DNA of 64,000 bases, taken from Clostridia bacterium. GTDB taxonomy: Bacteria; Acidobacteriota; Terriglobia; Terriglobales; Acidobacteriaceae. Position numbers and translations under genes: made by a program. Under the pieces are notes generated by a model. That model was not told the DNA's origin. It saw only the letters and a list, made by a program, of their open reading frames with translations, and did not search any database. The DNA lies in contig DATMYA010000071.1 of assembly GCA_035561135.1 (NCBI GenBank), positions 62,001 through 126,000 of the forward strand. Reading direction: 5' to 3'. Positions 1 to 64,000 of the stretch are shown here, in pieces. Each line of letters begins with the position of its first letter. Position 1 is the first letter of the stretch.

Positions 1-491
1 GGATAGATCGTTTTCAGCAGTTGCCACGCGATAGTGCGCTGCACGTCGAGCAGTGTCGGCAGCGGACCGGACGCGCGTGTCGCGTCTGACAGGCGCAAGC
101 GCTTCATGTCGAGTACCTGTGCCTGTGCGCTGAATGTGCGCCCATCGAAGTTGTACTCGCCGAGCACGATGTAGTCGGCATCCATCTGCTCGGCAATACG
201 GTAGAGGGTGGCGCGAGAGGGATGCACAGTAGCTGGAATCCCGAGACGATCGAAGGCGTAGATGCGGTCTTCGCGGCTGATTACGTACAGCATCGGGGAA
301 GCCAACTTTGCGCCGAGTACCTCCGGAAATGCCTCGCTAATCCACTGCAAACCAGGTGCGCGCGACCCGTTTTCAAAGGGCAGGACCACGATGGTCTGCG
401 CGCCATGCGGGCTCACCTGCGCCACCGCAATCCCAGCCAGCAGAGCTACGGCAAGCAATAGAACCGAGTAGCGGAAATACTTCGTCGCCAA
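1..491 (-). CDS. Exported protein of unknown function (C-terminus outside window)
   Basis: The frame is open from a TTG at 491 (another in-frame TTG at 506) to the window edge, so about 163 residues are visible and the C-terminus is missing. Residues 1-25 look like a signal peptide ending in GIAVAQ, so the product is probably periplasmic. The mature part starts with TIVVLPFENGS and contains YIVLGEYNFDG and DVQRTIAWQLL. This resembles the N-terminal half of exported tetratricopeptide proteins common in Acidobacteriota, but no TPR repeat lies in the visible part. A TATAAT box on the minus strand (516-521) sits only 10-25 nt upstream of the candidate starts, which implies a very short leader. 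Function is not known. Confidence 0.6.
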   Translation of the reverse strand, partial: MATKYFRYSVLLLAVALLAGIAVAQVSPHGAQTIVVLPFENGSRAPGLQWISEAFPEVLGAKLASPMLYVISREDRIYAFDRLGIPATVHPSRATLYRIAEQMDADYIVLGEYNFDGRTFSAQAQVLDMKRLRLSDATRASGPLPTLLDVQRTIAWQLLKTIY

Positions 492-746
492 GATTCGGGA
501 ATCCAAGATAGGTGAATTATAGCGGCTTCGCCCATTGTTGGCCCGAAAGTCGCTTCCCCACAGAGATGCAGAACGCACTGCCTTCCTGTGGAAAGAGAGC
601 AGACCAATAAGCGCCGGCAACTCGTGAATATGTCCTTCAACGTTTCTGGCGCGACAACCAATGCCGGCGACTTAAACTCAAATTCTCAATGGTTGAGTGG
701 CTAAAAGGAAAACCTCGTTTAGCAACACCCAAGGGAGAAGTTCGGC

Positions 747-1439
747 ATGAAGACGATCGCTTACTTAACATCGATGGCATTACTCGCGGCGGGCATAGCG
801 CTGGCACAGACAGGGAGTGCCGGTTCGGCCGCTGGCAGTGATCAGGGATCAGCGAGCAGCAGCACAGTCGCCCCTCCAGCAGCACGCCGTTCAGCCGCGA
901 ACCCCGCAGGAACGACGTCTGGACTGGACATGTCTCCGCCAAGCAGCACGTCGACGACATCGCCGCCAAATACGCAAACAACTTCCGGTAGCGCTCAAAG
1001 CAGTACGCAAAGCAGTACGCAGGCCGCTACCAGCACCACGGGCACGGCCCCGCAGCAATCAGCTACCTCTGCACCACCGTCCGGTACGACAGACAATTCG
1101 GCGGGCAACACTGCCGGCAATACCGGCATGAGTACCTCAGAATCAACGGCAGGCGCGGTCAGCTCGCAACCATCGGCCTCGGAATCGGCCTCGGAGACGC
1201 AGCAGAACGAAAATGCCGCGACGAGCGGTGCTACGAGCACGACTGATCAAAATGCCGCAAGCCAGTCGGGCACTTCGATGACGAGCGATCGAAGTGGGGT
1301 GGGCGACCAGTCTGCTCAGTCCGCGCAAAATCAGGGTGCCACAAGTTTGCCACGGACGGGCTCTGAACTCCCTCTGCTTGGCCTCCTCGGCATGGGCCTC
1401 GCTTCGGCCGGCTACTATGTCAGGCGCATCATTAGGTAA
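747..1439 (+). CDS. Ser/Thr/Ala/Gln-rich exported protein with LPXTG-like C-terminal sorting signal
   Basis: 230 residues. An N-terminal signal peptide (MKTIAYLTSMALLAAGIALA) is followed by about 170 residues of low-complexity Ser, Thr, Ala, Gln and Gly with no recognisable fold. The C-terminus has the three parts of a sorting signal: LPRTG at 201-205, a hydrophobic stretch (LPLLGLLGMGLASAGYY) and a basic tail (VRRIIR). In Gram-positive bacteria this would be a sortase substrate. Here the host is diderm, so the same layout may be read by a sortase- or exosortase-like enzyme or simply act as a membrane anchor. A good Shine-Dalgarno (AGGGAGAAG) precedes the ATG by about 7 nt. It is monocistronic and ends at a strong hairpin. 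No sortase gene is in the window. Confidence 0.7.
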   Translation: MKTIAYLTSMALLAAGIALAQTGSAGSAAGSDQGSASSSTVAPPAARRSAANPAGTTSGLDMSPPSSTSTTSPPNTQTTSGSAQSSTQSSTQAATSTTGTAPQQSATSAPPSGTTDNSAGNTAGNTGMSTSESTAGAVSSQPSASESASETQQNENAATSGATSTTDQNAASQSGTSMTSDRSGVGDQSAQSAQNQGATSLPRTGSELPLLGLLGMGLASAGYYVRRIIR

Positions 1440-1483
1440 CGGTCTCAACCAGGATTGGGACAGCAGACAAATAAGGCATAAGC

Positions 1484-1518
1484 AACAAGCCCTCGGTAAG
1501 CATGTCCGAGGGCTTGTT
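1484..1518. terminator. Hairpin terminator between convergent genes
   Basis: A perfect 13-bp inverted repeat (AACAAGCCCTCGG / CCGAGGGCTTGTT) with a 9-nt loop lies between the plus-strand surface-protein gene and the minus-strand NADH dehydrogenase gene. T-rich sequence follows on the plus side, so it can serve either or both directions. Confidence 0.8.
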
Positions 1519-1559
1519 AGTGTTTACTCATTGCACTACGTAACCGCGAAGCTCAGGAT

Positions 1560-2909
1560 TCAACTATGAAGCGGTTGATCCTTGGGAAATTCGCTCGGCC
1601 GTACATGTTCTATGACAGGCGCTACTTCATCCGTGCTCCCGGTGATGAGGCGTGCTCCGCGCTGGTAGGTGAAGTAGGCCCAGGCCCACTCAAAGATTAT
1701 GAGAATGCGGTTTTTGAATCCAATAATGAAAAAGATGTGAATGAACAGCCACGCTAACCAGGCGACGAAGCCGCTTAGATGAAGCGTGCCAAACTCCGCG
1801 ACGGCCGCCTTGCGCCCTATCGTGGCGAGCGAACCCTTGTCGCGATAGTCAAAGACCGCGCGAGGCCGTCCGCGCAAATCGTTGATGATGCATTGAGCGG
1901 CGAACTCCCCCATCTGAATGGCAGCAGGCGCCACGCCTGGGACTGGCTTTTCATTTGCGTACCTGGCGGACGCGAGATCGCCCACAACGAAAACTTCGGG
2001 ATGTCCGGGGAGGGTGAGGTCGGGCCCTACAATCACGCGCCCTGCGCGGTCGAGTGGGACGGAGGTGCGTCCGCCAACGGATGCCGCCACCGCGAGCTGG
2101 CGTCCGAGCGGGGATGCCGCCACGCCTGCGCCCCACAACGTCACGGCCGCAGGCAGGTGCTCTTTGCCGAGTTGGATGTGGTCCGGACCGACGCCGGTCA
2201 CCATAGCATTTGTCCGCACCTCCACTCCAAGCGATCGCAGTTGATCTTCGGCGCTGCGCGAAAGGTCCTCGGGATAGGTGCTGAGGATGCGCGGCGCGGC
2301 TTCAACGAGGATGATGCGCGCGAGTGCCGGGTTTATCGACCGGAAGTCAGACGCCAATGCACGCCGGGCGATCTCGACCAGCGCCCCGGCGAGCTCCACT
2401 CCTGTGGGGCCTCCGCCTACGACGACGATATTGAGCTGTTCCTGCTTGTGCTGTAGACGAGCGCGGCGCTCTGCAAGCTCAAAGGCGAGCAAGACGCGCC
2501 TGCGAATCTCCGTTGCGTCTTCGAGTGTTTTGAGGCCAGGAGCATACGGCGCCCACTCATCGTGTCCGAAGTAGGCGTGAGTGGCTCCGGCCGCGACAAT
2601 CAGGCAGTCGTAGTCGATTCCGCCGTCCTGCAATGTAACTTGCTGATGGTCGAGATCGAACCCAATGACTTCCCCCAGCAGCACTTCCACATTCCCGTGT
2701 TTCTGCAGGATAGACCGGATGGGTGCGGCAATCTCGCCCGGCGAGAGGCCGGCCGTCGCTACCTGGTATAGGAGCGGTTGGAACGTGTGGTGGTTTTTAC
2801 GATCCAAAAGCGTAATCCGAACGGAAGCCTTGGCGAGAGCACGCGCGGCGTACAGGCCAGCGAACCCGCCACCGACGATCACGATATGGGGAGCAGTTCC
2901 CACAAACAC
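1560..2909 (-). CDS. ndh: Type II NADH:quinone oxidoreductase (NDH-2), FAD-dependent
   Basis: 449 residues, the usual length for NDH-2. It transfers electrons from NADH to quinone at the inner membrane face without pumping protons. The N-terminal Rossmann motif (IVIVGGGFAGLYAA, about residues 9-22) binds FAD. A second dinucleotide motif (VVVGGGPTGVELAG, about 163-176) binds NAD(P)H. The FAD-contact segment (VFVVGDLA) lies near residue 310. The C-terminal region has an aromatic, hydrophobic stretch (WLAWLFIHIFFIIGF) that matches the membrane-binding part of the family. The start is a GTG at 2909 beginning only 8 nt beyond a TATAAT box, so the mRNA may be leaderless. It is divergent from a TetR gene. 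Confidence 0.9.
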   Translation of the reverse strand: MFVGTAPHIVIVGGGFAGLYAARALAKASVRITLLDRKNHHTFQPLLYQVATAGLSPGEIAAPIRSILQKHGNVEVLLGEVIGFDLDHQQVTLQDGGIDYDCLIVAAGATHAYFGHDEWAPYAPGLKTLEDATEIRRRVLLAFELAERRARLQHKQEQLNIVVVGGGPTGVELAGALVEIARRALASDFRSINPALARIILVEAAPRILSTYPEDLSRSAEDQLRSLGVEVRTNAMVTGVGPDHIQLGKEHLPAAVTLWGAGVAASPLGRQLAVAASVGGRTSVPLDRAGRVIVGPDLTLPGHPEVFVVGDLASARYANEKPVPGVAPAAIQMGEFAAQCIINDLRGRPRAVFDYRDKGSLATIGRKAAVAEFGTLHLSGFVAWLAWLFIHIFFIIGFKNRILIIFEWAWAYFTYQRGARLITGSTDEVAPVIEHVRPSEFPKDQPLHS

Positions 2910-2916
2910 CTATCTG

Positions 2917-2922
2917 ATTATA
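2917..2922 (-). promoter_or_regulatory. Probable -10 box for ndh
   Basis: Reading the minus strand, TATAAT occurs just upstream of the GTG start at 2909. The expected transcription start falls within a few bases of the start codon. No convincing -35 is seen at the 17-nt spacing. Confidence 0.5.
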
Positions 2923-3044
2923 TTTTTCTGCGAGTGGTTGATTTCTTTTCACATGCTGGCACGTCCGAAACAGATGGGGAAGTGTGCCCCGGCAGAATTG
3001 TGACCCTTGACGAGCTATTTGACGAGGGAGTTGCATCTAAATAA

Positions 3045-3062
3045 AGTAAGTAATCACTTACT
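3045..3062. promoter_or_regulatory. Palindromic operator abutting the tetR start codon
   Basis: AGTAAGT-AATC-ACTTACT is a perfect 7-bp inverted repeat with a 4-nt spacer. It ends at the base before the ATG of the TetR-family gene. TetR repressors typically bind such short palindromes in their own promoters, so this is the likely autoregulatory site for the tetR-RND operon. It leaves no room for a Shine-Dalgarno sequence. Confidence 0.75.
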
Positions 3063-3809
3063 ATGAGCACTGCACAACAAAGATTTTCGTCGGAAGACAG
3101 GCGCCACCAGATACTGGAGGTGGCTACCGAGATATTTGCGAGGCAAGGTTTTGAAGGCACGACCACGCGCGAGATCGCGCAAGGCGCGAATGTCAACGAG
3201 GCTATAATCTTCCGGCATTTTCCTTCTAAAGAAGAGTTGTACTGGGCGGTCATCGATCTGAAGTGCCGTACGGGCCGAAGCAAGGCGCAACTGTGCGAAG
3301 CGCTTGCGGAAGGCGACGACCTGCGCAGCACTTTCGTCGGCATCTCAGAACGGATTCTGCGGCGAAGGGCGGAAGACCAGACACTGACGAGGTTGCTACT
3401 TTTCAGCGCGCTTGAGAATCACTCGCTCTCGCACCGGTTCTTCCAGACGTATGTAGCCGAGTATTATGAGGCTCTCGCCGAGTACATTCGGTCGCAGATA
3501 GACCGGGGGGCGCTGCGTGAAATGGATCCGCTGCTTGCAGCGCGGGCCTTCCTTGGCATGGTTTTTTACCATTCGCTCATTCAGAATTTGTTCGGAGGCA
3601 GCAAAGTTCGGCAGTATGACGCACGCGAGGTGAGCGAAACGCTGGTTTCCATCTGGCTGCAAGGGATGTTTTCAAAGGAAACTAAAGCGGGAGACGGCAT
3701 CGCGAACACGGCCCGATCACATTCGAGAACCGCAAACGAGGAACGCAGTCGCGAACTGCGCCTCGTAACTGCAAAGTCCGTCTGCGCGAAAACAAATCAA
3801 GGGAAGTGA
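3063..3809 (+). CDS. TetR/AcrR-family transcriptional repressor of the adjacent efflux operon
   Basis: 248 residues. The N-terminal helix-turn-helix domain (about 12-60) carries the family pattern: RRHQILEVATEIFARQGFEGTTTREIAQ, then NVNEAIIFRHFPSKEELYWAVI. The rest is the helical ligand-binding and dimerisation domain. The last 35 residues are basic and low in structure. The gene is the first of a plus-strand operon with an RND adaptor (8 nt downstream) and an RND pump, the usual arrangement for a local repressor that responds to pump substrates. The palindrome at 3045-3062 is the obvious binding site. The ATG has no visible Shine-Dalgarno. Confidence 0.88.
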   Translation: MSTAQQRFSSEDRRHQILEVATEIFARQGFEGTTTREIAQGANVNEAIIFRHFPSKEELYWAVIDLKCRTGRSKAQLCEALAEGDDLRSTFVGISERILRRRAEDQTLTRLLLFSALENHSLSHRFFQTYVAEYYEALAEYIRSQIDRGALREMDPLLAARAFLGMVFYHSLIQNLFGGSKVRQYDAREVSETLVSIWLQGMFSKETKAGDGIANTARSHSRTANEERSRELRLVTAKSVCAKTNQGK

Positions 3810-3816
3810 CGCAAGC

Positions 3817-5007
3817 ATGAATCTAAGCAGGCATGGCAATTCTTCTATTCGCCGGAGCGCGGTCGTGAGACTGGCGCTCGCGGTCTGTGTACTGTTTTTG
3901 TTGGCCATTCTGGCGGGGTGCAGCCAGGAGAAGAAGGCTTCCGCTGCGCAACCGCCGGTCCCCGTAGTGGTTGCGTCAGCCGAACACCGCGACATTCCGT
4001 TGACATTAAACGCCATCGGCACGGTAGAAGCTTTTTCAACCGTTCAGGTAAAGTCGATGGTAGCCGGGCAGATGCTGAAGGTGCACTTTAGCGAAGGCCA
4101 GGACGTAACGAAGGGGCAAATCCTGTTCACGATCGACCCGCGTCCATTCGAGGCGGAACTGGCGAGGGCAAGGGGAAACCTGCAACGTGATGCTGCTCAA
4201 GCCGAGAATGCGCGAGTGCAGGCGGTTCGCTATGCGGCGCTGCTCAAGGAAGGCGTGGTCGCACAGCAGCAATACGACCAGATGCAATCGACGGCCGATG
4301 CAGCGCAAGCTACTGTTGCGGCCGATAGAGCCGCCGTTCAAGCCGCGCAGGTGAACCTGCAATACACGAAGATCTACTCCCCGATCAATGGTCGTACGGG
4401 AAGCCTGCTCGTACATGAGGGCAATATCGTGAAGGCGAATGATGTGCCGCTGGTGACGATCAACCAGATCACGCCGATTCTCGCCGAGTTCTCGCTCCCG
4501 GAGCAATTCCTGCCAGAGATAAAGAAATACATTGCTGCCGGCCAACTGACCGTAGCAGCGGTATTCTCGGATTCTCAGCAGCCGCCCATCAAGGGCAGGC
4601 TCAATTTCATCGACAATGCGGTGGATCGCTCGACGGGGACGATTGCTCTGAAGGCGGAGTTTGGAAACAAGGACCGCATCTTGTGGCCGGGCCAGTTCGC
4701 GAACATAGTTCTGACGTTGACGACAGAAAAAAACGCTGTGGTGGTTCCTTCGCAAGCCGTGCAGTCGGGTCAGGAGGGAGCGTACGTTTTCGTGGTGAAG
4801 AGCGATAAGACAGCAGAATCGCGCCCTGTCGTAACTGGCTCAACGTACCAGGGCGCAATCGTCGTTCGCTCAGGTGTGCAGGCTGGCGAGACCGTGGTGA
4901 CAGACGGACAGATGCGGCTAGTTCCGGGAGCGCACGTGGATGCGCGAACCGCGCAGGAGGCGCAACCCGCGGCAACTCCGGCCAGTGCTGAAGGAGCAAA
5001 GTCGTGA
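3817..5007 (+). CDS. RND efflux periplasmic adaptor (membrane fusion protein), lipoprotein
   Basis: 396 residues. A signal peptide ends in a lipobox (LAGC, Cys35), so the protein should be lipid-anchored in the inner membrane facing the periplasm. The split biotinyl-lipoyl-like domain is seen at VQVKSMVAGQMLKVHFSEGQDVTKGQ and TKIYSPINGRTGSLLVHEGNIV, separated by a coiled-coil hairpin (about 105-170). Beta-barrel and membrane-proximal domains follow. It links the RND pump encoded next to an outer-membrane channel, in the AcrA/MdtA manner. No TolC-like gene is in the window, so the channel must come from elsewhere. Confidence 0.92.
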   Translation: MNLSRHGNSSIRRSAVVRLALAVCVLFLLAILAGCSQEKKASAAQPPVPVVVASAEHRDIPLTLNAIGTVEAFSTVQVKSMVAGQMLKVHFSEGQDVTKGQILFTIDPRPFEAELARARGNLQRDAAQAENARVQAVRYAALLKEGVVAQQQYDQMQSTADAAQATVAADRAAVQAAQVNLQYTKIYSPINGRTGSLLVHEGNIVKANDVPLVTINQITPILAEFSLPEQFLPEIKKYIAAGQLTVAAVFSDSQQPPIKGRLNFIDNAVDRSTGTIALKAEFGNKDRILWPGQFANIVLTLTTEKNAVVVPSQAVQSGQEGAYVFVVKSDKTAESRPVVTGSTYQGAIVVRSGVQAGETVVTDGQMRLVPGAHVDARTAQEAQPAATPASAEGAKS

Positions 5008-5110
5008 GCACCGTTCTCAAACACGCGGAATCTGATAAGAGAAGTGCTTGCATCTCACGTGGAGAGCGGCGGTGGGAGTTAGGGCCGACGGTCGTAAGAG
5101 GTAGCAATTC

Positions 5111-8100
5111 ATGAATATTGCTGAGATTTTCATCAAACGACCGGTCATGACCACATTGGTGATGTTCGCGATTCTGTTGTTCGGAATCGTCGGATATCGC
5201 CTGCTTCCTGTCAGCGATCTTCCGAATGTGGATTTTCCGACCATTACGGTGAACGCCTCGCTACCGGGTGCAAGCCCGGAGACGATGTCCACGGCGGTCG
5301 CGATGCCGCTGGAACAGCAGTTCTCGACGATCAGCGGCGTCGATTCGATGACTTCGACGAGTTCGCTGGGTTCGACGAGCATCACCCTGCAATTCTCGCT
5401 GGATCGCAACATTGATGCTGCCGCGCAAGATGTCCAATCCATGATCGCGAAGAGCGCGCGCGATCTTCCGCAGAACATGCCCGCGCCGCCTTCTTACCGG
5501 AAGGTAAACCCCGCTGACCAGCCAATCCTGTACATGGTGCTTAGCTCGCCGACGATGCGGCTTTCGGATGTGGATGAATATGCCGAGACCACGATGGCGC
5601 AGCGCATCTCGATGATCAACGGCGTCGCGCAGGTGTCGGTCTATGGCGCGCAAAAGTACGCGGTGCGCGCGCAACTCGATCCCAGCGCACTCGCGAGTCG
5701 CAAAGTTGGAATCGACGAGGTTGTCCAGTCCATACAGAAGGGCAACGTCAATCAGGCGACCGGCACGCTCTACGGCGATTTCCAGGCGTTCACGATCGAG
5801 TCGAACGGGCAGTTAACCAAAGCGACGGACTACGTACCGCTGATCGTTGCTTACAGGAATGGAAACCCGATTCGCCTGGGCGAACTGGGCAAGGTAACGG
5901 ACAGCGTAGAAAACGATAAGACGGCAAGCTGGTTCGTAAAGAATGGCGTCTCACAGCGAGCCATCATTCTCGCCGTACAGCGCCAGCCAGGCACAAACAC
6001 GATTCAAGTTGTCGACAATATCAAGGAGCTGATGCCGGCTTTCCGCCAGCAGATTCCGGCGGCTGTAAATATCGATACGCTATACGACCGCTCAGAGTCG
6101 ATTCGCGAGTCGGTTGGAGATGTGAAGTTCACGCTGATGCTGACTATCGGGTTGGTCATCATGGTGATCTTCCTGTTCCTGCGGAATCTGTCGGCAACTG
6201 TAATTCCCAGCCTTGCCCTGCCGATGTCCATCATGGGCACCTTCGCCGTGATGTACCTGCTCGGGTACAGCATTGACAACTTGTCACTGATGGCGCTGAC
6301 GCTCTCGGTGGGTTTCGTTGTGGACGATGCGATCGTAATGCTCGAAAACATCGTGCGTCACATGGAGCAGGGCGAAGGACCGTTGCAAGCGGCGCTGCAC
6401 GGGTCGCGCGAGATCGGGTTCACCATTCTCTCGATGACCATTTCGCTCGCGGCAGTGTTCATTCCTGTCATGTTCATGGGCGGACTGGTGGGCCGCCTGT
6501 TGCATGAGTTCGCAGTCACAATTACGACGGCAATTCTGGTTTCGGGTGTCGTATCACTAACGCTGACGCCCATGCTGGCTAGCCGCTTTCTGAAATCACA
6601 TAAGCAGGAGAAGCATGGCAAGCTGTTCCTTGCTTCAGAACGTTTTTTTGAGGGGTTGCTTCGTCTATACGACACGACTCTGAAGGTTGCCATCCGGCGC
6701 CGGTTTGCGACGCTGATGGTGTCCATGGCCGTGCTGGTCGCGACGGTGTTCCTGTTCATGAACACGCCCACGGGCTTTCTACCGAGCGAGGACACAGGGC
6801 AGCTCTTCGCGCCCACCGAAGCCGCGCAGGGAATTTCGTTCCAGGACATGGTGCGCCACCAGCAGGCCGCTGCCGCCGCAGTGGCGAAGAACTCCAATGT
6901 CGAGCAGTTCATGTCGTCGATGGGAGGCGGTGGCGGCAATACGGGACGCTTCTTCATGCGGTTGAAACCGCGTGAGGAGCGCCAGCCGGCGCGTGAGGTG
7001 GTGCAGCAGTTACGGCGCGACGTCGCCAAAGTACCAGGGATCCAGGTTTATCCGCAGGAGCCGCAGGCCATCCAGATTGGCGGACGTTCGAGCAAGAGCC
7101 AGTACCAGTTCACGCTGCAGTCGCCTGACACGCAGGAGCTCTATAGCGTATCCCAGCAACTGCTCGTTAAGCTGCAAGGCGTGCCCGAAATTCAGGACGT
7201 GACGAGCGATCTCCAACTTAAGAATCCTCAGGTCACCGTCGATTTCGATCGGGATAGAGCGTCTGCAATGGGGGTGACGGCGCAGCAGATCGAAGACGCA
7301 CTGGGTTCAGCCTATGGACAGCGGCAGGTGTCTACGATCTTCGCACCTAACGATGCATATCGCGTGCTGGTGGAGGTGCAACCGCAGTACCAACTGGATC
7401 CGACGGCGCTGTCATTGCTGTATGTGAGGGCGACTCCGCCATCCGGAACGGGGCAAGCGGGTTCATCGGGCGCAGGTCAGGATGCGACTTCGGGCGGATC
7501 GCAATTGGTCCCGTTGAACACGGTTGCGAAGCTGACGCGCACGGTAGGTCCATTGACGGTGAATCACCAGGGGCAATTGCCTGCGGTGACGATCTCGTTC
7601 AACCCCGCGCCCGGCGTTGCGCTGGGCGACGCGGTTCAGAAGGTACAGGACTTCGCGAAACAAACGTTGCCGACGAGCGTAACGGGAACGTTCCAAGGAA
7701 CGGCACAGGCCTTCCAATCATCCGTAAAGGGACTGGGATGGTTGTTGGCGTTGTCAATCCTCGTCATCTACATCGTGCTGGGAATTCTTTACGAAAGCTT
7801 TATCCATCCCATTACGATCCTTTCGGGATTGCCGTCAGCGGGCTTCGGCGCTTTGGTGACGCTGAGGCTGTTCCACCTCGATCTAAATCTCTACGCGTTT
7901 GTCGGAATCATCATGCTGGTAGGTATCGTGAAGAAGAACGCCATCATGATGATCGACTTCGCGCTGGAAGCTCAGCGCAAGGAAGGGAAGAGCCCGGCGG
8001 ATGCCATCTACGAAGGCTGCCTTGTACGTTTTCGTCCTATCATGATGACGAGCATGGCTGCATTGATGGGTACGCTGCCGATCGCACTCGGAATGGGCGC

Positions 8101-8299
8101 AGGTGCCGAGTCGCGGCGGCCACTAGGCCTGGCAGTAGTCGGCGGGTTGCTGTTCTCGCAATTGATTACGCTGTACATCACACCCGTGATTTACGTGTAC
8201 ATGGAATCCTTCCAGTCATGGCTTGGACGCCGTGGTGTTCGCGACAAGGTAACAGAGGCCGACGTGGAGCACGAAGAGGCTATTCTGACGGGCGACTGA
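5111..8299 (+). CDS. RND multidrug efflux permease (HAE1 family, MdtB/AcrB-like)
   Basis: 1062 residues, full length. It opens with the family signature MNIAEIFIKRPVMTTLVMFAILLFG and has two repeats of one plus five transmembrane helices around two large periplasmic loops. Proton-relay residues are visible: the adjacent aspartates in VGFVVDDAIVMLEN (TM4) and the lysine in GIVKKNAIMMIDFA (TM10). It exports drugs or other amphiphiles in exchange for protons, in complex with the preceding adaptor. The loop around residue 785 contains a Gly/Ser-rich insert (PSGTGQAGSSGAGQDATSGG). The gene is 103 nt downstream of the adaptor gene and ends at a strong terminator. Confidence 0.94.
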   Translation: MNIAEIFIKRPVMTTLVMFAILLFGIVGYRLLPVSDLPNVDFPTITVNASLPGASPETMSTAVAMPLEQQFSTISGVDSMTSTSSLGSTSITLQFSLDRNIDAAAQDVQSMIAKSARDLPQNMPAPPSYRKVNPADQPILYMVLSSPTMRLSDVDEYAETTMAQRISMINGVAQVSVYGAQKYAVRAQLDPSALASRKVGIDEVVQSIQKGNVNQATGTLYGDFQAFTIESNGQLTKATDYVPLIVAYRNGNPIRLGELGKVTDSVENDKTASWFVKNGVSQRAIILAVQRQPGTNTIQVVDNIKELMPAFRQQIPAAVNIDTLYDRSESIRESVGDVKFTLMLTIGLVIMVIFLFLRNLSATVIPSLALPMSIMGTFAVMYLLGYSIDNLSLMALTLSVGFVVDDAIVMLENIVRHMEQGEGPLQAALHGSREIGFTILSMTISLAAVFIPVMFMGGLVGRLLHEFAVTITTAILVSGVVSLTLTPMLASRFLKSHKQEKHGKLFLASERFFEGLLRLYDTTLKVAIRRRFATLMVSMAVLVATVFLFMNTPTGFLPSEDTGQLFAPTEAAQGISFQDMVRHQQAAAAAVAKNSNVEQFMSSMGGGGGNTGRFFMRLKPREERQPAREVVQQLRRDVAKVPGIQVYPQEPQAIQIGGRSSKSQYQFTLQSPDTQELYSVSQQLLVKLQGVPEIQDVTSDLQLKNPQVTVDFDRDRASAMGVTAQQIEDALGSAYGQRQVSTIFAPNDAYRVLVEVQPQYQLDPTALSLLYVRATPPSGTGQAGSSGAGQDATSGGSQLVPLNTVAKLTRTVGPLTVNHQGQLPAVTISFNPAPGVALGDAVQKVQDFAKQTLPTSVTGTFQGTAQAFQSSVKGLGWLLALSILVIYIVLGILYESFIHPITILSGLPSAGFGALVTLRLFHLDLNLYAFVGIIMLVGIVKKNAIMMIDFALEAQRKEGKSPADAIYEGCLVRFRPIMMTSMAALMGTLPIALGMGAGAESRRPLGLAVVGGLLFSQLITLYITPVIYVYMESFQSWLGRRGVRDKVTEADVEHEEAILTGD

Positions 8300-8320
8300 A
8301 GCGCTTAGGGAGTAATTTGT

Positions 8321-8373
8321 AAGGGGCAGCAGTGTGGTGGGCGATTTGAGGCGTTCACGGCTGCTGCCCCTTT
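8321..8373 (+). terminator. Rho-independent terminator of the RND operon
   Basis: AAGGGGCAGCAG and CTGCTGCCCCTTT form a 12-bp stem around a 28-nt loop, followed by T-rich sequence. It lies 22 nt after the pump stop codon. Confidence 0.8.
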
Positions 8374-8514
8374 ATCATGGTTGCACATAGACGGAGTTGA
8401 ACAATTGCATCATGTTGACAGACGTGTCTGTGCGCTTGTGGTCGATCGATGCCGTACAATGAAGTAATCTGCTTTCGTGCATGAGCCGTGCGCGGAAACT
8501 CTGAACGAGAAGCC

Positions 8515-9153
8515 ATGTCAATCCTGCCGTACTGCATCGTAGATGAATTCGCCGAAATCCATCCGCCCGCATTTGGAGTACGCGAGGCCACCATCCATGA
8601 CTTGTCCGCCGCCGGGCTGCGCTGCTTCTATTCGGAAATGGACGGCATGCCGACGGCTGAGACTGTGCGCGAAGATGCGCTGCAATTCCACGAGTTTGTG
8701 CACGCGGCATTCGCGCAGGGGACGGTGATTCCATTCCGGTTCGTGACGTTACTGGAAAGCGAAGACGAACTGGAAGCGTTTCTGCGGCGCAAAGCCGAAG
8801 CCTACGTTCCTGCACTGGAACGACTGGAAGGCACTGTGCAGTTTGAGATGCGTATCAGCAACAAGTCTCCAGAGCAAGTCGAGGAGACTGCAACCGAGGA
8901 TTCAAGAGAGCGGCAGGCGGCATTGCACGATGCCGCCGCGGCCCTCCAGCAGGCTGCAGGCGACTTGGCGCTGGGTTGGCATACGCGGAACGACGAGGAG
9001 CACGCGCGTTGCTACGGGCTTGTTCGTCGCGACTCGGCGCAGGCGCTGCGGGAGAAACTGAGCAAAGTAGCTCTGCCTCCCGAAATTCGTGTCGTGATGA
9101 GCGGACCATGGCCGCCGAGTGAATTCGTTGATGTACAGGCGCAGCAGGCCTGA
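8515..9153 (+). CDS. GvpL/GvpF-family (gas vesicle protein) homologue, solitary
   Basis: 212 residues from the ATG at 8515, preceded by GAGAAG. The sequence follows the GvpL/F pattern: a short N-terminal part (SILPYCIVDEF, then GVREATIHDLSAAGLRCFYSEMD), the core VIPFRFVTLLESEDELEAFLRRK, and the charged strand VQFEMRIS. A helical C-terminal half (about 125-175) is rich in Ala, Glu and Gln. In gas-vesicle clusters these proteins are accessory shell or assembly factors. No gvpA, gvpN or other gvp gene is near, so a role in flotation is not supported and the actual function is unknown. It sits alone between two terminator-like structures. Confidence 0.72.
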   Translation: MSILPYCIVDEFAEIHPPAFGVREATIHDLSAAGLRCFYSEMDGMPTAETVREDALQFHEFVHAAFAQGTVIPFRFVTLLESEDELEAFLRRKAEAYVPALERLEGTVQFEMRISNKSPEQVEETATEDSRERQAALHDAAAALQQAAGDLALGWHTRNDEEHARCYGLVRRDSAQALREKLSKVALPPEIRVVMSGPWPPSEFVDVQAQQA

Positions 9154-9181
9154 CGAAAGGCGCGTTGAACCCCAGAAAAGC

Positions 9182-9242
9182 GCACGGCCGCACGCTGGAG
9201 CATCTGCCGAGTGAGGTTGTGGGCGGATTGCTGCGGCCGTGC
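9182..9242 (+). terminator. Long inverted repeat, possible terminator after the GvpL/F-like gene
   Basis: GCACGGCCGCA (9182-9192) pairs perfectly with TGCGGCCGTGC (9232-9242) across a 39-nt loop, followed by AGTCTTTGTTCC. The loop is long for a classic terminator and the T run is weak, so the role is tentative. The rest of the 340-nt gap to the kinase gene holds only the palindrome at 9293-9312. Confidence 0.4.
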
Positions 9243-9292
9243 AGTCTTTGTTCCTTAATGTCTTTCTAGCTGCGCCGATGCGGCCTTTCGCT

Positions 9293-9312
9293 GATGAACA
9301 TGCATGTTCATC
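9293..9312. promoter_or_regulatory. Perfect 20-bp palindrome upstream of the histidine kinase gene
   Basis: GATGAACATG is followed directly by its reverse complement CATGTTCATC. It lies about 180 nt before the kinase start in an otherwise featureless gap. A dimeric regulator site is the simplest reading. With no spacer it is a poor RNA hairpin. Confidence 0.45.
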
Positions 9313-9492
9313 CGGATTGTTCGTGGTTGTTTCTGCCTAGGCAAATTCTCCATAGTCCGCTGTGTAAAACTGCATCTAACTTTCGTAAGTTGAGCAGTGC
9401 CCGGCCAATTGGCTGCACTAGCGAGCCACGCTGTCGTTGCTCACATCCCGCAAGGTTTTGCAGCGCGAGTCTTAGCTTGTAGAAAGTTGCGA

Positions 9493-11568
9493 ATGGCCAG
9501 TGCGCAAATGCGTGTTTCAAAAAGACGTGTGGAGGCCGGGAGTCGTGCAACGTCGTCGCTCGGCCTCGCGGCTGCTGAGCGATCGGAGGAAATCTATCCT
9601 TTGCTGCTGGACGAGATAGCTGCACTCGGCTACTCGCGCGCGCTTATTGCCACGGTTAACTATGACGCCGCGGAGATACGGCCAGTCGTAATGCGCAATT
9701 GCTCTCGCGCATTCCGCGAACGCTTTACGTCTTCTTTGCATGCAGCAGAGAATCCAATGGTGCAGGTTCTAAACGCGCTTGAGCCTCGGGTTGTGGCTGG
9801 GGCTAAACGTGGGGACGCCTACGTGTACTGCCATCCCATGTTCTTTCGCAGCCCTATGCCATGTCTTGAGGCCGACCGTGAACGGCGTCCGGGATGCCTG
9901 GGGGTGGACTCACGTAACGTGCAGTTCAGGCAGCAGGTTTGCGCCGTTTGCGATTTGGAGTCTTTCACAGCCCTTGTGAATGTCGAGTTGCCGCGCGCGC
10001 ATAGCAAGACCAGCCTGAAACGCTTGACAACGGTTATTGAGGTCGCGAACCGTCTGCTCTCCCGGTTATACAAGACGGAGCAGTACTTCAACCGGATCGC
10101 GGAAATGGAAGTCACCATCGCGCAGATGCAGACGGTGATGGAGAGCATGGCGGATCCGGTGATCCTGACCGGCCCTCAGCATCGCGCAATCATGCAGAAC
10201 AAGGCGGCGGAGCGCTTTTTCCGGGCGTCGGGAAATGGGAGCGTTCAGGCGGTAGAGTTGAACAACATGCTTTTTTCGGCTGCACTGACCTCCATGGTCG
10301 TCTCCGGAAGCGATTCGTCTTGCGACCTTACATTGGTGGATACGATCAGAGAGGAGGAAGTGCTGTTTGAGGCCGTTTCCGCGCCAAGCTTCACGCGCGA
10401 CGGACGCCGCACGGGCAACGTTACGGTGATGCGCGACGTCACCGACCTGCGTCGCGCCGATGAGGAGTTGCGGCTGAACTACGAGCGCCTGCGGCACGCG
10501 GAAGAACTCGTGCGCCAGGATCGCGATCGACTGAATTTGATTGTCGAAAATGTCGGCGACCCGATTGTGGTCTGCAATAAGGACGCGAAGATCGTCTTGC
10601 TCGATCCGCTCGCCCAGGACCTTTTTGGAAGCGACACTGAGTCTCGCCGCTCGCGAACCCGGCTTCGAAACCAAGCGAAGCTGGATGTATACCTCACGCG
10701 ATTCACCGACTCATTCTCGGAGCGGGAGAGCACACCGCTTCGCCTGTTGCATCCCGTCACCAGGCAGGAGGTGGAGTACGACGCACGCTCCGGCAAGATT
10801 TATGACGAGCGCGGGCACGTGGCTTTTACGGTCACGGTACTGCGCGATCTAACCTCGGTGCGACGCGTAGAGCAACTCAAAATGGAGCGGCGGCTGCTGG
10901 AGATGGAGAAGTTTGCAGCCGCAGGACGGCTGGCAGGAACGATTGCGCACGAGGTGAACAATCCGCTGGAGGCGATCAAGAACTGCATCTTCCTGCTGCA
11001 GAACTCGGTAACAGCCGAAGCTTCTCCGGTTTATGAAATTCTAAAATCCGAGACGGAGCGTGTGGCGCGCATCGTGCGTCAAATGCTTGGGCTTTACCGC
11101 AACACCGAGCAGGTTGGACGCTTTGACGTGAACAGCGTGGTAGAAGACACTCTCACATTGTTCGCACGGCAACTGGAGAGAGCGGGCGTGCGCGTGGAAA
11201 GCCAATTCACCGGTTTGCCGGCTTCCGTCGGTTCAGCCGACCAGTTGCGACAAGTGCTCAGCAACCTGGTGGTGAATGCGAAAGACAGTATGAGCCAGGG
11301 CGGGATACTGCATGTGCGCACGCGTGTAAGGCGCTACGGCAGCAACGAGTACATTCACATCATGGTCGCTGATACAGGATGCGGTATTCCGCCCAGCATG
11401 TTGCATTCGATGTTCGAGCCGTTCGTCAGCACGAAGGGGGAACGTGGCACCGGGCTGGGTCTCTGGATCGTTAAAGGGATTATCGAGAACCACGGAGGCA
11501 AGCTTCGCGTGAAAAGCAAAGTAAATGCGGGCACAGTATTCACAATCGATCTGCCGGTGGCGCGTTAA
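9493..11568 (+). CDS. Hybrid-sensor-type histidine kinase: Cys-rich GAF-like, two PAS, HisKA, HATPase
   Basis: 691 residues from the ATG at 9493 (a GTG at 9397 would add 32). No transmembrane helix is seen, so it is a cytoplasmic sensor. Residues about 25-195 form a GAF-like region with cysteines at 70, 113, 124, 135, 150 and 153. Two PAS domains follow (about 210-320 and 335-450; MESMADPVILT and IVENVGDPIVV). The dimerisation/phosphoacceptor segment is GRLAGTIAHEVNNPLEA with His486. ATP-binding motifs are SNLVVNAKDSM (N box), VADTGCGIP (G1) and GTGLGLWIVKG (G2). The cognate receiver gene starts 4 nt after the stop. The signal is unknown, but the cysteine cluster points to redox or metal sensing. 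Confidence 0.88.
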   Translation: MASAQMRVSKRRVEAGSRATSSLGLAAAERSEEIYPLLLDEIAALGYSRALIATVNYDAAEIRPVVMRNCSRAFRERFTSSLHAAENPMVQVLNALEPRVVAGAKRGDAYVYCHPMFFRSPMPCLEADRERRPGCLGVDSRNVQFRQQVCAVCDLESFTALVNVELPRAHSKTSLKRLTTVIEVANRLLSRLYKTEQYFNRIAEMEVTIAQMQTVMESMADPVILTGPQHRAIMQNKAAERFFRASGNGSVQAVELNNMLFSAALTSMVVSGSDSSCDLTLVDTIREEEVLFEAVSAPSFTRDGRRTGNVTVMRDVTDLRRADEELRLNYERLRHAEELVRQDRDRLNLIVENVGDPIVVCNKDAKIVLLDPLAQDLFGSDTESRRSRTRLRNQAKLDVYLTRFTDSFSERESTPLRLLHPVTRQEVEYDARSGKIYDERGHVAFTVTVLRDLTSVRRVEQLKMERRLLEMEKFAAAGRLAGTIAHEVNNPLEAIKNCIFLLQNSVTAEASPVYEILKSETERVARIVRQMLGLYRNTEQVGRFDVNSVVEDTLTLFARQLERAGVRVESQFTGLPASVGSADQLRQVLSNLVVNAKDSMSQGGILHVRTRVRRYGSNEYIHIMVADTGCGIPPSMLHSMFEPFVSTKGERGTGLGLWIVKGIIENHGGKLRVKSKVNAGTVFTIDLPVAR

Positions 11569-11572
11569 AGGA

Positions 11573-11971
11573 ATGAACAGGCTTGGCCACATCCTTGTAG
11601 TGGACGACGAACCAAACGTCCTGGTGACGTACCGGCTCATCCTGGAGCAGCAGGGATATCAGGTGAGTGCGGCTCAGTCATCGGAAGCGGCGCGCAACGT
11701 GCTCGGGTCCGGGGGCGTTGACCTGCTGCTCTGTGATCTTTCGCTGGAAAAACAGGAGAGCGGTTTCGACGTCATCATCTTCGGGTCCGAAGTCGATCCC
11801 AAACTTGCATCCGTATTGCTTACTGGATATGCGTCACAGGAGGCGAACGACTGGGCCGATGAAAGAGGGATTCCTATGCTGTTCAAGCCTATCGATATCC
11901 GACAGCTGTTGGACACGATTGACGAGCTGCTAAGGAACCGCGGCGAAATGCGGCAAGCAAGCAGCAACTAA
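11573..11971 (+). CDS. Single-domain response regulator (receiver only)
   Basis: 132 residues, starting at the ATG at 11573 with AAAGGA just upstream; the kinase stop is 4 nt away. It is a bare receiver domain: acidic pocket DDE at 11-13, phosphoacceptor Asp55 in LLLCDLSLE, Thr84 in VLLTGYAS, Lys105 in MLFKPID. There is no output domain, so it must act by protein contact or as a relay. The pairing with the preceding kinase is clear from the spacing. The target is not visible in the window; the neighbouring Tad locus on the other strand is one possibility but unsupported. Confidence 0.9.
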   Translation: MNRLGHILVVDDEPNVLVTYRLILEQQGYQVSAAQSSEAARNVLGSGGVDLLLCDLSLEKQESGFDVIIFGSEVDPKLASVLLTGYASQEANDWADERGIPMLFKPIDIRQLLDTIDELLRNRGEMRQASSN

Positions 11972-11994
11972 GGCTCTTCGTGAAGTTAGCTCAC

Positions 11995-14007
11995 TCAGCG
12001 CGTGTCGATTTCCAACCCAAGAATTGCATCCACCTCTATGGCTTCGCCTCTGCGAAGGACCGGGCGGAACCGCCAACTTTCTATCGCAGTCAGCATTCGC
12101 TGAGTGGCTTCCGTGCCGCGCGACTCGATCACACGGATATTTCGCAGAGTCCCTGAAGGCTCGATAACGCACGCCAGGACGAGGCGCTCTCTCGGAACTC
12201 CGGCAGGGATATCCGAGCGGGTCGGTTCGGGCGGAGTGAGTTCGAAGTCGAACTTCGCGTTCACGGATTGTGGGTCGGAGTACTGGAGCACCGCCGTGCC
12301 GCCGCCTGTCTTGAAGTAGATGGTGTACATCCGGCTGCCCTTCAGGCGTCCGTAAAGGTTGATGCCGCCTCCGGCGCGGGGCGAGGCGACAATCGTGATG
12401 GCCGGGGCGCGTCGTGGGCCGTGCTCCGAACTTGGTGGGCTGAGGCTTGGCGGTGTGGCAGGACCGCCGAAGCTGGGGATATTCACGACCGTGGAGCCGC
12501 CGCCCAAGGGCGAGCCGCCTATGCTCACTCCTGCCATGACCTCCGTGGTCCCGTCGCCGGTTCCGCCAGGGCCGGGGTGCGGAGATATTCCGCCGCGAGC
12601 GCTTGCGTCGCTGCCATGGCCCGGTCCGCTAAGGCCAGCCCCAGTGCCAACGCCGCCGCTTGCACCACCTGGGCCGCTGCCGATACCGAGGCCGTTTCCC
12701 GCGCCCGAGCCTCCGAGACCGACATTTCCAGTACCACGCGGAGACATGGAAAGAGCACCTTCCCCAGCGCCGACCGGTCGGCCGACGACTTCGCCCGGGT
12801 GCGCGGAAAGGATTAGCCCAGTAACGCCAGCCTTGCCATGCGTTATGCCGGGGCTTTCGGGCCCAGGACTTTCTGTGCCGGAGCCAGTGCCGGAAGAGGC
12901 GGTGCGCTCCGCCGCACCAGCGATACCGCCCGTCACGCGATTCGCATCGACACCGAGAATTCCAGCTACGTTGCCGCCAGGTGAAGTTGCAAAGGCGCGC
13001 AATGAGGGGGAACCGTTGGAGACAATCCCAGCCAGCTCGACTGGCGGCGCAACCGCCGAATTCACGTAGCCCGAGAGGGCGCCAGGACGCACAGAGCGAC
13101 CGTTCACGCGTTCGAGACTGGGAACTGGTTCCACCGGCAAGCGTGCTAGCAGTACGAGGTGCGCGCGGCGGGCGGTTTCGCTGGCCGGCGCCGAGACAGG
13201 CGGCTCGATTACGGTGAATGCGCTCCACGGAATCCGCTTTCCGCTGCGTAGCTCCCTCGCGTCTACCGAGGGTGCGACTGCTTCCCGCGCGAACTGCGGC
13301 ATGGTACGCGAGGCGCTGACTGAAACGACGTCCACCGCAGGCCCGACGACATCTCGGGAGATGTGAACTTTTAAATGCCTGCCGGAGACGTTCACTTCTG
13401 GTGAGGGTTCGACCGCATTACGTTGCCATTCGAGTTTCCTTGTGGAACGAATGTCGTCGGCCGGCACGGGCCCGGGACTTGGCGCGCTTGCCAAGGCAAG
13501 AAGGTTGGCCACTGCTGAGGTCACAAGCGGGAGTTTGAGCGTAGGCGCGTCCGCAATCTGCTGTGCCATGCGCTCGCCGCGCACAACACGGATCGCCTGG
13601 TAGGGATTGAATGCTTCGCGTCCACCGGTTCGTCCCTCAACTCCAGCCTGGGCTCCACTAGTGTCCGTGGTCAGGGGCAGGACGGAATTGGAGTAGTAGA
13701 AAAGCTCATAGTGCGATGCATTGCTCGGGCGCAGTTCGACGCTGGTGGTGAGCTTTCCAATTTGCGAAGGCACGACGAGCAGCGCGATACACGCAGCTGT
13801 GTGAAGCAGCAGGGAAGCCGCTCCGCCGCCGCGAGGGCTCAGCCCTGCCTCGACTTCGAGACTGAGCCGTGCGGGCGAACGCATGAGCGCAGGGCGAATG
13901 GAACTCACAAAGGCGTGCCAGCCCGGCTCCCACTCGACAAGCAACTTCGGCTCGGACGGCCGATGTTCACGAGCTAAACTCTGTGCTTCTCGACCGGCAG
14001 AAATCAT
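11995..14007 (-). CDS. TonB-like protein with long Gly/Pro/Ser-rich linker
   Basis: 670 residues. One transmembrane helix near residues 60-80 (SLLLHTAACIALLVVP) follows a cytoplasmic N-terminus. A very long Gly-, Ser- and Pro-rich periplasmic region runs from about 130 to 545. The C-terminal 80 residues (RERLVLACVIEPSGTLRNIRVIES to WRFRPVLRRGEAIEVDAIL) match the TonB C-terminal fold. Classic TonB transfers proton-motive energy to outer-membrane receptors. Here the gene is last in a Tad pilus operon, coupled by an ATGA overlap to the DUF192 gene, with no exbBD or TonB receptor nearby. It may span the envelope for the pilus machine rather than for nutrient uptake. Confidence 0.78.
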   Translation of the reverse strand: MISAGREAQSLAREHRPSEPKLLVEWEPGWHAFVSSIRPALMRSPARLSLEVEAGLSPRGGGAASLLLHTAACIALLVVPSQIGKLTTSVELRPSNASHYELFYYSNSVLPLTTDTSGAQAGVEGRTGGREAFNPYQAIRVVRGERMAQQIADAPTLKLPLVTSAVANLLALASAPSPGPVPADDIRSTRKLEWQRNAVEPSPEVNVSGRHLKVHISRDVVGPAVDVVSVSASRTMPQFAREAVAPSVDARELRSGKRIPWSAFTVIEPPVSAPASETARRAHLVLLARLPVEPVPSLERVNGRSVRPGALSGYVNSAVAPPVELAGIVSNGSPSLRAFATSPGGNVAGILGVDANRVTGGIAGAAERTASSGTGSGTESPGPESPGITHGKAGVTGLILSAHPGEVVGRPVGAGEGALSMSPRGTGNVGLGGSGAGNGLGIGSGPGGASGGVGTGAGLSGPGHGSDASARGGISPHPGPGGTGDGTTEVMAGVSIGGSPLGGGSTVVNIPSFGGPATPPSLSPPSSEHGPRRAPAITIVASPRAGGGINLYGRLKGSRMYTIYFKTGGGTAVLQYSDPQSVNAKFDFELTPPEPTRSDIPAGVPRERLVLACVIEPSGTLRNIRVIESRGTEATQRMLTAIESWRFRPVLRRGEAIEVDAILGLEIDTR

Positions 14008-14561
14008 GCTGCAACCTTGTTTCCCGACTCAATTGCCAGCTCAATGTTATCGCCGACCGAAGTGCCCGTACTGAAGATGGTGTGCAAAGGCAATTCAAGA
14101 ACGCTGCACGCATTCATCAGCACGGGTGTAACTCGCCATGGCCTGACGTTTTCTTCCAGATGGACAACAGTCCGATCGACATCGAGGTACACGACATCTA
14201 TCGCAAACGTCATCGCAAAAGTGTGGACCCCGTGGCAGGGAGCGATCCAGAGACCGCGGCCGTGCGTGAAGTTCGATCGCCGTGTTCCCAGCAGTCCGAT
14301 TAGTCGCCGCCAGTGCGTGACGGCAATATCCAGATCGCTGGCAAGAAATGCCTGGCGAGTCTTGTTGTAGGCGTACTGAACATCTTCCGGCCTAGTACGA
14401 GTGTTCGCAGCAGAGCTTTCGGCGTCAGGAGCGGATCTGGTGGTCGTGTCGCCGTCGCCCAGTGTCACGGTTTTCTTGCTGTTCGCACCATTTGCGTTCG
14501 CGCTCTCCATGTCGTAGTCCGTTTCGCAGGAGTCCCCTTGCGTCCTCCCATGTAGATTCAC
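14004..14561 (-). CDS. DUF192 family protein
   Basis: 185 residues if started at the GTG at 14561, which overlaps the stop of the preceding 40-codon gene (GTGA). An ATG at 14510 would give 168. The N-terminal 70 residues are polar and disordered-looking. The C-terminal 115 residues match DUF192: ATHWRRLIGLLGTR-type start, GLWIAPCHGVHTFAMTFAIDVVYLD, then VVHLEENVRPWR. DUF192 proteins are small, often exported, and of unknown biochemical role; they recur beside Tad and type IV pilus genes. No signal peptide is visible here. Coupled by ATGA overlap to the TonB-like gene. Confidence 0.78.
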   Translation of the reverse strand: MNLHGRTQGDSCETDYDMESANANGANSKKTVTLGDGDTTTRSAPDAESSAANTRTRPEDVQYAYNKTRQAFLASDLDIAVTHWRRLIGLLGTRRSNFTHGRGLWIAPCHGVHTFAMTFAIDVVYLDVDRTVVHLEENVRPWRVTPVLMNACSVLELPLHTIFSTGTSVGDNIELAIESGNKVAA

Positions 14562-14680
14562 TTCCGCGACTTTGTCTTGGTCGAGGCGTTGAACAACGAA
14601 CGGCCCCTAATTTGGTAAGCCGCTAGTCCTAAACCAACGAGCAGCAGAAAAACCAAAACGAAGATGAGAGTAAAGTTCAT
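14558..14680 (-). CDS. 40-residue single-helix membrane protein in the tad operon
   Basis: A 40-codon frame starts with ATG overlapping the tadC stop (ATGA, 14677-14680) and ends in a TGA overlapping the GTG of the DUF192 gene. The product begins MNFTLIFVLVFLLLVGLGLAAY, one transmembrane helix, followed by a basic tail (QIRGRSLFNASTKTKSRK). Overlap at both ends, in frame with expected spacing, is strong evidence that it is translated. It was probably missed by automated calls because of its size. Topology by the positive-inside rule puts the tail in the cytoplasm. Function unknown; a small accessory of the TadB/TadC platform is a guess. Confidence 0.7.
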   Translation of the reverse strand: MNFTLIFVLVFLLLVGLGLAAYQIRGRSLFNASTKTKSRK

Positions 14681-15585
14681 TTGTCCATCGCAGGTCCCAC
14701 GGTGCGGACGAGGGCGATGACCGCCGGTCCCAGAGTTACGAACAGCATCGTCGGCAGAATGAAGATGACGAGCACCGGCACCATCTTGATCGTGGTTTTA
14801 GCGGCAGCTTCCTCGGCTCGTTGCCGGCGTTCGGTGCGCAGCGAGTCCGAGTGCACACGCAGGGCTTGCGCGATGCTGGTGCCAAACTTGTCCGTCTGGA
14901 TGAGTACGGCAACGAGTGCGCGGACATCGTCCACACCCGTGCGTAGCGCCAGGTTGCGGAGCGACTCAGCCCGGGACTTGCCAGCGCGCATCTCCAGGTT
15001 GACTAGCTGCAATTCGTCGCTGAGCGAGGGATGGACTGTGGAGAGTTCGCCGGCAACGCGGGCCAGGGCTTGATCGAGTCCGAGTCCGGCTTCGACGCAG
15101 ACGACCATCATGTCAAGCGCGTCGGCCAAGCCAAGACGGATGGAAAGCTGGCGTCCGGTCACCTTGCGCTTGAGGATGAAGCGTGGAATGAAGTAGCCGA
15201 AAGCTGGAGCCACCAACAGCAGTATGGGCGCCCTAATTCCAAGACCAGTTCCGAGAACCACAATAAGTCCGAGCGCGGCGAACAGGATGCGCATTCCGAG
15301 ATAAATCTTCAGGTGCTTCGCTTCGCGGTAGCCCGCCTGGATAAGCAGTGCCCGCATCTTTGAAACTTCCTCGGGCGACCTGGGCAGGGCGCGGCTGAGA
15401 GGCTCCATCGCCTGCTCGAAGCGATCTTTCATCTTCGGCCGCTGGGGGCCCTCCACCTTGCGTCCGAGCAGGGACTGCATACGAGCGCCAATCAGCGATG
15501 CGGGAGCCATCAATGCCGCCCCGAGCGCAAAAAGCGCGGTGGAAAGTACGACGAAAACGAGCAACAACAGAAAGAGTGGATTCAT
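14677..15585 (-). CDS. tadC: Tad pilus inner-membrane platform protein TadC
   Basis: 302 residues from the ATG at 15585, 2 nt after the tadB stop. Type II secretion F (GspF-like) domain: hydrophobic N-terminus, a pair of helices (about 90-135), the cytoplasmic helical bundle with LADALDMMVVCVEAGLGLDQAL, and a C-terminal helix pair (MVPVLVIFILPTMLFVTLGPA). With TadB it forms the inner-membrane platform on which the CpaF ATPase acts to assemble Flp pilin. The stop overlaps the start of a 40-codon membrane-protein gene. Confidence 0.9.
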   Translation of the reverse strand: MNPLFLLLLVFVVLSTALFALGAALMAPASLIGARMQSLLGRKVEGPQRPKMKDRFEQAMEPLSRALPRSPEEVSKMRALLIQAGYREAKHLKIYLGMRILFAALGLIVVLGTGLGIRAPILLLVAPAFGYFIPRFILKRKVTGRQLSIRLGLADALDMMVVCVEAGLGLDQALARVAGELSTVHPSLSDELQLVNLEMRAGKSRAESLRNLALRTGVDDVRALVAVLIQTDKFGTSIAQALRVHSDSLRTERRQRAEEAAAKTTIKMVPVLVIFILPTMLFVTLGPAVIALVRTVGPAMDK

Positions 15586-15587
15586 AC

Positions 15588-16553
15588 TCACACCCGAATC
15601 TGAATGATCTTGCGAATCAGCAAGAATCCGATTGTCTGCATAATGATTCCGGCTCCGATGAGCAGGTGGCCGATGGGATCCGTGAACATCGGCCTGATGA
15701 ACTCGCGGTTCACCAGGAACAGCATCAGGACGCAAGCGGGTGGCATGATCATCAGGATGACCATCGTGAGCCGCCCCTGGGCGGTGTAAACGCGCAACTG
15801 GCGAAGAATTTTGAAACGTTCGCGGATGAGGTACGAGAGGTTGTCGAGAATCTCAGCGAGATTGCCGCCGGTCTCGCGCTGCAACAATACGGCGGTCACG
15901 AAGAACTTGACGTCCATGAGCGGAATGCGTTCGGTGAGGTTGAGTAGCGCATCCCGCAGAGGCAGGCCAAACTTCTGTTCCTCGAAGACCTTGCGGAACT
16001 CGCCCGAGAGTGGCTCCTGCAATTCCGTCGCCATGAGTTCCAGCGCGGTGGTGAAGGCATGGCCGGCACGAATGGCGCGCGCGAGCAGGTCGATAGCGGC
16101 CGGAAAGTTCTGCTCGAACAGGTGGAAGCGCTTCATGCGAAGGAAGGCTGCATACCCGAAAGGAAGAGCGCAGCCGATAGCACCACCGAGCAGCATCATG
16201 AAAATGTTGCCGGCAAGCAGATACATGGAGACCGCGCCAACGGCAATGACACATGCGTCGATGAGCAGGAACTTGCCGGCGCGCATTTTCATGTCGGCCT
16301 GTGCCAGGTAACGTTGCAGCCTGGTGACACGTGCGGAACGTGACAATGCCTTGTTGAGAGCGGGAATCTCGCTCAGCAATTCGTCCCGCAACAACTCGAG
16401 CTCTTCCGCTGGATTGCGGCGCTGCGCCTGTTCGACACTGGCGAGGCGGTCGCGAAGAAGGCGGGCGCGCCCGGAACGCTCATCAAAAGCGGCAAATACG
16501 GCGAAGCAGCCGACCGCTAGTGCCAGAAAGAACGCGAGCAATATGAACAGCAC
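15588..16553 (-). CDS. tadB: Tad pilus inner-membrane platform protein TadB
   Basis: 321 residues from the GTG at 16553, which has AGGAAGG 6 nt upstream; longer starts run into sequence unlike the family. An N-terminal helix (VLFILLAFFLALAVGCFAVFAAF) is followed by a charged linker, two helices near 110-150, a GspF-type cytoplasmic domain (FPAAIDLLARAIRAGHAFTTALELM) and two C-terminal helices. Partner of TadC in the Flp pilus platform. Lies 35 nt downstream of cpaF. Confidence 0.9.
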   Translation of the reverse strand: MLFILLAFFLALAVGCFAVFAAFDERSGRARLLRDRLASVEQAQRRNPAEELELLRDELLSEIPALNKALSRSARVTRLQRYLAQADMKMRAGKFLLIDACVIAVGAVSMYLLAGNIFMMLLGGAIGCALPFGYAAFLRMKRFHLFEQNFPAAIDLLARAIRAGHAFTTALELMATELQEPLSGEFRKVFEEQKFGLPLRDALLNLTERIPLMDVKFFVTAVLLQRETGGNLAEILDNLSYLIRERFKILRQLRVYTAQGRLTMVILMIMPPACVLMLFLVNREFIRPMFTDPIGHLLIGAGIIMQTIGFLLIRKIIQIRV

Positions 16554-16587
16554 TTGGCACCTTCCTGTGTTGCCTGGAACTTGTTGC

Positions 16588-17886
16588 CTACAATTCAGTG
16601 TGCGATTCGAAGAGGCTGGTGCTAAGACGGAAGCCGGCAGAGGCAAGCCGGTCGGAGAACTTCGGCCGGATGCCACAAGCTCGGAAAACGCCTTTCACTT
16701 TGCCTGCCTCAGATATGCCGCGTCGCTCGAACGTGAAGATCTCCTGCATCGTGACCACCTCGCCTTCCATTCCCGTGACTTCGGAAATGGAAGTGATGCG
16801 GCGGCTGCCGTCAACCATGCGGCTCACCTGGACGACGCCATTGATGGCAGACGCAAGCTGCTGTCGGATCGCCTTGTCTGGCAGGTTGAGGTTCGCCATG
16901 GACACCATGTTCTCCACGCGAGACAGCGCGTCGCGCGGCGTGTTGGCGTGCACCGTTGTTAACGAACCCTCGTGCCCGGTATTCATGGCCTGAAGCATGT
17001 CGAACGCTTCTTCGCCACGCACCTCGCCGACGACAATGCGATCGGGTCGCATGCGCAGGCTGTTGATGACAAGCTGGCGCTGCCTGACGGCGCCCTGGCC
17101 TTCGATGTTGGGAGGCCGCGTCTCAAGCCGTACAACGTGCTCCTGCCTGAGCTGAAGCTCGGCCGCGTCTTCGATGGTGATGATGCGTTCAGTTTCCGGA
17201 ATATGCCCGGAGAGCACGTTAAGAAGCGTGGTCTTGCCGGCGCCGGTTCCGCCCGAAATCAGAATGTTGAGTCGGCCCATGACCATGGCCGTCAGCAGCT
17301 CCATCATCGCTGGCGTGAGCGTCTTGTTGTTAAGCAAATCGGTTTGGGTGAGCGGGTCGCGTCCGAATCTACGGATGGACAGGCACGCTCCGTCGATTGC
17401 CAGCGGTGGGATGATGGCGTTAACACGCGAACCGTCCGGCAGGCGCGCGTCCACCATGGGCGAAGACTCATCGACGCGGCGACCTACACGCGAGACGATG
17501 CGGTCGATGATTTGAATGAGATGCTGGTCGTCCTTGAACGTGAGCTGAGTCCGAACGAGCTTGCCGGCGCGTTCGATATAGACCTGGTTGTAGCGATTGA
17601 CCAGGATGTCAGAGATGCTGGAATCCTCAAGAAGGCGCTCGAGCGGACCAAGCCCGAAGATCTCGTCAAGAATCTCGCGCGCGAGGCGTTCACGCTCGGT
17701 GAAGCTGAGAGGGATGCCTTCATTCGCAATGGTCGTCCGAATGATGCCAAGCACCTCTTCTCGCGCCGTATCGCTGGGCGTGCGGTCGAGCTTCTCAAGG
17801 TTGAGCCGGTCAAGGATTTTGCGGTGTAGCTCTGCCTTGACCTGCTGGAATCCAGTTCTTTCGGAGGTTTTCTCGAGCTCTAGCAT
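16588..17886 (-). CDS. cpaF: Tad pilus assembly ATPase CpaF/TadA
   Basis: 432 residues, standard length. Secretion-type VirB11/GspE-family ATPase that powers Flp pilus assembly from the cytoplasm. Visible motifs: Walker [10 protein letters not shown] (212-220), an Asp box ([12 protein letters not shown]), Walker B-like [17 protein letters not shown], and the His box region [14 protein letters not shown]. The N-terminal helical domain carries [19 protein letters not shown], typical of CpaF. Its start overlaps the end of cpaE by 7 nt, so the two are translationally coupled. Confidence 0.95.
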
Positions 17887-19067
17887 GCTTTACCCAGGCT
17901 CAGAATTGTGAGCGGCCAGTTCTTCGGTTTGGTGTCGGGCGCGGGCTCGGATACGAGTCGCGCTAATTGAGCAAAGGATCGTGAGATTTCTGAATGGTTC
18001 TGCTGTACGACGGGCATTCCACGATCAATGGAGACGGAGACGGCCGCATACTCGTTTGGAATCTTTAGCAGAATCTTCGCGCCGGTTGTCGTCTCGATTT
18101 CGGAATCGCTGAATCCCGGGATTTTGCGGAAGCGGTTCATGACCAGGCGAAGCCGCTGTGCGCCCGTGCCTTCTCCAAAAAACCGCTGCACTTTTGCTGC
18201 ACTCCAGAGCGAGGCGACATCGGAGAGGCCAACGAGAAGGACCGTATCGGATAAATCGCAAACGACACGCGAGACGCGATCCAGCCGCGAAGATGCATCA
18301 ACGACCACGTAACGGAAATGCTGCACCAGAAGATCGAACAAGCGCGCGACATCCGCAGTCGCCGTGTCCTCTGGCAACGGTTCGGTAACGCCGGCGAGCA
18401 ACTGGAGGCCGCTGTCGAGGCGGGTCATGTAGCCCTCGAGTAACGAGTGGTCAAGGCGGTGCGCGTTGCGAATCGCATCCGAAACCGTAAACGCTGGACG
18501 CGCATTCAGGTGCAGGGCTGCGTGGCCGAGCGGAGCAAGGTCGACAAGGACGACGCCGCTCTTCAAGGAGTTCAAGGCGAGGCTGGTGTTGACGGCGATG
18601 GTGGTTGCGCCGCTGCCGCCCTTGGTACCGCAGACGGCGATGACTTTTCCGCGCTCATTGTTCTCGCGGCTCTGGCGCTGTGTTGAGGAGGCGCGAACGA
18701 AAGCCTCCAACAGTTCGGTTGTTGTAGTGGGACGCTGGAGAAATTCGCGAGCGCCGGCCCGCATCGTGTTGATGATGACTTGCGGTTGGCCGGTATCGCC
18801 GACGGCAAAGATGGTTGCTTTTGGAACTTCTGCGCGCAGCAATTCGATTGCGCGGAGCGCAGCCGACGAATTGTTCCTCTCAATATCCACAACAATGACG
18901 TGCGGTAGCGCGTCCTGTATGCGACGTACGGTGAGGTCCGTCGCACCGACGGGATAACCGGCAAAACTTTGGACGGTTCTCGCAACCGCAGTTCCATCGA
19001 CCTGAATCTGCAAGATGGTCTTTTGCTCTTCATCAGGCGCCAGAACGACTACAGACAATTCAGCCAT
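17880..19067 (-). CDS. cpaE: CpaE/TadZ pilus localisation ATPase
   Basis: 395 residues. An N-terminal receiver-like domain (1-125; [10 protein letters not shown] in place of the phospho-Asp strand) is joined to a MinD/ParA-type P-loop domain with the deviant Walker [11 protein letters not shown] (147-156) and the strand [17 protein letters not shown]. TadZ/CpaE proteins place the pilus machine in the cell, often at a pole. The order cpaE-cpaF-tadB-tadC is that of typical Tad loci. A 50-nt gap separates it from tadG. Confidence 0.9.
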
Positions 19068-19117
19068 TGAACACTTCCCGCTCCCAAAGACAGATTAGGT
19101 TGAGCAAACTGTTCGGA

Positions 19118-20359
19118 TCACGGCCGCTGTTGCACGAGGCGGATCGGCACCGTGTAGGGGCCGGGGGTGCCCGGAGGCGTTTCGGTGGTGCCACCGCCGT
19201 TGATGTCTCCGCACTCGATGGGCCCAAGAATGTGCGCCAGCGTGTCTCCCCGGTTAGATCCCGTCTGGACAACGCTGTCTACGAAGACCTTTACGAAGCC
19301 CAGGACCTTAATGTCATTGTTCGTGCCCGGATTCACCGTCTGGTTACACGAATCCCAGATCGGAGCCACTGCGAGATTGCGGCTCGTTGCCCCTGGGTTG
19401 CGCGAGAGAAAGGCATCGTAGGTGTCGATATTCTCGGTGCCAATCAAATCATTGATTCCCTGCGTGGTTGGGCCGACCATATTGCCGGTCTCGACGTCGA
19501 TGGCAGTAACCTTCTGCGAATTTCCGCAGCTCAGCAGGTCCGGAGCGCCGCACTGATTCAGACAGCGACCCAGGGTGCAGCGGTACATATCAGCACCGCC
19601 AATCTGCTCGCCGTTGTAGGTTCCGTTGCCGAAATCGAGCGAGTAAAACTGACTCGGCGCAAGGCCTGTCTTCGTGACCGACGGTGTCGTGGGCCGTATG
19701 AGGTACTGGATACCGAATTTGGTGGAGCTGGTTGGATCGCTTTCGGGCGGACTATTTGCCCAGGCGCTAATGGTGCCATCTGTGTTGAATATGGTGTGGC
19801 CGGCAGAACAGGCGACACTCGGCGCTTCACCACTCAGAATTGTGTTTGGCAGAAACAGCGGCTTCAGGCAGTACGAGGTGGAACCTGCAGGCGCGCCATT
19901 ACCGGTGGTTGCGACCTCGGCAGTAGCGCGTGCAAGAACGTCCGCCCTCTCAACTCCGAGGAACCGTGCGAAATATGTGGCAACTCCGTTGGTTCCGGTG
20001 CGGCGCACGGTCACCGTCACTCGCTGGTTCACGTAATCCGGCACAATGTCCGCGTCCTCAAGCAGGACGGACTGTTTCAGGATGCCGTTCTGCGAGGCGA
20101 TGCTCTTAGCGGAGTTTTTGACGGCTGAATCGAGATCCCAGCTCTCGCAACCGGTAGCGGGAGGAGTTGCCGAGTTGCAAATATTCGTGAACTCGAACGC
20201 AGCGGCGAGCGCGGCTGCGTCCGCAGCATGCTGGGCACTCGTGCGAGCCGTGTAGAGCATTCCGAGGTCGATTGCAATGGCGGTGATCCCGAGGAATGCG
20301 AATAGCATGATCGTCAGAAGGACGAGGCTAACGCCGCGTTCGGAGTTCTTCCTCTTCAT
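19118..20359 (-). CDS. TadG-like pilus assembly protein
   Basis: 413 residues. The prepilin-like N-terminus (KNSERGVSLVLLTIMLFAFLGITAIAIDLGMLY) is followed by the TadG pattern TARTSAQHAADAAALAAAFEF. The rest is a periplasmic region with several cysteines (for example CNSATPPATGC, YRCTLGRCLNQC) that could form disulfides. TadG-like proteins are minor, membrane-anchored pilus components. The start overlaps the stop of the secretin gene by an ATGA-type 4-nt overlap. Confidence 0.85.
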   Translation of the reverse strand: MKRKNSERGVSLVLLTIMLFAFLGITAIAIDLGMLYTARTSAQHAADAAALAAAFEFTNICNSATPPATGCESWDLDSAVKNSAKSIASQNGILKQSVLLEDADIVPDYVNQRVTVTVRRTGTNGVATYFARFLGVERADVLARATAEVATTGNGAPAGSTSYCLKPLFLPNTILSGEAPSVACSAGHTIFNTDGTISAWANSPPESDPTSSTKFGIQYLIRPTTPSVTKTGLAPSQFYSLDFGNGTYNGEQIGGADMYRCTLGRCLNQCGAPDLLSCGNSQKVTAIDVETGNMVGPTTQGINDLIGTENIDTYDAFLSRNPGATSRNLAVAPIWDSCNQTVNPGTNNDIKVLGFVKVFVDSVVQTGSNRGDTLAHILGPIECGDINGGGTTETPPGTPGPYTVPIRLVQQRP

Positions 20360-21942
20360 TGCGCACCTCCAGCAGTTGCCTTATCGGCAGACTTGTCGCC
20401 AGGTTTTTGATCCATGTACGGAAGGGGGTTGTGTGGCAGAGGGGGTGGAGCGGTTGTAGGTGATACTCTGCGGGCCGTGACGAGGACCATCAGCTCCGTT
20501 TTGCTCTTCTGAATGTTCTTGCTCTTGAAGAGGGTTCCGAGAATCGGGATGTCGCCTAGACCGGGGATCTTGGAGGCGATGTTCGTCACCCGATTGTCGA
20601 GCAGTCCGGCGATGACGAAGCTCTGGCCATCCTGCAGTTCAAGCTCGGTTGTTGCGCGACGCGTGCTCAGAGCGGGGATGAAGAACCCTGATATCTGCAA
20701 TGCATTGGTGAAATCGAGCGCGCTGACCTCGGGCATGACCTGAAGGTGGATGCTCCCCTCCGGCGTGATCAGCGGAATAAATTTCAGGCGCACGCCGAAC
20801 TCCTTGAACATGATGCTGATCGAGGAAGTGCCGGTACCCGCTTGCACGACGGGAAAGGGGAATTCGCCGCCAGCGAGGAAGCTGGCTTCCTTGCCGTTAA
20901 GCGCAATCAGGTTTGGCTCAGCAAGAATCTGCAGAATGTTCTTCTGCTGTAGGGCCTTGACGATGACGCCAAGGTTGATGTCGCTGCGGAACAGCATGAT
21001 GTTCAGCAGATCGGTCATGCCGAAGACGCCGGGCTGATGCTGGAGTGTGTTGCCGATCGCTCCAGCGGCTGCATGATTTCCCGTAACACTTGTGCTGCCG
21101 TTGATGTCCGCCGGAAGTGAGCCAACCTTGCTCCCGCTGAAGCTACCGAACTGCTGTGTCGAGGTCGTTCCGAAGGTGTTCGCCGCTCCCGTCGAGAAGA
21201 GGTTAAGACCCAGTTGCATCAGCGCCGTGCGGTTCACTTCCGCGAACTTCACTTCGAGCAGTACTTCCTGGGCTCCGACAGGGCCGAACGTCATCACGTT
21301 GACAACGTTCTTGGTGTAGGCGCTGGCGATGAGCCCGGCGCGCTCTGCGTCTTCCTTGGTTGCAACGTGTCCTGAAAGAACGAGAGAGCTGCGCGACGAG
21401 GAGACTTCGATCTTCTGCCCGGGAAAGATGCGGCGCATCTCTTCGCCTGCGGCTGTGGCGTCAACGTCCACGCGCAGATCGAAGCTGCGTGACTGCTCGC
21501 TTTCGTTCCACATGAGAAGGGTGACTTCTCCGGGAGCGCGGCCGTGCACCAGGACTTGCGTCGGCGTAACCACCAAGGCGTCGGCAACCGCGGGGTCGGT
21601 AACCGAAACTCGCCTGAGGCGGTCGGCGGTGTTGATGAGCAAAGACTTGCCAACCCTCACGCGTAGGGGCGCGGACTGGTCCGACACCTCCTGCGTGGTG
21701 ATGTTCTGATCGCTCGCGGTCGCCGGTGTTGCCGGTGTGGGGGCCTGTGGCGACATGCGTTGACCAGAGCTCTGCGGAGCAGACGGTGTAACCGATTGAA
21801 AAACAGGTTTCGCCGAGAGCGAGATTCCGCTCGCGCCGACACTCTCCGTCATTGCCTGGGCACTCGCTCTGCTATCGAGCACGATCGCCAGGAGCACGGC
21901 CAGAAGGGCACAGCCAAGCAGAAATCTCATGCGTGAATTCAT
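20356..21942 (-). CDS. cpaC: Outer-membrane secretin CpaC/RcpA
   Basis: 528 residues. A signal peptide (ending DSRASAQA) is followed by a polar linker, the pilus secretin N-domain (SLLINTADRLRRVSVTDPAVADALV), a BON-like domain (about 160-215) and the C-terminal secretin domain (about 270-500) with VLLEVKFAEVNRTALMQLGLN and LQDGQSFVIAGLLDNR. The last 30 residues are polar. It forms the outer-membrane ring through which the Flp pilus leaves the cell. Confidence 0.93.
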   Translation of the reverse strand: MNSRMRFLLGCALLAVLLAIVLDSRASAQAMTESVGASGISLSAKPVFQSVTPSAPQSSGQRMSPQAPTPATPATASDQNITTQEVSDQSAPLRVRVGKSLLINTADRLRRVSVTDPAVADALVVTPTQVLVHGRAPGEVTLLMWNESEQSRSFDLRVDVDATAAGEEMRRIFPGQKIEVSSSRSSLVLSGHVATKEDAERAGLIASAYTKNVVNVMTFGPVGAQEVLLEVKFAEVNRTALMQLGLNLFSTGAANTFGTTSTQQFGSFSGSKVGSLPADINGSTSVTGNHAAAGAIGNTLQHQPGVFGMTDLLNIMLFRSDINLGVIVKALQQKNILQILAEPNLIALNGKEASFLAGGEFPFPVVQAGTGTSSISIMFKEFGVRLKFIPLITPEGSIHLQVMPEVSALDFTNALQISGFFIPALSTRRATTELELQDGQSFVIAGLLDNRVTNIASKIPGLGDIPILGTLFKSKNIQKSKTELMVLVTARRVSPTTAPPPLPHNPLPYMDQKPGDKSADKATAGGAQ

Positions 21943-21977
21943 TGCAGTTCTCCATCCAGTGTCAGTCTTTGCTGTAA

Positions 21978-22820
21978 CTAGAACTTCGTAACATCGCGCT
22001 TGTCGCCCCTGATGGTTTCCACCAGGTATGCTTGCGGCGGCGGCACATCGACTGCTTTCTTGGGTCCAGCCTTTATCCGCTTCACTGCGACTTCGGGCAG
22101 AGCCGGTGCGTGGTAGAGCGCAACGTTCCGGACGGCGACCGGATTTGACTTGTCGAGATCCAGGGGATTGCGCAAGGCGAGCTGTATTTTTCCTTCGTTG
22201 GAGGCGAGAGCCAGTTTCTGCGCTTCGTCCGGCGAGACGAGAAGCGTGATGACGGTGACCTGTTGCGGCTTGCCGCCCTCGGGGTTCTGCTGCATCTCCT
22301 TGCCGGCCGCAAGAACCTCGACGTTTTCCAGCACCGTTGTTGTCATCACGTCGGACGAGCCCTGGCGAGCCGAAGGAGAGCCAGTGAGCAGGACGTCGAC
22401 GTGGGTCCCGGGACTGACAAACCCTGCAACGGAGATGACCTCATTCACCTTGACCGAGACTGCTCGCATTTTGGTGGGGATCATCGATGGCAGTCCGGCA
22501 CCGGCTTTCTCGGACGCAAGCTTGTTGGATAGAACCAGTTCATTTTTGGCCATCGGCACGATCACGCCGCGCCCTACGATTTCTGGCACGCTATTGAAGA
22601 CGCCGCTGGGCAGATCGGACGAGGGAATCTCCACCGTGCGCAGATAGCGCTCTTCGAGTCGCTGGCCGACGTTGAGGTCCGCGGCTGCGACAACGACCGG
22701 TGTCATCGGTCTCTTGCTGCCGTCGATAGCCTTGCGCACAACACGGAACCCGGCGAAGGTAATAAAACCCGCTACTGCCAGCGCCAGCACTCCGACCATG
22801 ATCAGCCGATTGCGATTCAT
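21978..22820 (-). CDS. cpaB: CpaB/RcpC pilus assembly protein
   Basis: 280 residues. One N-terminal helix (LIMVGVLALAVAGFITFAGF) anchors a periplasmic protein with an SAF domain (about 42-105; VVVAAADLNVGQRLEERYLRTVEIP) and the RcpC extension (VKVNEVISVAGFVSPGTHVDVLLTG). It is thought to support secretin function. It is 35 nt upstream of the secretin gene and 18 nt downstream of the second TadE-like gene. Confidence 0.9.
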   Translation of the reverse strand: MNRNRLIMVGVLALAVAGFITFAGFRVVRKAIDGSKRPMTPVVVAAADLNVGQRLEERYLRTVEIPSSDLPSGVFNSVPEIVGRGVIVPMAKNELVLSNKLASEKAGAGLPSMIPTKMRAVSVKVNEVISVAGFVSPGTHVDVLLTGSPSARQGSSDVMTTTVLENVEVLAAGKEMQQNPEGGKPQQVTVITLLVSPDEAQKLALASNEGKIQLALRNPLDLDKSNPVAVRNVALYHAPALPEVAVKRIKAGPKKAVDVPPPQAYLVETIRGDKRDVTKF

Positions 22821-22838
22821 CCTGCTTCCTCCTGAAAC

Positions 22839-23357
22839 CTAGTACATGTTCCTGAACTCCGCCTGTGTGCCGATGGCAACTGTCGCCGGCACTCCAGCGT
22901 GGAGGCTGGGAAGATACTTGTACGTGTATTGGTATTGAATCGATATCTGTGACGCAGTCATGCAACCGCCGGTAGAGCAGGTAGTGCTACAGCCGAGGTA
23001 CGTTGTCGGCGCGGTAAGCGGCACCTGGCAGTCCTGCCGGACTGTGATCTGTGCGCTCGTCAGGTCTGAGATTCCGTTGCGGGCGGCATACGCCATCACC
23101 GCATTCTTAAGCTGCTGCTCGACGCACTCGGGAGGGCAAGCGCATCCTGCGCTGCAATCGACCGGGTACTTGTTCTGCTCCAGGATCGAAAGGCGCGCGC
23201 CTTCACGGGCCGCATTATTGAGCACCTCATGCAAGAGGATCATTCTGCCGCCCTCGTAAATGATGACCGAAATGATCAACAAAATAGGGAGCGCTATGGC
23301 CATCTCGACGAGTTGTGTGCCACGCTGGCAACCTTTATGGGATCGCATTGTTTTCAT
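22839..23357 (-). CDS. TadE-like minor pilin, cysteine-rich
   Basis: 172 residues. Prepilin-like start GTQLVEMAIALPILLIISVIIYEGGRMIL followed by the TadE pattern LNNAAREGARLSILEQ. The periplasmic part has nine cysteines in two clusters (VDCSAGCACPPEC and LGCSTTCSTGGC, plus RQDC), many for this family and likely disulfide-bonded. The gene overlaps the upstream TadE-like gene by 23 nt. An in-frame ATG at 23348 is an alternative start. Confidence 0.85.
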   Translation of the reverse strand: MKTMRSHKGCQRGTQLVEMAIALPILLIISVIIYEGGRMILLHEVLNNAAREGARLSILEQNKYPVDCSAGCACPPECVEQQLKNAVMAYAARNGISDLTSAQITVRQDCQVPLTAPTTYLGCSTTCSTGGCMTASQISIQYQYTYKYLPSLHAGVPATVAIGTQAEFRNMY

Positions 23358-23772
23358 TGCGCATGACCGCCTTTGTCGCGAGAGTGATCGTGGCGAACCG
23401 CAAAAGCTTAAAGCGATAGGGCGTGGTCACATCAACCTCTGTGAACGTGGTACTCACGCCATTGACCGTGTTCGTGACCGATTGCGAGACCGTGACGGTC
23501 GCGTTGTCCGGGCCGCTTCCGCAGAAGACCGCGCCAGGGCGCATGTAATCGCAGACGCGCGCCTGCACGGCATCTGCGGACGGCAGTTCGTTCGATCCGT
23601 AATACGGTGCGACTGAAAACCGTGCGCCTTCGCGCGCCGCGTTCGTCATCGTGTGATACGTCTGCAGCGCACGCGCGAAGTCGAAGATGATGAACATCAT
23701 CGACACGAAAATCGGGAGCACGATCGCAAACTCGACCAGCGTTCCACCGCGTTGCTTGCCTGCATGTCTCAT
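23335..23772 (-). CDS. TadE-like minor pilin
   Basis: 145 residues. N-terminus RGGTLVEFAIVLPIFVSMMFIIFDFARAL is a TadE-type pseudopilin helix with the conserved Glu, followed by MTNAAREGARFSV. The remainder is a small periplasmic domain ending ATKAVMRNENNAIP. Starts with an ATGA overlap on the prepilin-peptidase stop and overlaps the next TadE-like gene, so all three are translationally coupled. Confidence 0.87.
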   Translation of the reverse strand: MRHAGKQRGGTLVEFAIVLPIFVSMMFIIFDFARALQTYHTMTNAAREGARFSVAPYYGSNELPSADAVQARVCDYMRPGAVFCGSGPDNATVTVSQSVTNTVNGVSTTFTEVDVTTPYRFKLLRFATITLATKAVMRNENNAIP

Positions 23773-24281
23773 AGTCTGAACACCGCTGCGACTGTCCCCA
23801 ACGCTGCTGCCACGCCGAATGGCGACCTGACCATGGAGGGGTTTGAGACATTCAGATCAGGATGTTGGCGCAGTCCTGCTTTGTAAAAGCTCCTCAGAAT
23901 TTCGGCCATGTTGTGCAAGGTGCGTCGCAGAACTCGCAACCGGATCACCTGCACGAGAGCGATGAGACCGGCCGCCAGAATCGACACAAGCATTGCGTAA
24001 GACCAGGACGGGAAGCCCAGCATCGCGCCCAACGCCGCAATCAATTTCACGTCGCCGCCGCCAATCGCACCCAAAGAGAACAGGGCTATACCAATTCCAA
24101 AGCCCACGATGGCGGCGCCAAGAGCGCTTAAGAACCCACCGTTGATGCCGTGGTATACAAGTCCGGCGACAAAGCCTCCTACGGTTAACACCCGCGGGAT
24201 CTTTCGCCAGCGCAAGTCTGAGAAAGCCGCCGTGATCGCGAACGTTATGACAATGGCCTTCCACATAAATCGGTGCCTCAC
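23769..24281 (-). CDS. Prepilin peptidase (A24 family, CpaA/TadV)
   Basis: 170 residues. An integral membrane aspartic peptidase that trims Flp and TadE prepilins. The two catalytic aspartates are visible in FSDLRWRKIPR (near residue 22) and in the GxGD-type motif GAIGGGDVKLIAALGAMLG (near residue 75). It is the short form without the N-terminal methylase domain, as usual in Tad loci. An ATG at 24266 is an equally good start. It lies 16 nt after the second Flp pilin gene. Confidence 0.9.
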   Translation of the reverse strand: MRHRFMWKAIVITFAITAAFSDLRWRKIPRVLTVGGFVAGLVYHGINGGFLSALGAAIVGFGIGIALFSLGAIGGGDVKLIAALGAMLGFPSWSYAMLVSILAAGLIALVQVIRLRVLRRTLHNMAEILRSFYKAGLRQHPDLNVSNPSMVRSPFGVAAALGTVAAVFRL

Positions 24282-24297
24282 GAGTAGGTCGTGACTA

Positions 24298-24477
24298 TTA
24301 CGGATTAAGTGCGGCGCTCAAGCGGCCTGCCATGCTGGTATATCCGGCCGCTAGTTGCCCGCCGAAGCCGACAACGCCCACGACCACAAGCAATGCAATG
24401 AGGCCGATAAGCATTGCGTACTCAGCAAGGTCTTGACCGTGATCATCCAAAAGAACTTTTCGAATGTTGCGAGCCAT
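24298..24477 (-). CDS. flp: Flp/Fap pilin (second copy)
   Basis: 59 residues: MARNIRKVLLDDHGQDLAEY, then a single hydrophobic helix (AMLIGLIALLVVVGVVGF) and a short tail ending SAALNP. The processing site is the G before QDLAEYAML, with the conserved Glu and Tyr of Flp pilins. It is under 60 codons, so it is easy to miss. Together with the pilin at 24568-24744 it gives two non-identical major-pilin candidates at the head of the operon. Confidence 0.9.
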   Translation of the reverse strand: MARNIRKVLLDDHGQDLAEYAMLIGLIALLVVVGVVGFGGQLAAGYTSMAGRLSAALNP

Positions 24478-24567
24478 CTGCTGCTCCGTGGATCCGTGTG
24501 CAAAGGATCTTGTGGCGTGACATTAGCGGCGGAGGCCTTGACGGGCTCCGCCGCCTCAGACCGAAAC

Positions 24568-24744
24568 TTAGCCGGTTGCCCAGCCGCCGATTGTTCCAGC
24601 AACGCCGTTCCACCAAGCGAGCAAATTCCCGCCGAAGAGTGTGACGCCAGCGATGACGATGAACGCGATCAGGGCGACGAGCATTGCGTACTCGGCGAGA
24701 TCCTGACCCGAATCATCTGTCCACATCGTGCGAAGCATTTCCAT
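24568..24744 (-). CDS. flp: Flp/Fap pilin (first copy)
   Basis: 58 residues from the ATG at 24744, chosen because GGAGG sits 5 nt upstream; an ATG at 24756 would place that Shine-Dalgarno inside the gene. MEMLRTMWTDDSGQDLAEYA then a hydrophobic helix (MLVALIAFIVIAGVTLFGG) and a tail with three tryptophans (LLAWWNGVAGTIGGWATG). Cleavage is expected after the Gly of GQDLAEYAM. First gene of the tad operon. Confidence 0.9.
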   Translation of the reverse strand: MEMLRTMWTDDSGQDLAEYAMLVALIAFIVIAGVTLFGGNLLAWWNGVAGTIGGWATG

Positions 24745-24857
24745 CTCAGCCTCCATTTTTTGTGTGCGAGCTTTCGCTCTCGTACTGAGCTAATGCAATC
24801 AGGTGCGCAGTCGATGGCGGAGCCGTGGATTTGTTTGGGGCTGTGGAATGAGCCAGT

Positions 24858-24941
24858 TGCAAACTGTCACCAGTGCGTGGGCAGGCGAAGTGTCCGAGAA
24901 GTGGGACATTTCCTGTTGAGAGCTGCTCCGGTTGTCGGACA
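24858..24941 (-). promoter_or_regulatory. Candidate control region of the tad operon (inverted TGTCC/GGACA sites)
   Basis: The 300-nt gap upstream of the first pilin contains TGTCC-n8-GGACA (24891-24908) and the palindrome TGTC-G-GACA (24933-24941), three related half-sites of the kind bound by enhancer-binding activators. A sigma-54-like GG...GC element (24858-24872, minus strand, TGGTGAC then TTTGCA) lies between them and the pilin, but its GG-GC spacing is one base short of consensus. The gene directly upstream encodes a sigma-54 activator, which makes a regulatory link plausible. Confidence 0.35.
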
Positions 24942-25045
24942 GTGCGCGTCGAAGCGATGCCTTCGGATGGCTGTTGGATGATGTTGTGCGCGAAAAAAGA
25001 GGCGCTCGTGTTCGAGCGCCTGGAGAAAGCAACGAGGTTTTCACT

Positions 25046-26404
25046 TCAGTGCATGAGGCGTACGTCAGCGGCAGGGGGAGGGGAAACATCCAGTTCGTCG
25101 ATGAGGCGGTGCAGGGAGGAGCGGGCGATCTTGAGCGAGCGGGCCGCCTGGAGCTTGTTGTTGTCGAACTCGAGCAGTGCGCGCTGGATGAGCCGGCGCT
25201 TGAAGCTCCGTACCTCATCTTCGAAGGATGCGCCGAATTCCTCCTCCCAGCCGCCCATTTCCAGCGGAAGGTGCTCAAGGCGAACCTCGCAGTCATCACA
25301 GATGACCACTGCGCGCTCCATCACATTCTGCACTTCGCGAATGTTGCCGGGCCACTGATGCTCCTGCAATACGGCCAGGGCCACCGGACTGATGCGACGA
25401 GCAGGACGGTTGTGCTTCTCCGCGTACTGGCGAAGGAAGGCGTGCGCGAGCAGTGCAATATCGTCCCGGCGTTCTCGCAATGCAGGCAACTTGATCTCGA
25501 TCGTGTTAAGCCGGTAATAGAGGTCAGCGCGGAAGATGCCGGCCTTGACCAGTTCAGGGAGCGAGCGGTTGGTGGCGCATATGACACGCGCCTCCATTGG
25601 GCGAGGTTGATTGCTGCCAAGGCGTTCGAAGGAGTGTTCCTGCAAAACGCGCAGCAACTTGACCTGCAAGCCGGGGGAAAGCTCGCCGATCTCGTCGAGG
25701 AAAATCGTTCCGCTAGCAGCGGCTTCGAATCGGCCCTGGCGCATTGTAGTGGCACCGGTAAATGCGCCTCTCTCGTGCCCAAAGAGTTCCGCTTCAATCA
25801 GGGTTTCAGGCAGGCTGGAGCAAGCGACGGCGACAAAGGGCTGTTCGGCGCGCGGGCTCGCCGAGTGAATGGCGCGGGCCATCAATTCCTTGCCTGTGCC
25901 GGTTTCGCCTGTAATGAGTGCAGACGCATCTGTGGCCGCGACCTTGGAGGCAAATGTAAGGACTGCCTGCATCTTGCGGTGTGTGCCGATAATGCAGTTG
26001 AAGCCCGGGCCTTGCGTCGTGGAGCGAAGACGCGTGAGCTCGATGTTTAGTTCATAAAACTGCGCGGCTCGACGCAGCACGATCCGAAGTTCTTCCATGC
26101 TTCCGACTTCGGGGAAGTAGTCGTACGCGCCTGCCGCGACGGCTATGCGAGTCAGTTGGCGTTCTGGGGAAGGTAAGAAAGCCACTACTGGAATGCCGGC
26201 ACGATTACGGATGACATGCTGAAGTCTGGTGAGAGAGGCGTGGAATTCCGGGTTTTCGAGACCAGGCATGCCGACGATGATCACGTCGGCCAGTAATAGT
26301 GCTTCGTCGTCCGGTTCGGCAGGCAGTAGCTCAAATCCAGCACCTAATTTGTCAGAAAGAACTGCAAAGAACTCAACCCTGTGATCGACGAATCTACACC
26401 TCAT
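25046..26404 (-). CDS. Sigma-54-dependent activator (receiver-like, AAA+, Fis-type HTH)
   Basis: 452 residues from the ATG at 26404; a TTG at 26488 would add 28. Domains: N-terminal receiver-like region (1-120) without a clear phosphorylation pocket, AAA+ domain (about 135-370) with Walker A GETGTGKE (166-173), the sigma-54-contacting loop GAFTGA (213-218), Walker B GTIFLDEIGE and the arginine region YYRLNTIEIKLPALRERRDDI, then a Fis-like helix-turn-helix (NNKLQAARSLKIARSSLHRLIDEL). It should remodel sigma-54 polymerase at promoters. It sits immediately upstream of the tad operon on the same strand, so the pilus genes are the likely target. Confidence 0.88.
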   Translation of the reverse strand: MRCRFVDHRVEFFAVLSDKLGAGFELLPAEPDDEALLLADVIIVGMPGLENPEFHASLTRLQHVIRNRAGIPVVAFLPSPERQLTRIAVAAGAYDYFPEVGSMEELRIVLRRAAQFYELNIELTRLRSTTQGPGFNCIIGTHRKMQAVLTFASKVAATDASALITGETGTGKELMARAIHSASPRAEQPFVAVACSSLPETLIEAELFGHERGAFTGATTMRQGRFEAAASGTIFLDEIGELSPGLQVKLLRVLQEHSFERLGSNQPRPMEARVICATNRSLPELVKAGIFRADLYYRLNTIEIKLPALRERRDDIALLAHAFLRQYAEKHNRPARRISPVALAVLQEHQWPGNIREVQNVMERAVVICDDCEVRLEHLPLEMGGWEEEFGASFEDEVRSFKRRLIQRALLEFDNNKLQAARSLKIARSSLHRLIDELDVSPPPAADVRLMH

Positions 26405-26689
26405 CACGGGCCCCCCCGGCCAGGCTCGACCAGAGGTAAGCACGTTGAATGCCTTGATTTGCGAAGATGCTTTGTTCAATGAGAACAAAGACTTAGACTA
26501 TTAAGCTCGTTTATTGGCGTAGGCTAGGAGTGCCGCTCTTGTTTACTTAGATACACACATGTACCTCGTCGGAGCACATAGCTGTGTATCGAGCTTCAGC
26601 TACATGCAACGTCGGTTGCTTATGTTGCGATTTCGACGAACGGGTAACTGCAAAAAAACAGGCGACCCTTGGGCGCCTGTTGATTGCGG
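26405..26689. other. Gap upstream of the sigma-54 activator
   Basis: 285 nt with a lower GC content than the neighbours. Apart from the terminator at 26652-26681, no gene, repeat or convincing promoter is recognised; it must carry the promoter of the activator gene. Confidence 0.4.
26652..26681 (-). terminator. Rho-independent terminator after the receiver-like gene
   Basis: On the minus strand ACAGGCGCCC-AA-GGGTCGCCTGT forms a hairpin with one bulged T, followed by seven T residues. It lies 9 nt after the stop of the receiver-like gene. Confidence 0.85.
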
Positions 26690-27061
26690 TCAGGCAGCGT
26701 GCGCGTAACTCTCGCCGGCGCTCCGGCTAGCGGCTGTCACAATTCCCTTTACATCATTGATTTCGCAGCAATCCGCCGCGCCAGAGGCGAGCGACTCAGT
26801 CCACATTTGCTCGTCTGGAACGCGATGAGTGCACACGACAGCGACCTGATCAAATTCGTGGCATATCTCGCGAAGTTCAGGAAAGTCAACAAGCTCTAAA
26901 TCAATAATGGCGACATGTGCCCGGTGGTGGAGGATGCTACGGCGCATTTCATCGATGTCACGCGCGACCGCAACAAGACGAAAATAACGATGCAGCGTCG
27001 CGGCCAGATGCTCTGCCGCGACGCAGTCGCTTTGAGCGACCACGATGCTGAACGGTTGCAT
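26690..27061 (-). CDS. Atypical receiver-domain protein
   Basis: 123 residues, ATG at 27061 with AAAGGGGG 4 nt upstream. It has the alternating beta-alpha pattern of a receiver: SIVVAQSDCVAAEHLAATL, VAIIDLELVDF (Asp54 at the phosphoacceptor site) and VAVVCTHRVPDEQ. The usual acidic pair at the end of strand 1 is reduced to one Asp (QSD) and the conserved Lys-Pro near the end is absent, so phosphorylation chemistry is doubtful. No output domain. Its role is unknown; the nearby sigma-54 activator also has a degenerate receiver. Confidence 0.65.
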   Translation of the reverse strand: MQPFSIVVAQSDCVAAEHLAATLHRYFRLVAVARDIDEMRRSILHHRAHVAIIDLELVDFPELREICHEFDQVAVVCTHRVPDEQMWTESLASGAADCCEINDVKGIVTAASRSAGESYAHAA

Positions 27062-27122
27062 ACTACCCCCTTTGCACCTACGCCTGCTAAAGCAGGGTGG
27101 CTAAAGCTGGCGGAACGTAAGT

Positions 27123-27362
27123 CTAGCGTTTGGCCTCGGCTCGTTCGGCCGGTGGTTCGAACGGCTCAGCCTGGAGCTTGCCGTTCTGCTTGAGGAGGAT
27201 TTCAACCTTACCTTCAGCGTCCTCGAGTTCTTTGCGGCAGGAATTTGAGAGCTGAATGCCTTCTTCAAATAACTTCAAAGCCTGTTCAAGAGGAATGTCA
27301 CCCTTTTCAAGTTGATCAACGATCTTTTCCAACCGCTCAAGACACTCTTCGAACTTAGGCAA
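27123..27362 (-). CDS. xseB: Exodeoxyribonuclease VII small subunit
   Basis: 79 residues, TTG start at 27362 with GGAG 7 nt upstream. The sequence matches XseB: FEECLERLEKIVDQLEKGDIPLEQALKLFEEGIQL, two helices that coat the XseA large subunit, then RKELEDAEGKVEILL. With XseA it degrades single-stranded DNA. The xseA gene is not in the window, so the two subunits are encoded apart. Located 98 nt downstream of the methyltransferase gene. Confidence 0.92.
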   Translation of the reverse strand: MPKFEECLERLEKIVDQLEKGDIPLEQALKLFEEGIQLSNSCRKELEDAEGKVEILLKQNGKLQAEPFEPPAERAEAKR

Positions 27363-27460
27363 GGCTCACTCCTGAAACGAAATTCTACTGCATATCCTGA
27401 GTCACTCATCGCGAAGTTTTGGCCGCAGCGCGATACTGGAATGTAACACTCGATATTCGT

Positions 27461-29314
27461 CTAAACAGACGCGCCTTGGTTGGAACCGAGGACCTCCAGC
27501 ACGTCAACGGCGGCTGCATAGCGGCCCAAGGGCGCACTGATCTGAACGCCCTGCACTGATTGTCGTACCTGCATAAGCATTTCGCGCGCGATAGTGACAC
27601 CCTCCTCGCGTGCGGCTTCCGCCGAAGTGGCGCAGGCCATGCGCTCGATAATGGAGTCCGGCACGGAGACTCGCAATTCGTTCTTCATGAACTCGGCATT
27701 TCGTACGCTGGTTAGGGGCCAAATGCCGGCCAGCACCGGGATGCGGCAGTGCTCGATCCTGCGAAGGAAACTTTCCAGCAGTGAAACGTCGAAGACCGGC
27801 TGGGTGACTGCAAACTCGGCACCAGCCTGCACCTTGAATTCAAAGCGCCGAATCTCTTCGTCTATGTTCGGGCTGCCGGGATTAGCGCCCACGCCCAGCA
27901 CAAACGAGGTGGCGGTTCCAATGGGATTGCCGCCGATATCGAGGCCCTTGTTTAGGTTGCGGACGATGTTTACGAGGCCAATGGAATCAACATCGAATAC
28001 GGCGGTTGCGTCAGGATAGTTGCCAAGCTTCGGCGGATCGCCGGTAATGCAGATCAGATTCCTGATGCCGATGGCGGAAGCGCCAAGCAGGTCGCTCTGA
28101 ATACTGAGGACATTGCGGTCACGGCAGGTGTAGTGCAACACGGTTTCGATCCCTACCCGTTGCTGCACAAGGGTACAGAGCGCCTGGTTGCTCATGCGCG
28201 CCGAAGCGCGGGGACTGTCGGGGATGTTGATGCTGTCCACGCCAACAGACTTGAGATAGATTGCGGCTTCGATTTCGCGTTGTGCGTCGGTGCCGCGCGG
28301 CGGCACCACTTCCACCATGGCGATGAACTCGCGCTCCGCCAGTCTGCGCCCCAGCAGCGAGCGCGTTGCAATCGGAACGGGTTCCAGCGCGTGTGCCGTA
28401 GTTTCGGTGGAGACGCGGAAGGAACTCGTGCGCGCCTCGCCTACGCGCAATGCAGACTTCATGGCGCGAATATGTTCCGGCGTGGTGCCGCAGCAACCAC
28501 CAACCAGACGGACTCCGGCCGCTATGTAGCGGCGAGCGTAGCTGGCCATGTATTCAGGCGAGCAAAGATAGATGTTCCGCCCTTCGACACTGCGGGGCAT
28601 GCCCGCGTTCGGTTGGGCAGAGATTGGCAGGGTTGTCGCGCTTCGTACGGACTCCACTGCGTCCAGCATGGCCGCGGGGCCTACGCTGCAATTACAGCCT
28701 ATGACGTTTGCGCCCCACTCTTCGAGACGCGCGGCATAGGTTTCTGGCAAGGAACCATCGAGGCAGTTGCCTTCTTCGTCGATCGTTACCTGCGCGACGA
28801 TGGGAATGTTGGCATCGACCTCACGAGCCGCGAGAATTGCCTGGTGCAATTCTTCGAGGTAGCCGAAGGTTTCCAGGATGAGAAGATCCACACCGGCTTC
28901 TACCAATATTCGGATCTGTTCCACGAAGGACTGCCGCGCTTCATCGTAGGCGATCTTGCCGAGCGGTTCGATGCGCACACCGAGCGGGCCGACGGAGCCA
29001 GCGACCATGACCTCTGTGTTGCCCGCGGCCTCGCGCGCAAGGCGAACGCCAGCATGGTTAATATCCGCGACTTTGTCCTGGCAACCATGACGTGCAAGGC
29101 GGAACGAGTTCGCTCCGAAGGTGTTGGTCTCGATGACCTCGGCGCCCGCCTTGACGTAAGACTGATGGATGCCGCGAATGAGATCGGGCTGCGACAGGTT
29201 CAGTTCGTCGTAGCAGCGATTGATGAAGACGCCCTTAGCATATAGCAGAGTGCCCATGGCCCCATCGCACAGGATGGGACCGCGCTGAAGTCGGGTCAGG
29301 AACAAACTTGGCAT
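27461..29314 (-). CDS. Bifunctional homocysteine S-methyltransferase / 5,10-methylenetetrahydrofolate reductase
   Basis: 617 residues from the ATG at 29314 (a TTG at 29341 is possible). The N-terminal half (1-290) is a zinc-type homocysteine methyltransferase: LCDGAMGTLLYAKG, NTFGANSFRL, zinc ligands in GCNC and GGCCGTTPEHI. The C-terminal half (about 310-600) is a MetF-type flavoprotein: FIAMVEVVPPRGTD, GIRNLICITGDPPKLG, FAVTQPVFD. The fusion joins two successive steps: reduction of methylene-THF and methylation of homocysteine to methionine. The natural methyl donor of the N-terminal half is not certain from sequence. Confidence 0.92.
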   Translation of the reverse strand: MPSLFLTRLQRGPILCDGAMGTLLYAKGVFINRCYDELNLSQPDLIRGIHQSYVKAGAEVIETNTFGANSFRLARHGCQDKVADINHAGVRLAREAAGNTEVMVAGSVGPLGVRIEPLGKIAYDEARQSFVEQIRILVEAGVDLLILETFGYLEELHQAILAAREVDANIPIVAQVTIDEEGNCLDGSLPETYAARLEEWGANVIGCNCSVGPAAMLDAVESVRSATTLPISAQPNAGMPRSVEGRNIYLCSPEYMASYARRYIAAGVRLVGGCCGTTPEHIRAMKSALRVGEARTSSFRVSTETTAHALEPVPIATRSLLGRRLAEREFIAMVEVVPPRGTDAQREIEAAIYLKSVGVDSINIPDSPRASARMSNQALCTLVQQRVGIETVLHYTCRDRNVLSIQSDLLGASAIGIRNLICITGDPPKLGNYPDATAVFDVDSIGLVNIVRNLNKGLDIGGNPIGTATSFVLGVGANPGSPNIDEEIRRFEFKVQAGAEFAVTQPVFDVSLLESFLRRIEHCRIPVLAGIWPLTSVRNAEFMKNELRVSVPDSIIERMACATSAEAAREEGVTIAREMLMQVRQSVQGVQISAPLGRYAAAVDVLEVLGSNQGASV

Positions 29315-29431
29315 CCCATGAGAATACTGCACGGAAGGCAAGGGCGAAAGGGATGCTTGTTCGGGCGCAATAGCTGAACTCGATGCAGCCTCAACGCGGC
29401 CTCCGGGCTGCGTAGCGCCGCCTCTAAGCTC

Positions 29432-29440
29432 TGCTATACT
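29432..29440 (+). promoter_or_regulatory. Extended -10 promoter for the beta-propeller lipoprotein gene
   Basis: TGCTATACT is an extended -10 element (TGnTATACT). Transcription would start near 29447, about 47 nt before the TTG start. No good -35 is seen, which is common for extended -10 promoters. Confidence 0.5.
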
Positions 29441-29493
29441 CAGGTGTTTCCAGCAATTGTTTCTATTTACGAGCTCTCAATGGAGTGCCACGC

Positions 29494-30687
29494 TTGAAAA
29501 GAGCGGCTCTTGCAGTTTTTACTCTCGCCCTCGCGGGTGGAATACTGATTTCGTGCGGTGGCGGCGGTAACAATACCGGCTCCAACGCCCCGGTGATCAG
29601 CAAAATCGCGAACCGCGTATTGGTATCGAACAGCTTCAACGGCGAGTTGTCGATTGTGGACGCGGCGAAAGACCTGCTCAGCGGGTTTAAAATCACTGTG
29701 GGCGGGATGCCGCAGTTCATGGTGGTTTCCGACAGCAAGAACACCACATTGGTGTTCGAGTCCGACTCCAACAATATTACCGCCGTGGATAACGCCACAG
29801 AGACGCGCATCGCCGCCTTCACGATGCCAAGCTGGACTGAGAGCGTTACTGTGACTTCCGACGGCAAGACCGCGTATGCGGCCGTTCGCAATGCCACGGT
29901 AGAGAACAGCAGGCCCGGCGCGATCCAGATCATGGACTTGCGCGACACGCAGAAGATCACTGGAACGATCAACGTGCCAAACGTGCGTTGGATCGCCATG
30001 GATCACCAGGGCAAGAAGTTGCTGGCCTTTAGCGATGGCGCAGACACGGTGAAACTCATTGACTTAACGACCGAGGCAAAAACGCCGGCGGATATCGCCG
30101 GGCCGTTCTCGCGTCCGGTTGCCGCGTATTTCAGCTCCGACGATTCCAAAGCCTACATTCTGAGCTGCGGTGCAGAGTGCGGTGGCGCCGCCGTGGCAAA
30201 CGTGACGGAGTTGACGATCGCCACAGGCGCGGTTCGAAAAGTAGATGTGCCCGCAGCGACCATAGGCGTGTTAGACGGAAACAATCTGTACGTTGCGGGT
30301 GCCCCCAATGGATCAGGCGGGGCCTTTAGCGCCGTTGATACATCGACGATGACGATTGTAGCGGGTACTCCAGTGACAATTGGCCCCGGATTCCACTCGC
30401 GAATCGCTTTAGCCGGCGGCAAGGTGTGGATCGGTGCGCGCAATTGTCAGGGTAGCGGCTGCCTTTCCATCGTGAACGTGAGTGACAAGTCGGTCCTTAT
30501 CGATAACCCAGGACCTGGCCAGACATCGAAGGGAGACGTTACCGGTATCACGACGGTTGCAAATCGTAATGTCATGTACGTTGTCGAAGGAGCGGAATTG
30601 AGGGTTTATGACATATCGACAGGCAACGAGATGCAAACGCAACTGGACGTTGTCGGTATTGCGACGGACGTGAAGTCGATAACGTAG
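29494..30687 (+). CDS. Lipoprotein with YVTN-type beta-propeller repeats
   Basis: 397 residues from the TTG at 29494, chosen because GGAG lies 8 nt upstream; a GTG at 29485 is in frame. The signal peptide ends in a lipobox (ILISC), followed by a Gly-rich spacer (GGGGNNTGSN) common in acidobacterial lipoproteins. The rest shows repeated blades of the type NRVLVSNSFNGELSIVDA, NTTLVFESDSNNITAVDNAT and TVTSDGKTAYAAVRN. Such propellers usually mediate binding at the cell surface or in the periplasm. No catalytic residues are recognised and the partner is unknown. Confidence 0.8.
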   Translation: MKRAALAVFTLALAGGILISCGGGGNNTGSNAPVISKIANRVLVSNSFNGELSIVDAAKDLLSGFKITVGGMPQFMVVSDSKNTTLVFESDSNNITAVDNATETRIAAFTMPSWTESVTVTSDGKTAYAAVRNATVENSRPGAIQIMDLRDTQKITGTINVPNVRWIAMDHQGKKLLAFSDGADTVKLIDLTTEAKTPADIAGPFSRPVAAYFSSDDSKAYILSCGAECGGAAVANVTELTIATGAVRKVDVPAATIGVLDGNNLYVAGAPNGSGGAFSAVDTSTMTIVAGTPVTIGPGFHSRIALAGGKVWIGARNCQGSGCLSIVNVSDKSVLIDNPGPGQTSKGDVTGITTVANRNVMYVVEGAELRVYDISTGNEMQTQLDVVGIATDVKSIT

Positions 30688-30710
30688 GCGGGATGAGCTC
30701 GAAAGGTAAT

Positions 30711-30735
30711 GGGCGACGGAATCCGTCGCCCTTTC
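30711..30735. terminator. Terminator between convergent genes
   Basis: GGGCGACGGA and TCCGTCGCCC form a 10-bp stem with almost no loop, followed on the plus side by TTTCTATTT. It serves the lipoprotein gene and perhaps also the convergent acylase gene. Confidence 0.8.
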
Positions 30736-30766
30736 TATTTGATTCTCAGCTAATTCTTGCCGGAGC

Positions 30767-33226
30767 CTATTTGGCAGGCTCTAGAACGAGTTCATGCTGG
30801 CGTGCCTTCTGCACCGCCGCCGGAGTGAACGCCAGCGGGAAAGTAGTGCCGTTGTACCAGGCGCTCCACTGGTCGTTGTAGTGTGTGCTGAGCGGATGTC
30901 CTGATTGGCCGTTCACGAGGTTGAGCGTGGAGTTGTCGAAATCAGCAAAGTCCACGGTCATGCGCTGTGACGGGCCGAATTTGCGACCGACCTGCTTAAT
31001 CGTGTTGCCATTCCCAGACTGTGGCTGAACTCCCGGACCACTCCAGGAACGCAGGAAAGGAATCCGGCTGAAGATTGGGTGCGATATTTCGACGGGGTTT
31101 TGCTTGCCGTAGTTCCACTTATCTAGATTCCGTGGCGCGCTCTTGTCGGCAACCGCGGCCTCAAGGGCGGCGGTAAGCAGTTCGTTGTAGCTGGAGTACT
31201 GCTGCGGCAGCCATCTTGGCTGCTGGAATAGCAACGCATTCTCCAGCCATACGGATGACATGAACCAGCTGTAGAGAGCGGCGTCTTTACCTAGCTTAGC
31301 CTCAAGCATAAGACGCGCCATGTGCCTCCGGGCGGCGGTAGTGATGGCCGCTGCGGCGGAATCTTTGCTGACCCGCGCGTCCCATTTGCGCAGAATTTCT
31401 GCCGCACGCTTTGCGCGATCGGACGCCTTAGGCGAGTGATCGACAGCGTAAGCGAATCGCTCGGCGAGGAAGCGGTCGAACTCGGAATACACGTCGGTCT
31501 GCAAAGTGAGCATGTCCGCGGTTGTGAACTTGTGGTCCGCGCGGAGCACGCGATAAATGCGTTCCGTTCGATAAGGTGAGCCCCACTGCGTGCTGATGGA
31601 GTACGGATAGCCGTCGGGCGTAATGCGCCCGTTCGCAGTGGCAATGATGCCGGAGGCGGGGTCGAAAGCGGTGGGCATCTGTTCGAATGGTATATAGCCC
31701 GTCCACTCGTGCGCGTTGTCGGCGCCATTCACGGGGACGGATCCGTCGCCCGCGGCGCGCGTAGGGACGAGCCCAGTGGCCTGGTATCCGATGTGCCCGT
31801 CGACGTCGGCGTAAACGACGTTCTGCCCGGGGCCTCCGAAGCGGGCGACGGCAGCCCGGAACTCCTGCCAATTGCTTGCCGTGTTCACTTCATAAAACGG
31901 GAACGTAAGCGCCGCCGGATCATAGATGATCCACTTGAGCGCGAGCTTGCGTTTCTCGCCGGGAATCAGAGGTGTGATGATTGGGCCATGCCGCGTTACC
32001 TCTACTTCCAGGGTGACGTCGCGGCCGTTCTTTACGCGGATGATTTCCTGCCTTCGGTCCGCAGGCTTCCAGCCATCGGGAGTCTGATACTCGCCGCGCT
32101 CGTTGAGGTTTTCCACAAACACATCTTCAACGTCGGGACCAACGTTGGTGAAGCCCCATGCCACGCGCTGGTTGTGGCCGACGATGACAAACGGGAGACC
32201 GGGAAGGGTCACGCCCGCAACATCGATCTCGCCAGCCTGGAGATGCGCCTCATACCAGACATTTGGGAGACGGTGGCCAAGGTGCATGTCGTTCGAGAGC
32301 AGAGGTTTGCCTGTAGCGGTGCGCGTGCCGGAAACAACCCAGTCATTTGAGCCAGGCCGTAGTGGATCAGAGAAGTGTGTCAGCGATAGTTGCTCAAGGG
32401 AAGCACGAGTTTTCCGGCGGCGGTGTCGTATCGGCGGTGCATTCGGCGCGTCATCATCGCGCTTTGTGGGAGAAGCCTCTTCAACCTGAATCTCCGTACT
32501 GTTCTCGACAGGTACGATGTCACGGTAGGAAGAGTTCACGTAGAGGTCGGCCACGAGCTCTGGATCTAAGCGAGCGGCGATCTTTTCACGCGTCAGTTTC
32601 TGTTCGTAGAAACCATGATTCAGCATTTCGGCCATCATGGCACCGACGAGGAATGAATCCGTCGGCGTCCACGGACGCGGCGAGTAGCGCATCAGGCGAA
32701 ACTCGAGCGGCAGCGAATTTGTGTGCTGCTCCATGTATGCATTCACGCCTCGTGCGTAGGCATCGAAGAACGTGCGATCCCGCAAAGAAAGATTGTCGGC
32801 AGCGCGCTCCGCAACCTGGCGCAGTCCGAGGATGCGTTGATGTTTGTCCTGCACGAGGAATCCAGAACCGAGTACTTCCGAGAGTTCTCCGGCGGCAAAG
32901 CGGCGTGTGGAATCCATCTCCCACAAGCGGTCCTGTGCGGTGACGTAACCCTGCGCGAAGAAAAGATCCTCCGCGCTCGCGGCAGAGATGTGCGGTACGC
33001 CCTGTGCGTCACGCGTGACATGGACGGGCGCAGAGAGGCCTGCAAGTTGGATGGTGCCGTCCAACTGCGGCAGCGAAGAAGATGCAGCATTTCGCAGCCA
33101 CACGGTAAATGCGAGCGCAAACGCTAGAGCGACGGCGAGCAGGATGATGAAAACGCGAACTGCAAAACGACGAGTGCGGCGGCGTAAGTAGTGGCGAGCG
33201 GCGACAGCGGGCATGACGTCTGACAT
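30767..33226 (-). CDS. Penicillin acylase-family (Ntn) hydrolase
   Basis: 819 residues, ATG at 33226 with GGAG 6 nt upstream. An N-terminal helix (VFIILLAVALAFALAFTVWL) exports or anchors it. The alpha part has the family features RDAQGVPHISA and AQDRLWEMDSTRRFAAGELSE. After a charged linker (about 245-290) comes the autocatalytic cleavage site GSNDWVVSG, making Ser293 the N-terminal nucleophile of the beta subunit; the oxyanion and Asn residues expected further on are in the beta part (GHIGYQATGLVP). Family members hydrolyse amides such as penicillins, acyl-homoserine lactones or other N-acyl compounds; the true substrate cannot be told. Confidence 0.88.
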   Translation of the reverse strand: MSDVMPAVAARHYLRRRTRRFAVRVFIILLAVALAFALAFTVWLRNAASSSLPQLDGTIQLAGLSAPVHVTRDAQGVPHISAASAEDLFFAQGYVTAQDRLWEMDSTRRFAAGELSEVLGSGFLVQDKHQRILGLRQVAERAADNLSLRDRTFFDAYARGVNAYMEQHTNSLPLEFRLMRYSPRPWTPTDSFLVGAMMAEMLNHGFYEQKLTREKIAARLDPELVADLYVNSSYRDIVPVENSTEIQVEEASPTKRDDDAPNAPPIRHRRRKTRASLEQLSLTHFSDPLRPGSNDWVVSGTRTATGKPLLSNDMHLGHRLPNVWYEAHLQAGEIDVAGVTLPGLPFVIVGHNQRVAWGFTNVGPDVEDVFVENLNERGEYQTPDGWKPADRRQEIIRVKNGRDVTLEVEVTRHGPIITPLIPGEKRKLALKWIIYDPAALTFPFYEVNTASNWQEFRAAVARFGGPGQNVVYADVDGHIGYQATGLVPTRAAGDGSVPVNGADNAHEWTGYIPFEQMPTAFDPASGIIATANGRITPDGYPYSISTQWGSPYRTERIYRVLRADHKFTTADMLTLQTDVYSEFDRFLAERFAYAVDHSPKASDRAKRAAEILRKWDARVSKDSAAAAITTAARRHMARLMLEAKLGKDAALYSWFMSSVWLENALLFQQPRWLPQQYSSYNELLTAALEAAVADKSAPRNLDKWNYGKQNPVEISHPIFSRIPFLRSWSGPGVQPQSGNGNTIKQVGRKFGPSQRMTVDFADFDNSTLNLVNGQSGHPLSTHYNDQWSAWYNGTTFPLAFTPAAVQKARQHELVLEPAK

Positions 33227-33424
33227 GGGAGACTCCGATTGTAGACATTCGTGCGATCACGGAACAATCGGTGAAACCTGCTAGACAAGCATTTGCTTCG
33301 GAAGCAAGGTCGAATGCACCAGAGATGGTTCAAGGACGGGAATGTATTAGAAGTTTTCCGAAGGAGATTGGGCAATCGGGTTGACAGGCAGCGCCGCACG
33401 AACTTACGATGAGCCGTTACGTAA

Positions 33425-33445
33425 TGAAATTGAATTTCAATTTCA
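33425..33445. promoter_or_regulatory. Fur-like box upstream of the porin-FMN-apbE-fur operon
   Basis: Arms TGAAATTGAA and TTCAATTTCA flank a central T, a perfect 10-1-10 palindrome of 21 bp. It contains the 7-1-7 layout (TGAAATT-G-AATTTCA) of Fur-family boxes, overlapping with a second register. It lies about 50 nt before the porin ATG, where a repressor would block the promoter. A Fur-family gene ends the same operon. Confidence 0.75.
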
Positions 33446-33459
33446 ATTACAAATCGAAC

Positions 33460-33480
33460 GCCGGACCACTTACGTCCGGC
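33460..33480 (+). other. Hairpin in the porin leader
   Basis: GCCGGAC and GTCCGGC form a 7-bp GC-rich stem with a 7-nt loop, 7 nt before the Shine-Dalgarno region (GTGAGG) of the porin gene. It has no T run and so is not a terminator. It could stabilise the mRNA or affect translation. Confidence 0.45.
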
Positions 33481-33496
33481 CTCCTAGTGAGGCTTC

Positions 33497-35212
33497 ATGC
33501 GATCCCCGTTACGACTGTCAGTGCTCGCCCTTCTATTCATCCATGCGCTTGCATCCATTTCCGTCGCGCAAGAGACTCCGGCCGATGTGCAACAAAAGCT
33601 TGAGAGCCTTGCAACACAGCTTCAGCAACAGCAGCAGCAGATTGAGACGCTTCAGCGGTCGCAACAGGAATTGCTCGATCAGCTCAAAGCAGCGCGTGCC
33701 GCCGCTTCAACTACTACGGGCACGAGCAACGCCGCGACAGCACCAGCGCCAGAGGCGACTTCGCAACCGAAGGTAGCGCAGGGAAGCGACGCTCGAACGG
33801 GCACCTCTGAGACGCCTTCCTCGACGCGTGCCGCACGTTACGTGGACTGGCAGGGGGGAGGCGTCAAGATTGGGGACGATCGCGTCAAGGTTGGTGGATA
33901 CGGCTCGCTGCGTTTCGAGAGCAACGATGTGCCGAGCGGATTCAATATGCCCGGCGGGTCGGCCTCGGCGTTCACCTTCAGGCGCTTTGTCGTAACCACG
34001 GACGCACGCGTTGCACCGCGCCTGCGCGTTTACAGCGAGATTGAGTACGAGCGCCTGCACGGCATCGAGGCGGAGAAAGGCTTCGAGCGCTCCGCTGATG
34101 GGCTCAAGTTTAAGCAGACAACCGAAGGGAATGCCGGCGGCGAACTGGCGGTGGAGCAGGCGTGGGGGCAGCTCAATTTTGCAGAGAACCATGGGGTTCG
34201 CGCGGGGGTTGTGCTGGTGCCGGTTGGCCGCTTCAACCTGCTGCACGATGATGACTACTGGGACATCCCGCGACGCACGCTGACCGACCGTGATGCCTCT
34301 GTGCTGCCGGTGAAGGCCGCGTGGCGCGACCTGGGTGCAGGACTCGTCGGCAGCTTCAACGTGGGCCGCAGCGGCAAGCTCGATTACCAGGTCTATGCGT
34401 TGAATGGCGCTGCACTCGACTTCAACATGGAGCAGGAGATCGAGACCGAAGCCGGCGCGCCTGGCGCAGCCGAACTGGTTCTCAACAGCGAAATGCAGCT
34501 TTCGAGCGGCTTCTTCGATGGGACGAAGTCGGCAACGGCGGTTGCATGGCGCGCGGCTTATAGTCCGTCGCTCAACGGTGAGTTTGCGCTATCGGGATAT
34601 CACGGCAAGTATGCGCCGTCGTTCCTCGACTTCCGTGAGCCGATAACGAGCGTTGCCTACGACCACAAGTGGCGCTGGAAGGGTTTCGAAACGGAAGCCG
34701 AGGCAGTGTACACATCGATGGGACGGCTGGATCGCGTAATGGGTGCTTTCGGACAGGCTGCCTTCAACTCCGCCAATGCGACTCTGCCGAGCGGTTCCGG
34801 CGCGTTCACCAGTGCAGTTGTGGAGATGGAACTGGCGAACCTGTCGCGCACGCGTGCTGGCGTGTGGTCGGACTTTAAGTATCACGCGCGGCCGAAATGG
34901 CTGAAGAACTCGTTTCTCGGGAGCAGCTTCGAAGATCCGCAGATCATCCCCATCGTACGTTACGAGCGTGTTTGGCTGAACGGCGTAGTGGATGACATCG
35001 AGATTGTGAACGGTGCGGTCGCAGGCTTCTCGCGCGAGAACATGGAGCAGGAGCGCTGGACAGCCGGTCTGAGCTATCGGCCTTCCGTGCAGTTCGCGGT
35101 GCAGGCCGCTTATGAACACAATCGGCGGATCAACGGCTCTCGCCTCATTTTCCCGAAGGTGCCGGTGGACTCAACGAACGGCATGATCCTGGGAATGGCG
35201 TTCTCGTTCTAA
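33497..35212 (+). CDS. Outer-membrane porin (phosphate-selective porin O/P-like)
   Basis: 571 residues. Signal peptide ending ISVAQE, then a coiled-coil segment (about 30-75; VQQKLESLATQLQQQQQQ) as in trimeric porins, an Ala/Thr-rich linker, and a beta-barrel of about 430 residues with alternating strands (VKVGGYGSLRFESND, RLRVYSEIEYERL). It ends in FSF, the C-terminal Phe used as the outer-membrane insertion signal. It is first in a four-gene unit with an FMN-binding protein, ApbE and a Fur-family regulator, under a Fur-like box. The cargo is unknown; iron or phosphate-type solutes are guesses from context and family. Confidence 0.85.
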   Translation: MRSPLRLSVLALLFIHALASISVAQETPADVQQKLESLATQLQQQQQQIETLQRSQQELLDQLKAARAAASTTTGTSNAATAPAPEATSQPKVAQGSDARTGTSETPSSTRAARYVDWQGGGVKIGDDRVKVGGYGSLRFESNDVPSGFNMPGGSASAFTFRRFVVTTDARVAPRLRVYSEIEYERLHGIEAEKGFERSADGLKFKQTTEGNAGGELAVEQAWGQLNFAENHGVRAGVVLVPVGRFNLLHDDDYWDIPRRTLTDRDASVLPVKAAWRDLGAGLVGSFNVGRSGKLDYQVYALNGAALDFNMEQEIETEAGAPGAAELVLNSEMQLSSGFFDGTKSATAVAWRAAYSPSLNGEFALSGYHGKYAPSFLDFREPITSVAYDHKWRWKGFETEAEAVYTSMGRLDRVMGAFGQAAFNSANATLPSGSGAFTSAVVEMELANLSRTRAGVWSDFKYHARPKWLKNSFLGSSFEDPQIIPIVRYERVWLNGVVDDIEIVNGAVAGFSRENMEQERWTAGLSYRPSVQFAVQAAYEHNRRINGSRLIFPKVPVDSTNGMILGMAFSF

Positions 35213-35265
35213 ACAGCTAAGAGGGGCGCTCGCTAGCCGGGCGCCCCATAGTTTGGACAGGTCTT

Positions 35266-35808
35266 ATGAAGAAAATACTGTTCGCCACGCTGATGGTCGC
35301 GATGCTGATCTGCGGTTCGCTCTCGGCTGAAACACTGCTTACCGAGGCGCAGGCGCTGAAGATCGTCTTCCCTAAGTCGCAGACAGTCGAGCGCGACACA
35401 AAGTCGTTAACCGGCGAACAACGCCAAAAGCTGCAACAGAGCACCAGGCTGCGCTTTCCCGAGCAGCAGTACACGTTTTATGTCGCGAAGAGTAAGGGGC
35501 AGATTGATGGCCACGCTCTGGTATTGGATGAGATAGGAAAGCACGAGAACATCACATTCATCGTCGGCGTAAGTCCGAAGGGCGAAGTCCTGGAAGTCGC
35601 CGTGATGGAGTATCGCGAGTCGCGCGGCGGAGAGGTCAAGGAGCAACGATTCCTGCGGCAGTTTCACGGCAAGAAGCAGGCGGACGAGATAGCCGTTAAC
35701 AAGGACATCATGAACTATACGGGCGCTACGCTCTCATCGCACGCGATCGCCAGGGGAGTAAAGCGCGCCCTGGCGCTGGTCGATACCTTCTATGGCACGA
35801 GCAAGTAA
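35266..35808 (+). CDS. Periplasmic FMN-binding domain protein, likely covalently flavinylated
   Basis: 180 residues. A signal peptide (MKKILFATLMVAMLICGSLSA) directs it to the periplasm. The FMN-binding domain carries the flavinylation motif YTGATLSS at 151-158, in which Thr155 is the expected site for covalent FMN transfer by ApbE. Such proteins carry electrons outside the cytoplasm. No cytochrome or membrane reductase gene is near, so the donor and acceptor are not known. It follows the porin by 53 nt and overlaps the apbE gene by 17 nt, which fits a modification pair. Confidence 0.87.
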   Translation: MKKILFATLMVAMLICGSLSAETLLTEAQALKIVFPKSQTVERDTKSLTGEQRQKLQQSTRLRFPEQQYTFYVAKSKGQIDGHALVLDEIGKHENITFIVGVSPKGEVLEVAVMEYRESRGGEVKEQRFLRQFHGKKQADEIAVNKDIMNYTGATLSSHAIARGVKRALALVDTFYGTSK

Positions 35809-37000
35809 AGCCACCGCCTGTGTGGTGACGCTGCTGCTCGCGCTGGCCGTCGCACACGGCGATGAGAAGCGCGACGCATCCCCTCAGCAGGCCGTACCGC
35901 GGAAGCAGGTGCGCTACGTCATGGGCACCCTGTGCGAGATTGTTGCGTATCCAATCGGCGACCATCCGGGAACGTTTCCATCTGGCCAGACATTTACCAC
36001 TGAGCAGTTGGAGCGCACCGACGCAGCCATCAGCGCCGCTTTCGACGAACTGAAGCGCCTGGATGCTTTGCTCTCGAACTGGAAGCCAAATTCCGAGCTG
36101 ATGAAGATGAACGCGGCGGCGGCTGAGTCGGTTCACGGCAGCCGGCCAGAGGTGCCGGTGGGCGCAGAGCTGTTCGAGCGCGTGCAGACGGCGCTGGATA
36201 TAGCGAGAAAAACAGGCGGCCGATTCGATCCGACCGTTGGACCGCTGGTTCGGGCGTGGGGATTCTTGCCAGATAGTTGGCCCGCGGGTGAGCGCACCAA
36301 GCGTGTCGCCGAGGCACGAAAGCGTGTCGGGTGGAGGAAGGTGCGACTCGACCCGGAGCGCCATACGGTGAGCTTCGGGGTGCCTGGGATGGAGATCGAC
36401 CTGGGCGGAATCGCCAAGGGGTATGCGTCAGAGCGTGCGTTGCAGGTTCTTCGGGACCGAGGCGTCAAGGCCGGGGCTGTTTCCCTGGGCGAGAGTTCCA
36501 TCAGCGTCATGGGCGAGCCCGCTTCGAGCACAGAGACCTGCGCGCGAGAGATGGGCGATGCCCAGTGCGTCGGTTGGCAATTCTACATACGTGACCCGCG
36601 CCAGACGTATAAACCAGTGGGAAGGGTGGTTCTGAAGGATGGTGAGTCGCTGGCCACGTCCGGCACTTACGAGAAGACCACAGGTGCAGGGAGCAAGAGG
36701 CGCTCGCACATCATCAATCCTTCAACAGGGCAGGCAATCGGGGGTGCCGTGGGCGTGACGGTGGTCGCGAGGAGTGGGGAACTGGCGGACGCGCTGACGA
36801 AGGCATTTCTCCTGTTGCCAACGGAGCCCGAGCGCCGTCCGGGCGAGGTAGCCAGAATATTGCGACTGTTCGGAACGGCCAATGTTATGCTCTTGGAAGG
36901 AAGCGCGAAAGGGCTGCAAACGAGCATTTGGGGCTCCCGCACATCGCGATTCCAAACCATTTCTCAAGATCAGAAGGCACATGCTGCAGAAGCGCGTTGA
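35792..37000 (+). CDS. apbE: FAD:protein FMN transferase (ApbE family)
   Basis: 402 residues. A short signal-like N-terminus (VVTLLLALAVAHG) suggests export. ApbE moves FMN from FAD onto a Ser/Thr of target proteins in a Mg-dependent reaction. Motifs visible: RYVMGTLCEIVAY at the start of the domain, TGGRFDPTVGPLVRAWGF, DLGGIAKGYASERAL, and the metal/FAD-binding HIINPSTGQ. A 30-residue insert with two Cys (SSTETCAREMGDAQC) is unusual. The adjacent FMN-binding protein is the obvious substrate. Its 3' end overlaps the Fur-family gene by 20 nt. Confidence 0.92.
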   Translation: MARASKATACVVTLLLALAVAHGDEKRDASPQQAVPRKQVRYVMGTLCEIVAYPIGDHPGTFPSGQTFTTEQLERTDAAISAAFDELKRLDALLSNWKPNSELMKMNAAAAESVHGSRPEVPVGAELFERVQTALDIARKTGGRFDPTVGPLVRAWGFLPDSWPAGERTKRVAEARKRVGWRKVRLDPERHTVSFGVPGMEIDLGGIAKGYASERALQVLRDRGVKAGAVSLGESSISVMGEPASSTETCAREMGDAQCVGWQFYIRDPRQTYKPVGRVVLKDGESLATSGTYEKTTGAGSKRRSHIINPSTGQAIGGAVGVTVVARSGELADALTKAFLLLPTEPERRPGEVARILRLFGTANVMLLEGSAKGLQTSIWGSRTSRFQTISQDQKAHAAEAR

Positions 37001-37478
37001 CGATCATTCTTCTATCTCTCGCGAGATGGTTCGCGAGGCTGAGGAGATTTTTCATAACCACTTGAAGAAAGTGGGTCTGAAGCATACAGATCAACGCGAC
37101 ACGATCCTTCGTACTTTTCTGGAGACGCGCGACCACCTCTCGACCGACGAACTCCATCGGCTTGTAAAAAAGAAGGATCCCAAGATAGGTTTCACCACCG
37201 TGTACCGCACCTTGAAGCTGCTTTCCGAGTGCGGTCTAGCGAGTGAAGTGGCTTTCCAGGACGGCGTCGCGCGGTATGAGCACCAGTACAATCGGCGGAA
37301 TCACCATCACATGGTGTGCACGGAATGCGGAAGCTCTGTTGAATTCTTTTCTCCGGATATCGAACGCATCGAGCAGGAGATAGGGCGCAAGCATCATTAT
37401 GTGACGACGCGGCACAGCTTTCAGGTTTACGGAGTGTGCGAGGAGTGCCGCAAGAAATCCGCTCGCCGCGTTGTCTAG
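36981..37478 (+). CDS. Fur-family metal-dependent transcriptional regulator
   Basis: 165 residues from the ATG at 36981, preceded by AGAAGG; longer starts read into apbE sequence. Winged-helix domain: LKHTDQRDTILRTFLETRDHLSTDEL, then IGFTTVYRTLKLLSECGLASEV. The metal region has RRNHHHMVC, the structural zinc pairs CTECG and CEECR, and HSFQVYGVCEEC. The subtype (Fur, PerR or Zur) cannot be fixed from sequence, but the Fur-like palindrome in front of its own operon and the redox/porin content favour iron control with autoregulation. Confidence 0.9.
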   Translation: MLQKRVDDHSSISREMVREAEEIFHNHLKKVGLKHTDQRDTILRTFLETRDHLSTDELHRLVKKKDPKIGFTTVYRTLKLLSECGLASEVAFQDGVARYEHQYNRRNHHHMVCTECGSSVEFFSPDIERIEQEIGRKHHYVTTRHSFQVYGVCEECRKKSARRVV

Positions 37479-37533
37479 AGCCCCGTTTCTCGTACATTCG
37501 TCAGGGTGATTGAATCCAAGCTGGAGGATAGCG

Positions 37534-38001
37534 ATGCCTGTTTTCTGTTCTTCATGCGGCGCGCAGGTGCCAGATGAGGCCGTGTTCTGCCAGGCTTGTG
37601 GGAGAACCGTGAACCCTGTGCCAGCGGGCGCAAGTGCAGTACCGCCTTCTCCTCAGGGTGGTGAGCGCGCATCGGCCGCGCCGAGAGCCGGGCTGGCTGA
37701 CAACGTCGCAGGCGCGCTGGCGTACCTGTTCGTTCCGGCGGTGATCTTCTTGGTCATTGAGCCTTACAACAAGGATCGGTTTATCCGTTTCCATTCGTTT
37801 CAGGCGCTGGCCTACTGGGTTGTGTGGGTCGTGGCGTCGGTCGTGTTAGGCGCGATCCCGCTTCTCGGCATGTTGGTGATGCCGCTTGTCGGACTCGCGT
37901 TCTTCATCGGATGGGTTGTGCTCGGGATTAAAGCGTTTCAGGGCGCTATGTTCAAGATGCCCGTGATTGGCGATTTCGCTGAAAAACAGGCGAACCGCTA
38001 G
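37534..38001 (+). CDS. Zinc-ribbon membrane protein (DUF4870-like)
   Basis: 155 residues from the ATG at 37534, with GGAGG 6 nt upstream. An N-terminal zinc ribbon (FCSSCGAQVPDEAVFCQACG) is followed by a Pro/Ala-rich linker and a membrane domain of about three helices (ALAYLFVPAVIFLVI, FHSFQALAYWVVWVVASVVLG, LLGMLVMPLVGLAFFIGWVVLGI). The pattern resembles DUF4870 proteins, which have no assigned function. It stands alone and ends at a terminator. Confidence 0.78.
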   Translation: MPVFCSSCGAQVPDEAVFCQACGRTVNPVPAGASAVPPSPQGGERASAAPRAGLADNVAGALAYLFVPAVIFLVIEPYNKDRFIRFHSFQALAYWVVWVVASVVLGAIPLLGMLVMPLVGLAFFIGWVVLGIKAFQGAMFKMPVIGDFAEKQANR

Positions 38002-38025
38002 AGGGCGTTGCCTAGCTTGGGCGAC

Positions 38026-38056
38026 AGCGGGGCTTCACCGCCCCGCTTTTCTTTTA
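38026..38056 (+). terminator. Rho-independent terminator
   Basis: AGCGGGG and CCCCGCT pair across an 8-nt loop and are followed by TTTCTTTTAT. It ends the zinc-ribbon gene. The remaining 180 nt to the next gene hold nothing recognised. Confidence 0.85.
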
Positions 38057-38239
38057 TACAGCCACAGTTGTAGGTAGCAGCGACAAAGGGACGAGCGGTC
38101 TCTTCAACCGCGCAGTGAGATTCTCCTGTGCAACGCTGCTTGACAATCGTCCTGCGGGATGTCATTCCTATTAGCTTTTCTTTCGTGGCCGTTTCAGGTG
38201 GCACAGCTTCAGTAGAAGGGCAGAGTAAGAGGGTAAACA

Positions 38240-39211
38240 GTGATCGTTCGGGTCTTTTATCACGACAGGTGTTTTGACGGGGCGTGTTCGGCATCGCTCT
38301 TCGCGCGGTTTTACCGCGAACGTATCCGATCCAACGTCGAGTTCCAGTACATGGGCCTGCTGCACCGGGCCGGGGCCCTCTTCCGCGAGGAAGATTTCAC
38401 GGGCGACGAGAATGCGATTGTCGATTTCAAGTACTCTGCTTCGCCCAAGATTACCTGGTGGTTTGACCATCACCAGAGCGCGTTCCTTACTCCGGGCGAT
38501 GCGGCGCACTTCGAGCAACAGCCCAGCAACACCATGTTTTACGACCCGGATTTCAAGTCCTGCACCAAGCTCATCGCAACCGTGGCGGAGACACGGTTCG
38601 GGTTCAAGACAGAGCCCGTAGGGGAACTCGTCCACTGGGCGGACACGATTGACGGAGCCTCCTATCCCAGCGCCCAGGTTGCAGTGGAAATGAAGGAACC
38701 CGCGATGAAGCTCACCATGGTCATCGAGGCGACACAGGACCCGGCGTTTACGCCGCGGCTGATTCCCATGCTGGCGACCCGGCCTCTGGGTGACATCATC
38801 CGTGAGCCCCTGGTGGCCGACCTGATCCCGCCTTTAATGGAGCGCCACGGGAGATCAATTGACATCATTAAGAAACACACGGAGTGCAAAGATCGCACGC
38901 TGTTTTTTGACGTAATGGGTTATGACCTTGAGGGCTACAACAAGTTCATTCCGTATTACCTCCACCCTGACTGTATCTACAGCGTTGGGCTGAGCAAGAG
39001 CAGCTTCCGTACAAAAGTTTCTGTAGGCTCGAACCCGTGGACGACTGTGGACAAAATGACAAACCTTGCGAAGATCTGTGAACGATACGGAGGCGGCGGA
39101 CACGCGAGAGTGGGAGCCATCTCATTCGAACCGGACCAGGCAGATCTCGCTCGAGCGGCGGCAAAGGAAATCGTAGAGGAATTGCGTTCTTACGTAAGAA
39201 CAAACAATTGA
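38240..39211 (+). CDS. DHH-family phosphoesterase
   Basis: 323 residues, GTG start at 38240 with AGAGGG upstream. The N-terminal DHH domain has VFYHDRCFDGACSASLFARF (motif I), IVDFKY (motif II region) and the name motif WWFDHHQS. The C-terminal DHHA1-like part ends in the substrate-binding glycine motif RYGGGGHARVGA. Members of this superfamily cleave phosphodiester or pyrophosphate bonds with Mn (RecJ, NrnA, GdpP). Length and domain make-up fit a soluble NrnA-like enzyme for short oligonucleotides or cyclic-dinucleotide products, but the middle of the protein (about 130-230) diverges from NrnA. Substrate open. Confidence 0.78.
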   Translation: MIVRVFYHDRCFDGACSASLFARFYRERIRSNVEFQYMGLLHRAGALFREEDFTGDENAIVDFKYSASPKITWWFDHHQSAFLTPGDAAHFEQQPSNTMFYDPDFKSCTKLIATVAETRFGFKTEPVGELVHWADTIDGASYPSAQVAVEMKEPAMKLTMVIEATQDPAFTPRLIPMLATRPLGDIIREPLVADLIPPLMERHGRSIDIIKKHTECKDRTLFFDVMGYDLEGYNKFIPYYLHPDCIYSVGLSKSSFRTKVSVGSNPWTTVDKMTNLAKICERYGGGGHARVGAISFEPDQADLARAAAKEIVEELRSYVRTNN

Positions 39212-39246
39212 TAAGTACGCCGCATGATCTGCGGCTGAACAACGCT

Positions 39247-39275
39247 AAGGCGCGGACATTCTCCGCGCCTTTTTC
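39247..39275 (+). terminator. Rho-independent terminator
   Basis: AAGGCGCGGA and TCCGCGCCTT pair over a 5-nt loop and are followed by TTTT. It lies 36 nt after the phosphoesterase stop. Confidence 0.88.
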
Positions 39276-39628
39276 TGTTCTGCGAACAGAACGCGATTCG
39301 GGGATTGTCGCGTAAACGGGATGGTTCAATGGTACTAAGACGACTCTTTTGGACGAGGGTCTGCCGTGCGCGAAGGAGAAACTCTGGGCAACATGCCACT
39401 GCCTCGCGGCCCGTACTTAAAGGGACACATGGCAATGACAGGCTCTACTTAGAAGTCCGGTATTAAGGTCCGCTCTAATACGCTCGTAGTACTTAGCCTT
39501 GGAAACTATTTAAGAACAATCGTTTGCGCTTGAGGGAGAGTAGATGCGCAGATAGGGTGTGTGACTCCAATCCAGAAGTGTCGCCTTGCGCACAAGGCAG
39601 CTATACCAATTCCACTGGAGTCTCTTAA
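39276..39628 (+). other. Long leader or promoter region before the Ig-like secreted protein gene
   Basis: About 350 nt without an open frame of note. Near its end is a small hairpin (GCCTTG-CGCA-CAAGGC) and then CTGGAG, a Shine-Dalgarno 9-10 nt before the ATG. It was inspected for c-di-GMP and other riboswitch cores; no consensus was found. Confidence 0.35.
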
Positions 39629-40645
39629 ATGATCGTTTTCAAGAGAGTAGCGCAACGCGTGGCATTCATTGCGATGACATTCGTTGCGACAGCCAGTATC
39701 GCAATCGCAGGTACCGTTACCATCTCAACACCAACGACTGGACAGAATGTTGGTTCACCTTTCCATGTTGTCGCTTCGGCGAGTTCATCGCATTCGATCA
39801 AGGGCTACAGCATTTACGTAGATGGCAGCAGGGTCAAGTCGGTCGCGGCGACGAAGCTCGACACCTACATCTCTGCAAGCACGGGCAAGCATCGCCTCAC
39901 AATTCAGGCGCACGATAGCGCAGGATCCTATTTCCAGAGCACTACCTATCCCAATGTTGGGTCCACCAGTTCGACCTCCACGGGCTCGACGTCAACAAGT
40001 GGCGGCACCACCTTTTCGAATATCGACCAGAAAACGGGGTGGGCGTCGTGTACCGTGTGTGCCGGCGCAGGCGGTAGCGGGGCCGCCGCCAGGTACTCGA
40101 TGCAACTTGGAGTCTCCTCTCCCTCCATGGACGGCCACTCGGCAAGATTCAATCTCGGCGGCAGCACGCCCTACAGCTCTGCGCTGTGGTGGAAGCAGCT
40201 TGGAGCAAACAGCAGGCTTCACCGCTTCGTTTACGACCTGTACTTCTATATGAAGAATCCCTCGGCAGCACAGGCTGTTGAGTTCGACGTGAACTATGCC
40301 ACTGGCGGCAAGAAGTACATTTTCGGCACCGAGTGCGACATCAAGAATACGCACACGTGGCGCATATACTCGGCTGCTACAAGGTGGAGAAGTACCGGCA
40401 TTCCCTGCGCAAAACCAGCGGCTTACAAATGGCACCACTTGGTCTGGGAATTCCAGCGCACCTCTGACAACAAGGTTAAATTCATATCGGTGACCCTGAA
40501 TGGCAAGAAGAGCTACGTGAATCGTGTTTACGCACCGAAGTCGAGCGGTGCCAACGAAGTCAATGTCGCCTTCCAGATGGACGGCGACAAGTACCAGACC
40601 GACTACTCCGTATGGCTCGACAAGGTAACGCTTACGTACTGGTAG
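39629..40645 (+). CDS. Secreted protein with Ig-like N-terminal domain
   Basis: 338 residues. Signal peptide ending ATASIAIAG. Residues about 28-110 form a bacterial Ig-like beta-sandwich (TVTISTPTTGQNVGSPFHVVASASSS, IKGYSIYVDG, HRLTIQAHDSAGSY). A Ser/Thr/Gly linker (113-133) leads to a C-terminal beta-rich domain (about 135-338) with FSNIDQKTGWASCTVCAGAGGSG and repeated aromatic strands (KWHHLVWEFQRTSDNKVKFISVTLNG), which looks like a jelly-roll or lectin-like fold. No catalytic residues are recognised. It is monocistronic. A role in surface or polysaccharide binding is inferred only. Confidence 0.7.
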   Translation: MIVFKRVAQRVAFIAMTFVATASIAIAGTVTISTPTTGQNVGSPFHVVASASSSHSIKGYSIYVDGSRVKSVAATKLDTYISASTGKHRLTIQAHDSAGSYFQSTTYPNVGSTSSTSTGSTSTSGGTTFSNIDQKTGWASCTVCAGAGGSGAAARYSMQLGVSSPSMDGHSARFNLGGSTPYSSALWWKQLGANSRLHRFVYDLYFYMKNPSAAQAVEFDVNYATGGKKYIFGTECDIKNTHTWRIYSAATRWRSTGIPCAKPAAYKWHHLVWEFQRTSDNKVKFISVTLNGKKSYVNRVYAPKSSGANEVNVAFQMDGDKYQTDYSVWLDKVTLTYW

Positions 40646-40741
40646 AGGGTTCATTAGCACTGCGAACGGTAGCGGCGCAAGCCGTCTTCCGGATTGCATT
40701 TATTTGAACATGCGTCATTAACTAACTAGTAAAATCATAAG

Positions 40742-42079
40742 GTGATTTCGAATATTAAGCTGATTTGCATTGCTCTAGCATTCCTCGTCTCCGCCGTCTT
40801 CTCTGGATCGGCTGCCGCATGGCAGGCTAGTCCTGCGGTCCCCGTAAAGAAGCCTGCTTCCACGCAGGCGCGCCGCCCGGCGAAATCGCCCGCGAAAAAC
40901 CGGGCCGTCAAACTTGACCCGAAGCAGCAGTTCGTTCTGGACGTGGTGCGTTCTGCCGTTGCACTTCCGCAGCCCGATCCACAGGATCGTTTGCGAGTGC
41001 TTCAGGCGGCGGCAAACGTCGTCGGCACTTTCCGGCCGGCGTTGGCTAAGCACTATGCACGCGAAGGCTTGCGCATCGAGCAGGAACTGATCCAGCAGGG
41101 TGCCTCACCCTCGGCGTCGCTGCTTGAGCACGGACATGTGGACTGTGGCACGGTGGCGGATTTCATCGACAATATCCCGACAACAAGAGTGCCGGCGGCC
41201 GAGCAGTCGCTCGTTGGCGCAATTTCCTTCTGCCCGAAACAGGCGACCGAGCCAGCGCGTCGCAAGTTGCAGGCCGCAATGGATGAAGGCCACGTTGCCC
41301 CGCGAGCCTTGCTGGCTATGATCGAGCGGGTTGGCGCAAAGACTCCATGGTCGCAGGAGCAGTTCGCGCGCCTTTTCTCATCGCTTCCCGGAGACGCGAA
41401 TGCCGCCCGTGCAGAGGCCCCAAACTTTGCCGCGATGTATTCACGGATGGCTCCCGTCGTTGACAAACCAGTTGCGCGTTCTGCCGGCATTAAGTTCCTG
41501 CTCTGGCTCGGCAAACTTGACGATAGCGGCGAACGCAGCCTCGCAGTGAACATTGCTGCTGGTTCAATGCAAGAAGCCCTGGGCGAGAAAGAGTACGAAG
41601 CTGCGCTGGCATCCGACGTGATGGCCCGGCAAGTCGCACAGGGCGCTGGTCAGGCGGGAGAGGTAGAGCATCCAGAGGAGGAGAACGTTTCCGTGCTGCA
41701 GGCGATGGACAGTAAGAGCGAGGATCGCACCGCCGATCTCGAAAAGCTTCCTGCCTCGTTGAGAGCTCGCGAGGCGGCAGCCAGCGGCTTTGCAACTGGA
41801 ACTGACGGTAATTCGAAGTTGGCGGACCGCTACTTTGACCTGGCTTTCTCGGCGCTGAATGATGTTTGGCAGGACCGTTCGGCGACCAAGGACGCACCTG
41901 ACATCGTGCAGGAGGTAAGCGAGGCGGCGGCACAAGTGGATGCCGTCGATGCCCTGAAACGCGCCCAGAATCTCCAGGACCAAACGGCTCAAGCCATCGC
42001 TATGATCGCGGTCGCTCGGGTCGCTGCCAATCGGCAGGAAGCGGAGCCGGCTTCCACGCCAGGCAAGAGCGCAAAGTAA
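40742..42079 (+). CDS. Exported protein of unknown function, helical
   Basis: 445 residues from a GTG at 40742. N-terminal signal peptide (IKLICIALAFLVSAVFSGSAAA), then a basic Pro/Ala/Lys-rich stretch (KKPASTQARRPAKSPAKNRAVK) that may touch peptidoglycan or nucleic acid. The remaining 380 residues are rich in Ala, Glu and Gln and predicted helical, with recurring blocks such as RLRVLQAAANVVGTFRPALAKHYAREGLRIEQELI and DIVQEVSEAAAQVDAVDALKRAQNLQD, suggestive of alpha-solenoid repeats. No family is recognised. A weak Shine-Dalgarno and a nearby TAAAAT suggest a short leader. Confidence 0.65.
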   Translation: MISNIKLICIALAFLVSAVFSGSAAAWQASPAVPVKKPASTQARRPAKSPAKNRAVKLDPKQQFVLDVVRSAVALPQPDPQDRLRVLQAAANVVGTFRPALAKHYAREGLRIEQELIQQGASPSASLLEHGHVDCGTVADFIDNIPTTRVPAAEQSLVGAISFCPKQATEPARRKLQAAMDEGHVAPRALLAMIERVGAKTPWSQEQFARLFSSLPGDANAARAEAPNFAAMYSRMAPVVDKPVARSAGIKFLLWLGKLDDSGERSLAVNIAAGSMQEALGEKEYEAALASDVMARQVAQGAGQAGEVEHPEEENVSVLQAMDSKSEDRTADLEKLPASLRAREAAASGFATGTDGNSKLADRYFDLAFSALNDVWQDRSATKDAPDIVQEVSEAAAQVDAVDALKRAQNLQDQTAQAIAMIAVARVAANRQEAEPASTPGKSAK

Positions 42080-42092
42080 TGAATCGCTAGTT

Positions 42093-42128
42093 AGAAAGAG
42101 CCCTCCCATTCCTGGGAAGGCTCTTTCT
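42093..42128. terminator. Terminator between convergent genes
   Basis: AGAAAGAGCC and GGCTCTTTCT form a 10-bp stem with an inner CTCCCA/TGGGAAG pairing. It separates the exported helical protein gene (+) from the DUF2383 gene (-) and can act both ways. Confidence 0.85.
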
Positions 42129-42146
42129 CTGCACGGCTGAAAGCCG

Positions 42147-42620
42147 TCAGGCAGCCTTGCGACGATCTCGTAAGAGCTTGGCGTGATCATGAGAGGTGCG
42201 GATGCCTTCGGCCTGGCGAGCGATAATCACGCGAATGTCTTCCGGCAGCAGTTCGTTGAGGGCTTCTTCATAATCTTTCTTAGCGGTGTCCTCGCCGCTT
42301 TCAACTGCCGCCAGGATGGAGGCTTCGCCACCTCCGAGCGCAGCTTTCAGGTCGATCCAACGGCGGTGTACTGCGGCGGTAGCGGTGCCTTTACGATCTA
42401 CATCCCTCTTGCCGAGTCGAATGGCTTCATTCTCGAGTTCGCCCGCGAACTGCGCGCGCTCCAGGCTCTGCTCGTTGAAGAACGCACGAATGTCCGGGTC
42501 TTCGATGTGTTCGGCAGCGTCGCGGAAGCCGTTCTGTCCATCGCGACAGGTTTCAATCAGCTTCTCCAGCGTGCCGATAACTTTTTCGTTGTCAATGTGC
42601 TCGCGTTTGATGTCAGCCAT
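42147..42620 (-). CDS. PA2169/DUF2383-type four-helix-bundle protein
   Basis: 157 residues, full length for the family. It is all helical with the family pattern NEKVIGTLEKLIETCRDGQNGFRDAAEHIEDPDIRAFF, EQSLERAQFAGELENEAIRLG, HRRWIDLKAALGGGEASILAAVESGEDTAKKDYEEAL. The glutamate and histidine positions of the ferritin-like bundle are partly kept, but metal binding is not established. These proteins are often linked to stress responses. It is monocistronic and flanked by a terminator and by the tRNA-Arg gene. Confidence 0.87.
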   Translation of the reverse strand: MADIKREHIDNEKVIGTLEKLIETCRDGQNGFRDAAEHIEDPDIRAFFNEQSLERAQFAGELENEAIRLGKRDVDRKGTATAAVHRRWIDLKAALGGGEASILAAVESGEDTAKKDYEEALNELLPEDIRVIIARQAEGIRTSHDHAKLLRDRRKAA

Positions 42621-42750
42621 AAATGCAACCCCCTAGTTTTGAGTTCTAGATTGGATGGATACGGCTTTCAGCGGGTTGCGGTCGAGTGGCCCAGAATTCA
42701 AGGACTCGCACTTGAGCATGGCACGTTGCTGAACCACGAATGAAAGTTGC

Positions 42751-42827
42751 TGGAGGGGCCGGGCGGATTCGAACCGCCGACCTAGAGTTTAGGAAACTCT
42801 TGCTCTATCCAGCTGAGCTACGGCCCC
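42751..42827 (-). tRNA. tRNA-Arg (anticodon CCU)
   Basis: Read on the minus strand, a 77-nt cloverleaf: acceptor GGGGCCG with CGGCCCC, D-arm AGCTCAGCTGGATAGAGC, anticodon stem AGAGT/ACTCT around the loop TTCCTAA (anticodon CCT), T-arm GGCGGTTCGAATCCGCC, discriminator T and an encoded CCA. It decodes AGG. Solitary, 130 nt upstream of the DUF2383 gene on the same strand. Confidence 0.97.
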
Positions 42828-43042
42828 GATGAGAACAGATTACCATTGGCAGGCCGTGTCGCGAAATCGGCAATGCAGTTTCCAGCGATAACGGCGGTCC
42901 CGGCAGTTATCCTTCCGGGAACATGACTTCGCTACTGTTCTTCAACTAGCACGAGACACAGCGCTTTACCCGTTCACTTCGCCGAAAAGAAGGCGATGAG
43001 TTTTAACGCGAGTGAAATGTGAGCCAGCGGTCGGCTAAAGAG

Positions 43043-44179
43043 TTAAGTCTTCTGAGAACGTCCGCGCCTTGCTTTATCTGCATCCTCGGCGAGGTCGCGC
43101 ATGAGTGCGAAGAACGTCGGCGACTGCCCGATGAAGAGTCCCATCTCGGTCAGGAACGTCACAACGCCCATCGCAGCCCCCTTGGTTGCCGTCGGCCGCA
43201 CTATCGAGCATGCCGGAAGTTTTCGGCTCAGGAAAATGGTCGGCTCAGGCATGATCAAGTTCGTCTGGAATTCCTCTCCTCCAAACGGGGGCGCATTGAG
43301 ATCAGGGAATACAAGCGAAGGATCCTTCGGATCGGTCAACGCAGGTGCGTTGCCTGCTTTATCGCTCCAAGTCTGAAAATGCATAGCCTCGGTCGGACCA
43401 ATACTTAGGACAATTCGCAAAGCCTCCGGGTGGGTCACTCGTTGAGCGAGCTGAGGGTACAGACTGGTCCCGCCCTGCTCAATTGTTCCAAAGTGAAAAC
43501 CCGCAGTGTTAGCGATCGCTTGGATGTGATCCTTCGGAGTTAGGTCGTCATCGGTTCGAGGAATCGCCGGGTGTTGCCCCTCTTTTAGGCTTGGGACAGC
43601 TTGTTCGAAAGCGTCTCCGAAATCAGGGTTCTTGTTTCCGCTACGGTATCGTGTCCACCAGCTTGTGTCCACGCTGAGCTGCATGAGGTTCGTGAGCCGC
43701 CCAATTGTCTGAGCACCAGTCGCTTTGCTGCTCGGCAATGTACGAAACGCGTCAAGGTTAACAGTGTCCGCGCCCTTCGAAGCCAAATACGCATTGATAA
43801 AGACTTCATGGGTGAGTTCATCCTCGGTATTGTCGTGGATGTACTGTGCCATGTCTTCATCCAGAACGGCGAGAGCCTCTGTATATACCGGGTTCCCGCT
43901 TCCGCCGGGAACCTCACTGTCTTGAATCCCCCCGAGTTCGTTGTACTGCTGCCAGAGATCGGTTTCGAGGATTTCGGCTGCCGCCAGGAATCTTAGAATT
44001 GCCGCATCCCCCCGAACGAGCCGACCGCTCTTTTCTTCTGCACCTTCTTGAGCCAAGACAGATGAGCTATTGGCCAGAAGTCCTGCGCCCGCCGCGACCG
44101 CGCCAGCGGCGGCCAGTCCATTCTTCACAAAGGTGCGCCGATTCAGTGAGGTCTTCAAACCGGTCAATAGACTTTTCAT
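43043..44179 (-). CDS. Tat-exported ferritin-like domain protein
   Basis: 378 residues. The N-terminus has a twin-arginine signal (LNRRTFVKNGLAAAGAVAAGAGLL), so it is folded before export. The body is a ferritin-like helical bundle (Ferritin_2 type): AAILRFLAAAEILETDLWQQYNELGG, EDMAQYIHDNTEDELTHEVFINAYLASKG, and later GPTEAMHFQTWSDKAG, which supply the Glu/His ligands expected for a di-metal site. It ends with a hydrophobic stretch and a basic tail. Likely roles are metal storage or oxidoreduction in the periplasm. It is 150 nt upstream of nothing on its strand and is monocistronic. Confidence 0.82.
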   Translation of the reverse strand: MKSLLTGLKTSLNRRTFVKNGLAAAGAVAAGAGLLANSSSVLAQEGAEEKSGRLVRGDAAILRFLAAAEILETDLWQQYNELGGIQDSEVPGGSGNPVYTEALAVLDEDMAQYIHDNTEDELTHEVFINAYLASKGADTVNLDAFRTLPSSKATGAQTIGRLTNLMQLSVDTSWWTRYRSGNKNPDFGDAFEQAVPSLKEGQHPAIPRTDDDLTPKDHIQAIANTAGFHFGTIEQGGTSLYPQLAQRVTHPEALRIVLSIGPTEAMHFQTWSDKAGNAPALTDPKDPSLVFPDLNAPPFGGEEFQTNLIMPEPTIFLSRKLPACSIVRPTATKGAAMGVVTFLTEMGLFIGQSPTFFALMRDLAEDADKARRGRSQKT

Positions 44180-44379
44180 GCAACATTTCCTCTTCTCCGC
44201 GTGAGGAGCTAAATCTCACGCAGAAATTTCGGATGTCGTTGGCATGGAAAAAGTTTCGTTATCGTCCGAGGAGGCACATTAGGGAATCATCCGCCCCTTT
44301 TGTGCTGTCGAGGAGAGAGACGTGTGATCCAGAGACAAGAAGCGGCCTGGCGAGTACAAGGAATTTTCCTGCGCCTTCG

Positions 44380-44892
44380 CTACTCCACATCGATGTCGGG
44401 ATTGCGACGGTCTTGGGGAGTCTTTCGCTTTGCGTCCTGTCCCGTACTGCGCTTCGCGGCCTTGGGTGCTCCGGCACTGAAACCGCCCCTGCGATTGGCG
44501 TCGAAATCCTTTGGAGGCTTCGGTAATTTCGCAAACTCGCCCTGCAACTGCGTACGGTCCTTTAGCACGATCTCGATCTGACTCTTGTAGGCTTTCACGG
44601 TCCCCTGAATTTTGATCTCCTTACCTTCCAGGTAGCGCACGTCGCCAACGTCTCGCATGTCGCTGGGAAACACCACGACGGTGAACGGGCACCCGCGATA
44701 GTCTTCGCAGAAATTGAGGAAGGTAACACCGCTCTCAACGCGGCTAACCTTCAGTACCTTTCCGCGAATGCAGACGGACTCGCCGAGGTGCGCTCCGGCG
44801 TGTTCGAAAGGGAAGCACTCGGCGGCGGCACTCGCGCCAAGGGTAAGCGCGACTGCCATCGCAGCAAGAGAGAGCCGAAATGTTCGTGTCAT
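44380..44892 (-). CDS. Exported OB-fold-like protein of unknown function
   Basis: 170 residues. Signal peptide MTRTFRLSLAAMAVALTLGASAAA, then an OB-fold-like domain (about 25-115) with HLGESVCIRGKVLKVSRVESGVTFLNFCEDYRGCPFTVVVF and LEGKEIKIQGTVKAYKSQIEIVLKD. Four cysteines could form disulfides. The last 45 residues are basic and disordered (KPPKDFDANRRGG, KAAKRSTGQDAKRK). The gene begins in an ATGA overlap with the AhpD-like selenoprotein gene, so the two are translationally coupled and may work together. Confidence 0.75.
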   Translation of the reverse strand: MTRTFRLSLAAMAVALTLGASAAAECFPFEHAGAHLGESVCIRGKVLKVSRVESGVTFLNFCEDYRGCPFTVVVFPSDMRDVGDVRYLEGKEIKIQGTVKAYKSQIEIVLKDRTQLQGEFAKLPKPPKDFDANRRGGFSAGAPKAAKRSTGQDAKRKTPQDRRNPDIDVE

Positions 44893-45413
44893 TTCGTCGG
44901 TTCCATTTGAAGCGCGTTGTTGAACCGGTTGAAGTAGTTGAAAAGGCCTATGACGGCGGCGAGTTCAACGACCTGCCCTTCGTCGTAATGCGCGCAAAGC
45001 TCTGCCCAGAGGCGTTCGTCCACGTTGTTGGAATCGAGCGTCATGCGTTCGGCGAAGCGCAGCGCAATCTTCTCTTCGGGCAGGAAGTCCGATCGAGTCT
45101 CAAAGTCTGCCAGATTCTCCACCTGGTCGTGGGTATAACCGTGGCGCTCTGCCAGAGCGCTATGAGACGCCAGTCAATACTCGCACCCGTTGATTTGGCT
45201 GACGCGTACCGTGACCAGTTCCTTGAGCTTGGTGGCTACCGTGCCCGTATTCATCACGGTGCGGAAATGCGCAATCATGGTGCGTAGGTATTCCGGGCGG
45301 TGCGCCATCGTACGGAACATATTGGGTACGTTGCCGCGTTCCTTTAAGTACTGGTCATAGATATGCTTGGTCTCGCCACCCACGTCTGTGGGCTCGAGGC
45401 GTTTGATTCGCAT
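44889..45413 (-). CDS. AhpD-like / carboxymuconolactone decarboxylase family protein, predicted selenoprotein (CxxU, in-frame TGA)
   Basis: 174 residues if TGA at 45174-45176 is read as selenocysteine. The start is an ATG at 45413 with GGAG 5 nt upstream. The first 79 codons encode the family N-terminus (KHIYDQYLKERGNVPNMFRTMAHRPEYLRTM, ELVTVRVSQINGCEY). The frame then meets TGA and continues without shift as LASHSALAERHGYTHDQVENL and a full C-terminus (EEKIALRFAERMT, VVELAAVIGLFNYFNRFNNAL). In the family this site is CxxCxxxH, so here it reads Cys77-Glu-Tyr-Sec80-Leu-Ala-Ser-His84. Protein-coding character persists after the TGA and the true stop overlaps the next gene (ATGA). A hairpin suited to a bacterial SECIS follows. 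The alternative is a pseudogene with a nonsense change. Automated tools would call two fragments. Confidence 0.8.
45144..45160 (-). promoter_or_regulatory. Candidate bacterial SECIS hairpin
   Basis: On the minus strand, 14-30 nt after the TGA, GCGCTCT-GGC-AGAGCGC forms a 7-bp stem whose loop starts with G at nt 21. Bacterial SECIS elements are stem-loops inside the coding region just after UGA, with the apical loop roughly 16-37 nt downstream and a G at its start. A longer alternative fold pairs TGGCG with CGCCA and CTC with GAG, leaving one bulged U. Confidence 0.65.
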
Positions 45414-45545
45414 AAGAACTCCGCTTTGAAACTACTGCTGATTCTGCCCTTGCAAACGATTGCTGTCGAGTGCGAAGTGGATGAGGAAACAGAGCCATGA
45501 GAATGTCGCTCGGGATCGGGGAACTGCGCTGGATGGGAATTGCAA

Positions 45546-45575
45546 CCAGAGGCTCGCGCGTGGCGAGCCGTCTGG
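45546..45575 (-). terminator. Strong hairpin after the STAS-domain gene
   Basis: CCAGAGGCTCGC pairs with GCGAGCC-G-TCTGG, a 12-bp stem with one bulge and a 5-nt loop, 8 nt after the stop of the STAS gene. There is no T run, so termination is likely but not certain. The rest of the gap to 45413 shows nothing else. Confidence 0.5.
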
Positions 45576-45582
45576 CCAGAAT

Positions 45583-45930
45583 CTATTTAGCGAACGAGTT
45601 GATCGCAACCGCTTCGTCGTCCTTGATATCGAAGACGGTATAGAGCTTCGTGATCTGCAGGAGATCGTGAACCTTCTTCGTGAGGTTGAGCAACTTGAGT
45701 TCGCCGCCCTGGTTACGCACGCTGGTAAAAGCGCTGACCAGTTCGCCAATGCCGGAGCTGTCGATATAGGTGACGTCGCCAAGGTTCAGAAGAATCTTCT
45801 TCGTACCATGGCCAACCACGTCACGGATGGTGTCGCGTAGGACCACGCTACCCTCGCCGAGGGTAATGCGCCCGCTCAGGTCCACGATTGTGACACCGTC
45901 AATCTGCCGTGTGCTTGCTTTCATTGTCAC
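45583..45930 (-). CDS. Anti-anti-sigma factor (STAS domain, RsbV/SpoIIAA-like)
   Basis: 115 residues, GTG start at 45930 with GGAGG 7 nt upstream (an ATG follows at 45924). It is a single STAS domain: TRQIDGVTIVDLSGRITLGEGS, the phosphorylation site YIDSSGIGELV (Ser58/Ser59), and GELKLLNLTKKVHDLLQITKL. In partner-switching systems the unphosphorylated form binds the anti-sigma kinase and frees its target. The kinase gene is directly upstream and overlaps its start, which fits this scheme. No sigma factor or PP2C phosphatase is in the window. Confidence 0.92.
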   Translation of the reverse strand: MTMKASTRQIDGVTIVDLSGRITLGEGSVVLRDTIRDVVGHGTKKILLNLGDVTYIDSSGIGELVSAFTSVRNQGGELKLLNLTKKVHDLLQITKLYTVFDIKDDEAVAINSFAK

Positions 45931-46373
45931 TGAGAAGCCTCCTTGCCATCGCTGTCCGCTCCGCGGACGTGCTTAATAAGTGTTACTTCCGTTCCGGGCT
46001 CCATGTTCCGGAAGCGCACCTCGTCCATGAATGCCCGAATGAGAAAGATACCGCGTCCTGACTGCTTGAGCAGGTTCTCCGGCGCGAGCGGATCGGGGAT
46101 GTCCAAAGCATCGAGCCCCTGGCCCTCGTCGCGGACAGAGATGGTCAGCGCCTGCGCACTGGTTTCAAAGACCACAGTGACACGCTTTTTCGGATCATAG
46201 GCATTGCCGTGCAGGACAGCATTGACTGCCGCTTCCCGCACTGCCATCGCGATTCGCTGTACTTCTTCTTCGTCGAATCCCGCTTTGACTCCGAAGTTCT
46301 GTGCCATCTCCTCCGCCTTGTTCACGCTTTCCAAGGTGGAGTCGAGCGTGTATGAGACCCTGGTTGCATTCAT
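45927..46373 (-). CDS. Serine kinase / anti-sigma factor (RsbW-like)
   Basis: 148 residues from the ATG at 46373. A stand-alone HATPase domain of the GHKL type: VQRIAMAVREAAVNAVLHGN (N box), ISVRDEGQGLDALDIPDP (G1) and LLKQSGRGIFLIRAFMDEVRF (G2). It should phosphorylate the STAS protein encoded by the overlapping downstream gene and otherwise hold a sigma factor or another partner inactive. The target is not in the window. Confidence 0.9.
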   Translation of the reverse strand: MNATRVSYTLDSTLESVNKAEEMAQNFGVKAGFDEEEVQRIAMAVREAAVNAVLHGNAYDPKKRVTVVFETSAQALTISVRDEGQGLDALDIPDPLAPENLLKQSGRGIFLIRAFMDEVRFRNMEPGTEVTLIKHVRGADSDGKEASQ

Positions 46374-46737
46374 CGTTTGGTTGGGTCGCCTGCACTTATG
46401 ACCGTTATAGCGCACGCGACACCGTGTCCTTCCGGGAATCCGGTAGTTTGCCCTTACGAGTGTGCAGATGTCAATGTGATCTCCTCGCTGCACTCTTAGA
46501 CAACGCGGGAGGCGCTACAGTTCCCACAATCTCGAATTGCCGACTTCAATCAGCTTAGCCTAAGTTGCCTCATCCCGTCCTGCAGAACCATTTGCACGAT
46601 ACTAAGTCCAGCAACTGTGAGCCCCAGGAAGGCAAACACTTCGCAATCTTTGATTTTGGGCGGTTCTGGTCTGGATTCTGGCGGGCCGTAGCATTATTCT
46701 CGGGGCTGTTCATCCAAGAAGCTGTATTCTCAATGTG
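46374..46737. other. Divergent intergenic region
   Basis: 364 nt between the rsbW-like gene (-) and the MgtE-N/CBS gene (+). It must hold both promoters. No convincing -10/-35 pair, repeat or small gene is recognised in it. Confidence 0.4.
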
Positions 46738-47982
46738 ATGCCTACGCTTGCACTGTCCGATCTGCTTGGGTTGCCGGTTTACGATTCCGCCGGCGGCAAG
46801 GCCGGACGTGTGCGCGAAGTCGCCCTCGTGCCGCAGGAGGATCAAAATCATGTCTCCGCCTTTGTCGTGAGGACGTTGGATGGCGATCGCCTGCTCTCGA
46901 CCAGCACCGTTAAGAGCTTAAACGGAGGAATCCGCAGCACGAACTCGCCAGAGAATTGGGCTCCCTACGGTAGTTCTGAAGGCATGTTGCTGCTGGAGCG
47001 CGACCTGCTCGATCAGCAGATTATCGATGTGCACGGACGCAAGGTGGTTCGTGTCAACGACGTAGATCTTCTGGCAGACACCGGCGCTTACGGCAGCATA
47101 CTGCTGAGAATTGGCGCCGTTGACGTTGGCGCGCGTGGCGCCGTTCGTCGACTGCTCAAGAACGTGGTTCCTAATGCGGCACTGCGGCCGCTCCTGGCAA
47201 AAATCCCGCCGAAGATGATTCCGTGGGAGTTTGTCAACCTGATCGAGACGGACCCCGCACGCCGCGTGCGTCTGAAGATTTCGTCCGACCGTATCTCGAA
47301 GCTGCATCCAGCCGACATTGCCGACATCATCGAGGAACTGGCGCCAGCCGAGCGCGATGCCGTTTTCCAGGGGCTTGATGAAGAGACGGCTGCACACGCT
47401 TTGGAAGAAATCGATCCGAAGCTGCAGATCTCCCTCGTCAGTTCGCTCGACAACGACCGTGCGGCGGATATTGTCGAGGAGATGGACCCCGATGCCGCCG
47501 CTGACCTCCTTGGCGATCTGCCGCGCGAGCAATCAGAACAGATACTGGAAGAGATGCAACCCGAGGAGCGCGAGGAAGTCGAAGAGCTGCTCGAGTTCGA
47601 GGAAGACACCGCCGCGGGTCGCATGACGACCGACTACATGGCGCTGAGTCCTCATGCTCGCGTCAGCGATGCCGTCGAGATGATGCGCAATTTCGAGGGC
47701 GGACTGGAAAGCATGAGCACGGTTTTCCTGGTCGGCGATGCCGAAAAGCTTGTGGGCGCGGTCCCGCTCGCCAAACTGGTGCTCGCTGCGCCGGACACGC
47801 GACTGGCCGAGCTCGCGGCCGAGCCACTGATTTCCTGCTCGCCGGAAGCGGATGAAAAGGAAGTCGCCGAAATTTTCGACAAATACAACCTCCTCACTCT
47901 GCCTGTTGTGGACGAGACCGGTGCGCTCACTGGCGTGATCACTGCGGATGACGTCATCAGCATATTGCGTTCGAAGCTATAG
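46738..47982 (+). CDS. MgtE-N plus CBS-pair protein without membrane domain
   Basis: 414 residues from the ATG at 46738 (GTG at 46735 also in frame). Three soluble parts: a PRC-barrel-like N-terminus (about 1-75; LSDLLGLPVYDSAGGKAGRVREVALV) with a related second block (75-140), an MgtE N-terminal helical superhelix (about 175-290) with the acidic repeats HPADIADIIEELAPAERDAVF, AADIVEEMDPDAAADLLGDL and EQILEEMQPEEREEVEELL, and a CBS pair (295-414). In MgtE these domains bind Mg2+ and gate the channel, but here the transmembrane domain is absent. The next gene, 120 nt on, is an Nramp-like transporter, so this protein may be its Mg-sensing regulatory partner. Confidence 0.87.
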   Translation: MPTLALSDLLGLPVYDSAGGKAGRVREVALVPQEDQNHVSAFVVRTLDGDRLLSTSTVKSLNGGIRSTNSPENWAPYGSSEGMLLLERDLLDQQIIDVHGRKVVRVNDVDLLADTGAYGSILLRIGAVDVGARGAVRRLLKNVVPNAALRPLLAKIPPKMIPWEFVNLIETDPARRVRLKISSDRISKLHPADIADIIEELAPAERDAVFQGLDEETAAHALEEIDPKLQISLVSSLDNDRAADIVEEMDPDAAADLLGDLPREQSEQILEEMQPEEREEVEELLEFEEDTAAGRMTTDYMALSPHARVSDAVEMMRNFEGGLESMSTVFLVGDAEKLVGAVPLAKLVLAAPDTRLAELAAEPLISCSPEADEKEVAEIFDKYNLLTLPVVDETGALTGVITADDVISILRSKL

Positions 47983-47997
47983 TTCCTCTTTTTTAGC

Positions 47998-48041
47998 GGA
48001 ATCTCGCGTCATATCTCCCTGTCGGGGGTTGGCGAGATTCC
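47998..48041 (+). other. Stem-loop between the MgtE-N/CBS and Nramp-like genes
   Basis: GGAATCTCGC and GCGAGATTCC form a perfect 10-bp stem around 24 nt that can fold further (CTCCC with GGGGG). No T run follows on the plus strand, so it is not a simple terminator. It could be a processing site or attenuator that sets the ratio of the two products. Confidence 0.5.
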
Positions 48042-48102
48042 CATCGGCATTTATTCTGTAATTTCTGCGATACGAATCCTTCTGAAAAGTTGATTGGCAA
48101 CA

Positions 48103-49344
48103 ATGAAGAAACTGGCGCTGTGGAAGATCAGGCTTGTGATGTTCCTCGCTGTGGTGGGGCCAGGCTTCATTACCGCGAATGTCGACAATGACGCTGGCGG
48201 GATCTACACCTATTCGTTCGCCGGAGCGCGATTCGGATACACCCTCTTGTGGACCGTGATTCCGATGACGATTTCGCTGATCGTCATTCAGGAGATCGCC
48301 GCCAGGATGGGCGCCGTCACCGGCAAGGGCCTCAGCGATCTGATTCGCGAGGAATACGGCATCCGCATCACGTTCCTGATGATGGCCGCGCTGGTGGTGA
48401 CGAACTTCTTCAATGTCATCGCCGAATTCGCCGGAGTCGCCACAAGTCTCGAACTATTCAATATAAGCAAATACGTCAGCGTACCCATTGCGGCGGCGGT
48501 TGTGTGGGTGATGATCGTCAAGGGCGACTACAAGTTCGTCGAAAAGATATTCCTTGGCGCGTCTCTCTTCTACGTTGCCTACATCGTTGCCGGCTTCCTA
48601 GCGAAACCCTATTGGCCGGATGCCCTGATGGGCTTCGTCAAGCCGCCGACGATAGCCATGATGAAGAACAACGACTACATGTACCTCGTGGTCGGTATCA
48701 TTGGAGCGACGATTGCGCCCTGGATGCAGTTCTATCTTCAGGCCTCGGTCGTGGAGAAGGGAGTGACGGCAAAGCAGTACGGAGCGTCGCGTATTGACGT
48801 GATCGTCGGCGCGATTTTCGCACCTATCGTGGCGGGCTTCATCATCATCGCCTGTTCCGCGACGCTGCATAGCCACGGTCACTACAACATTCGAGACGCC
48901 GCCGATGCCGCGCAGGCGCTCGGTCCCCTTGCCGGTCAGTACGCTTCGATCTTATTCGCTGCTGGGTTATTCAATGCGTCGCTCTTTGCGGCGTCCATTC
49001 TGCCGCTTTCGACGTCGTATACGGTATGTGAAGGTCTTGGCTTTGAGTCGGGGCTGGACAAGAAGTTCGGCGAAGCACCGGTATTCTACTGGCTCTATAC
49101 CCTGCTGATAGTCGCCGGGGCGGGCGTCATCCTGATACCCGGGTTCCCGCTGTTGAAGATCACGATCCTTTCGCAGGTGCTCAACGGCATCCTGCTGCCG
49201 TTTGTGCTTGTGTATATGCTTCTCCTGGTTAACAAGGCAGAACTGATGGGACGACACGTGAACTCGCGGCTTTACAACGTTATCGCCTGGTTCACGGCCG
49301 GAGCCATGATCGTGCTTACCGTGATTATGCTCAGAGGGTTCTAG
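48103..49344 (+). CDS. Nramp-family divalent metal transporter with non-canonical metal site
   Basis: 413 residues from the ATG at 48103, about 11 transmembrane helices. Helix 1 reads GPGFITANVDNDAGG (residues 19-33) in place of the classic DPGN motif, and helix 6 reads GATIAPWMQFYLQAS with Ala205 where canonical Nramps have the metal-binding Met of MPHN. Loss of that soft Met ligand is a mark of Nramp-related Mg2+ transporters, so Mg2+ (or Mg2+/Mn2+) uptake is plausible. The upstream MgtE-N/CBS protein supports this. Transport direction and metal are not proven. Confidence 0.87.
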   Translation: MKKLALWKIRLVMFLAVVGPGFITANVDNDAGGIYTYSFAGARFGYTLLWTVIPMTISLIVIQEIAARMGAVTGKGLSDLIREEYGIRITFLMMAALVVTNFFNVIAEFAGVATSLELFNISKYVSVPIAAAVVWVMIVKGDYKFVEKIFLGASLFYVAYIVAGFLAKPYWPDALMGFVKPPTIAMMKNNDYMYLVVGIIGATIAPWMQFYLQASVVEKGVTAKQYGASRIDVIVGAIFAPIVAGFIIIACSATLHSHGHYNIRDAADAAQALGPLAGQYASILFAAGLFNASLFAASILPLSTSYTVCEGLGFESGLDKKFGEAPVFYWLYTLLIVAGAGVILIPGFPLLKITILSQVLNGILLPFVLVYMLLLVNKAELMGRHVNSRLYNVIAWFTAGAMIVLTVIMLRGF

Positions 49345-49367
49345 CAGGCTATTGGAGTACTCAAATT

Positions 49368-49446
49368 GTTTCATCCTGAGTCGCGCCGCTTCCGCATGAC
49401 CGAAGGATTTGCTTTGCGTCGAATAGCATATCCTTCGCTGCGCTTG
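49368..49446. repeat. Dispersed palindromic repeat (TCATCCTGAG / ATCCTTCGCTGCGCT type)
   Basis: TTTCATCCTGAG then CGAAGGATTTGCTTTGCG, followed by ATCCTTCGCTGCGCT (49430-49444). The blocks CGAAGGAT and ATCCTTCG are inverted copies of one another. A related element stands at 51791-51812. This type of short intergenic repeat is frequent in acidobacterial genomes. Confidence 0.6.
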
Positions 49447-49490
49447 GGCAGCTTCCAGCTTTTCATTGCCTACAGAGAAGCGCCATGCTG

Positions 49491-49883
49491 TTAGAGCAGC
49501 TTGCCGGAAGCGATGTCTGCAACTAAGCCTTTGTCTGCTTCGAGGAAGTCGTAGTGCGGCAAAGCTTCGCGCTTCACCCATCGGATGTCGCGGAAGATGC
49601 GGTTGTCGAGTTCGCCTTCGAAAGTCTCGACAAGGTAGAAACGCAGATCGATAGCTGCGCCGTTCTTGTAATTGTGCTGAATGCGCGCGACCTCTGTGCC
49701 GACCGTGGGCGTGATTCCGAGCTCCTCTTCCAGTTCGCGTACCAGGGCCGCGACTGATTCTTCACCCTGTTCGATCTTGCCGCCGGGGAACTCCCATTGC
49801 AGCGCCATGGGCTGATACTTCGTGCGCTGGCAGATCAGAATCTCATCCTCTCGAACGATCAACGCCGCCACCACCTGTTTCAT
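49491..49883 (-). CDS. Nudix hydrolase (MutT-like, probable 8-oxo-dGTP diphosphatase)
   Basis: 130 residues. The Nudix box is complete: GGKIEQGEES, then ALVRELEEELGI, with the REXXEE core that binds Mg. The N-terminus VVAALIVREDEILICQR and the segment MALQWEFPGGK resemble MutT/NudG enzymes that clean oxidised or modified nucleoside triphosphates. The C-terminus (RWVKREALPHYDFLEADK) also fits. Exact substrate not assignable. It is monocistronic. Confidence 0.88.
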   Translation of the reverse strand: MKQVVAALIVREDEILICQRTKYQPMALQWEFPGGKIEQGEESVAALVRELEEELGITPTVGTEVARIQHNYKNGAAIDLRFYLVETFEGELDNRIFRDIRWVKREALPHYDFLEADKGLVADIASGKLL

Positions 49884-49970
49884 CTTCCTGATCTTTCTTG
49901 AACGGATACTCCAGAGCTACCATCTTAGGACGAGCGAGATCCGTTTGGCGACATCCAATATCATGCGCAA

Positions 49971-50453
49971 TCACGAAATGCGTTCGAGATAGCTTCCGAC
50001 CAGGCGGGCCGCGTGTTCACAGAGCTGGCGATCGTCGTCGCCAAATGCCGCAGGGACGTGACTGTCGATGTCGAGTTCTCCTACCACTTCGCCGCGAACG
50101 TAAATTGGCACAACGATTTCCGATTTCGTCTCGATCGAGCAGGACAGATATCGCGGATCGGAATGGACGTCGTCCACCACAACCGTTTCGCCGGACGAAG
50201 CGGCGGCACCGCAGATGCCCTGGTTCAGCGGAATGCGTTTATGAGGAGTTTCCGCGCCAACATACGGCCCAAGCACAAGCACGGGATCCACGCCGGGAAG
50301 ACTGCTCTTCTCGATCATGTAGAAGCCGACCCAGTGGTAGTTGGGAAGATATTGTTGCAGGCGTCCCACGATCAACGACATGAGATCTTGAACGGTAGGG
50401 GCGCCCTCAAGCGCCTGGTCGAGTTCGCGGGCAATTTCCTGTGTGTTGCGCAT
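49971..50453 (-). CDS. GAF-domain protein, probable free methionine-(R)-sulfoxide reductase
   Basis: 160 residues, a single GAF domain. It follows the fRMsr (MsrC) pattern: NYHWVGFYMIE, PLNQGICGAAASSGETVVVDDVHSDPRYLSCSIETKSEIVVP, and VVGELDIDSHVPAAF. Two of the three fRMsr cysteines are present (ICG and LSC); the third, upstream of the IP motif, is replaced (ETPHKRIP). Since the catalytic LSC-type Cys is kept, activity on free Met-R-sulfoxide is plausible with a different recycling disulfide. Other GAF roles cannot be excluded. Confidence 0.78.
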   Translation of the reverse strand: MRNTQEIARELDQALEGAPTVQDLMSLIVGRLQQYLPNYHWVGFYMIEKSSLPGVDPVLVLGPYVGAETPHKRIPLNQGICGAAASSGETVVVDDVHSDPRYLSCSIETKSEIVVPIYVRGEVVGELDIDSHVPAAFGDDDRQLCEHAARLVGSYLERIS

Positions 50454-50486
50454 GATGGATATTAAAGCAGAGAAAACTGGAACGCG

Positions 50487-51344
50487 TCAGCAGGAGCGCG
50501 GCCCAGTCGCTTGCGCTGTGGGCGTCGCGGAGGAATCGGCGATCTGGCGTATGCCCGGGGGCTGATTCGTTCGGTTGGGCTCCATCGCCCACGCCAGCGC
50601 GCGCAAGCCATCGAGCAGCGTGGGCGCGGGGGTATTGAGCAGCTCGTCGCTTACGCAGAATACCTGGCGCGTGCGAGCTGCCTTCGTCTCGATCCAGTCG
50701 CGCTCGCTAATGACTTTCTCCAGTGGCACGCGGTTTCCTGCGCCGCACCAGGCGGCAACGATCACGTCAGGATTATCCGTGCGTACTGCATCAGCGTCGG
50801 TCTTTTGTCCCGGTTCGCCGATGAACTCACCGCCAGCGGCCTCCACGAGCTCCTTCACCCACGGTTGCGAGTGGATGATGGGCTTGCCCCACTCCTCGCA
50901 GAAGACGCGCGGTCGGGAATTGCATCTGGTGCTGGCCCGCCGCACAAGCTCGATCTCCATCTGCATATCGCTGACAAGCCTTTCGCCTGAGGCGCCTGCG
51001 CCCATGATGCCCGCAATCGCCAGCATGTCCGAGTAAACATCTGCGAGAGTTCGCGGGGCGAGTCCGAGGAAACGTATTCCGGCTTTGAGTATCTCTGCCA
51101 CGGCTTCCAACTGGTAAGGCACGGATGCGATGACGAGGTCCGGATTCGCGCCTATGATCTGGCTGGCTTGAGCGGTCCAGGAATCTGAAATGATGAGCCG
51201 AGTGCCGTCACCAGCGTGGGGACATACGTCCTGGCAATAGCGCGTGCAGGCGACGACACGATCCAGCAGGCCGAGCCGATCGAGCGTGACCGTCGCGCTT
51301 GGTTGCAGCGAGGCCACGCGATATGGATATGTGATAGCTGACAT
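50487..51344 (-). CDS. Periplasmic-binding-protein-like (BtuF-type) cobalamin-binding protein without signal peptide
   Basis: 285 residues. Class III binding-protein fold (Peripla_BP_2): RVASLQPSATVTLDRLGLLDRVVACTRYCQDV, NPDLVIASVPYQLEAVAEIL, and VKELVEAAGGEFIGEPG with WCGAGNRVPLEKVISERDW. This is the pattern of BtuF-like vitamin B12/corrinoid binders. The N-terminus (MSAITYPYR) has no signal peptide or lipobox, and no ABC permease or ATPase gene is nearby. It may be cytoplasmic, or the true start may lie elsewhere. The last 30 residues are low-complexity. Confidence 0.78.
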   Translation of the reverse strand: MSAITYPYRVASLQPSATVTLDRLGLLDRVVACTRYCQDVCPHAGDGTRLIISDSWTAQASQIIGANPDLVIASVPYQLEAVAEILKAGIRFLGLAPRTLADVYSDMLAIAGIMGAGASGERLVSDMQMEIELVRRASTRCNSRPRVFCEEWGKPIIHSQPWVKELVEAAGGEFIGEPGQKTDADAVRTDNPDVIVAAWCGAGNRVPLEKVISERDWIETKAARTRQVFCVSDELLNTPAPTLLDGLRALAWAMEPNRTNQPPGIRQIADSSATPTAQATGPRSC

Positions 51345-51411
51345 GGGAATTGTGCGGTCCGTCGCCCCAGTCTACTTGAAACCTTGGCGACAATTTAGCA
51401 AACTGGTGTGC

Positions 51412-51762
51412 ATGTACTCGGCCCAGCTTTTGGATCATTTTCAGAACCCACGAAACGCGGGCGAACTCGCACATGCAACCTCTATGGCCGAGGTTCAGAA
51501 TCCCGCATGCGGCGATGTCCTACAGCTCTGGTTGAGGGTTGATGAAGGATTTATCGCCGCCGCCTCATTCCGCGCGAGAGGTTGCGTCTCGGCGATGGCT
51601 TGCGCTTCGGCACTAACGGAGTTGCTCTCGGGAATGCCGGTCATGGAAGCGCGAAGGCTCGGGAAGGAGCAACTGCTTCAAGCCGTCGGCGGAGTGCCGG
51701 AGGCTTCGACGCACGCGATCCAATTAGCGTTGGACGCGATTGGCGCGGCATTGTCCAACTAA
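51412..51762 (+). CDS. IscU/NifU-like iron-sulfur scaffold, one ligand Cys missing
   Basis: 116 residues from the ATG at 51412 (GTG at 51406 also in frame). Matches the IscU fold: YSAQLLDHFQNPRNAGEL, NPACGDVLQLWLRVDEG and FRARGCVSAMACASALTELLSG. Ligand cysteines 1 and 2 are present (Cys33, Cys58). The third, normally in a K-x-H-C motif, is replaced (STHAIQL, Ala102). An extra Cys64 lies six residues after the second ligand. It may be a stable carrier or a divergent scaffold. No isc, suf or nif partner is adjacent; it is divergent from the B12-binding-like gene. Confidence 0.8.
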   Translation: MYSAQLLDHFQNPRNAGELAHATSMAEVQNPACGDVLQLWLRVDEGFIAAASFRARGCVSAMACASALTELLSGMPVMEARRLGKEQLLQAVGGVPEASTHAIQLALDAIGAALSN

Positions 51763-51790
51763 CTGAATCCGCAGCGGTGCGCTAACAGCG

Positions 51791-51812
51791 GATCCTTCGC
51801 TGCGCTCAGGAT
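51791..51812. repeat. Dispersed repeat, second copy
   Basis: GATCCTTCGCTGCGCTCAGG shares 15 identical bases with the copy at 49430-49444. Immediately after, CTTCGCTGTCTCC...CAGCAGCG occurs twice in tandem up to 51868. The unit lies between convergent genes. Confidence 0.55.
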
Positions 51813-51869
51813 ACCCCGCATTGCTTCGCTGTCTCCTCCAGCAGCGACTTCGCTGTCTCCAGCAGCGTG

Positions 51870-52598
51870 TCAGGCAATTGGCTTGTAAATAGTCCAGTCG
51901 CGCTCGGCGGCCATGATTTCTAAATCGGGATTGGGGTTGATTGCGAACGCATGTCTCGCCACCTCGAGCATGGCTGCGTCATGAACGGAGTTTCCGAAGG
52001 CTACGCTGATAGGACGCCCAATGACCTCGCGGATGGCTTTGGCCTTGCCCTGACCGGTTGGTACTCGTAGCAGGCGAGCGCTCGCGCGGTCGCCGTCCAT
52101 TTGGACGCAAGCGGCAATAACGTGTTCCGCGGGAATTCCGAAGCGGCGCACACCTTCGGTAATGACCCATTCGTTGGTGGAAGAAACCGCCCACAGATGA
52201 CATCCCTTTTCGGCGAGTCTGCGCGTTAGCTCCTGAAGCTCAGGAAAGATGCGCTTGGCTACATGCTCGTGAAAGAACTCGGCGGCGGCGTGCCGGATGT
52301 TCTCCACGTTGATGCCGCGATGGATCGTGACCATTTCGCCACACATCGTCTCTTCATCGACTTTACCGGCCTTGTAATCCCTATATCGAGGAAGTGCCCA
52401 TGCTGCGACTTCTGGCGAGATCAGGCCGTGCTCGATCTCCCAATAGAAGAACTCGGCACCGGCGTCGCCGGACCAAAGCGTTCCGTCGCAATCGAAGACA
52501 GCGACGCGAGGACGAAGTTGCAGGATGGATTCAACGAAATCCTGGGGGGCAGGGGCGGGGGCGGACTGAGTCACTGCTGTACTGTCTCCTGACATCAT
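51870..52598 (-). CDS. HAD-IB family phosphatase
   Basis: 242 residues from the ATG at 52598 (another at 52595); the start overlaps the stop of the NTP-transferase gene. HAD motifs: FDCDGTLW (nucleophile Asp and acid/base Asp), VSSTNEW (motif II), GQGKAKAI (Lys) and FGNSVHDAAML (motif IV). The last has Asn where most have GD, so metal binding may differ. A helical cap (about 60-130) fits phosphoserine-phosphatase-like enzymes. Coupling to a nucleotidyltransferase suggests a shared small-molecule pathway; substrate unknown. Confidence 0.85.
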   Translation of the reverse strand: MMSGDSTAVTQSAPAPAPQDFVESILQLRPRVAVFDCDGTLWSGDAGAEFFYWEIEHGLISPEVAAWALPRYRDYKAGKVDEETMCGEMVTIHRGINVENIRHAAAEFFHEHVAKRIFPELQELTRRLAEKGCHLWAVSSTNEWVITEGVRRFGIPAEHVIAACVQMDGDRASARLLRVPTGQGKAKAIREVIGRPISVAFGNSVHDAAMLEVARHAFAINPNPDLEIMAAERDWTIYKPIA

Positions 52599-53233
52599 CT
52601 GAAACTGGCGCCGAGCCGTGCGTAATCGTCCGGCGTATTGATGTTTGCGGCCACCAGCGGGTCCTCGACTGGAACATACACGATGTGGTCGGCATTGGCA
52701 TGCATCACATCGCGCGCCGTGGTTGTCAACGGAGCCCTCAGCAGCAACTCCATCATCTCGCGAGCAAGCACAATAGGATGACCATGCTGTCCGCCAAACT
52801 CGGGTACCGTCGCCCACATGCCATGTTCAAGGCCCTCCAGAAAAGCAGCGTGCAGTCGCATGACGGTGGATTCCAGCACGGGAGGACGGTCAACAAGTGC
52901 AACCATTGCGGCGTCGCGCCCGTACTGCAACACGGATTGCAGTCCCGCCTTCAGCGAACTGAACTGACCCAACTCGGGGGCGGTGTTCTCAACCAGGAAC
53001 GCGCCTTGCGAATAAATAGTGGGAGCAAGCAGGTCGGAATTGCTTCCGGTCACCACCAGCACCATCTCGGTATGCTGCTTCAGGAGTTCGATCGTGCAAC
53101 TCAGAAAGCTCCTTACAGCGCCGCCTGTGCCGTCCGCAATCGGCGGCCAGGGCAGTAATGCCTTGTCGCGTCCCATGCGCGACGATTCACCGGCCGCAAG
53201 GATGACGCCCAAAATACTTGGAGAACGGCTCAT
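52595..53233 (-). CDS. MobA/MocA-like nucleotidyltransferase
   Basis: 212 residues from the ATG at 53233. Signature GVILAAGESSRMGRDKALLPW (residues 8-28) identifies the NTP-transferase family of molybdenum-cofactor cytidylyl- and guanylyltransferases. Later features are LVVTGSNSDLL, MVALVDRPPVL (Mg-binding Asp) and GQHGHPIVLAREMMELLL. No Moco or xanthine-dehydrogenase genes are near, so the acceptor molecule is uncertain. The stop overlaps the HAD gene start. It is divergent from the dehydrogenase gene. Confidence 0.85.
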   Translation of the reverse strand: MSRSPSILGVILAAGESSRMGRDKALLPWPPIADGTGGAVRSFLSCTIELLKQHTEMVLVVTGSNSDLLAPTIYSQGAFLVENTAPELGQFSSLKAGLQSVLQYGRDAAMVALVDRPPVLESTVMRLHAAFLEGLEHGMWATVPEFGGQHGHPIVLAREMMELLLRAPLTTTARDVMHANADHIVYVPVEDPLVAANINTPDDYARLGASFR

Positions 53234-53345
53234 GCGAGAAAGATAGCACCCACTTGCCTGCGAAGCTACATTGTCGGCTCGCGCCCCGGCGTGGCACTCG
53301 CGCAAAATGCGGATTCAACTCGTTTTCTGGTATGTTGACGACCAT

Positions 53346-54425
53346 ATGGCGAACAAGCGCGTTGCGGTCATTCCGGGTGACGGCATTGGCAGGGAAGTGA
53401 TTCCTGCCGCTCTCAAGGTAGTGCGCGCGACTGGCGCGCCGGTGGAGTTCACCAAGTTCGACTGGGGCGCTGAGCGGTATCTCAAGGACGGTACCACGGT
53501 CCCGCCGGATGGCTTCCAGATGCTGAGCCGCGATTTCGACGCAATCCTGCTGGGTGCCGTAGGCGATCCCCGAGTTCCATCCAACCAGCATGGCAAGGAA
53601 ATCCTGCTGGGCCTGCGCTTCAAGCTCGACCTCTACGCTAATGTGCGTCCCGTGAAACTGCTGGATGCCGCGCTGTGTCCGCTGAAGAATGCGCGCGTGG
53701 AAGATGTCAATTTCACCGTGATTCGCGAGAACACCGAAGGCGTCTATGCCGGCATGGGCGGCTTCTTCAAGAAGGACACTCCGGACGAGATCGCCACGCA
53801 AGAAGACGTCAACACGCGAAAAGGCGTTGAGCGCGTCATCCGTTTTGCTTTCGAGTATGCGCGCGCGAACGGACGCAAGAAGGTCATGATGTCCGACAAG
53901 TCGAACGTCATGACATACGCGGGTGGTTTGTGGCAGCGAGTGTTCAAGGACGTTGCTGCCGAGTACGGCGACATCGAGCCGCAGCATATGCTCGTGGACG
54001 CGCTTTGTCTTCAGATGGTGCGCGAGCCGCAATCTCTCGATGTCATCGTCACCAACAACATGTTCGGCGACATCATCACGGACCTTGCCGCGGCACTGCA
54101 AGGCGGTTTGGGAATGGCAGCCAGCGGTAACATCCATCCGGGCCGGACTTCGATGTTTGAGCCCGTACACGGTTCGGCTCCGCCGCTTGCCGGCAAGAAC
54201 CTCGCAAATCCCATAGGTTCTATCCTCACATCCGCCATGATGCTCGACTATCTGGGAATGAAGACCGAGGCCGCCCGAATCGAAAGCGCCGTGGCGGCCG
54301 CTGTGCGTGAGAAGAAGATGACCTCAGACGTGGGCGGAGCGCTCGGTAGTCGCGAGTGCACGGACTACATTGCTTCCCGCATCCAAGTGACAGCCGGAAC
54401 CTCCGGACAGGGCGCACTGATTTGA
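53346..54425 (+). CDS. Isocitrate/isopropylmalate-family decarboxylating dehydrogenase
   Basis: 359 residues from the ATG at 53346. NAD-dependent beta-decarboxylating dehydrogenase: KRVAVIPGDGIGREVIPAALKV, LGAVGDPRVPS, LGLRFKLDLYANVRP, IRENTEGVYAGMGG, DKSNVM, TNNMFGDIITDLAAALQGGLGMAASGNI and FEPVHGSAPPLAGK. The substrate-loop motif is RENTEG, as in isocitrate, homoisocitrate and tartrate enzymes, rather than the REL(T)GG seen in many LeuB. A 3-isopropylmalate role remains possible. No leuA/leuCD gene is near. The downstream peptidase gene starts within its stop codon (TTGA). Confidence 0.87.
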   Translation: MANKRVAVIPGDGIGREVIPAALKVVRATGAPVEFTKFDWGAERYLKDGTTVPPDGFQMLSRDFDAILLGAVGDPRVPSNQHGKEILLGLRFKLDLYANVRPVKLLDAALCPLKNARVEDVNFTVIRENTEGVYAGMGGFFKKDTPDEIATQEDVNTRKGVERVIRFAFEYARANGRKKVMMSDKSNVMTYAGGLWQRVFKDVAAEYGDIEPQHMLVDALCLQMVREPQSLDVIVTNNMFGDIITDLAAALQGGLGMAASGNIHPGRTSMFEPVHGSAPPLAGKNLANPIGSILTSAMMLDYLGMKTEAARIESAVAAAVREKKMTSDVGGALGSRECTDYIASRIQVTAGTSGQGALI

Positions 54426-55879
54426 CCGGTTTCCAAAATATCCAGCGAGTCTGTCTTGCCGCAGTCCTGACCATCGGAGCCTTCATCTGCCCGGTTGCGC
54501 AGGCGCCTCGTCAGCCGGCGCAGCAACCAGCTCCGGCAGTCCAGCAGCAGCCATCGGTATCGCCACAGACCGGTTCGCCGACGCCACTGCCTGATCCTGC
54601 GACGGCTCCAGTCGAACGCACGATATCGCCTGCGGAGACCAAGGAACTGCTAGATTCCGTCGACGAGATTCTGGCCTTCGCAAGCAAAGATTCCGGGTTG
54701 CCAATCAAGCACAAGGTTAAGCGCCAACTCGCGACACGCGAAGAGGTTGTCAAGTATCTCGAAGAACGGCTGAAGGACGACGAAGATGCCGAGCGGATGG
54801 AGCGCTCCGCAACCACGCTGAAAAAGTTTGGCCTGCTGCCGCGCGACTTCAACCTGCGTCCTTTTCTGCTCGATCTGCTCAAGGAGCAGGTTGCCGGCTT
54901 CTACGACACGAAGACGAAAACCGTCTACATGCTGGATTGGGTGGAACCGGAAGCGCAGAAAGCGGTGCTGGCCCACGAGTTAACTCATGCGTTACAAGAC
55001 CAAAACTTCGGGCTGGAAAAGTGGGCAAGCGGATCGTCTAAGGCAAAGAACGATGCTGAGAGCGCGGAGCGTGACGAGCAAAGATCGGCTCGCCAGGGAG
55101 TGATCGAGGGGCAGGCGATGGTCGTGCTGCTCGACTACACGTTGGCGCCCGTAGGCAAGAGCGTTGCTGACTCTCCGCAACTTATTGAGGCCATGAAAGC
55201 GGGCATGTTAGCCGGGGGCGCTACGCCACTATATTCCCAGGCTCCGCTGTTCCTGAAGGAGGCGCTAACATTTCCGTACACCTATGGACTCGACTTCGTG
55301 CGGGAAGTGCTGACCAAGCGCGGGCGCGACGTCGCTTTCACGGGCGTGCTTAAGGACCCGCCGAATAGCACACGGCAGGTCATGCAGCCAAATACATACC
55401 TTGCCCGCGAGTCTGTCCCGCAGCTCGCTGTCCCCGACTTCGATAAGCTGATAGCTGGCGGCTACGAGCGTTTCGACTTCGGCTCCATCGGACAGTTCGA
55501 TGTCTGGGTGATGCTCAAGACGTGGATTGGCGCGAAAACCGCCGACGAACACTCCGGCACCTGGCGCGGAGGCTATTACTACGCGGCAAAGAAAGCGAAA
55601 AGCGCTCCGGATGCTCCTGTAGCGATGGTCTATGTTTCGCGGTGGACAGACGCCGCAGCCGCCCGCGAGTACGCGCGGCTCTACGCTGAATCACTGCCCA
55701 AGCGCTACAAGTCGGTCAAACAGGTCAGGGCACTTGGTGCCGAGGGCGGTCAGTGGGACACAGACGAAGGCTTGGTAGTGCTGGAGCGTCGCGGAGACAC
55801 GCTGGTCGCCAGTGAAGGCTTCGAAAGCGAGTTCGCCGACAAGGTGTGCGGTGTGGTCTTTGAACAAAGCAGTCGCTAA
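54422..55879 (+). CDS. Exported zinc metallopeptidase-like protein (HELTH)
   Basis: 485 residues from a TTG at 54422 that overlaps the dehydrogenase stop (TTGA). Signal peptide (VCLAAVLTIGAFICPVAQA), then a Pro/Gln-rich linker (29-70). The core has AVLAHELTHALQDQNFGL with His185, Glu186 and His189, and RQGVIEGQAMVVLL, whose Glu is the likely third zinc ligand. Upstream is KEQVAGFYDTKTKTVYML, a pattern found in similar acidobacterial gluzincin-like proteins. The C-terminal third is a mixed domain with repeated Tyr/Trp. Substrate unknown. Confidence 0.75.
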   Translation: MTGFQNIQRVCLAAVLTIGAFICPVAQAPRQPAQQPAPAVQQQPSVSPQTGSPTPLPDPATAPVERTISPAETKELLDSVDEILAFASKDSGLPIKHKVKRQLATREEVVKYLEERLKDDEDAERMERSATTLKKFGLLPRDFNLRPFLLDLLKEQVAGFYDTKTKTVYMLDWVEPEAQKAVLAHELTHALQDQNFGLEKWASGSSKAKNDAESAERDEQRSARQGVIEGQAMVVLLDYTLAPVGKSVADSPQLIEAMKAGMLAGGATPLYSQAPLFLKEALTFPYTYGLDFVREVLTKRGRDVAFTGVLKDPPNSTRQVMQPNTYLARESVPQLAVPDFDKLIAGGYERFDFGSIGQFDVWVMLKTWIGAKTADEHSGTWRGGYYYAAKKAKSAPDAPVAMVYVSRWTDAAAAREYARLYAESLPKRYKSVKQVRALGAEGGQWDTDEGLVVLERRGDTLVASEGFESEFADKVCGVVFEQSSR

Positions 55880-55972
55880 GTTTTCGTTGATGGCCGCACG
55901 CAACTCGAAGCAGGATGAACTTCACCGGCGTTCCCGCGCAAGGTGACAACTCGAATTGGACGTTTGCTCCTG

Positions 55973-55978
55973 TATAAT
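55973..55978 (+). promoter_or_regulatory. -10 box for the mtnP operon
   Basis: A consensus TATAAT preceded directly by TG, 55 nt before the mtnP start. The -35 region is weak. Confidence 0.5.
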
Positions 55979-56033
55979 CGCGCGTTCTGCTGCAATCTTC
56001 ATTCACACTTTTTTACGCAATAGGAGAGCCGTT

Positions 56034-56915
56034 TTGGCAAAGGCAGATATCGGTATTCTTGGCGGCAGCGGCCTGTATCACATGAAGGGTTTGACTGACG
56101 TACACGAGGTTTCGCTCGACACTCCCTTCGGAAAGCCGTCTGACAATTACGTCATTGGCATGTTGGCGGGACGCAGAGTCGCCTTTCTCGCTCGACACGG
56201 GCGTGGTCACAAGATCATGCCAACGGAGCTGAACTTCCGCGCGAACATCTATGGATTCAAGGAACTTGGCGTCGAGCGCATCCTGTCCGTCTCCGCCGTG
56301 GGTTCGCTGAAGGAAAAACACAAGCCGCTCGACTTCGTGGTGCCCGACCAGTTCTACGATCGAACCAAGCAGCGAGTCTCTACGTTCTTCGGAGATGGCA
56401 TCGTGGCGCATATTGCGTTCGGCGATCCGGTTTGCATGGATGTGGCCCGCATCGCGCACTCTGCGTGCGAGAAAGTCGGAGTGAACTCCAAGCTCGGCGG
56501 AACCTACGTCTGCATGGAAGGCCCGCAGTTCTCAACCAAGGCTGAGAGCAACCTGTATCGAAGCTGGGGTATGGACGTGATCGGCATGACGAACTTGCAG
56601 GAAGCCAAGCTGGCGCGGGAGGCTGAGATCTGTTACGCGACCATCGCTATGGTCACCGACTTCGACTGCTGGCATCCGGATCACGATGACGTGACCGTTG
56701 ACCAGATCGTTGCCGTTCTGCTCAAGAATGCCGAAAACGCAGCCGATGTCGTACGTGAGGCCGTTGCGGCCATGCCGAAAGAGCGTACTTGTAAGTGCGG
56801 CTCAGCGTTGGCGACGGCGATTCTCACGTCGAAGGATGCTGTTCCTCCGGCGACCCGCAAACGGCTGGACCTGATCATTGGAAAATACTTTACGGATAAG
56901 AAGGTGGGGGCATAG
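56034..56915 (+). CDS. mtnP: S-methyl-5'-thioadenosine phosphorylase
   Basis: 293 residues from a TTG at 56034 with AGGAGAG 7 nt upstream. Phosphorolyses MTA to adenine and 5-methylthioribose-1-phosphate. Motifs: [84 protein letters not shown]. The TD(F/Y)DCW end motif favours MTA phosphorylase over purine nucleoside phosphorylase. It is followed after one base by a PfkB kinase gene, so the pair likely handles the products of polyamine or SAM-derived MTA. Confidence 0.92.
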
Positions 56916-56916
56916 C

Positions 56917-57843
56917 GTGTCCATCCTGGTTGTGGGTTCTGTTGCATTTGATACTTTGAAGACGCCTTTCGGCGTTCGGGAAAAGATCATTGGCGGCTCG
57001 GCTACATATTTTTCGCTGTCCGCAAGTTTCTTCACCGATGTGCGTGTCGTGGGCGTCGTAGGCGAAGACTTCACGCCTGAGCACGAAAACGTGATGAAGT
57101 CGCGTGGGATCGACACCCGTGGCATTGAGCACGCGAAAGGAAAGACCTTCCATTGGGGCGGCGAGTATGGCGAGAATCTTAATGAAGCGAAGACAAAATT
57201 CACGGACCTAAATGTCTTCCAGAATTTCAAGCCGCAGATCCCTGACGAATATCTTGACTCGCAGTTCCTTTTCCTGGCCAACATCGACCCCGTGTTGCAG
57301 TCGGACGTTCGCGACAAGGTGCCAGGGGCGAAGATGGTTGGCGGCGACACCATGAATCTCTGGATCGACATCAAGCGCACCCAGCTGCTGGAAACGCTGC
57401 GCAAGGTGGACATTCTGCTCATCAACGACGGTGAAGCCAAGATGCTCGCTGCTGATGCCAGCCTGCCGCGCGCCGCACGCAAAATACTGGATGTGGGGCC
57501 GCGTGCGCTCGTCATTAAGCACGGAGAGTATGGCGCGACTATTTTCTTCCGCGACGGAGTATTCGGTGTTGGCGGACATCATCCCTTCCGCGCCCCGGCT
57601 TTGCCGCTCGACGAAGTGCATGACCCAACGGGCGCAGGCGACTGCTTCGCCGGAGGCTTCATGGGCTACATTGCGTCGCAAGGCGAGATCACGCGCGAAG
57701 TCCTGAAGCGCGCGATGTTCTACGGCAGCGTGATGGGTTCCTTCGCAGTCGAACGTTTCGGCCCAGAGCGTTTACAGATACTTACGCGCGAGGAAATTGA
57801 CCAACGCTTCCAGCTCTTCCGCGATCTCACGCACCTCGACTAA
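56917..57843 (+). CDS. PfkB-family sugar/nucleoside kinase
   Basis: 308 residues from a GTG at 56917, one base after the mtnP stop, with GGTGGGGG 7 nt upstream. Ribokinase fold: ILVVGSVAFDTLKTPFG, IGGSATYFSLSASFF, VGVVGEDF, LLINDGEAKML, and the catalytic DPTGAGDCFAGGF. The position next to mtnP suggests a substrate from MTA breakdown (adenosine or a ribose compound); note that MtnK-type methylthioribose kinases belong to another fold, so the role here would be non-classical. Specificity cannot be read from sequence. Confidence 0.88.
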   Translation: MSILVVGSVAFDTLKTPFGVREKIIGGSATYFSLSASFFTDVRVVGVVGEDFTPEHENVMKSRGIDTRGIEHAKGKTFHWGGEYGENLNEAKTKFTDLNVFQNFKPQIPDEYLDSQFLFLANIDPVLQSDVRDKVPGAKMVGGDTMNLWIDIKRTQLLETLRKVDILLINDGEAKMLAADASLPRAARKILDVGPRALVIKHGEYGATIFFRDGVFGVGGHHPFRAPALPLDEVHDPTGAGDCFAGGFMGYIASQGEITREVLKRAMFYGSVMGSFAVERFGPERLQILTREEIDQRFQLFRDLTHLD

Positions 57844-57853
57844 GGAAGCATTC

Positions 57854-59482
57854 GTGAGCGACACCGAACAGCGTGGCGGCAGACGAGACGTGCTCATCGT
57901 CGCCGCCATAGCTTCCGTGATTTCGATTCTCGCGCTCGTTCATTTCTTTCGCGCGGGCGAACTCCTTCTCTACGGTGACGCCGTCGCACACATCAACATC
58001 GCCCGCCGAGTCTTCGATTCTCGGTCGCCGGGTCCTCTGCAATTAGGCACCGTGTGGTTGCCATTTCCGCACGTCGCCATGATCCCATTCATCGTAAATG
58101 ACTGGATGTGGCGCACCGGAGTCGGTGGGGCCGTCCCGTCGATGCTCGCCTATGTGTTTGGCGTAGTCGGCGTCTTCCGGCTGGTTCGCGGACGTACGAG
58201 TCGATTTCCTGCCATCTTTGCCTCAGCGCTTTACGGCCTCAATCCAAACCTGCTCTACATGCAGTCCACGGCGATGAATGAGCCCATCATGCTGGCCGAG
58301 ATGATCTGGGCCGTCGTTTACCTCGACGAGTTTGCACGCGGCCTGTTCGCCGGGAGCAACACGGCAGGTCACGTCGCCAGCCTCGCTCCGCACCAGGCGT
58401 TGGCGCGCTGCGGACTGGTCCTCGGAGCCGCCATCCTCACGCGCTATGACGGATGGGTGCTGGCTGCCTCCTGCGGCGTCGTCGCTCTTGTGTTGCTTTG
58501 GCGCGCGTGGCCAGAAATGGGGGCTGAAACTCGCCGAAAGACAAGCCGTTCCGCCCTTGCGTTTTTAGTATTCTGCGCTGTCGTACCGGCTCTGTGGCTC
58601 TCGCACAATTACGCCATTTCAGCGCGACCGCTCGACTTTCTTAACGGCCCGTACTCGGCGAAGGCCATTGAAGCGCGTACGACGAAGCCCGGAGACCCGC
58701 TGCACCCCGGCACGCACGACATGAAGGTTGCCGCCATTTATTTCTGGCAGTCAGCGAAGTTGAATATTGCCGAGCGGCCTTTCCATTTGTATCTCACGCT
58801 TATGGTTTTGTTCGGTACCGCAGTTGCTATTCGGCGATGGCGGCGGTTCGGGATACTTCTGCTGCTGTGGCTGCCTTTGCCGTTTTATAGCTACTCGGTC
58901 GCTTACGGCAGCGTGCCGATCTTCATGCCAGTCTGGTGGCCGCACTCGTACTACAACGTGCGGTATGGGCTGGAACTGCTCGCCGCCTTCGCCGTCTTCG
59001 GAGCGCTTCCGCTCGGCCTGTTCGAGGCTCGCCGCCGCACGGGAAAAATCGTTGCGGGGGTTGCTGCCTGTGGGATTCTGGCCCTTCTTTATATCCCCGT
59101 CGCGCTCGCTACGCCTATCAGCTTGCGGGAGGCTCGCGTAAACTCGCGCACTCGCGTTGCGCTGGAACAGCGGCTTGCGCAGATTCTTCGCAGCACTGAC
59201 GCTAATTCCACCATTCTGATGTTCACGGGTGAGTATGTCGGCGCTTTGCAGCGCAGCGGGATTCCGCTTCGCCGCGTCATTTCGGAAGCCGTGCACCCCG
59301 ACTGGGAAGTCGCTTTGCAGGAACCAGCGCGCCGGGCGGACTATATTGTCGCCATCAGGGGAGATGAAGTCTGGTACGCAGCACAGCTCCATCCTCAAGG
59401 CTTGCGTGTTTTAGCTGACTTCCAGCCTGACGGCAAGCCGCGAGTCATCGTCTACCAAAGCGATGTGCGGCCGAACCCATGA
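57854..59482 (+). CDS. Polytopic membrane protein, GT-C-like glycosyltransferase candidate
   Basis: 542 residues from a GTG at 57854 with AGGAAG 5 nt upstream. About 11 transmembrane helices. The first periplasmic loop carries YGDAVAHINIARRVFDS, with an Asp in the place of the catalytic acidic residue of GT-C (GT39/ArnT-like) enzymes, then WLPFPHVAMIPFIVN. A C-terminal soluble domain (about 420-542) is periplasmic by topology. GT-C enzymes move sugars from lipid carriers to lipids or proteins. Donor and acceptor are not known. It lies 10 nt after the kinase gene, probably in the same operon. Confidence 0.72.
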   Translation: MSDTEQRGGRRDVLIVAAIASVISILALVHFFRAGELLLYGDAVAHINIARRVFDSRSPGPLQLGTVWLPFPHVAMIPFIVNDWMWRTGVGGAVPSMLAYVFGVVGVFRLVRGRTSRFPAIFASALYGLNPNLLYMQSTAMNEPIMLAEMIWAVVYLDEFARGLFAGSNTAGHVASLAPHQALARCGLVLGAAILTRYDGWVLAASCGVVALVLLWRAWPEMGAETRRKTSRSALAFLVFCAVVPALWLSHNYAISARPLDFLNGPYSAKAIEARTTKPGDPLHPGTHDMKVAAIYFWQSAKLNIAERPFHLYLTLMVLFGTAVAIRRWRRFGILLLLWLPLPFYSYSVAYGSVPIFMPVWWPHSYYNVRYGLELLAAFAVFGALPLGLFEARRRTGKIVAGVAACGILALLYIPVALATPISLREARVNSRTRVALEQRLAQILRSTDANSTILMFTGEYVGALQRSGIPLRRVISEAVHPDWEVALQEPARRADYIVAIRGDEVWYAAQLHPQGLRVLADFQPDGKPRVIVYQSDVRPNP

Positions 59483-59556
59483 GTCGAATTCCGCAAGGTG
59501 TTAGAATCCAGCGAAATTGTTTTTGCCTGCGGGCCTATGTTCCCGGCGCGTGAAAC

Positions 59557-60273
59557 ATGAAACAACTTCTTCAATTTTTCGACCCCCACATGCATCCGGA
59601 GCTTGCGATCTTCGTTTCGCAAACGCTGGTGCGACTTATCCTGGCCGCGTTTCTCGGAGGCATGATCGGTCTGGAACGTGAATCGAAGCGCAAGGCTGCG
59701 GGACTGCGGACGAACATGTTCATCTGTTTTGGGGCAGCCATGTTCACGATCCTTTCAGAGCGGCTTGCGAGTGAGTTTGGAGGCGATCACACTCGGATCG
59801 CGGCGCAGATCATTCCTGGCATCGGCTTCATCGGCGCCGGATCCATCCTGCACTCCAGGGCTGGGGTGACCGGCATTACGACGGCGGCAACGATGTTCGT
59901 TGTGGCGTCCATTGGGATGGCCGTCGGCGGCGGACTGCTGCTGCCCGCAATGTTTGCCACGCTCATGCTGCTCATCGCGCTGCACTCGCTGGGCTTCGTC
60001 GAGACGCGTTGGAACCTTAAGCCGCACATGATGACGTTCGAAGTTCGCGGCAAGAGCGCTGAAGAACTCATCTGGGCGGTCAACGAAATTCTCGAAAGCG
60101 AAAATCGCGGGATGCAAAGCGTACAAGTAGGACACACGAACGGCCAGTCGCGGCTTCAGTTCACAGTGGAAGGCATGCGCGAGGAACACAGCGCACTGAT
60201 GAAGAAGTTACGCATGTCGCCGACCGTATCCAGCGTAGAAGCTGTTGGTGCTGCTGAAGACCAGGAAGAATAA
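59557..60273 (+). CDS. MgtC/SapB-family membrane protein
   Basis: 238 residues. Four to five helices with the family signature LVRLILAAFLGGMIGLERESKRKAAGLRTNMFICFGAAMFT and AAQIIPGIGFIGAGSILH, then TGITTAATMFVVASIGMAVGGG. The C-terminal 75 residues form a soluble ACT-like domain (MMTFEVRGKSAEELIWAVNEIL). MgtC proteins are tied to growth at low Mg2+ and to F-ATPase inhibition in pathogens; in other bacteria the role is unsettled. It is the third Mg-linked gene in the window but is 10 kb from the Nramp/MgtE-N pair. Confidence 0.9.
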   Translation: MKQLLQFFDPHMHPELAIFVSQTLVRLILAAFLGGMIGLERESKRKAAGLRTNMFICFGAAMFTILSERLASEFGGDHTRIAAQIIPGIGFIGAGSILHSRAGVTGITTAATMFVVASIGMAVGGGLLLPAMFATLMLLIALHSLGFVETRWNLKPHMMTFEVRGKSAEELIWAVNEILESENRGMQSVQVGHTNGQSRLQFTVEGMREEHSALMKKLRMSPTVSSVEAVGAAEDQEE

Positions 60274-60288
60274 TCGGTAAGGATTACG

Positions 60289-61080
60289 GTGGATCTAACT
60301 TTGCGAATTCCATTTGTAAAGGGAAGTGCCTGCGGGAACGACTTCCTCATTGTTGATGGCGCGTACGCCGGCAATGACATCGCGGCGCTCACACGTCGCA
60401 TGTGCGACCGCAACAACGGCGTTGGAGCCGATGGCGTCGAGTGGCTGTACCCTTCCGAAACAGCCGATGCCCGCATTCGTCTGGTGAACGCCGACGGCTC
60501 GGACGCGGAGCTGTCAGGCAACGGGACGCGATGCGTGGCAGCGCACATCGCTTTTGAAAGCGGATTGCAACGCATTCTGATCGCGACCGACGCCGGCGTG
60601 AAGACCTGTGAACTGACGAGTCGCGAAGGACCGCTATTCGAGTTCACGACCGCCATGGGAGCACCTAAGGTCTCGGGGGCGGTTGAACTCGCCATAGGAG
60701 GCAACGTCGTCACAGGCGTGCCCGTCTCTATGGGCAACCCGCATTTCGTTGTGTTTGTGAATGAGTTTCAGCCCGGCTGGCAGGCCCTGGCCGAAGGCAT
60801 ACAGCGCCAGCCACTGTTCCCGCAGGGCACCAACGTCGAGTTCGTTCGCGTGCTGAACAGTGGCGAGATCGAGATTCGCATCTTCGAGCGCGGCGCAGGA
60901 GAAACGCTGTCTTCCGGGACTGGATCGTCGGCTTCGGCTGCTGCGGCCATAGCGACCGGGCGCGTAATGCGTACGCTACAGGTTCATACTCCTGGAGGAA
61001 GCCAGCAAGTCCGTTGGGAAGACGAATTGTTTTTGACCGGCCCCGCACGACTGGTCTGCCGAGGCGAGTTTTTCGTTTAA
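60289..61080 (+). CDS. dapF: Diaminopimelate epimerase, second catalytic Cys replaced by Ser
   Basis: 263 residues, GTG start at 60289 with AAGGA upstream. Converts LL- to meso-diaminopimelate for lysine and peptidoglycan. Conserved parts: FVKGSACGNDFLIVD, NNGVGADGVEWL, RLVNADGSDAELSGNGTRC (Cys82, first catalytic base), GVPVSMGNPHFVVFV, TNVEFV and ERGAGETLSSGTGSSASA. In DapF the last motif is GETLACGTG with the second catalytic Cys; here it is Ser209. Two-base epimerisation normally needs both thiols, so the activity may be altered. Neighbours (LD-carboxypeptidase, Mpl) support a wall role. Confidence 0.87.
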   Translation: MDLTLRIPFVKGSACGNDFLIVDGAYAGNDIAALTRRMCDRNNGVGADGVEWLYPSETADARIRLVNADGSDAELSGNGTRCVAAHIAFESGLQRILIATDAGVKTCELTSREGPLFEFTTAMGAPKVSGAVELAIGGNVVTGVPVSMGNPHFVVFVNEFQPGWQALAEGIQRQPLFPQGTNVEFVRVLNSGEIEIRIFERGAGETLSSGTGSSASAAAAIATGRVMRTLQVHTPGGSQQVRWEDELFLTGPARLVCRGEFFV

Positions 61081-61092
61081 GATTGAGCAGTG

Positions 61093-62085
61093 ATGAAGCG
61101 CAACGTGAAGCCTGGCACGAAGATTAAAGGCGAGCGGATCAAGCCGCCGTCTCTGCGTGTGGGCGATACCATCGGCATTATCGCACCGGCAAGCTCTATT
61201 GATGCCGAAGCGCTCAAGCGCGGCTGCGCACGACTTCTGACGCTTGGCTACAAGCCGCTATTCTTCGATTCCATTTTCGACAGCGATCTCTACTTTGCCG
61301 GATCCGTGCGCCAGCGCGTCAACGATCTGCATGAGATGTTCAGGCGCGATGACATTCGTGCCGTCCTCTGCGCTCGTGGCGGATACGGCTGCAATTACCT
61401 GCTTCCGTATCTCGACCTCGAACTGATTCGTTCGCATCCCAAGCCGTTCATCGGCTACAGCGACGTTACGACGCTGCTGACGTGGTTCGTCGATAACGGG
61501 CTCGGGGCGTTTCACGGACCCATGGCGACCAAGGACTTCGCTCACACCGATGGCGTCGATCTGGTGTCATGGCGCTCTGTCCTTTCTGGTGACTCCTACA
61601 CGGCGGAGTTCAATGGCGACATTCAGGTGAAGCCGCTTGTGCCGGGACGCGCGCAGGGTACGCTCTACGGCGGATGCCTCTCCATGCTGACAGCCTCGCT
61701 CGGGACGCCGTATGAGATTCGGACCAGGGGCACGATTGTTTTTATCGAAGACATCGCGGCAAAACCCTACCAGGTTGACCGGATGTTGATGCAGTTGAAA
61801 ACAGCAGGCAAGTTCGCTGGCGTTCGTGGAATCATCTTTGGCGAAATGCTTGAGTGCGAGCAGCCGGGCGCGAGCGATTATGACGTAAGCCAGATCGTCA
61901 TGCGCATCGTCCGCGACCTTGGAATTCCTGTTGCTTACGGGCTTCCCAGCGGACACGTGACGCGCGCCAACATTACTCTGCCGCTCGGTGTTCGGGCGTC
62001 GCTAGTCGTGACAGATAGCTCGGTGCGGCTTGCGTGCAAACCGGCGACCATCGCCGCAGACTCTTCCCAATCGGCCCATTCATGA
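61093..62085 (+). CDS. LD-carboxypeptidase (peptidase family S66)
   Basis: 330 residues from the ATG at 61093 (GTG at 61090 in frame). S66 Ser-Glu-His peptidase that removes the terminal D-Ala from muropeptide tetrapeptides. Motifs: VGDTIGIIAPASSID, VLCARGGYGCNYLLPYLD, IGYSDVTTLL (nucleophile Ser123), FIEDIAAKPYQVDRMLMQL (Glu) and PSGHVTRANITLPLG (His). No signal peptide, so it acts in the cytoplasm on recycled peptide. The stop overlaps the mpl start (ATGA). Its tripeptide product is the substrate of Mpl, so the pair forms a recycling route. Confidence 0.9.
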   Translation: MKRNVKPGTKIKGERIKPPSLRVGDTIGIIAPASSIDAEALKRGCARLLTLGYKPLFFDSIFDSDLYFAGSVRQRVNDLHEMFRRDDIRAVLCARGGYGCNYLLPYLDLELIRSHPKPFIGYSDVTTLLTWFVDNGLGAFHGPMATKDFAHTDGVDLVSWRSVLSGDSYTAEFNGDIQVKPLVPGRAQGTLYGGCLSMLTASLGTPYEIRTRGTIVFIEDIAAKPYQVDRMLMQLKTAGKFAGVRGIIFGEMLECEQPGASDYDVSQIVMRIVRDLGIPVAYGLPSGHVTRANITLPLGVRASLVVTDSSVRLACKPATIAADSSQSAHS

Positions 62086-63494
62086 AGCCTAGTCATATAC
62101 ATCTCATCGGAATTTGCGGCACAGCCATGGCCTCTCTGGCCGGCATGCTCAAGCAGCGCGGCTTTCACGTCACTGGCTCGGATGCGGCAGCGTATCCGCC
62201 CATGTCGGACTTTCTTGCCTCGCTCGGCATCCCCGTCGCGGAGCCATATTGCGAGCGCAACCTGGAACCGCGTCCCGATCTCGTAGTGGTTGGCAATGCC
62301 ATATCGCGCGGTAATCCCGAACTGGAATACGTGCTCGACCATCGCTTGCCGTTTGATTCCATGGCGTCGGTGCTGCATGAGGAATTTCTCAGCGCGCGTG
62401 AAACGCTTGTTATAGCCGGCACCCACGGCAAGACGACGACAACGAGCATGTTGGCGTGGATATTCAGCGTTGCCGGACGCGATCCGTCGTTCCTGATCGG
62501 CGGCATTGCCGAGAACTTCGGGTCCAGTTTCTCCGTCGCCGACGGGCGCGAATTCATCCTTGAAGGCGACGAGTACGACACCGCGTTCTTCGACAAGGGG
62601 CCCAAATTCCTGCACTACTTTCCGTCAGCCGCTATTCTCACGTCAGTCGAGTTCGATCACGCGGACATCTACAAGAGCCTGGACGAAGTTAAAACGGCCT
62701 TCAAGCGCCTGGTGAATCTGGTGCCGCGCCGTGGGCGCGTCATTGCCTGGGATGCGAGCGGCAACGTCAGCGAGTGCGTGAGTCGCGCCTTCTGTTCGGT
62801 CGAGCGGTATGGATTCGAGCCAAACTCCCACTGGCGCATCGTTGACATGGAGTTTGAAGCCGACCGCACCTGCTGGTCAGTTTGGCGCGAAGGGAAGCCA
62901 TGGGCAGACTTTGAGTTTCCGCTTGCGGGCGAGTACAACGTTTTGAACGCGACTGCCGCCGCAGCCATGGCTGCCAACTATGGAATCGATCCACAGGTGA
63001 TCGCCAAGGCGCTGGCGTCGTTCCTCAGCGTGAAGCGTCGTCTGGAGGTCAAGGCGAAGGTTGATGGCATCACCATCGTCGATGACTTCGCCCATCATCC
63101 AACCGCAATCAAGGAGACGCTTCGGGCCTTGCGTACGCGTTATGCCGGACGTCGTCTCTGGGCAGTTTTGGAACCGCGTTCGAATACGCTGCGGCGGAAT
63201 ATTTTTCGTCACGAACTGGCGAGCAGCCTGGCACTGGCGGATTGCGTTGTCGTGGCGAGCATTTTTAAGTCGGAAGCCATTCCCGAAAACGAGCGTCTCG
63301 ATCTTGCCTCGGTTATCGCCGAGGTCAGCAAGGCAGGCATTCTCGCGCGTCAGTTCGCTACCGCCGACGAAATCATTGAGGCGATAGCGCCTGAACTCAA
63401 GTGCGGTGACGTTGTCGCGATTCTTTCTAATGGCGGGTTCGGCGGAATCTATGAGAAGCTTCCGGCAAAACTGAAGAGTCTTCACGAGGATTAA
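62082..63494 (+). CDS. mpl: UDP-MurNAc:L-Ala-gamma-D-Glu-meso-DAP ligase
   Basis: 470 residues from the ATG at 62082. Mur-ligase family member that attaches recycled tripeptide to UDP-MurNAc, bypassing MurC/D/E. It starts SHIHLIGICGTAMASLAGMLKQRGFHVTGSD, has the ATP motif VIAGTHGKTTTTSMLAW, the Mg region ILEGDEYDTAFFDKGPKFLHY and TSVEFDHADIY, and the C-terminal domain IVDDFAHHPTAIKETLRAL and EPRSNTLRRNIF. The acidic DEYDTAFFDK block is typical of Mpl rather than MurC. Translationally coupled to the LD-carboxypeptidase gene. Confidence 0.93.
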   Translation: MKPSHIHLIGICGTAMASLAGMLKQRGFHVTGSDAAAYPPMSDFLASLGIPVAEPYCERNLEPRPDLVVVGNAISRGNPELEYVLDHRLPFDSMASVLHEEFLSARETLVIAGTHGKTTTTSMLAWIFSVAGRDPSFLIGGIAENFGSSFSVADGREFILEGDEYDTAFFDKGPKFLHYFPSAAILTSVEFDHADIYKSLDEVKTAFKRLVNLVPRRGRVIAWDASGNVSECVSRAFCSVERYGFEPNSHWRIVDMEFEADRTCWSVWREGKPWADFEFPLAGEYNVLNATAAAAMAANYGIDPQVIAKALASFLSVKRRLEVKAKVDGITIVDDFAHHPTAIKETLRALRTRYAGRRLWAVLEPRSNTLRRNIFRHELASSLALADCVVVASIFKSEAIPENERLDLASVIAEVSKAGILARQFATADEIIEAIAPELKCGDVVAILSNGGFGGIYEKLPAKLKSLHED

Positions 63495-63501
63495 TCTAGA
63501 C

Positions 63502-64000
63502 GTGCATCTACGCGTAAGTGGTCGCCTGCTCAATGTGCAGGTCGCAATATTTCTATCTATATCTCTTCTTTTTCCCTGCATAACAGCAGCCCAGGATTTT
63601 GGGTGCGAACCCGGCACTCTGAGGTACCAGGTATCTTTGCGCGACCGAGCGGCACATATTGCCCATGTGCAACTGGCGTACGAAGGCGGCGGCGAACAAG
63701 ACTTTCAACTTCCTGCCTGGAACGCTCTCTACCAGGTGCGGGACTTCGCCCAATACGTCACTCGAGTCGAGGCGCGTGACGGTGCTGGCCGCTTGCTGAG
63801 CCATCGCAAACTGGACAAATCGACTTGGCGCATAGATGCAGACGCAAAGCATGGCTGTTCAATCCTTAGCTATGACGTCGTTGCCGACACCCCGGGCTCA
63901 TTCGGAGCTCAGATCAATGCCGACCATGCCTTCCTGAACTGGGCCATGGTGCTGATGTATCCCGTTGACGGACGCGCCGCTCCCATCCGTATTCGCATTA
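63502..64000 (+). CDS. M61-family aminopeptidase, N-terminal part (runs off window)
   Basis: 166 codons are visible from a GTG at 63502 to the window edge. A signal peptide (LNVQVAIFLSISLLFPCITAAQ) precedes a beta-rich N-terminal domain of M61 type: LRYQVSLRDRAAHIAHVQLAYEGG, LPAWNALYQVRDFAQYVTRVEARDGAG and LSYDVVADT. The zinc motif HExxH of the catalytic domain lies beyond the window. M61 enzymes are glycyl aminopeptidases. Separated by 7 nt from mpl, so possibly co-transcribed. Confidence 0.75.
   Translation, partial: MHLRVSGRLLNVQVAIFLSISLLFPCITAAQDFGCEPGTLRYQVSLRDRAAHIAHVQLAYEGGGEQDFQLPAWNALYQVRDFAQYVTRVEARDGAGRLLSHRKLDKSTWRIDADAKHGCSILSYDVVADTPGSFGAQINADHAFLNWAMVLMYPVDGRAAPIRIRI

Follow-up and report, generated by a model that had tools for sequence, protein, structure and literature searches.

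A predicted AhpD-like selenoprotein with selenocysteine in the second position of its CxxC motif in an Acidobacteriota genome

Does a TGA codon that interrupts the reading frame of an AhpD-like gene end the protein, or is it read as selenocysteine (Sec)? The question is raised by a locus in the window, the stretch of 64,000 nucleotides of Acidobacteriota DNA that was analysed. AhpD-like proteins of COG2128 that feature a CxxU motif were introduced as a new selenoprotein family, represented by 27 sequences, in a 2005 study of the Sargasso Sea (PMC1088965), and an AhpD-like selenoprotein was also found in Alkaliphilus (PMC1794560). An ocean survey placed the AhpD-like proteins as the fourth largest selenoprotein family with 299 sequences (PMC2398784, AhpD-like 1), the family is also listed in PMC9312934, and TIGR01926 with a CxxU motif is included in a 2026 selenoprotein catalogue (PMC13188914). 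The premise of the original prediction for this locus, that AhpD-like proteins with CxxU are an established selenoprotein family, is therefore borne out by listings since 2005 (PMC1088965, PMC13188914).

The reading frame and the selenocysteine machinery

The locus features the following elements:
44889..45413, minus strand: predicted selenoprotein gene, AhpD/CMD fold, TIGR01926 peroxidase-related family, 174 residues, with Sec as residue 80
45174..45176, minus strand: in-frame TGA, codon 80, predicted to be read as selenocysteine, at position two of the CxxC redox motif
45183..45185, minus strand: TGC, codon 77, partner cysteine in the CxxU motif
44889..44891, minus strand: TGA, ordinary stop of the gene, overlapping the ATG of the next gene

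The gene starts at ATG 45413 and, except for the TGA at codon 80, its frame is open to 44891-44889, where the stop and the start of the downstream gene share an ATGA overlap (44892-44889). The motif around the internal TGA is C77-E-Y-U80-L-A-S-H84, in which the TGA takes the place of the second Cys of CxxCxxxH, as had been predicted. Standard ORF calling produces two fragments, 45413-45174 (79 aa) and 45122-44889 (77 aa), which is the split that the original prediction had expected of ordinary pipelines, and its coordinates for the frame, the TGA, the stop and the hairpin were all found to be correct when the sequence was read again.

The prediction also hinged on the presence of selB and tRNA-Sec in the genome, and both are found, together with selA and selD, in the assembly that contains the window (4.19 Mb in 95 contigs, with a completeness rating of 100%). 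The tRNA-Sec features a UCA anticodon and scores 64.2 bits against a cut-off of 47, in agreement with ARAGORN, and the scores are 566 bits for selA (cut-off 268), 379 bits for selB (cut-off 242) and 380 bits for selD (cut-off 125), with the four genes spread over three contigs. Judged by its genes, the organism should be able to make selenocysteine. The selD gene of the same genome (L130, 1501-1560) features an in-frame TGA (AAG-GCT-GCG-GGT-TGA-GCC-AGC-AAG-CTC, KAAGUASKL) with a stable stem past it, and appears to be a selenoprotein gene itself. In the 23 genomes that carry TGA forms, selB was detected above the cut-off in 21 and tRNA-Sec in 20; one or both are present in 22, and the remaining genome is a bin of 73% completeness. 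A single-contig genome with a Cys form (G017) has neither selB nor tRNA-Sec. The co-occurrence of TGA and selB is weak evidence by itself, because selB is common in the relatives (44 of 61).

The hairpin downstream of the UGA codon

One further element lies within the gene:
45144..45160, minus strand: bacterial SECIS hairpin with a stem of 7 bp and the apical loop GGC (45153-45151)

The hairpin, GCGCUCU-GGC-AGAGCGC, begins 14 nt past the TGA and its loop lies 20 nt from the UGA. The published model of the bacterial SECIS element calls for a loop of 3–9 nt, a stem of 4–16 bp, a distance of 16–37 nt from the UGA, a G in the first two loop bases and a minimum free energy of −7.5 kcal/mol or lower (PMC13188914). 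The hairpin lies within all of these limits, with a loop of 3 nt, a stem of 7 bp, GG, 20 nt and an energy of −9.9 kcal/mol for the isolated hairpin. Which fold is favoured depends on the segment that is folded. A fold started 11 nt past the UGA has the SECIS hairpin as its minimum-energy structure; over 57 nt, with the UGA-flanking bases included, a competing structure other than the SECIS is favoured (−16.8 kcal/mol, z = −1.06), at an energy no better than that of shuffled sequence.

The comparison of homologues is clearer. A stem of 7–8 pairs is found in 42 of the 43 distinct TGA homologues and in none of the 51 Cys homologues, in which there is never more than 1 pair at the site, and the GGC loop is found in all 43 of the distinct TGA homologues. 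When the peptide of the window was recoded with synonymous codons, at least 7 pairs formed at the hairpin site in 0.5% of trials, and across the TGA set recoding predicts the stem in 0.05 of 43 sequences, against the 42 of 43 that were seen. Compensatory changes on both sides are found in 5 of the 7 stem pairs; the covariation score is 0.328 compared with 0.168 for shuffled alignments, with none of 500 shuffles as high; the pairing is lost when the partners are slid by 1–3 columns; and RNAalifold recovers the same helix unaided. The SECIS assignment is considered settled because these comparative tests are positive, the plain 57-nt fold not being significant, and the 7-bp hairpin with a G-first loop that had been noticed in the sequence is confirmed. 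The sole TGA homologue without the conserved stem (L028, locus 1501-2022 on the minus strand, from a single-contig genome) features an alternative hairpin, CUGCC-AGUU-GGCAG, with a distance of 16 nt from UGA to loop. Residues 87-90 of the TGA forms are mostly L-A-R-R, so the stem appears to shape the protein sequence as well.

Conservation of codon 80 and the cysteine forms

Homologues were drawn from 60 relatives and from a wider scan of genomes that contributed 80 loci. The alignment, which had been proposed as a check on the internal TGA, determined that codon 80 is TGA, TGC or TGT. A TGA at codon 80 with no further internal stop is found in 53 homologous loci, a count that includes a few duplicates (one gene fetched twice), and close homologues that lack the TGA feature TGC or TGT at that codon. 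Other internal stops, which had been named as the sign of a pseudogene, were searched for in the close homologue set and none was found. Position 80 is U or C in 94 of 94 distinct close homologues, and position 77 is Cys in 63 of these and Thr in 31. The TGA carriers belong to Acidobacteriota and to four Bacillota (Geosporobacter, Anaerosolibacter, named strains). One in-frame TGA is also seen in distant homologues with 24–38% identity (L042, L043 and others), some of which share genomes with the close form, and the class may hold several subfamilies of AhpD-like selenoproteins side by side. Ratios of non-synonymous to synonymous change against six relatives are 0.26–0.47 before the TGA and 0.22–0.42 after it, which shows that both sides are under purifying selection and that no decay is under way past the TGA.

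A tree was built from 99 homologues with the Sec/Cys column masked and was rooted at the midpoint. In this tree the close CxxC forms correspond to two replacements nested among the Sec forms, and the TxxC forms make up one clade with a support of 100/100 beside the larger CxxC group. Sec is most likely older than Cys in the clade, with two Sec-to-Cys replacements; this direction is likely and not proven, because the root is a midpoint root and some deep branches are weak. A TPYC motif in place of CxxC is a feature of one Acidobacteriota clade (L073, L075, L078, L080 and 27 other loci), in which the first Cys is gone and the second is kept, mirroring the TxxU of selenoprotein peroxiredoxins.

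Fold, active site and competing readings

The read-through protein scores 93 bits against TIGR01926 ("peroxidase-related enzyme", cut-off 81.8) and matches the CMD family PF02627 with 57.7 bits (E = 1.2e-15). The best-scoring NCBIfam model, NF053654 (GroundWater_YciW YciW-related (seleno)protein), covers residues 2-170, nearly the full length, with 99.5 bits, however, its cut-off is 310 and the protein is not the same equivalog. The score against TIGR00777, the model for true AhpD, is 22.3 bits, below the cut-off of 191.95. The AlphaFold model has a mean pLDDT of 95.3 and its predicted fold matches 2prr, 6k40, 2pfx, 3c1l and 2oyo at a TM of ~0.9. The model features the all-helical fold and the E/C/(H,Y)/C/H relay (E65, C77, Y79, U80, H84) of the AhpD/CMD group. 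The description of the product as a thiol oxidoreductase is kept, whereas the alternative term of the original prediction, peroxiredoxin-type, is loose, as the fold is that of AhpD/CMD and not that of a peroxiredoxin.

The relay of M. tuberculosis AhpD consists of Glu118, Cys130, His132, Cys133 and His137, and that of P. aeruginosa PA0269 (2o4d) of Glu36, Cys48, Tyr50, Cys51 and His55 (PMC3141380). The spacing of Glu65, Cys77, Tyr79, Sec80 and His84 is identical to both, and these residues would be the counterparts of the AhpD relay in the order given. The three proteins share the pattern E-x11-C-x-[HY]-C-x3-H and the all-helical fold, PA0269 also features Tyr in the third relay place, and both known proteins feature Cys where the window's protein would feature Sec. 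The debrominase Bmp8 (6ohi/6ohj), which the structure titles describe as acting on brominated pyrroles, has the same fold as well.

The neighbouring genes are:
44380..44892, minus strand: gene immediately downstream, for an exported OB-fold-like protein in which four cysteines are invariant
43043-44179, minus strand: gene further downstream, past the OB gene, for a protein that has a Ferritin_2 domain and a Tat-like start (RRTFVKN)
45583..45930, minus strand: upstream gene with a STAS domain (anti-anti-sigma type), conserved as a neighbour
45927..46493, minus strand: upstream gene with HATPase_c_2 (anti-sigma kinase type), likewise conserved as a neighbour

The STAS and HATPase_c_2 genes are found upstream in ~30 loci; the STAS gene is separated from the selenoprotein gene by a gap of 169 nt and is not clearly co-transcribed with it. 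The Ferritin_2-domain gene was not found next to the homologues in the loci that were retrieved. The OB protein consists of 170 residues with a signal-peptide-like start and invariant C26, C41, C62 and C68; no Pfam model scores above its cut-off, a sequence search for solved relatives found none, and its structural model is moderate (pLDDT 76.8). In the window's family (f1) the OB gene is widespread and adjoins the selenoprotein gene in 7 of 9 close Sec genomes. The link between the two is positional in this family and not obligate, because the OB gene also occurs by itself in other places.

The competing readings differ in how much of this evidence they can accommodate. A pseudogene or a sequencing error, in which the TGA arose from TGC or TGT by mutation or misreading and the product would be non-functional, accounts for a frame that is split by a TGA and for nothing else. 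Both are refuted by the conservation of the TGA at the same codon across the 53 loci, including those of Geosporobacter and Anaerosolibacter of Bacillota, and were rejected; the purifying selection that persists past the TGA, the covariation of the hairpin and the full Sec machinery in the genome add to the case against them, and such an origin is exceedingly improbable. It is also scarcely credible that the AhpD domain has been split into two genes of 79 aa and 77 aa, with the TGA as a true stop and a downstream GTG as the second start, although this is exactly what ordinary ORF calling yields. The second piece would begin at residue 98 and would miss residues 81-97, which include the invariant L81, H84 and G92. 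The Cys homologues are single, undivided proteins and TIGR01926 is passed by the read-through protein and by neither half alone, and the split was rejected on these grounds.

A third possibility accepts the selenoprotein and concerns its main reaction, which could be something other than peroxide reduction, for example a reductive dehalogenation, as with Bmp8, or an exchange of disulfides with the OB protein. Bmp8, named as a debrominase and not as a peroxidase, is a structural relative at a TM of ~0.85, however, its identity to the window's protein is only ~24%. In 13 distinct relatives, of which 10 are TGA forms and 3 are CxxC forms, the gene of the four-Cys OB protein comes directly after that of the AhpD-like protein, but the signal-peptide-like start of the OB protein, which the selenoprotein lacks, would place the two proteins in different compartments; furthermore, many genomes carry the OB gene elsewhere and without a close selenoprotein homologue, and order-level relatives that have the selenoprotein lack the OB gene. 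A main reaction of this kind is considered unlikely, and a peroxide as the main substrate is the moderately favoured alternative.

On the evidence of its sequence, the locus almost certainly encodes an AhpD-like selenoprotein with Sec80 in its active site. SelB carrying Sec-tRNA-Sec would bind the hairpin with the GGC loop, so that selenocysteine is inserted at UGA codon 80 in place of termination, and the UGA at codon 175, uninvolved in Sec insertion, would end the protein. The product of the locus would thereby be a single thiol oxidoreductase with the AhpD/CMD fold and a Sec residue. Its Sec80 would attack the substrate, which is most likely a hydroperoxide. The selenenic acid that results would be resolved by Cys77 to a selenenylsulfide, which a thiol reductant would reopen. 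The homologues suggest that position 80 is the nucleophile and that position 77 is a dispensable resolving residue, because residue 77 is lost in some of them (TPYC) and residue 80 never is.

The window's gene features each of the defining characters of AhpD-like CxxU selenoproteins that were tested: it shares with the COG2128/TIGR01926 family the CxxU motif, Sec in the second position and a SECIS element right past the UGA. It differs only in lineage (Acidobacteriota, with close Bacillota relatives), and its Cys-form relatives include one clade that, unlike the CxxU family, also lacks the first Cys. Well supported as it is, the gene adds an ordinary member to a family whose selenoproteins have been known since 2005, and it opens no new kind of biology. 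One gene takes the place of the split ORF call, a correction that extends to dozens of Acidobacteriota genomes, and the contrast in the hairpin between the Sec and Cys homologues is a good benchmark for SECIS prediction. It is conceivable, if rather doubtful, that the clade constitutes a functionally distinct selenoenzyme and not a general peroxidase, with ancestral Sec and two Cys replacements, one of which has a branch where the partner Cys became Thr; the natural series CxxU, CxxC and TxxC would then show how an enzyme adapts to the loss of selenium. Because this series occurs in one clade, natural variants are at hand for a study of the contribution of Sec to an enzyme of the AhpD fold.
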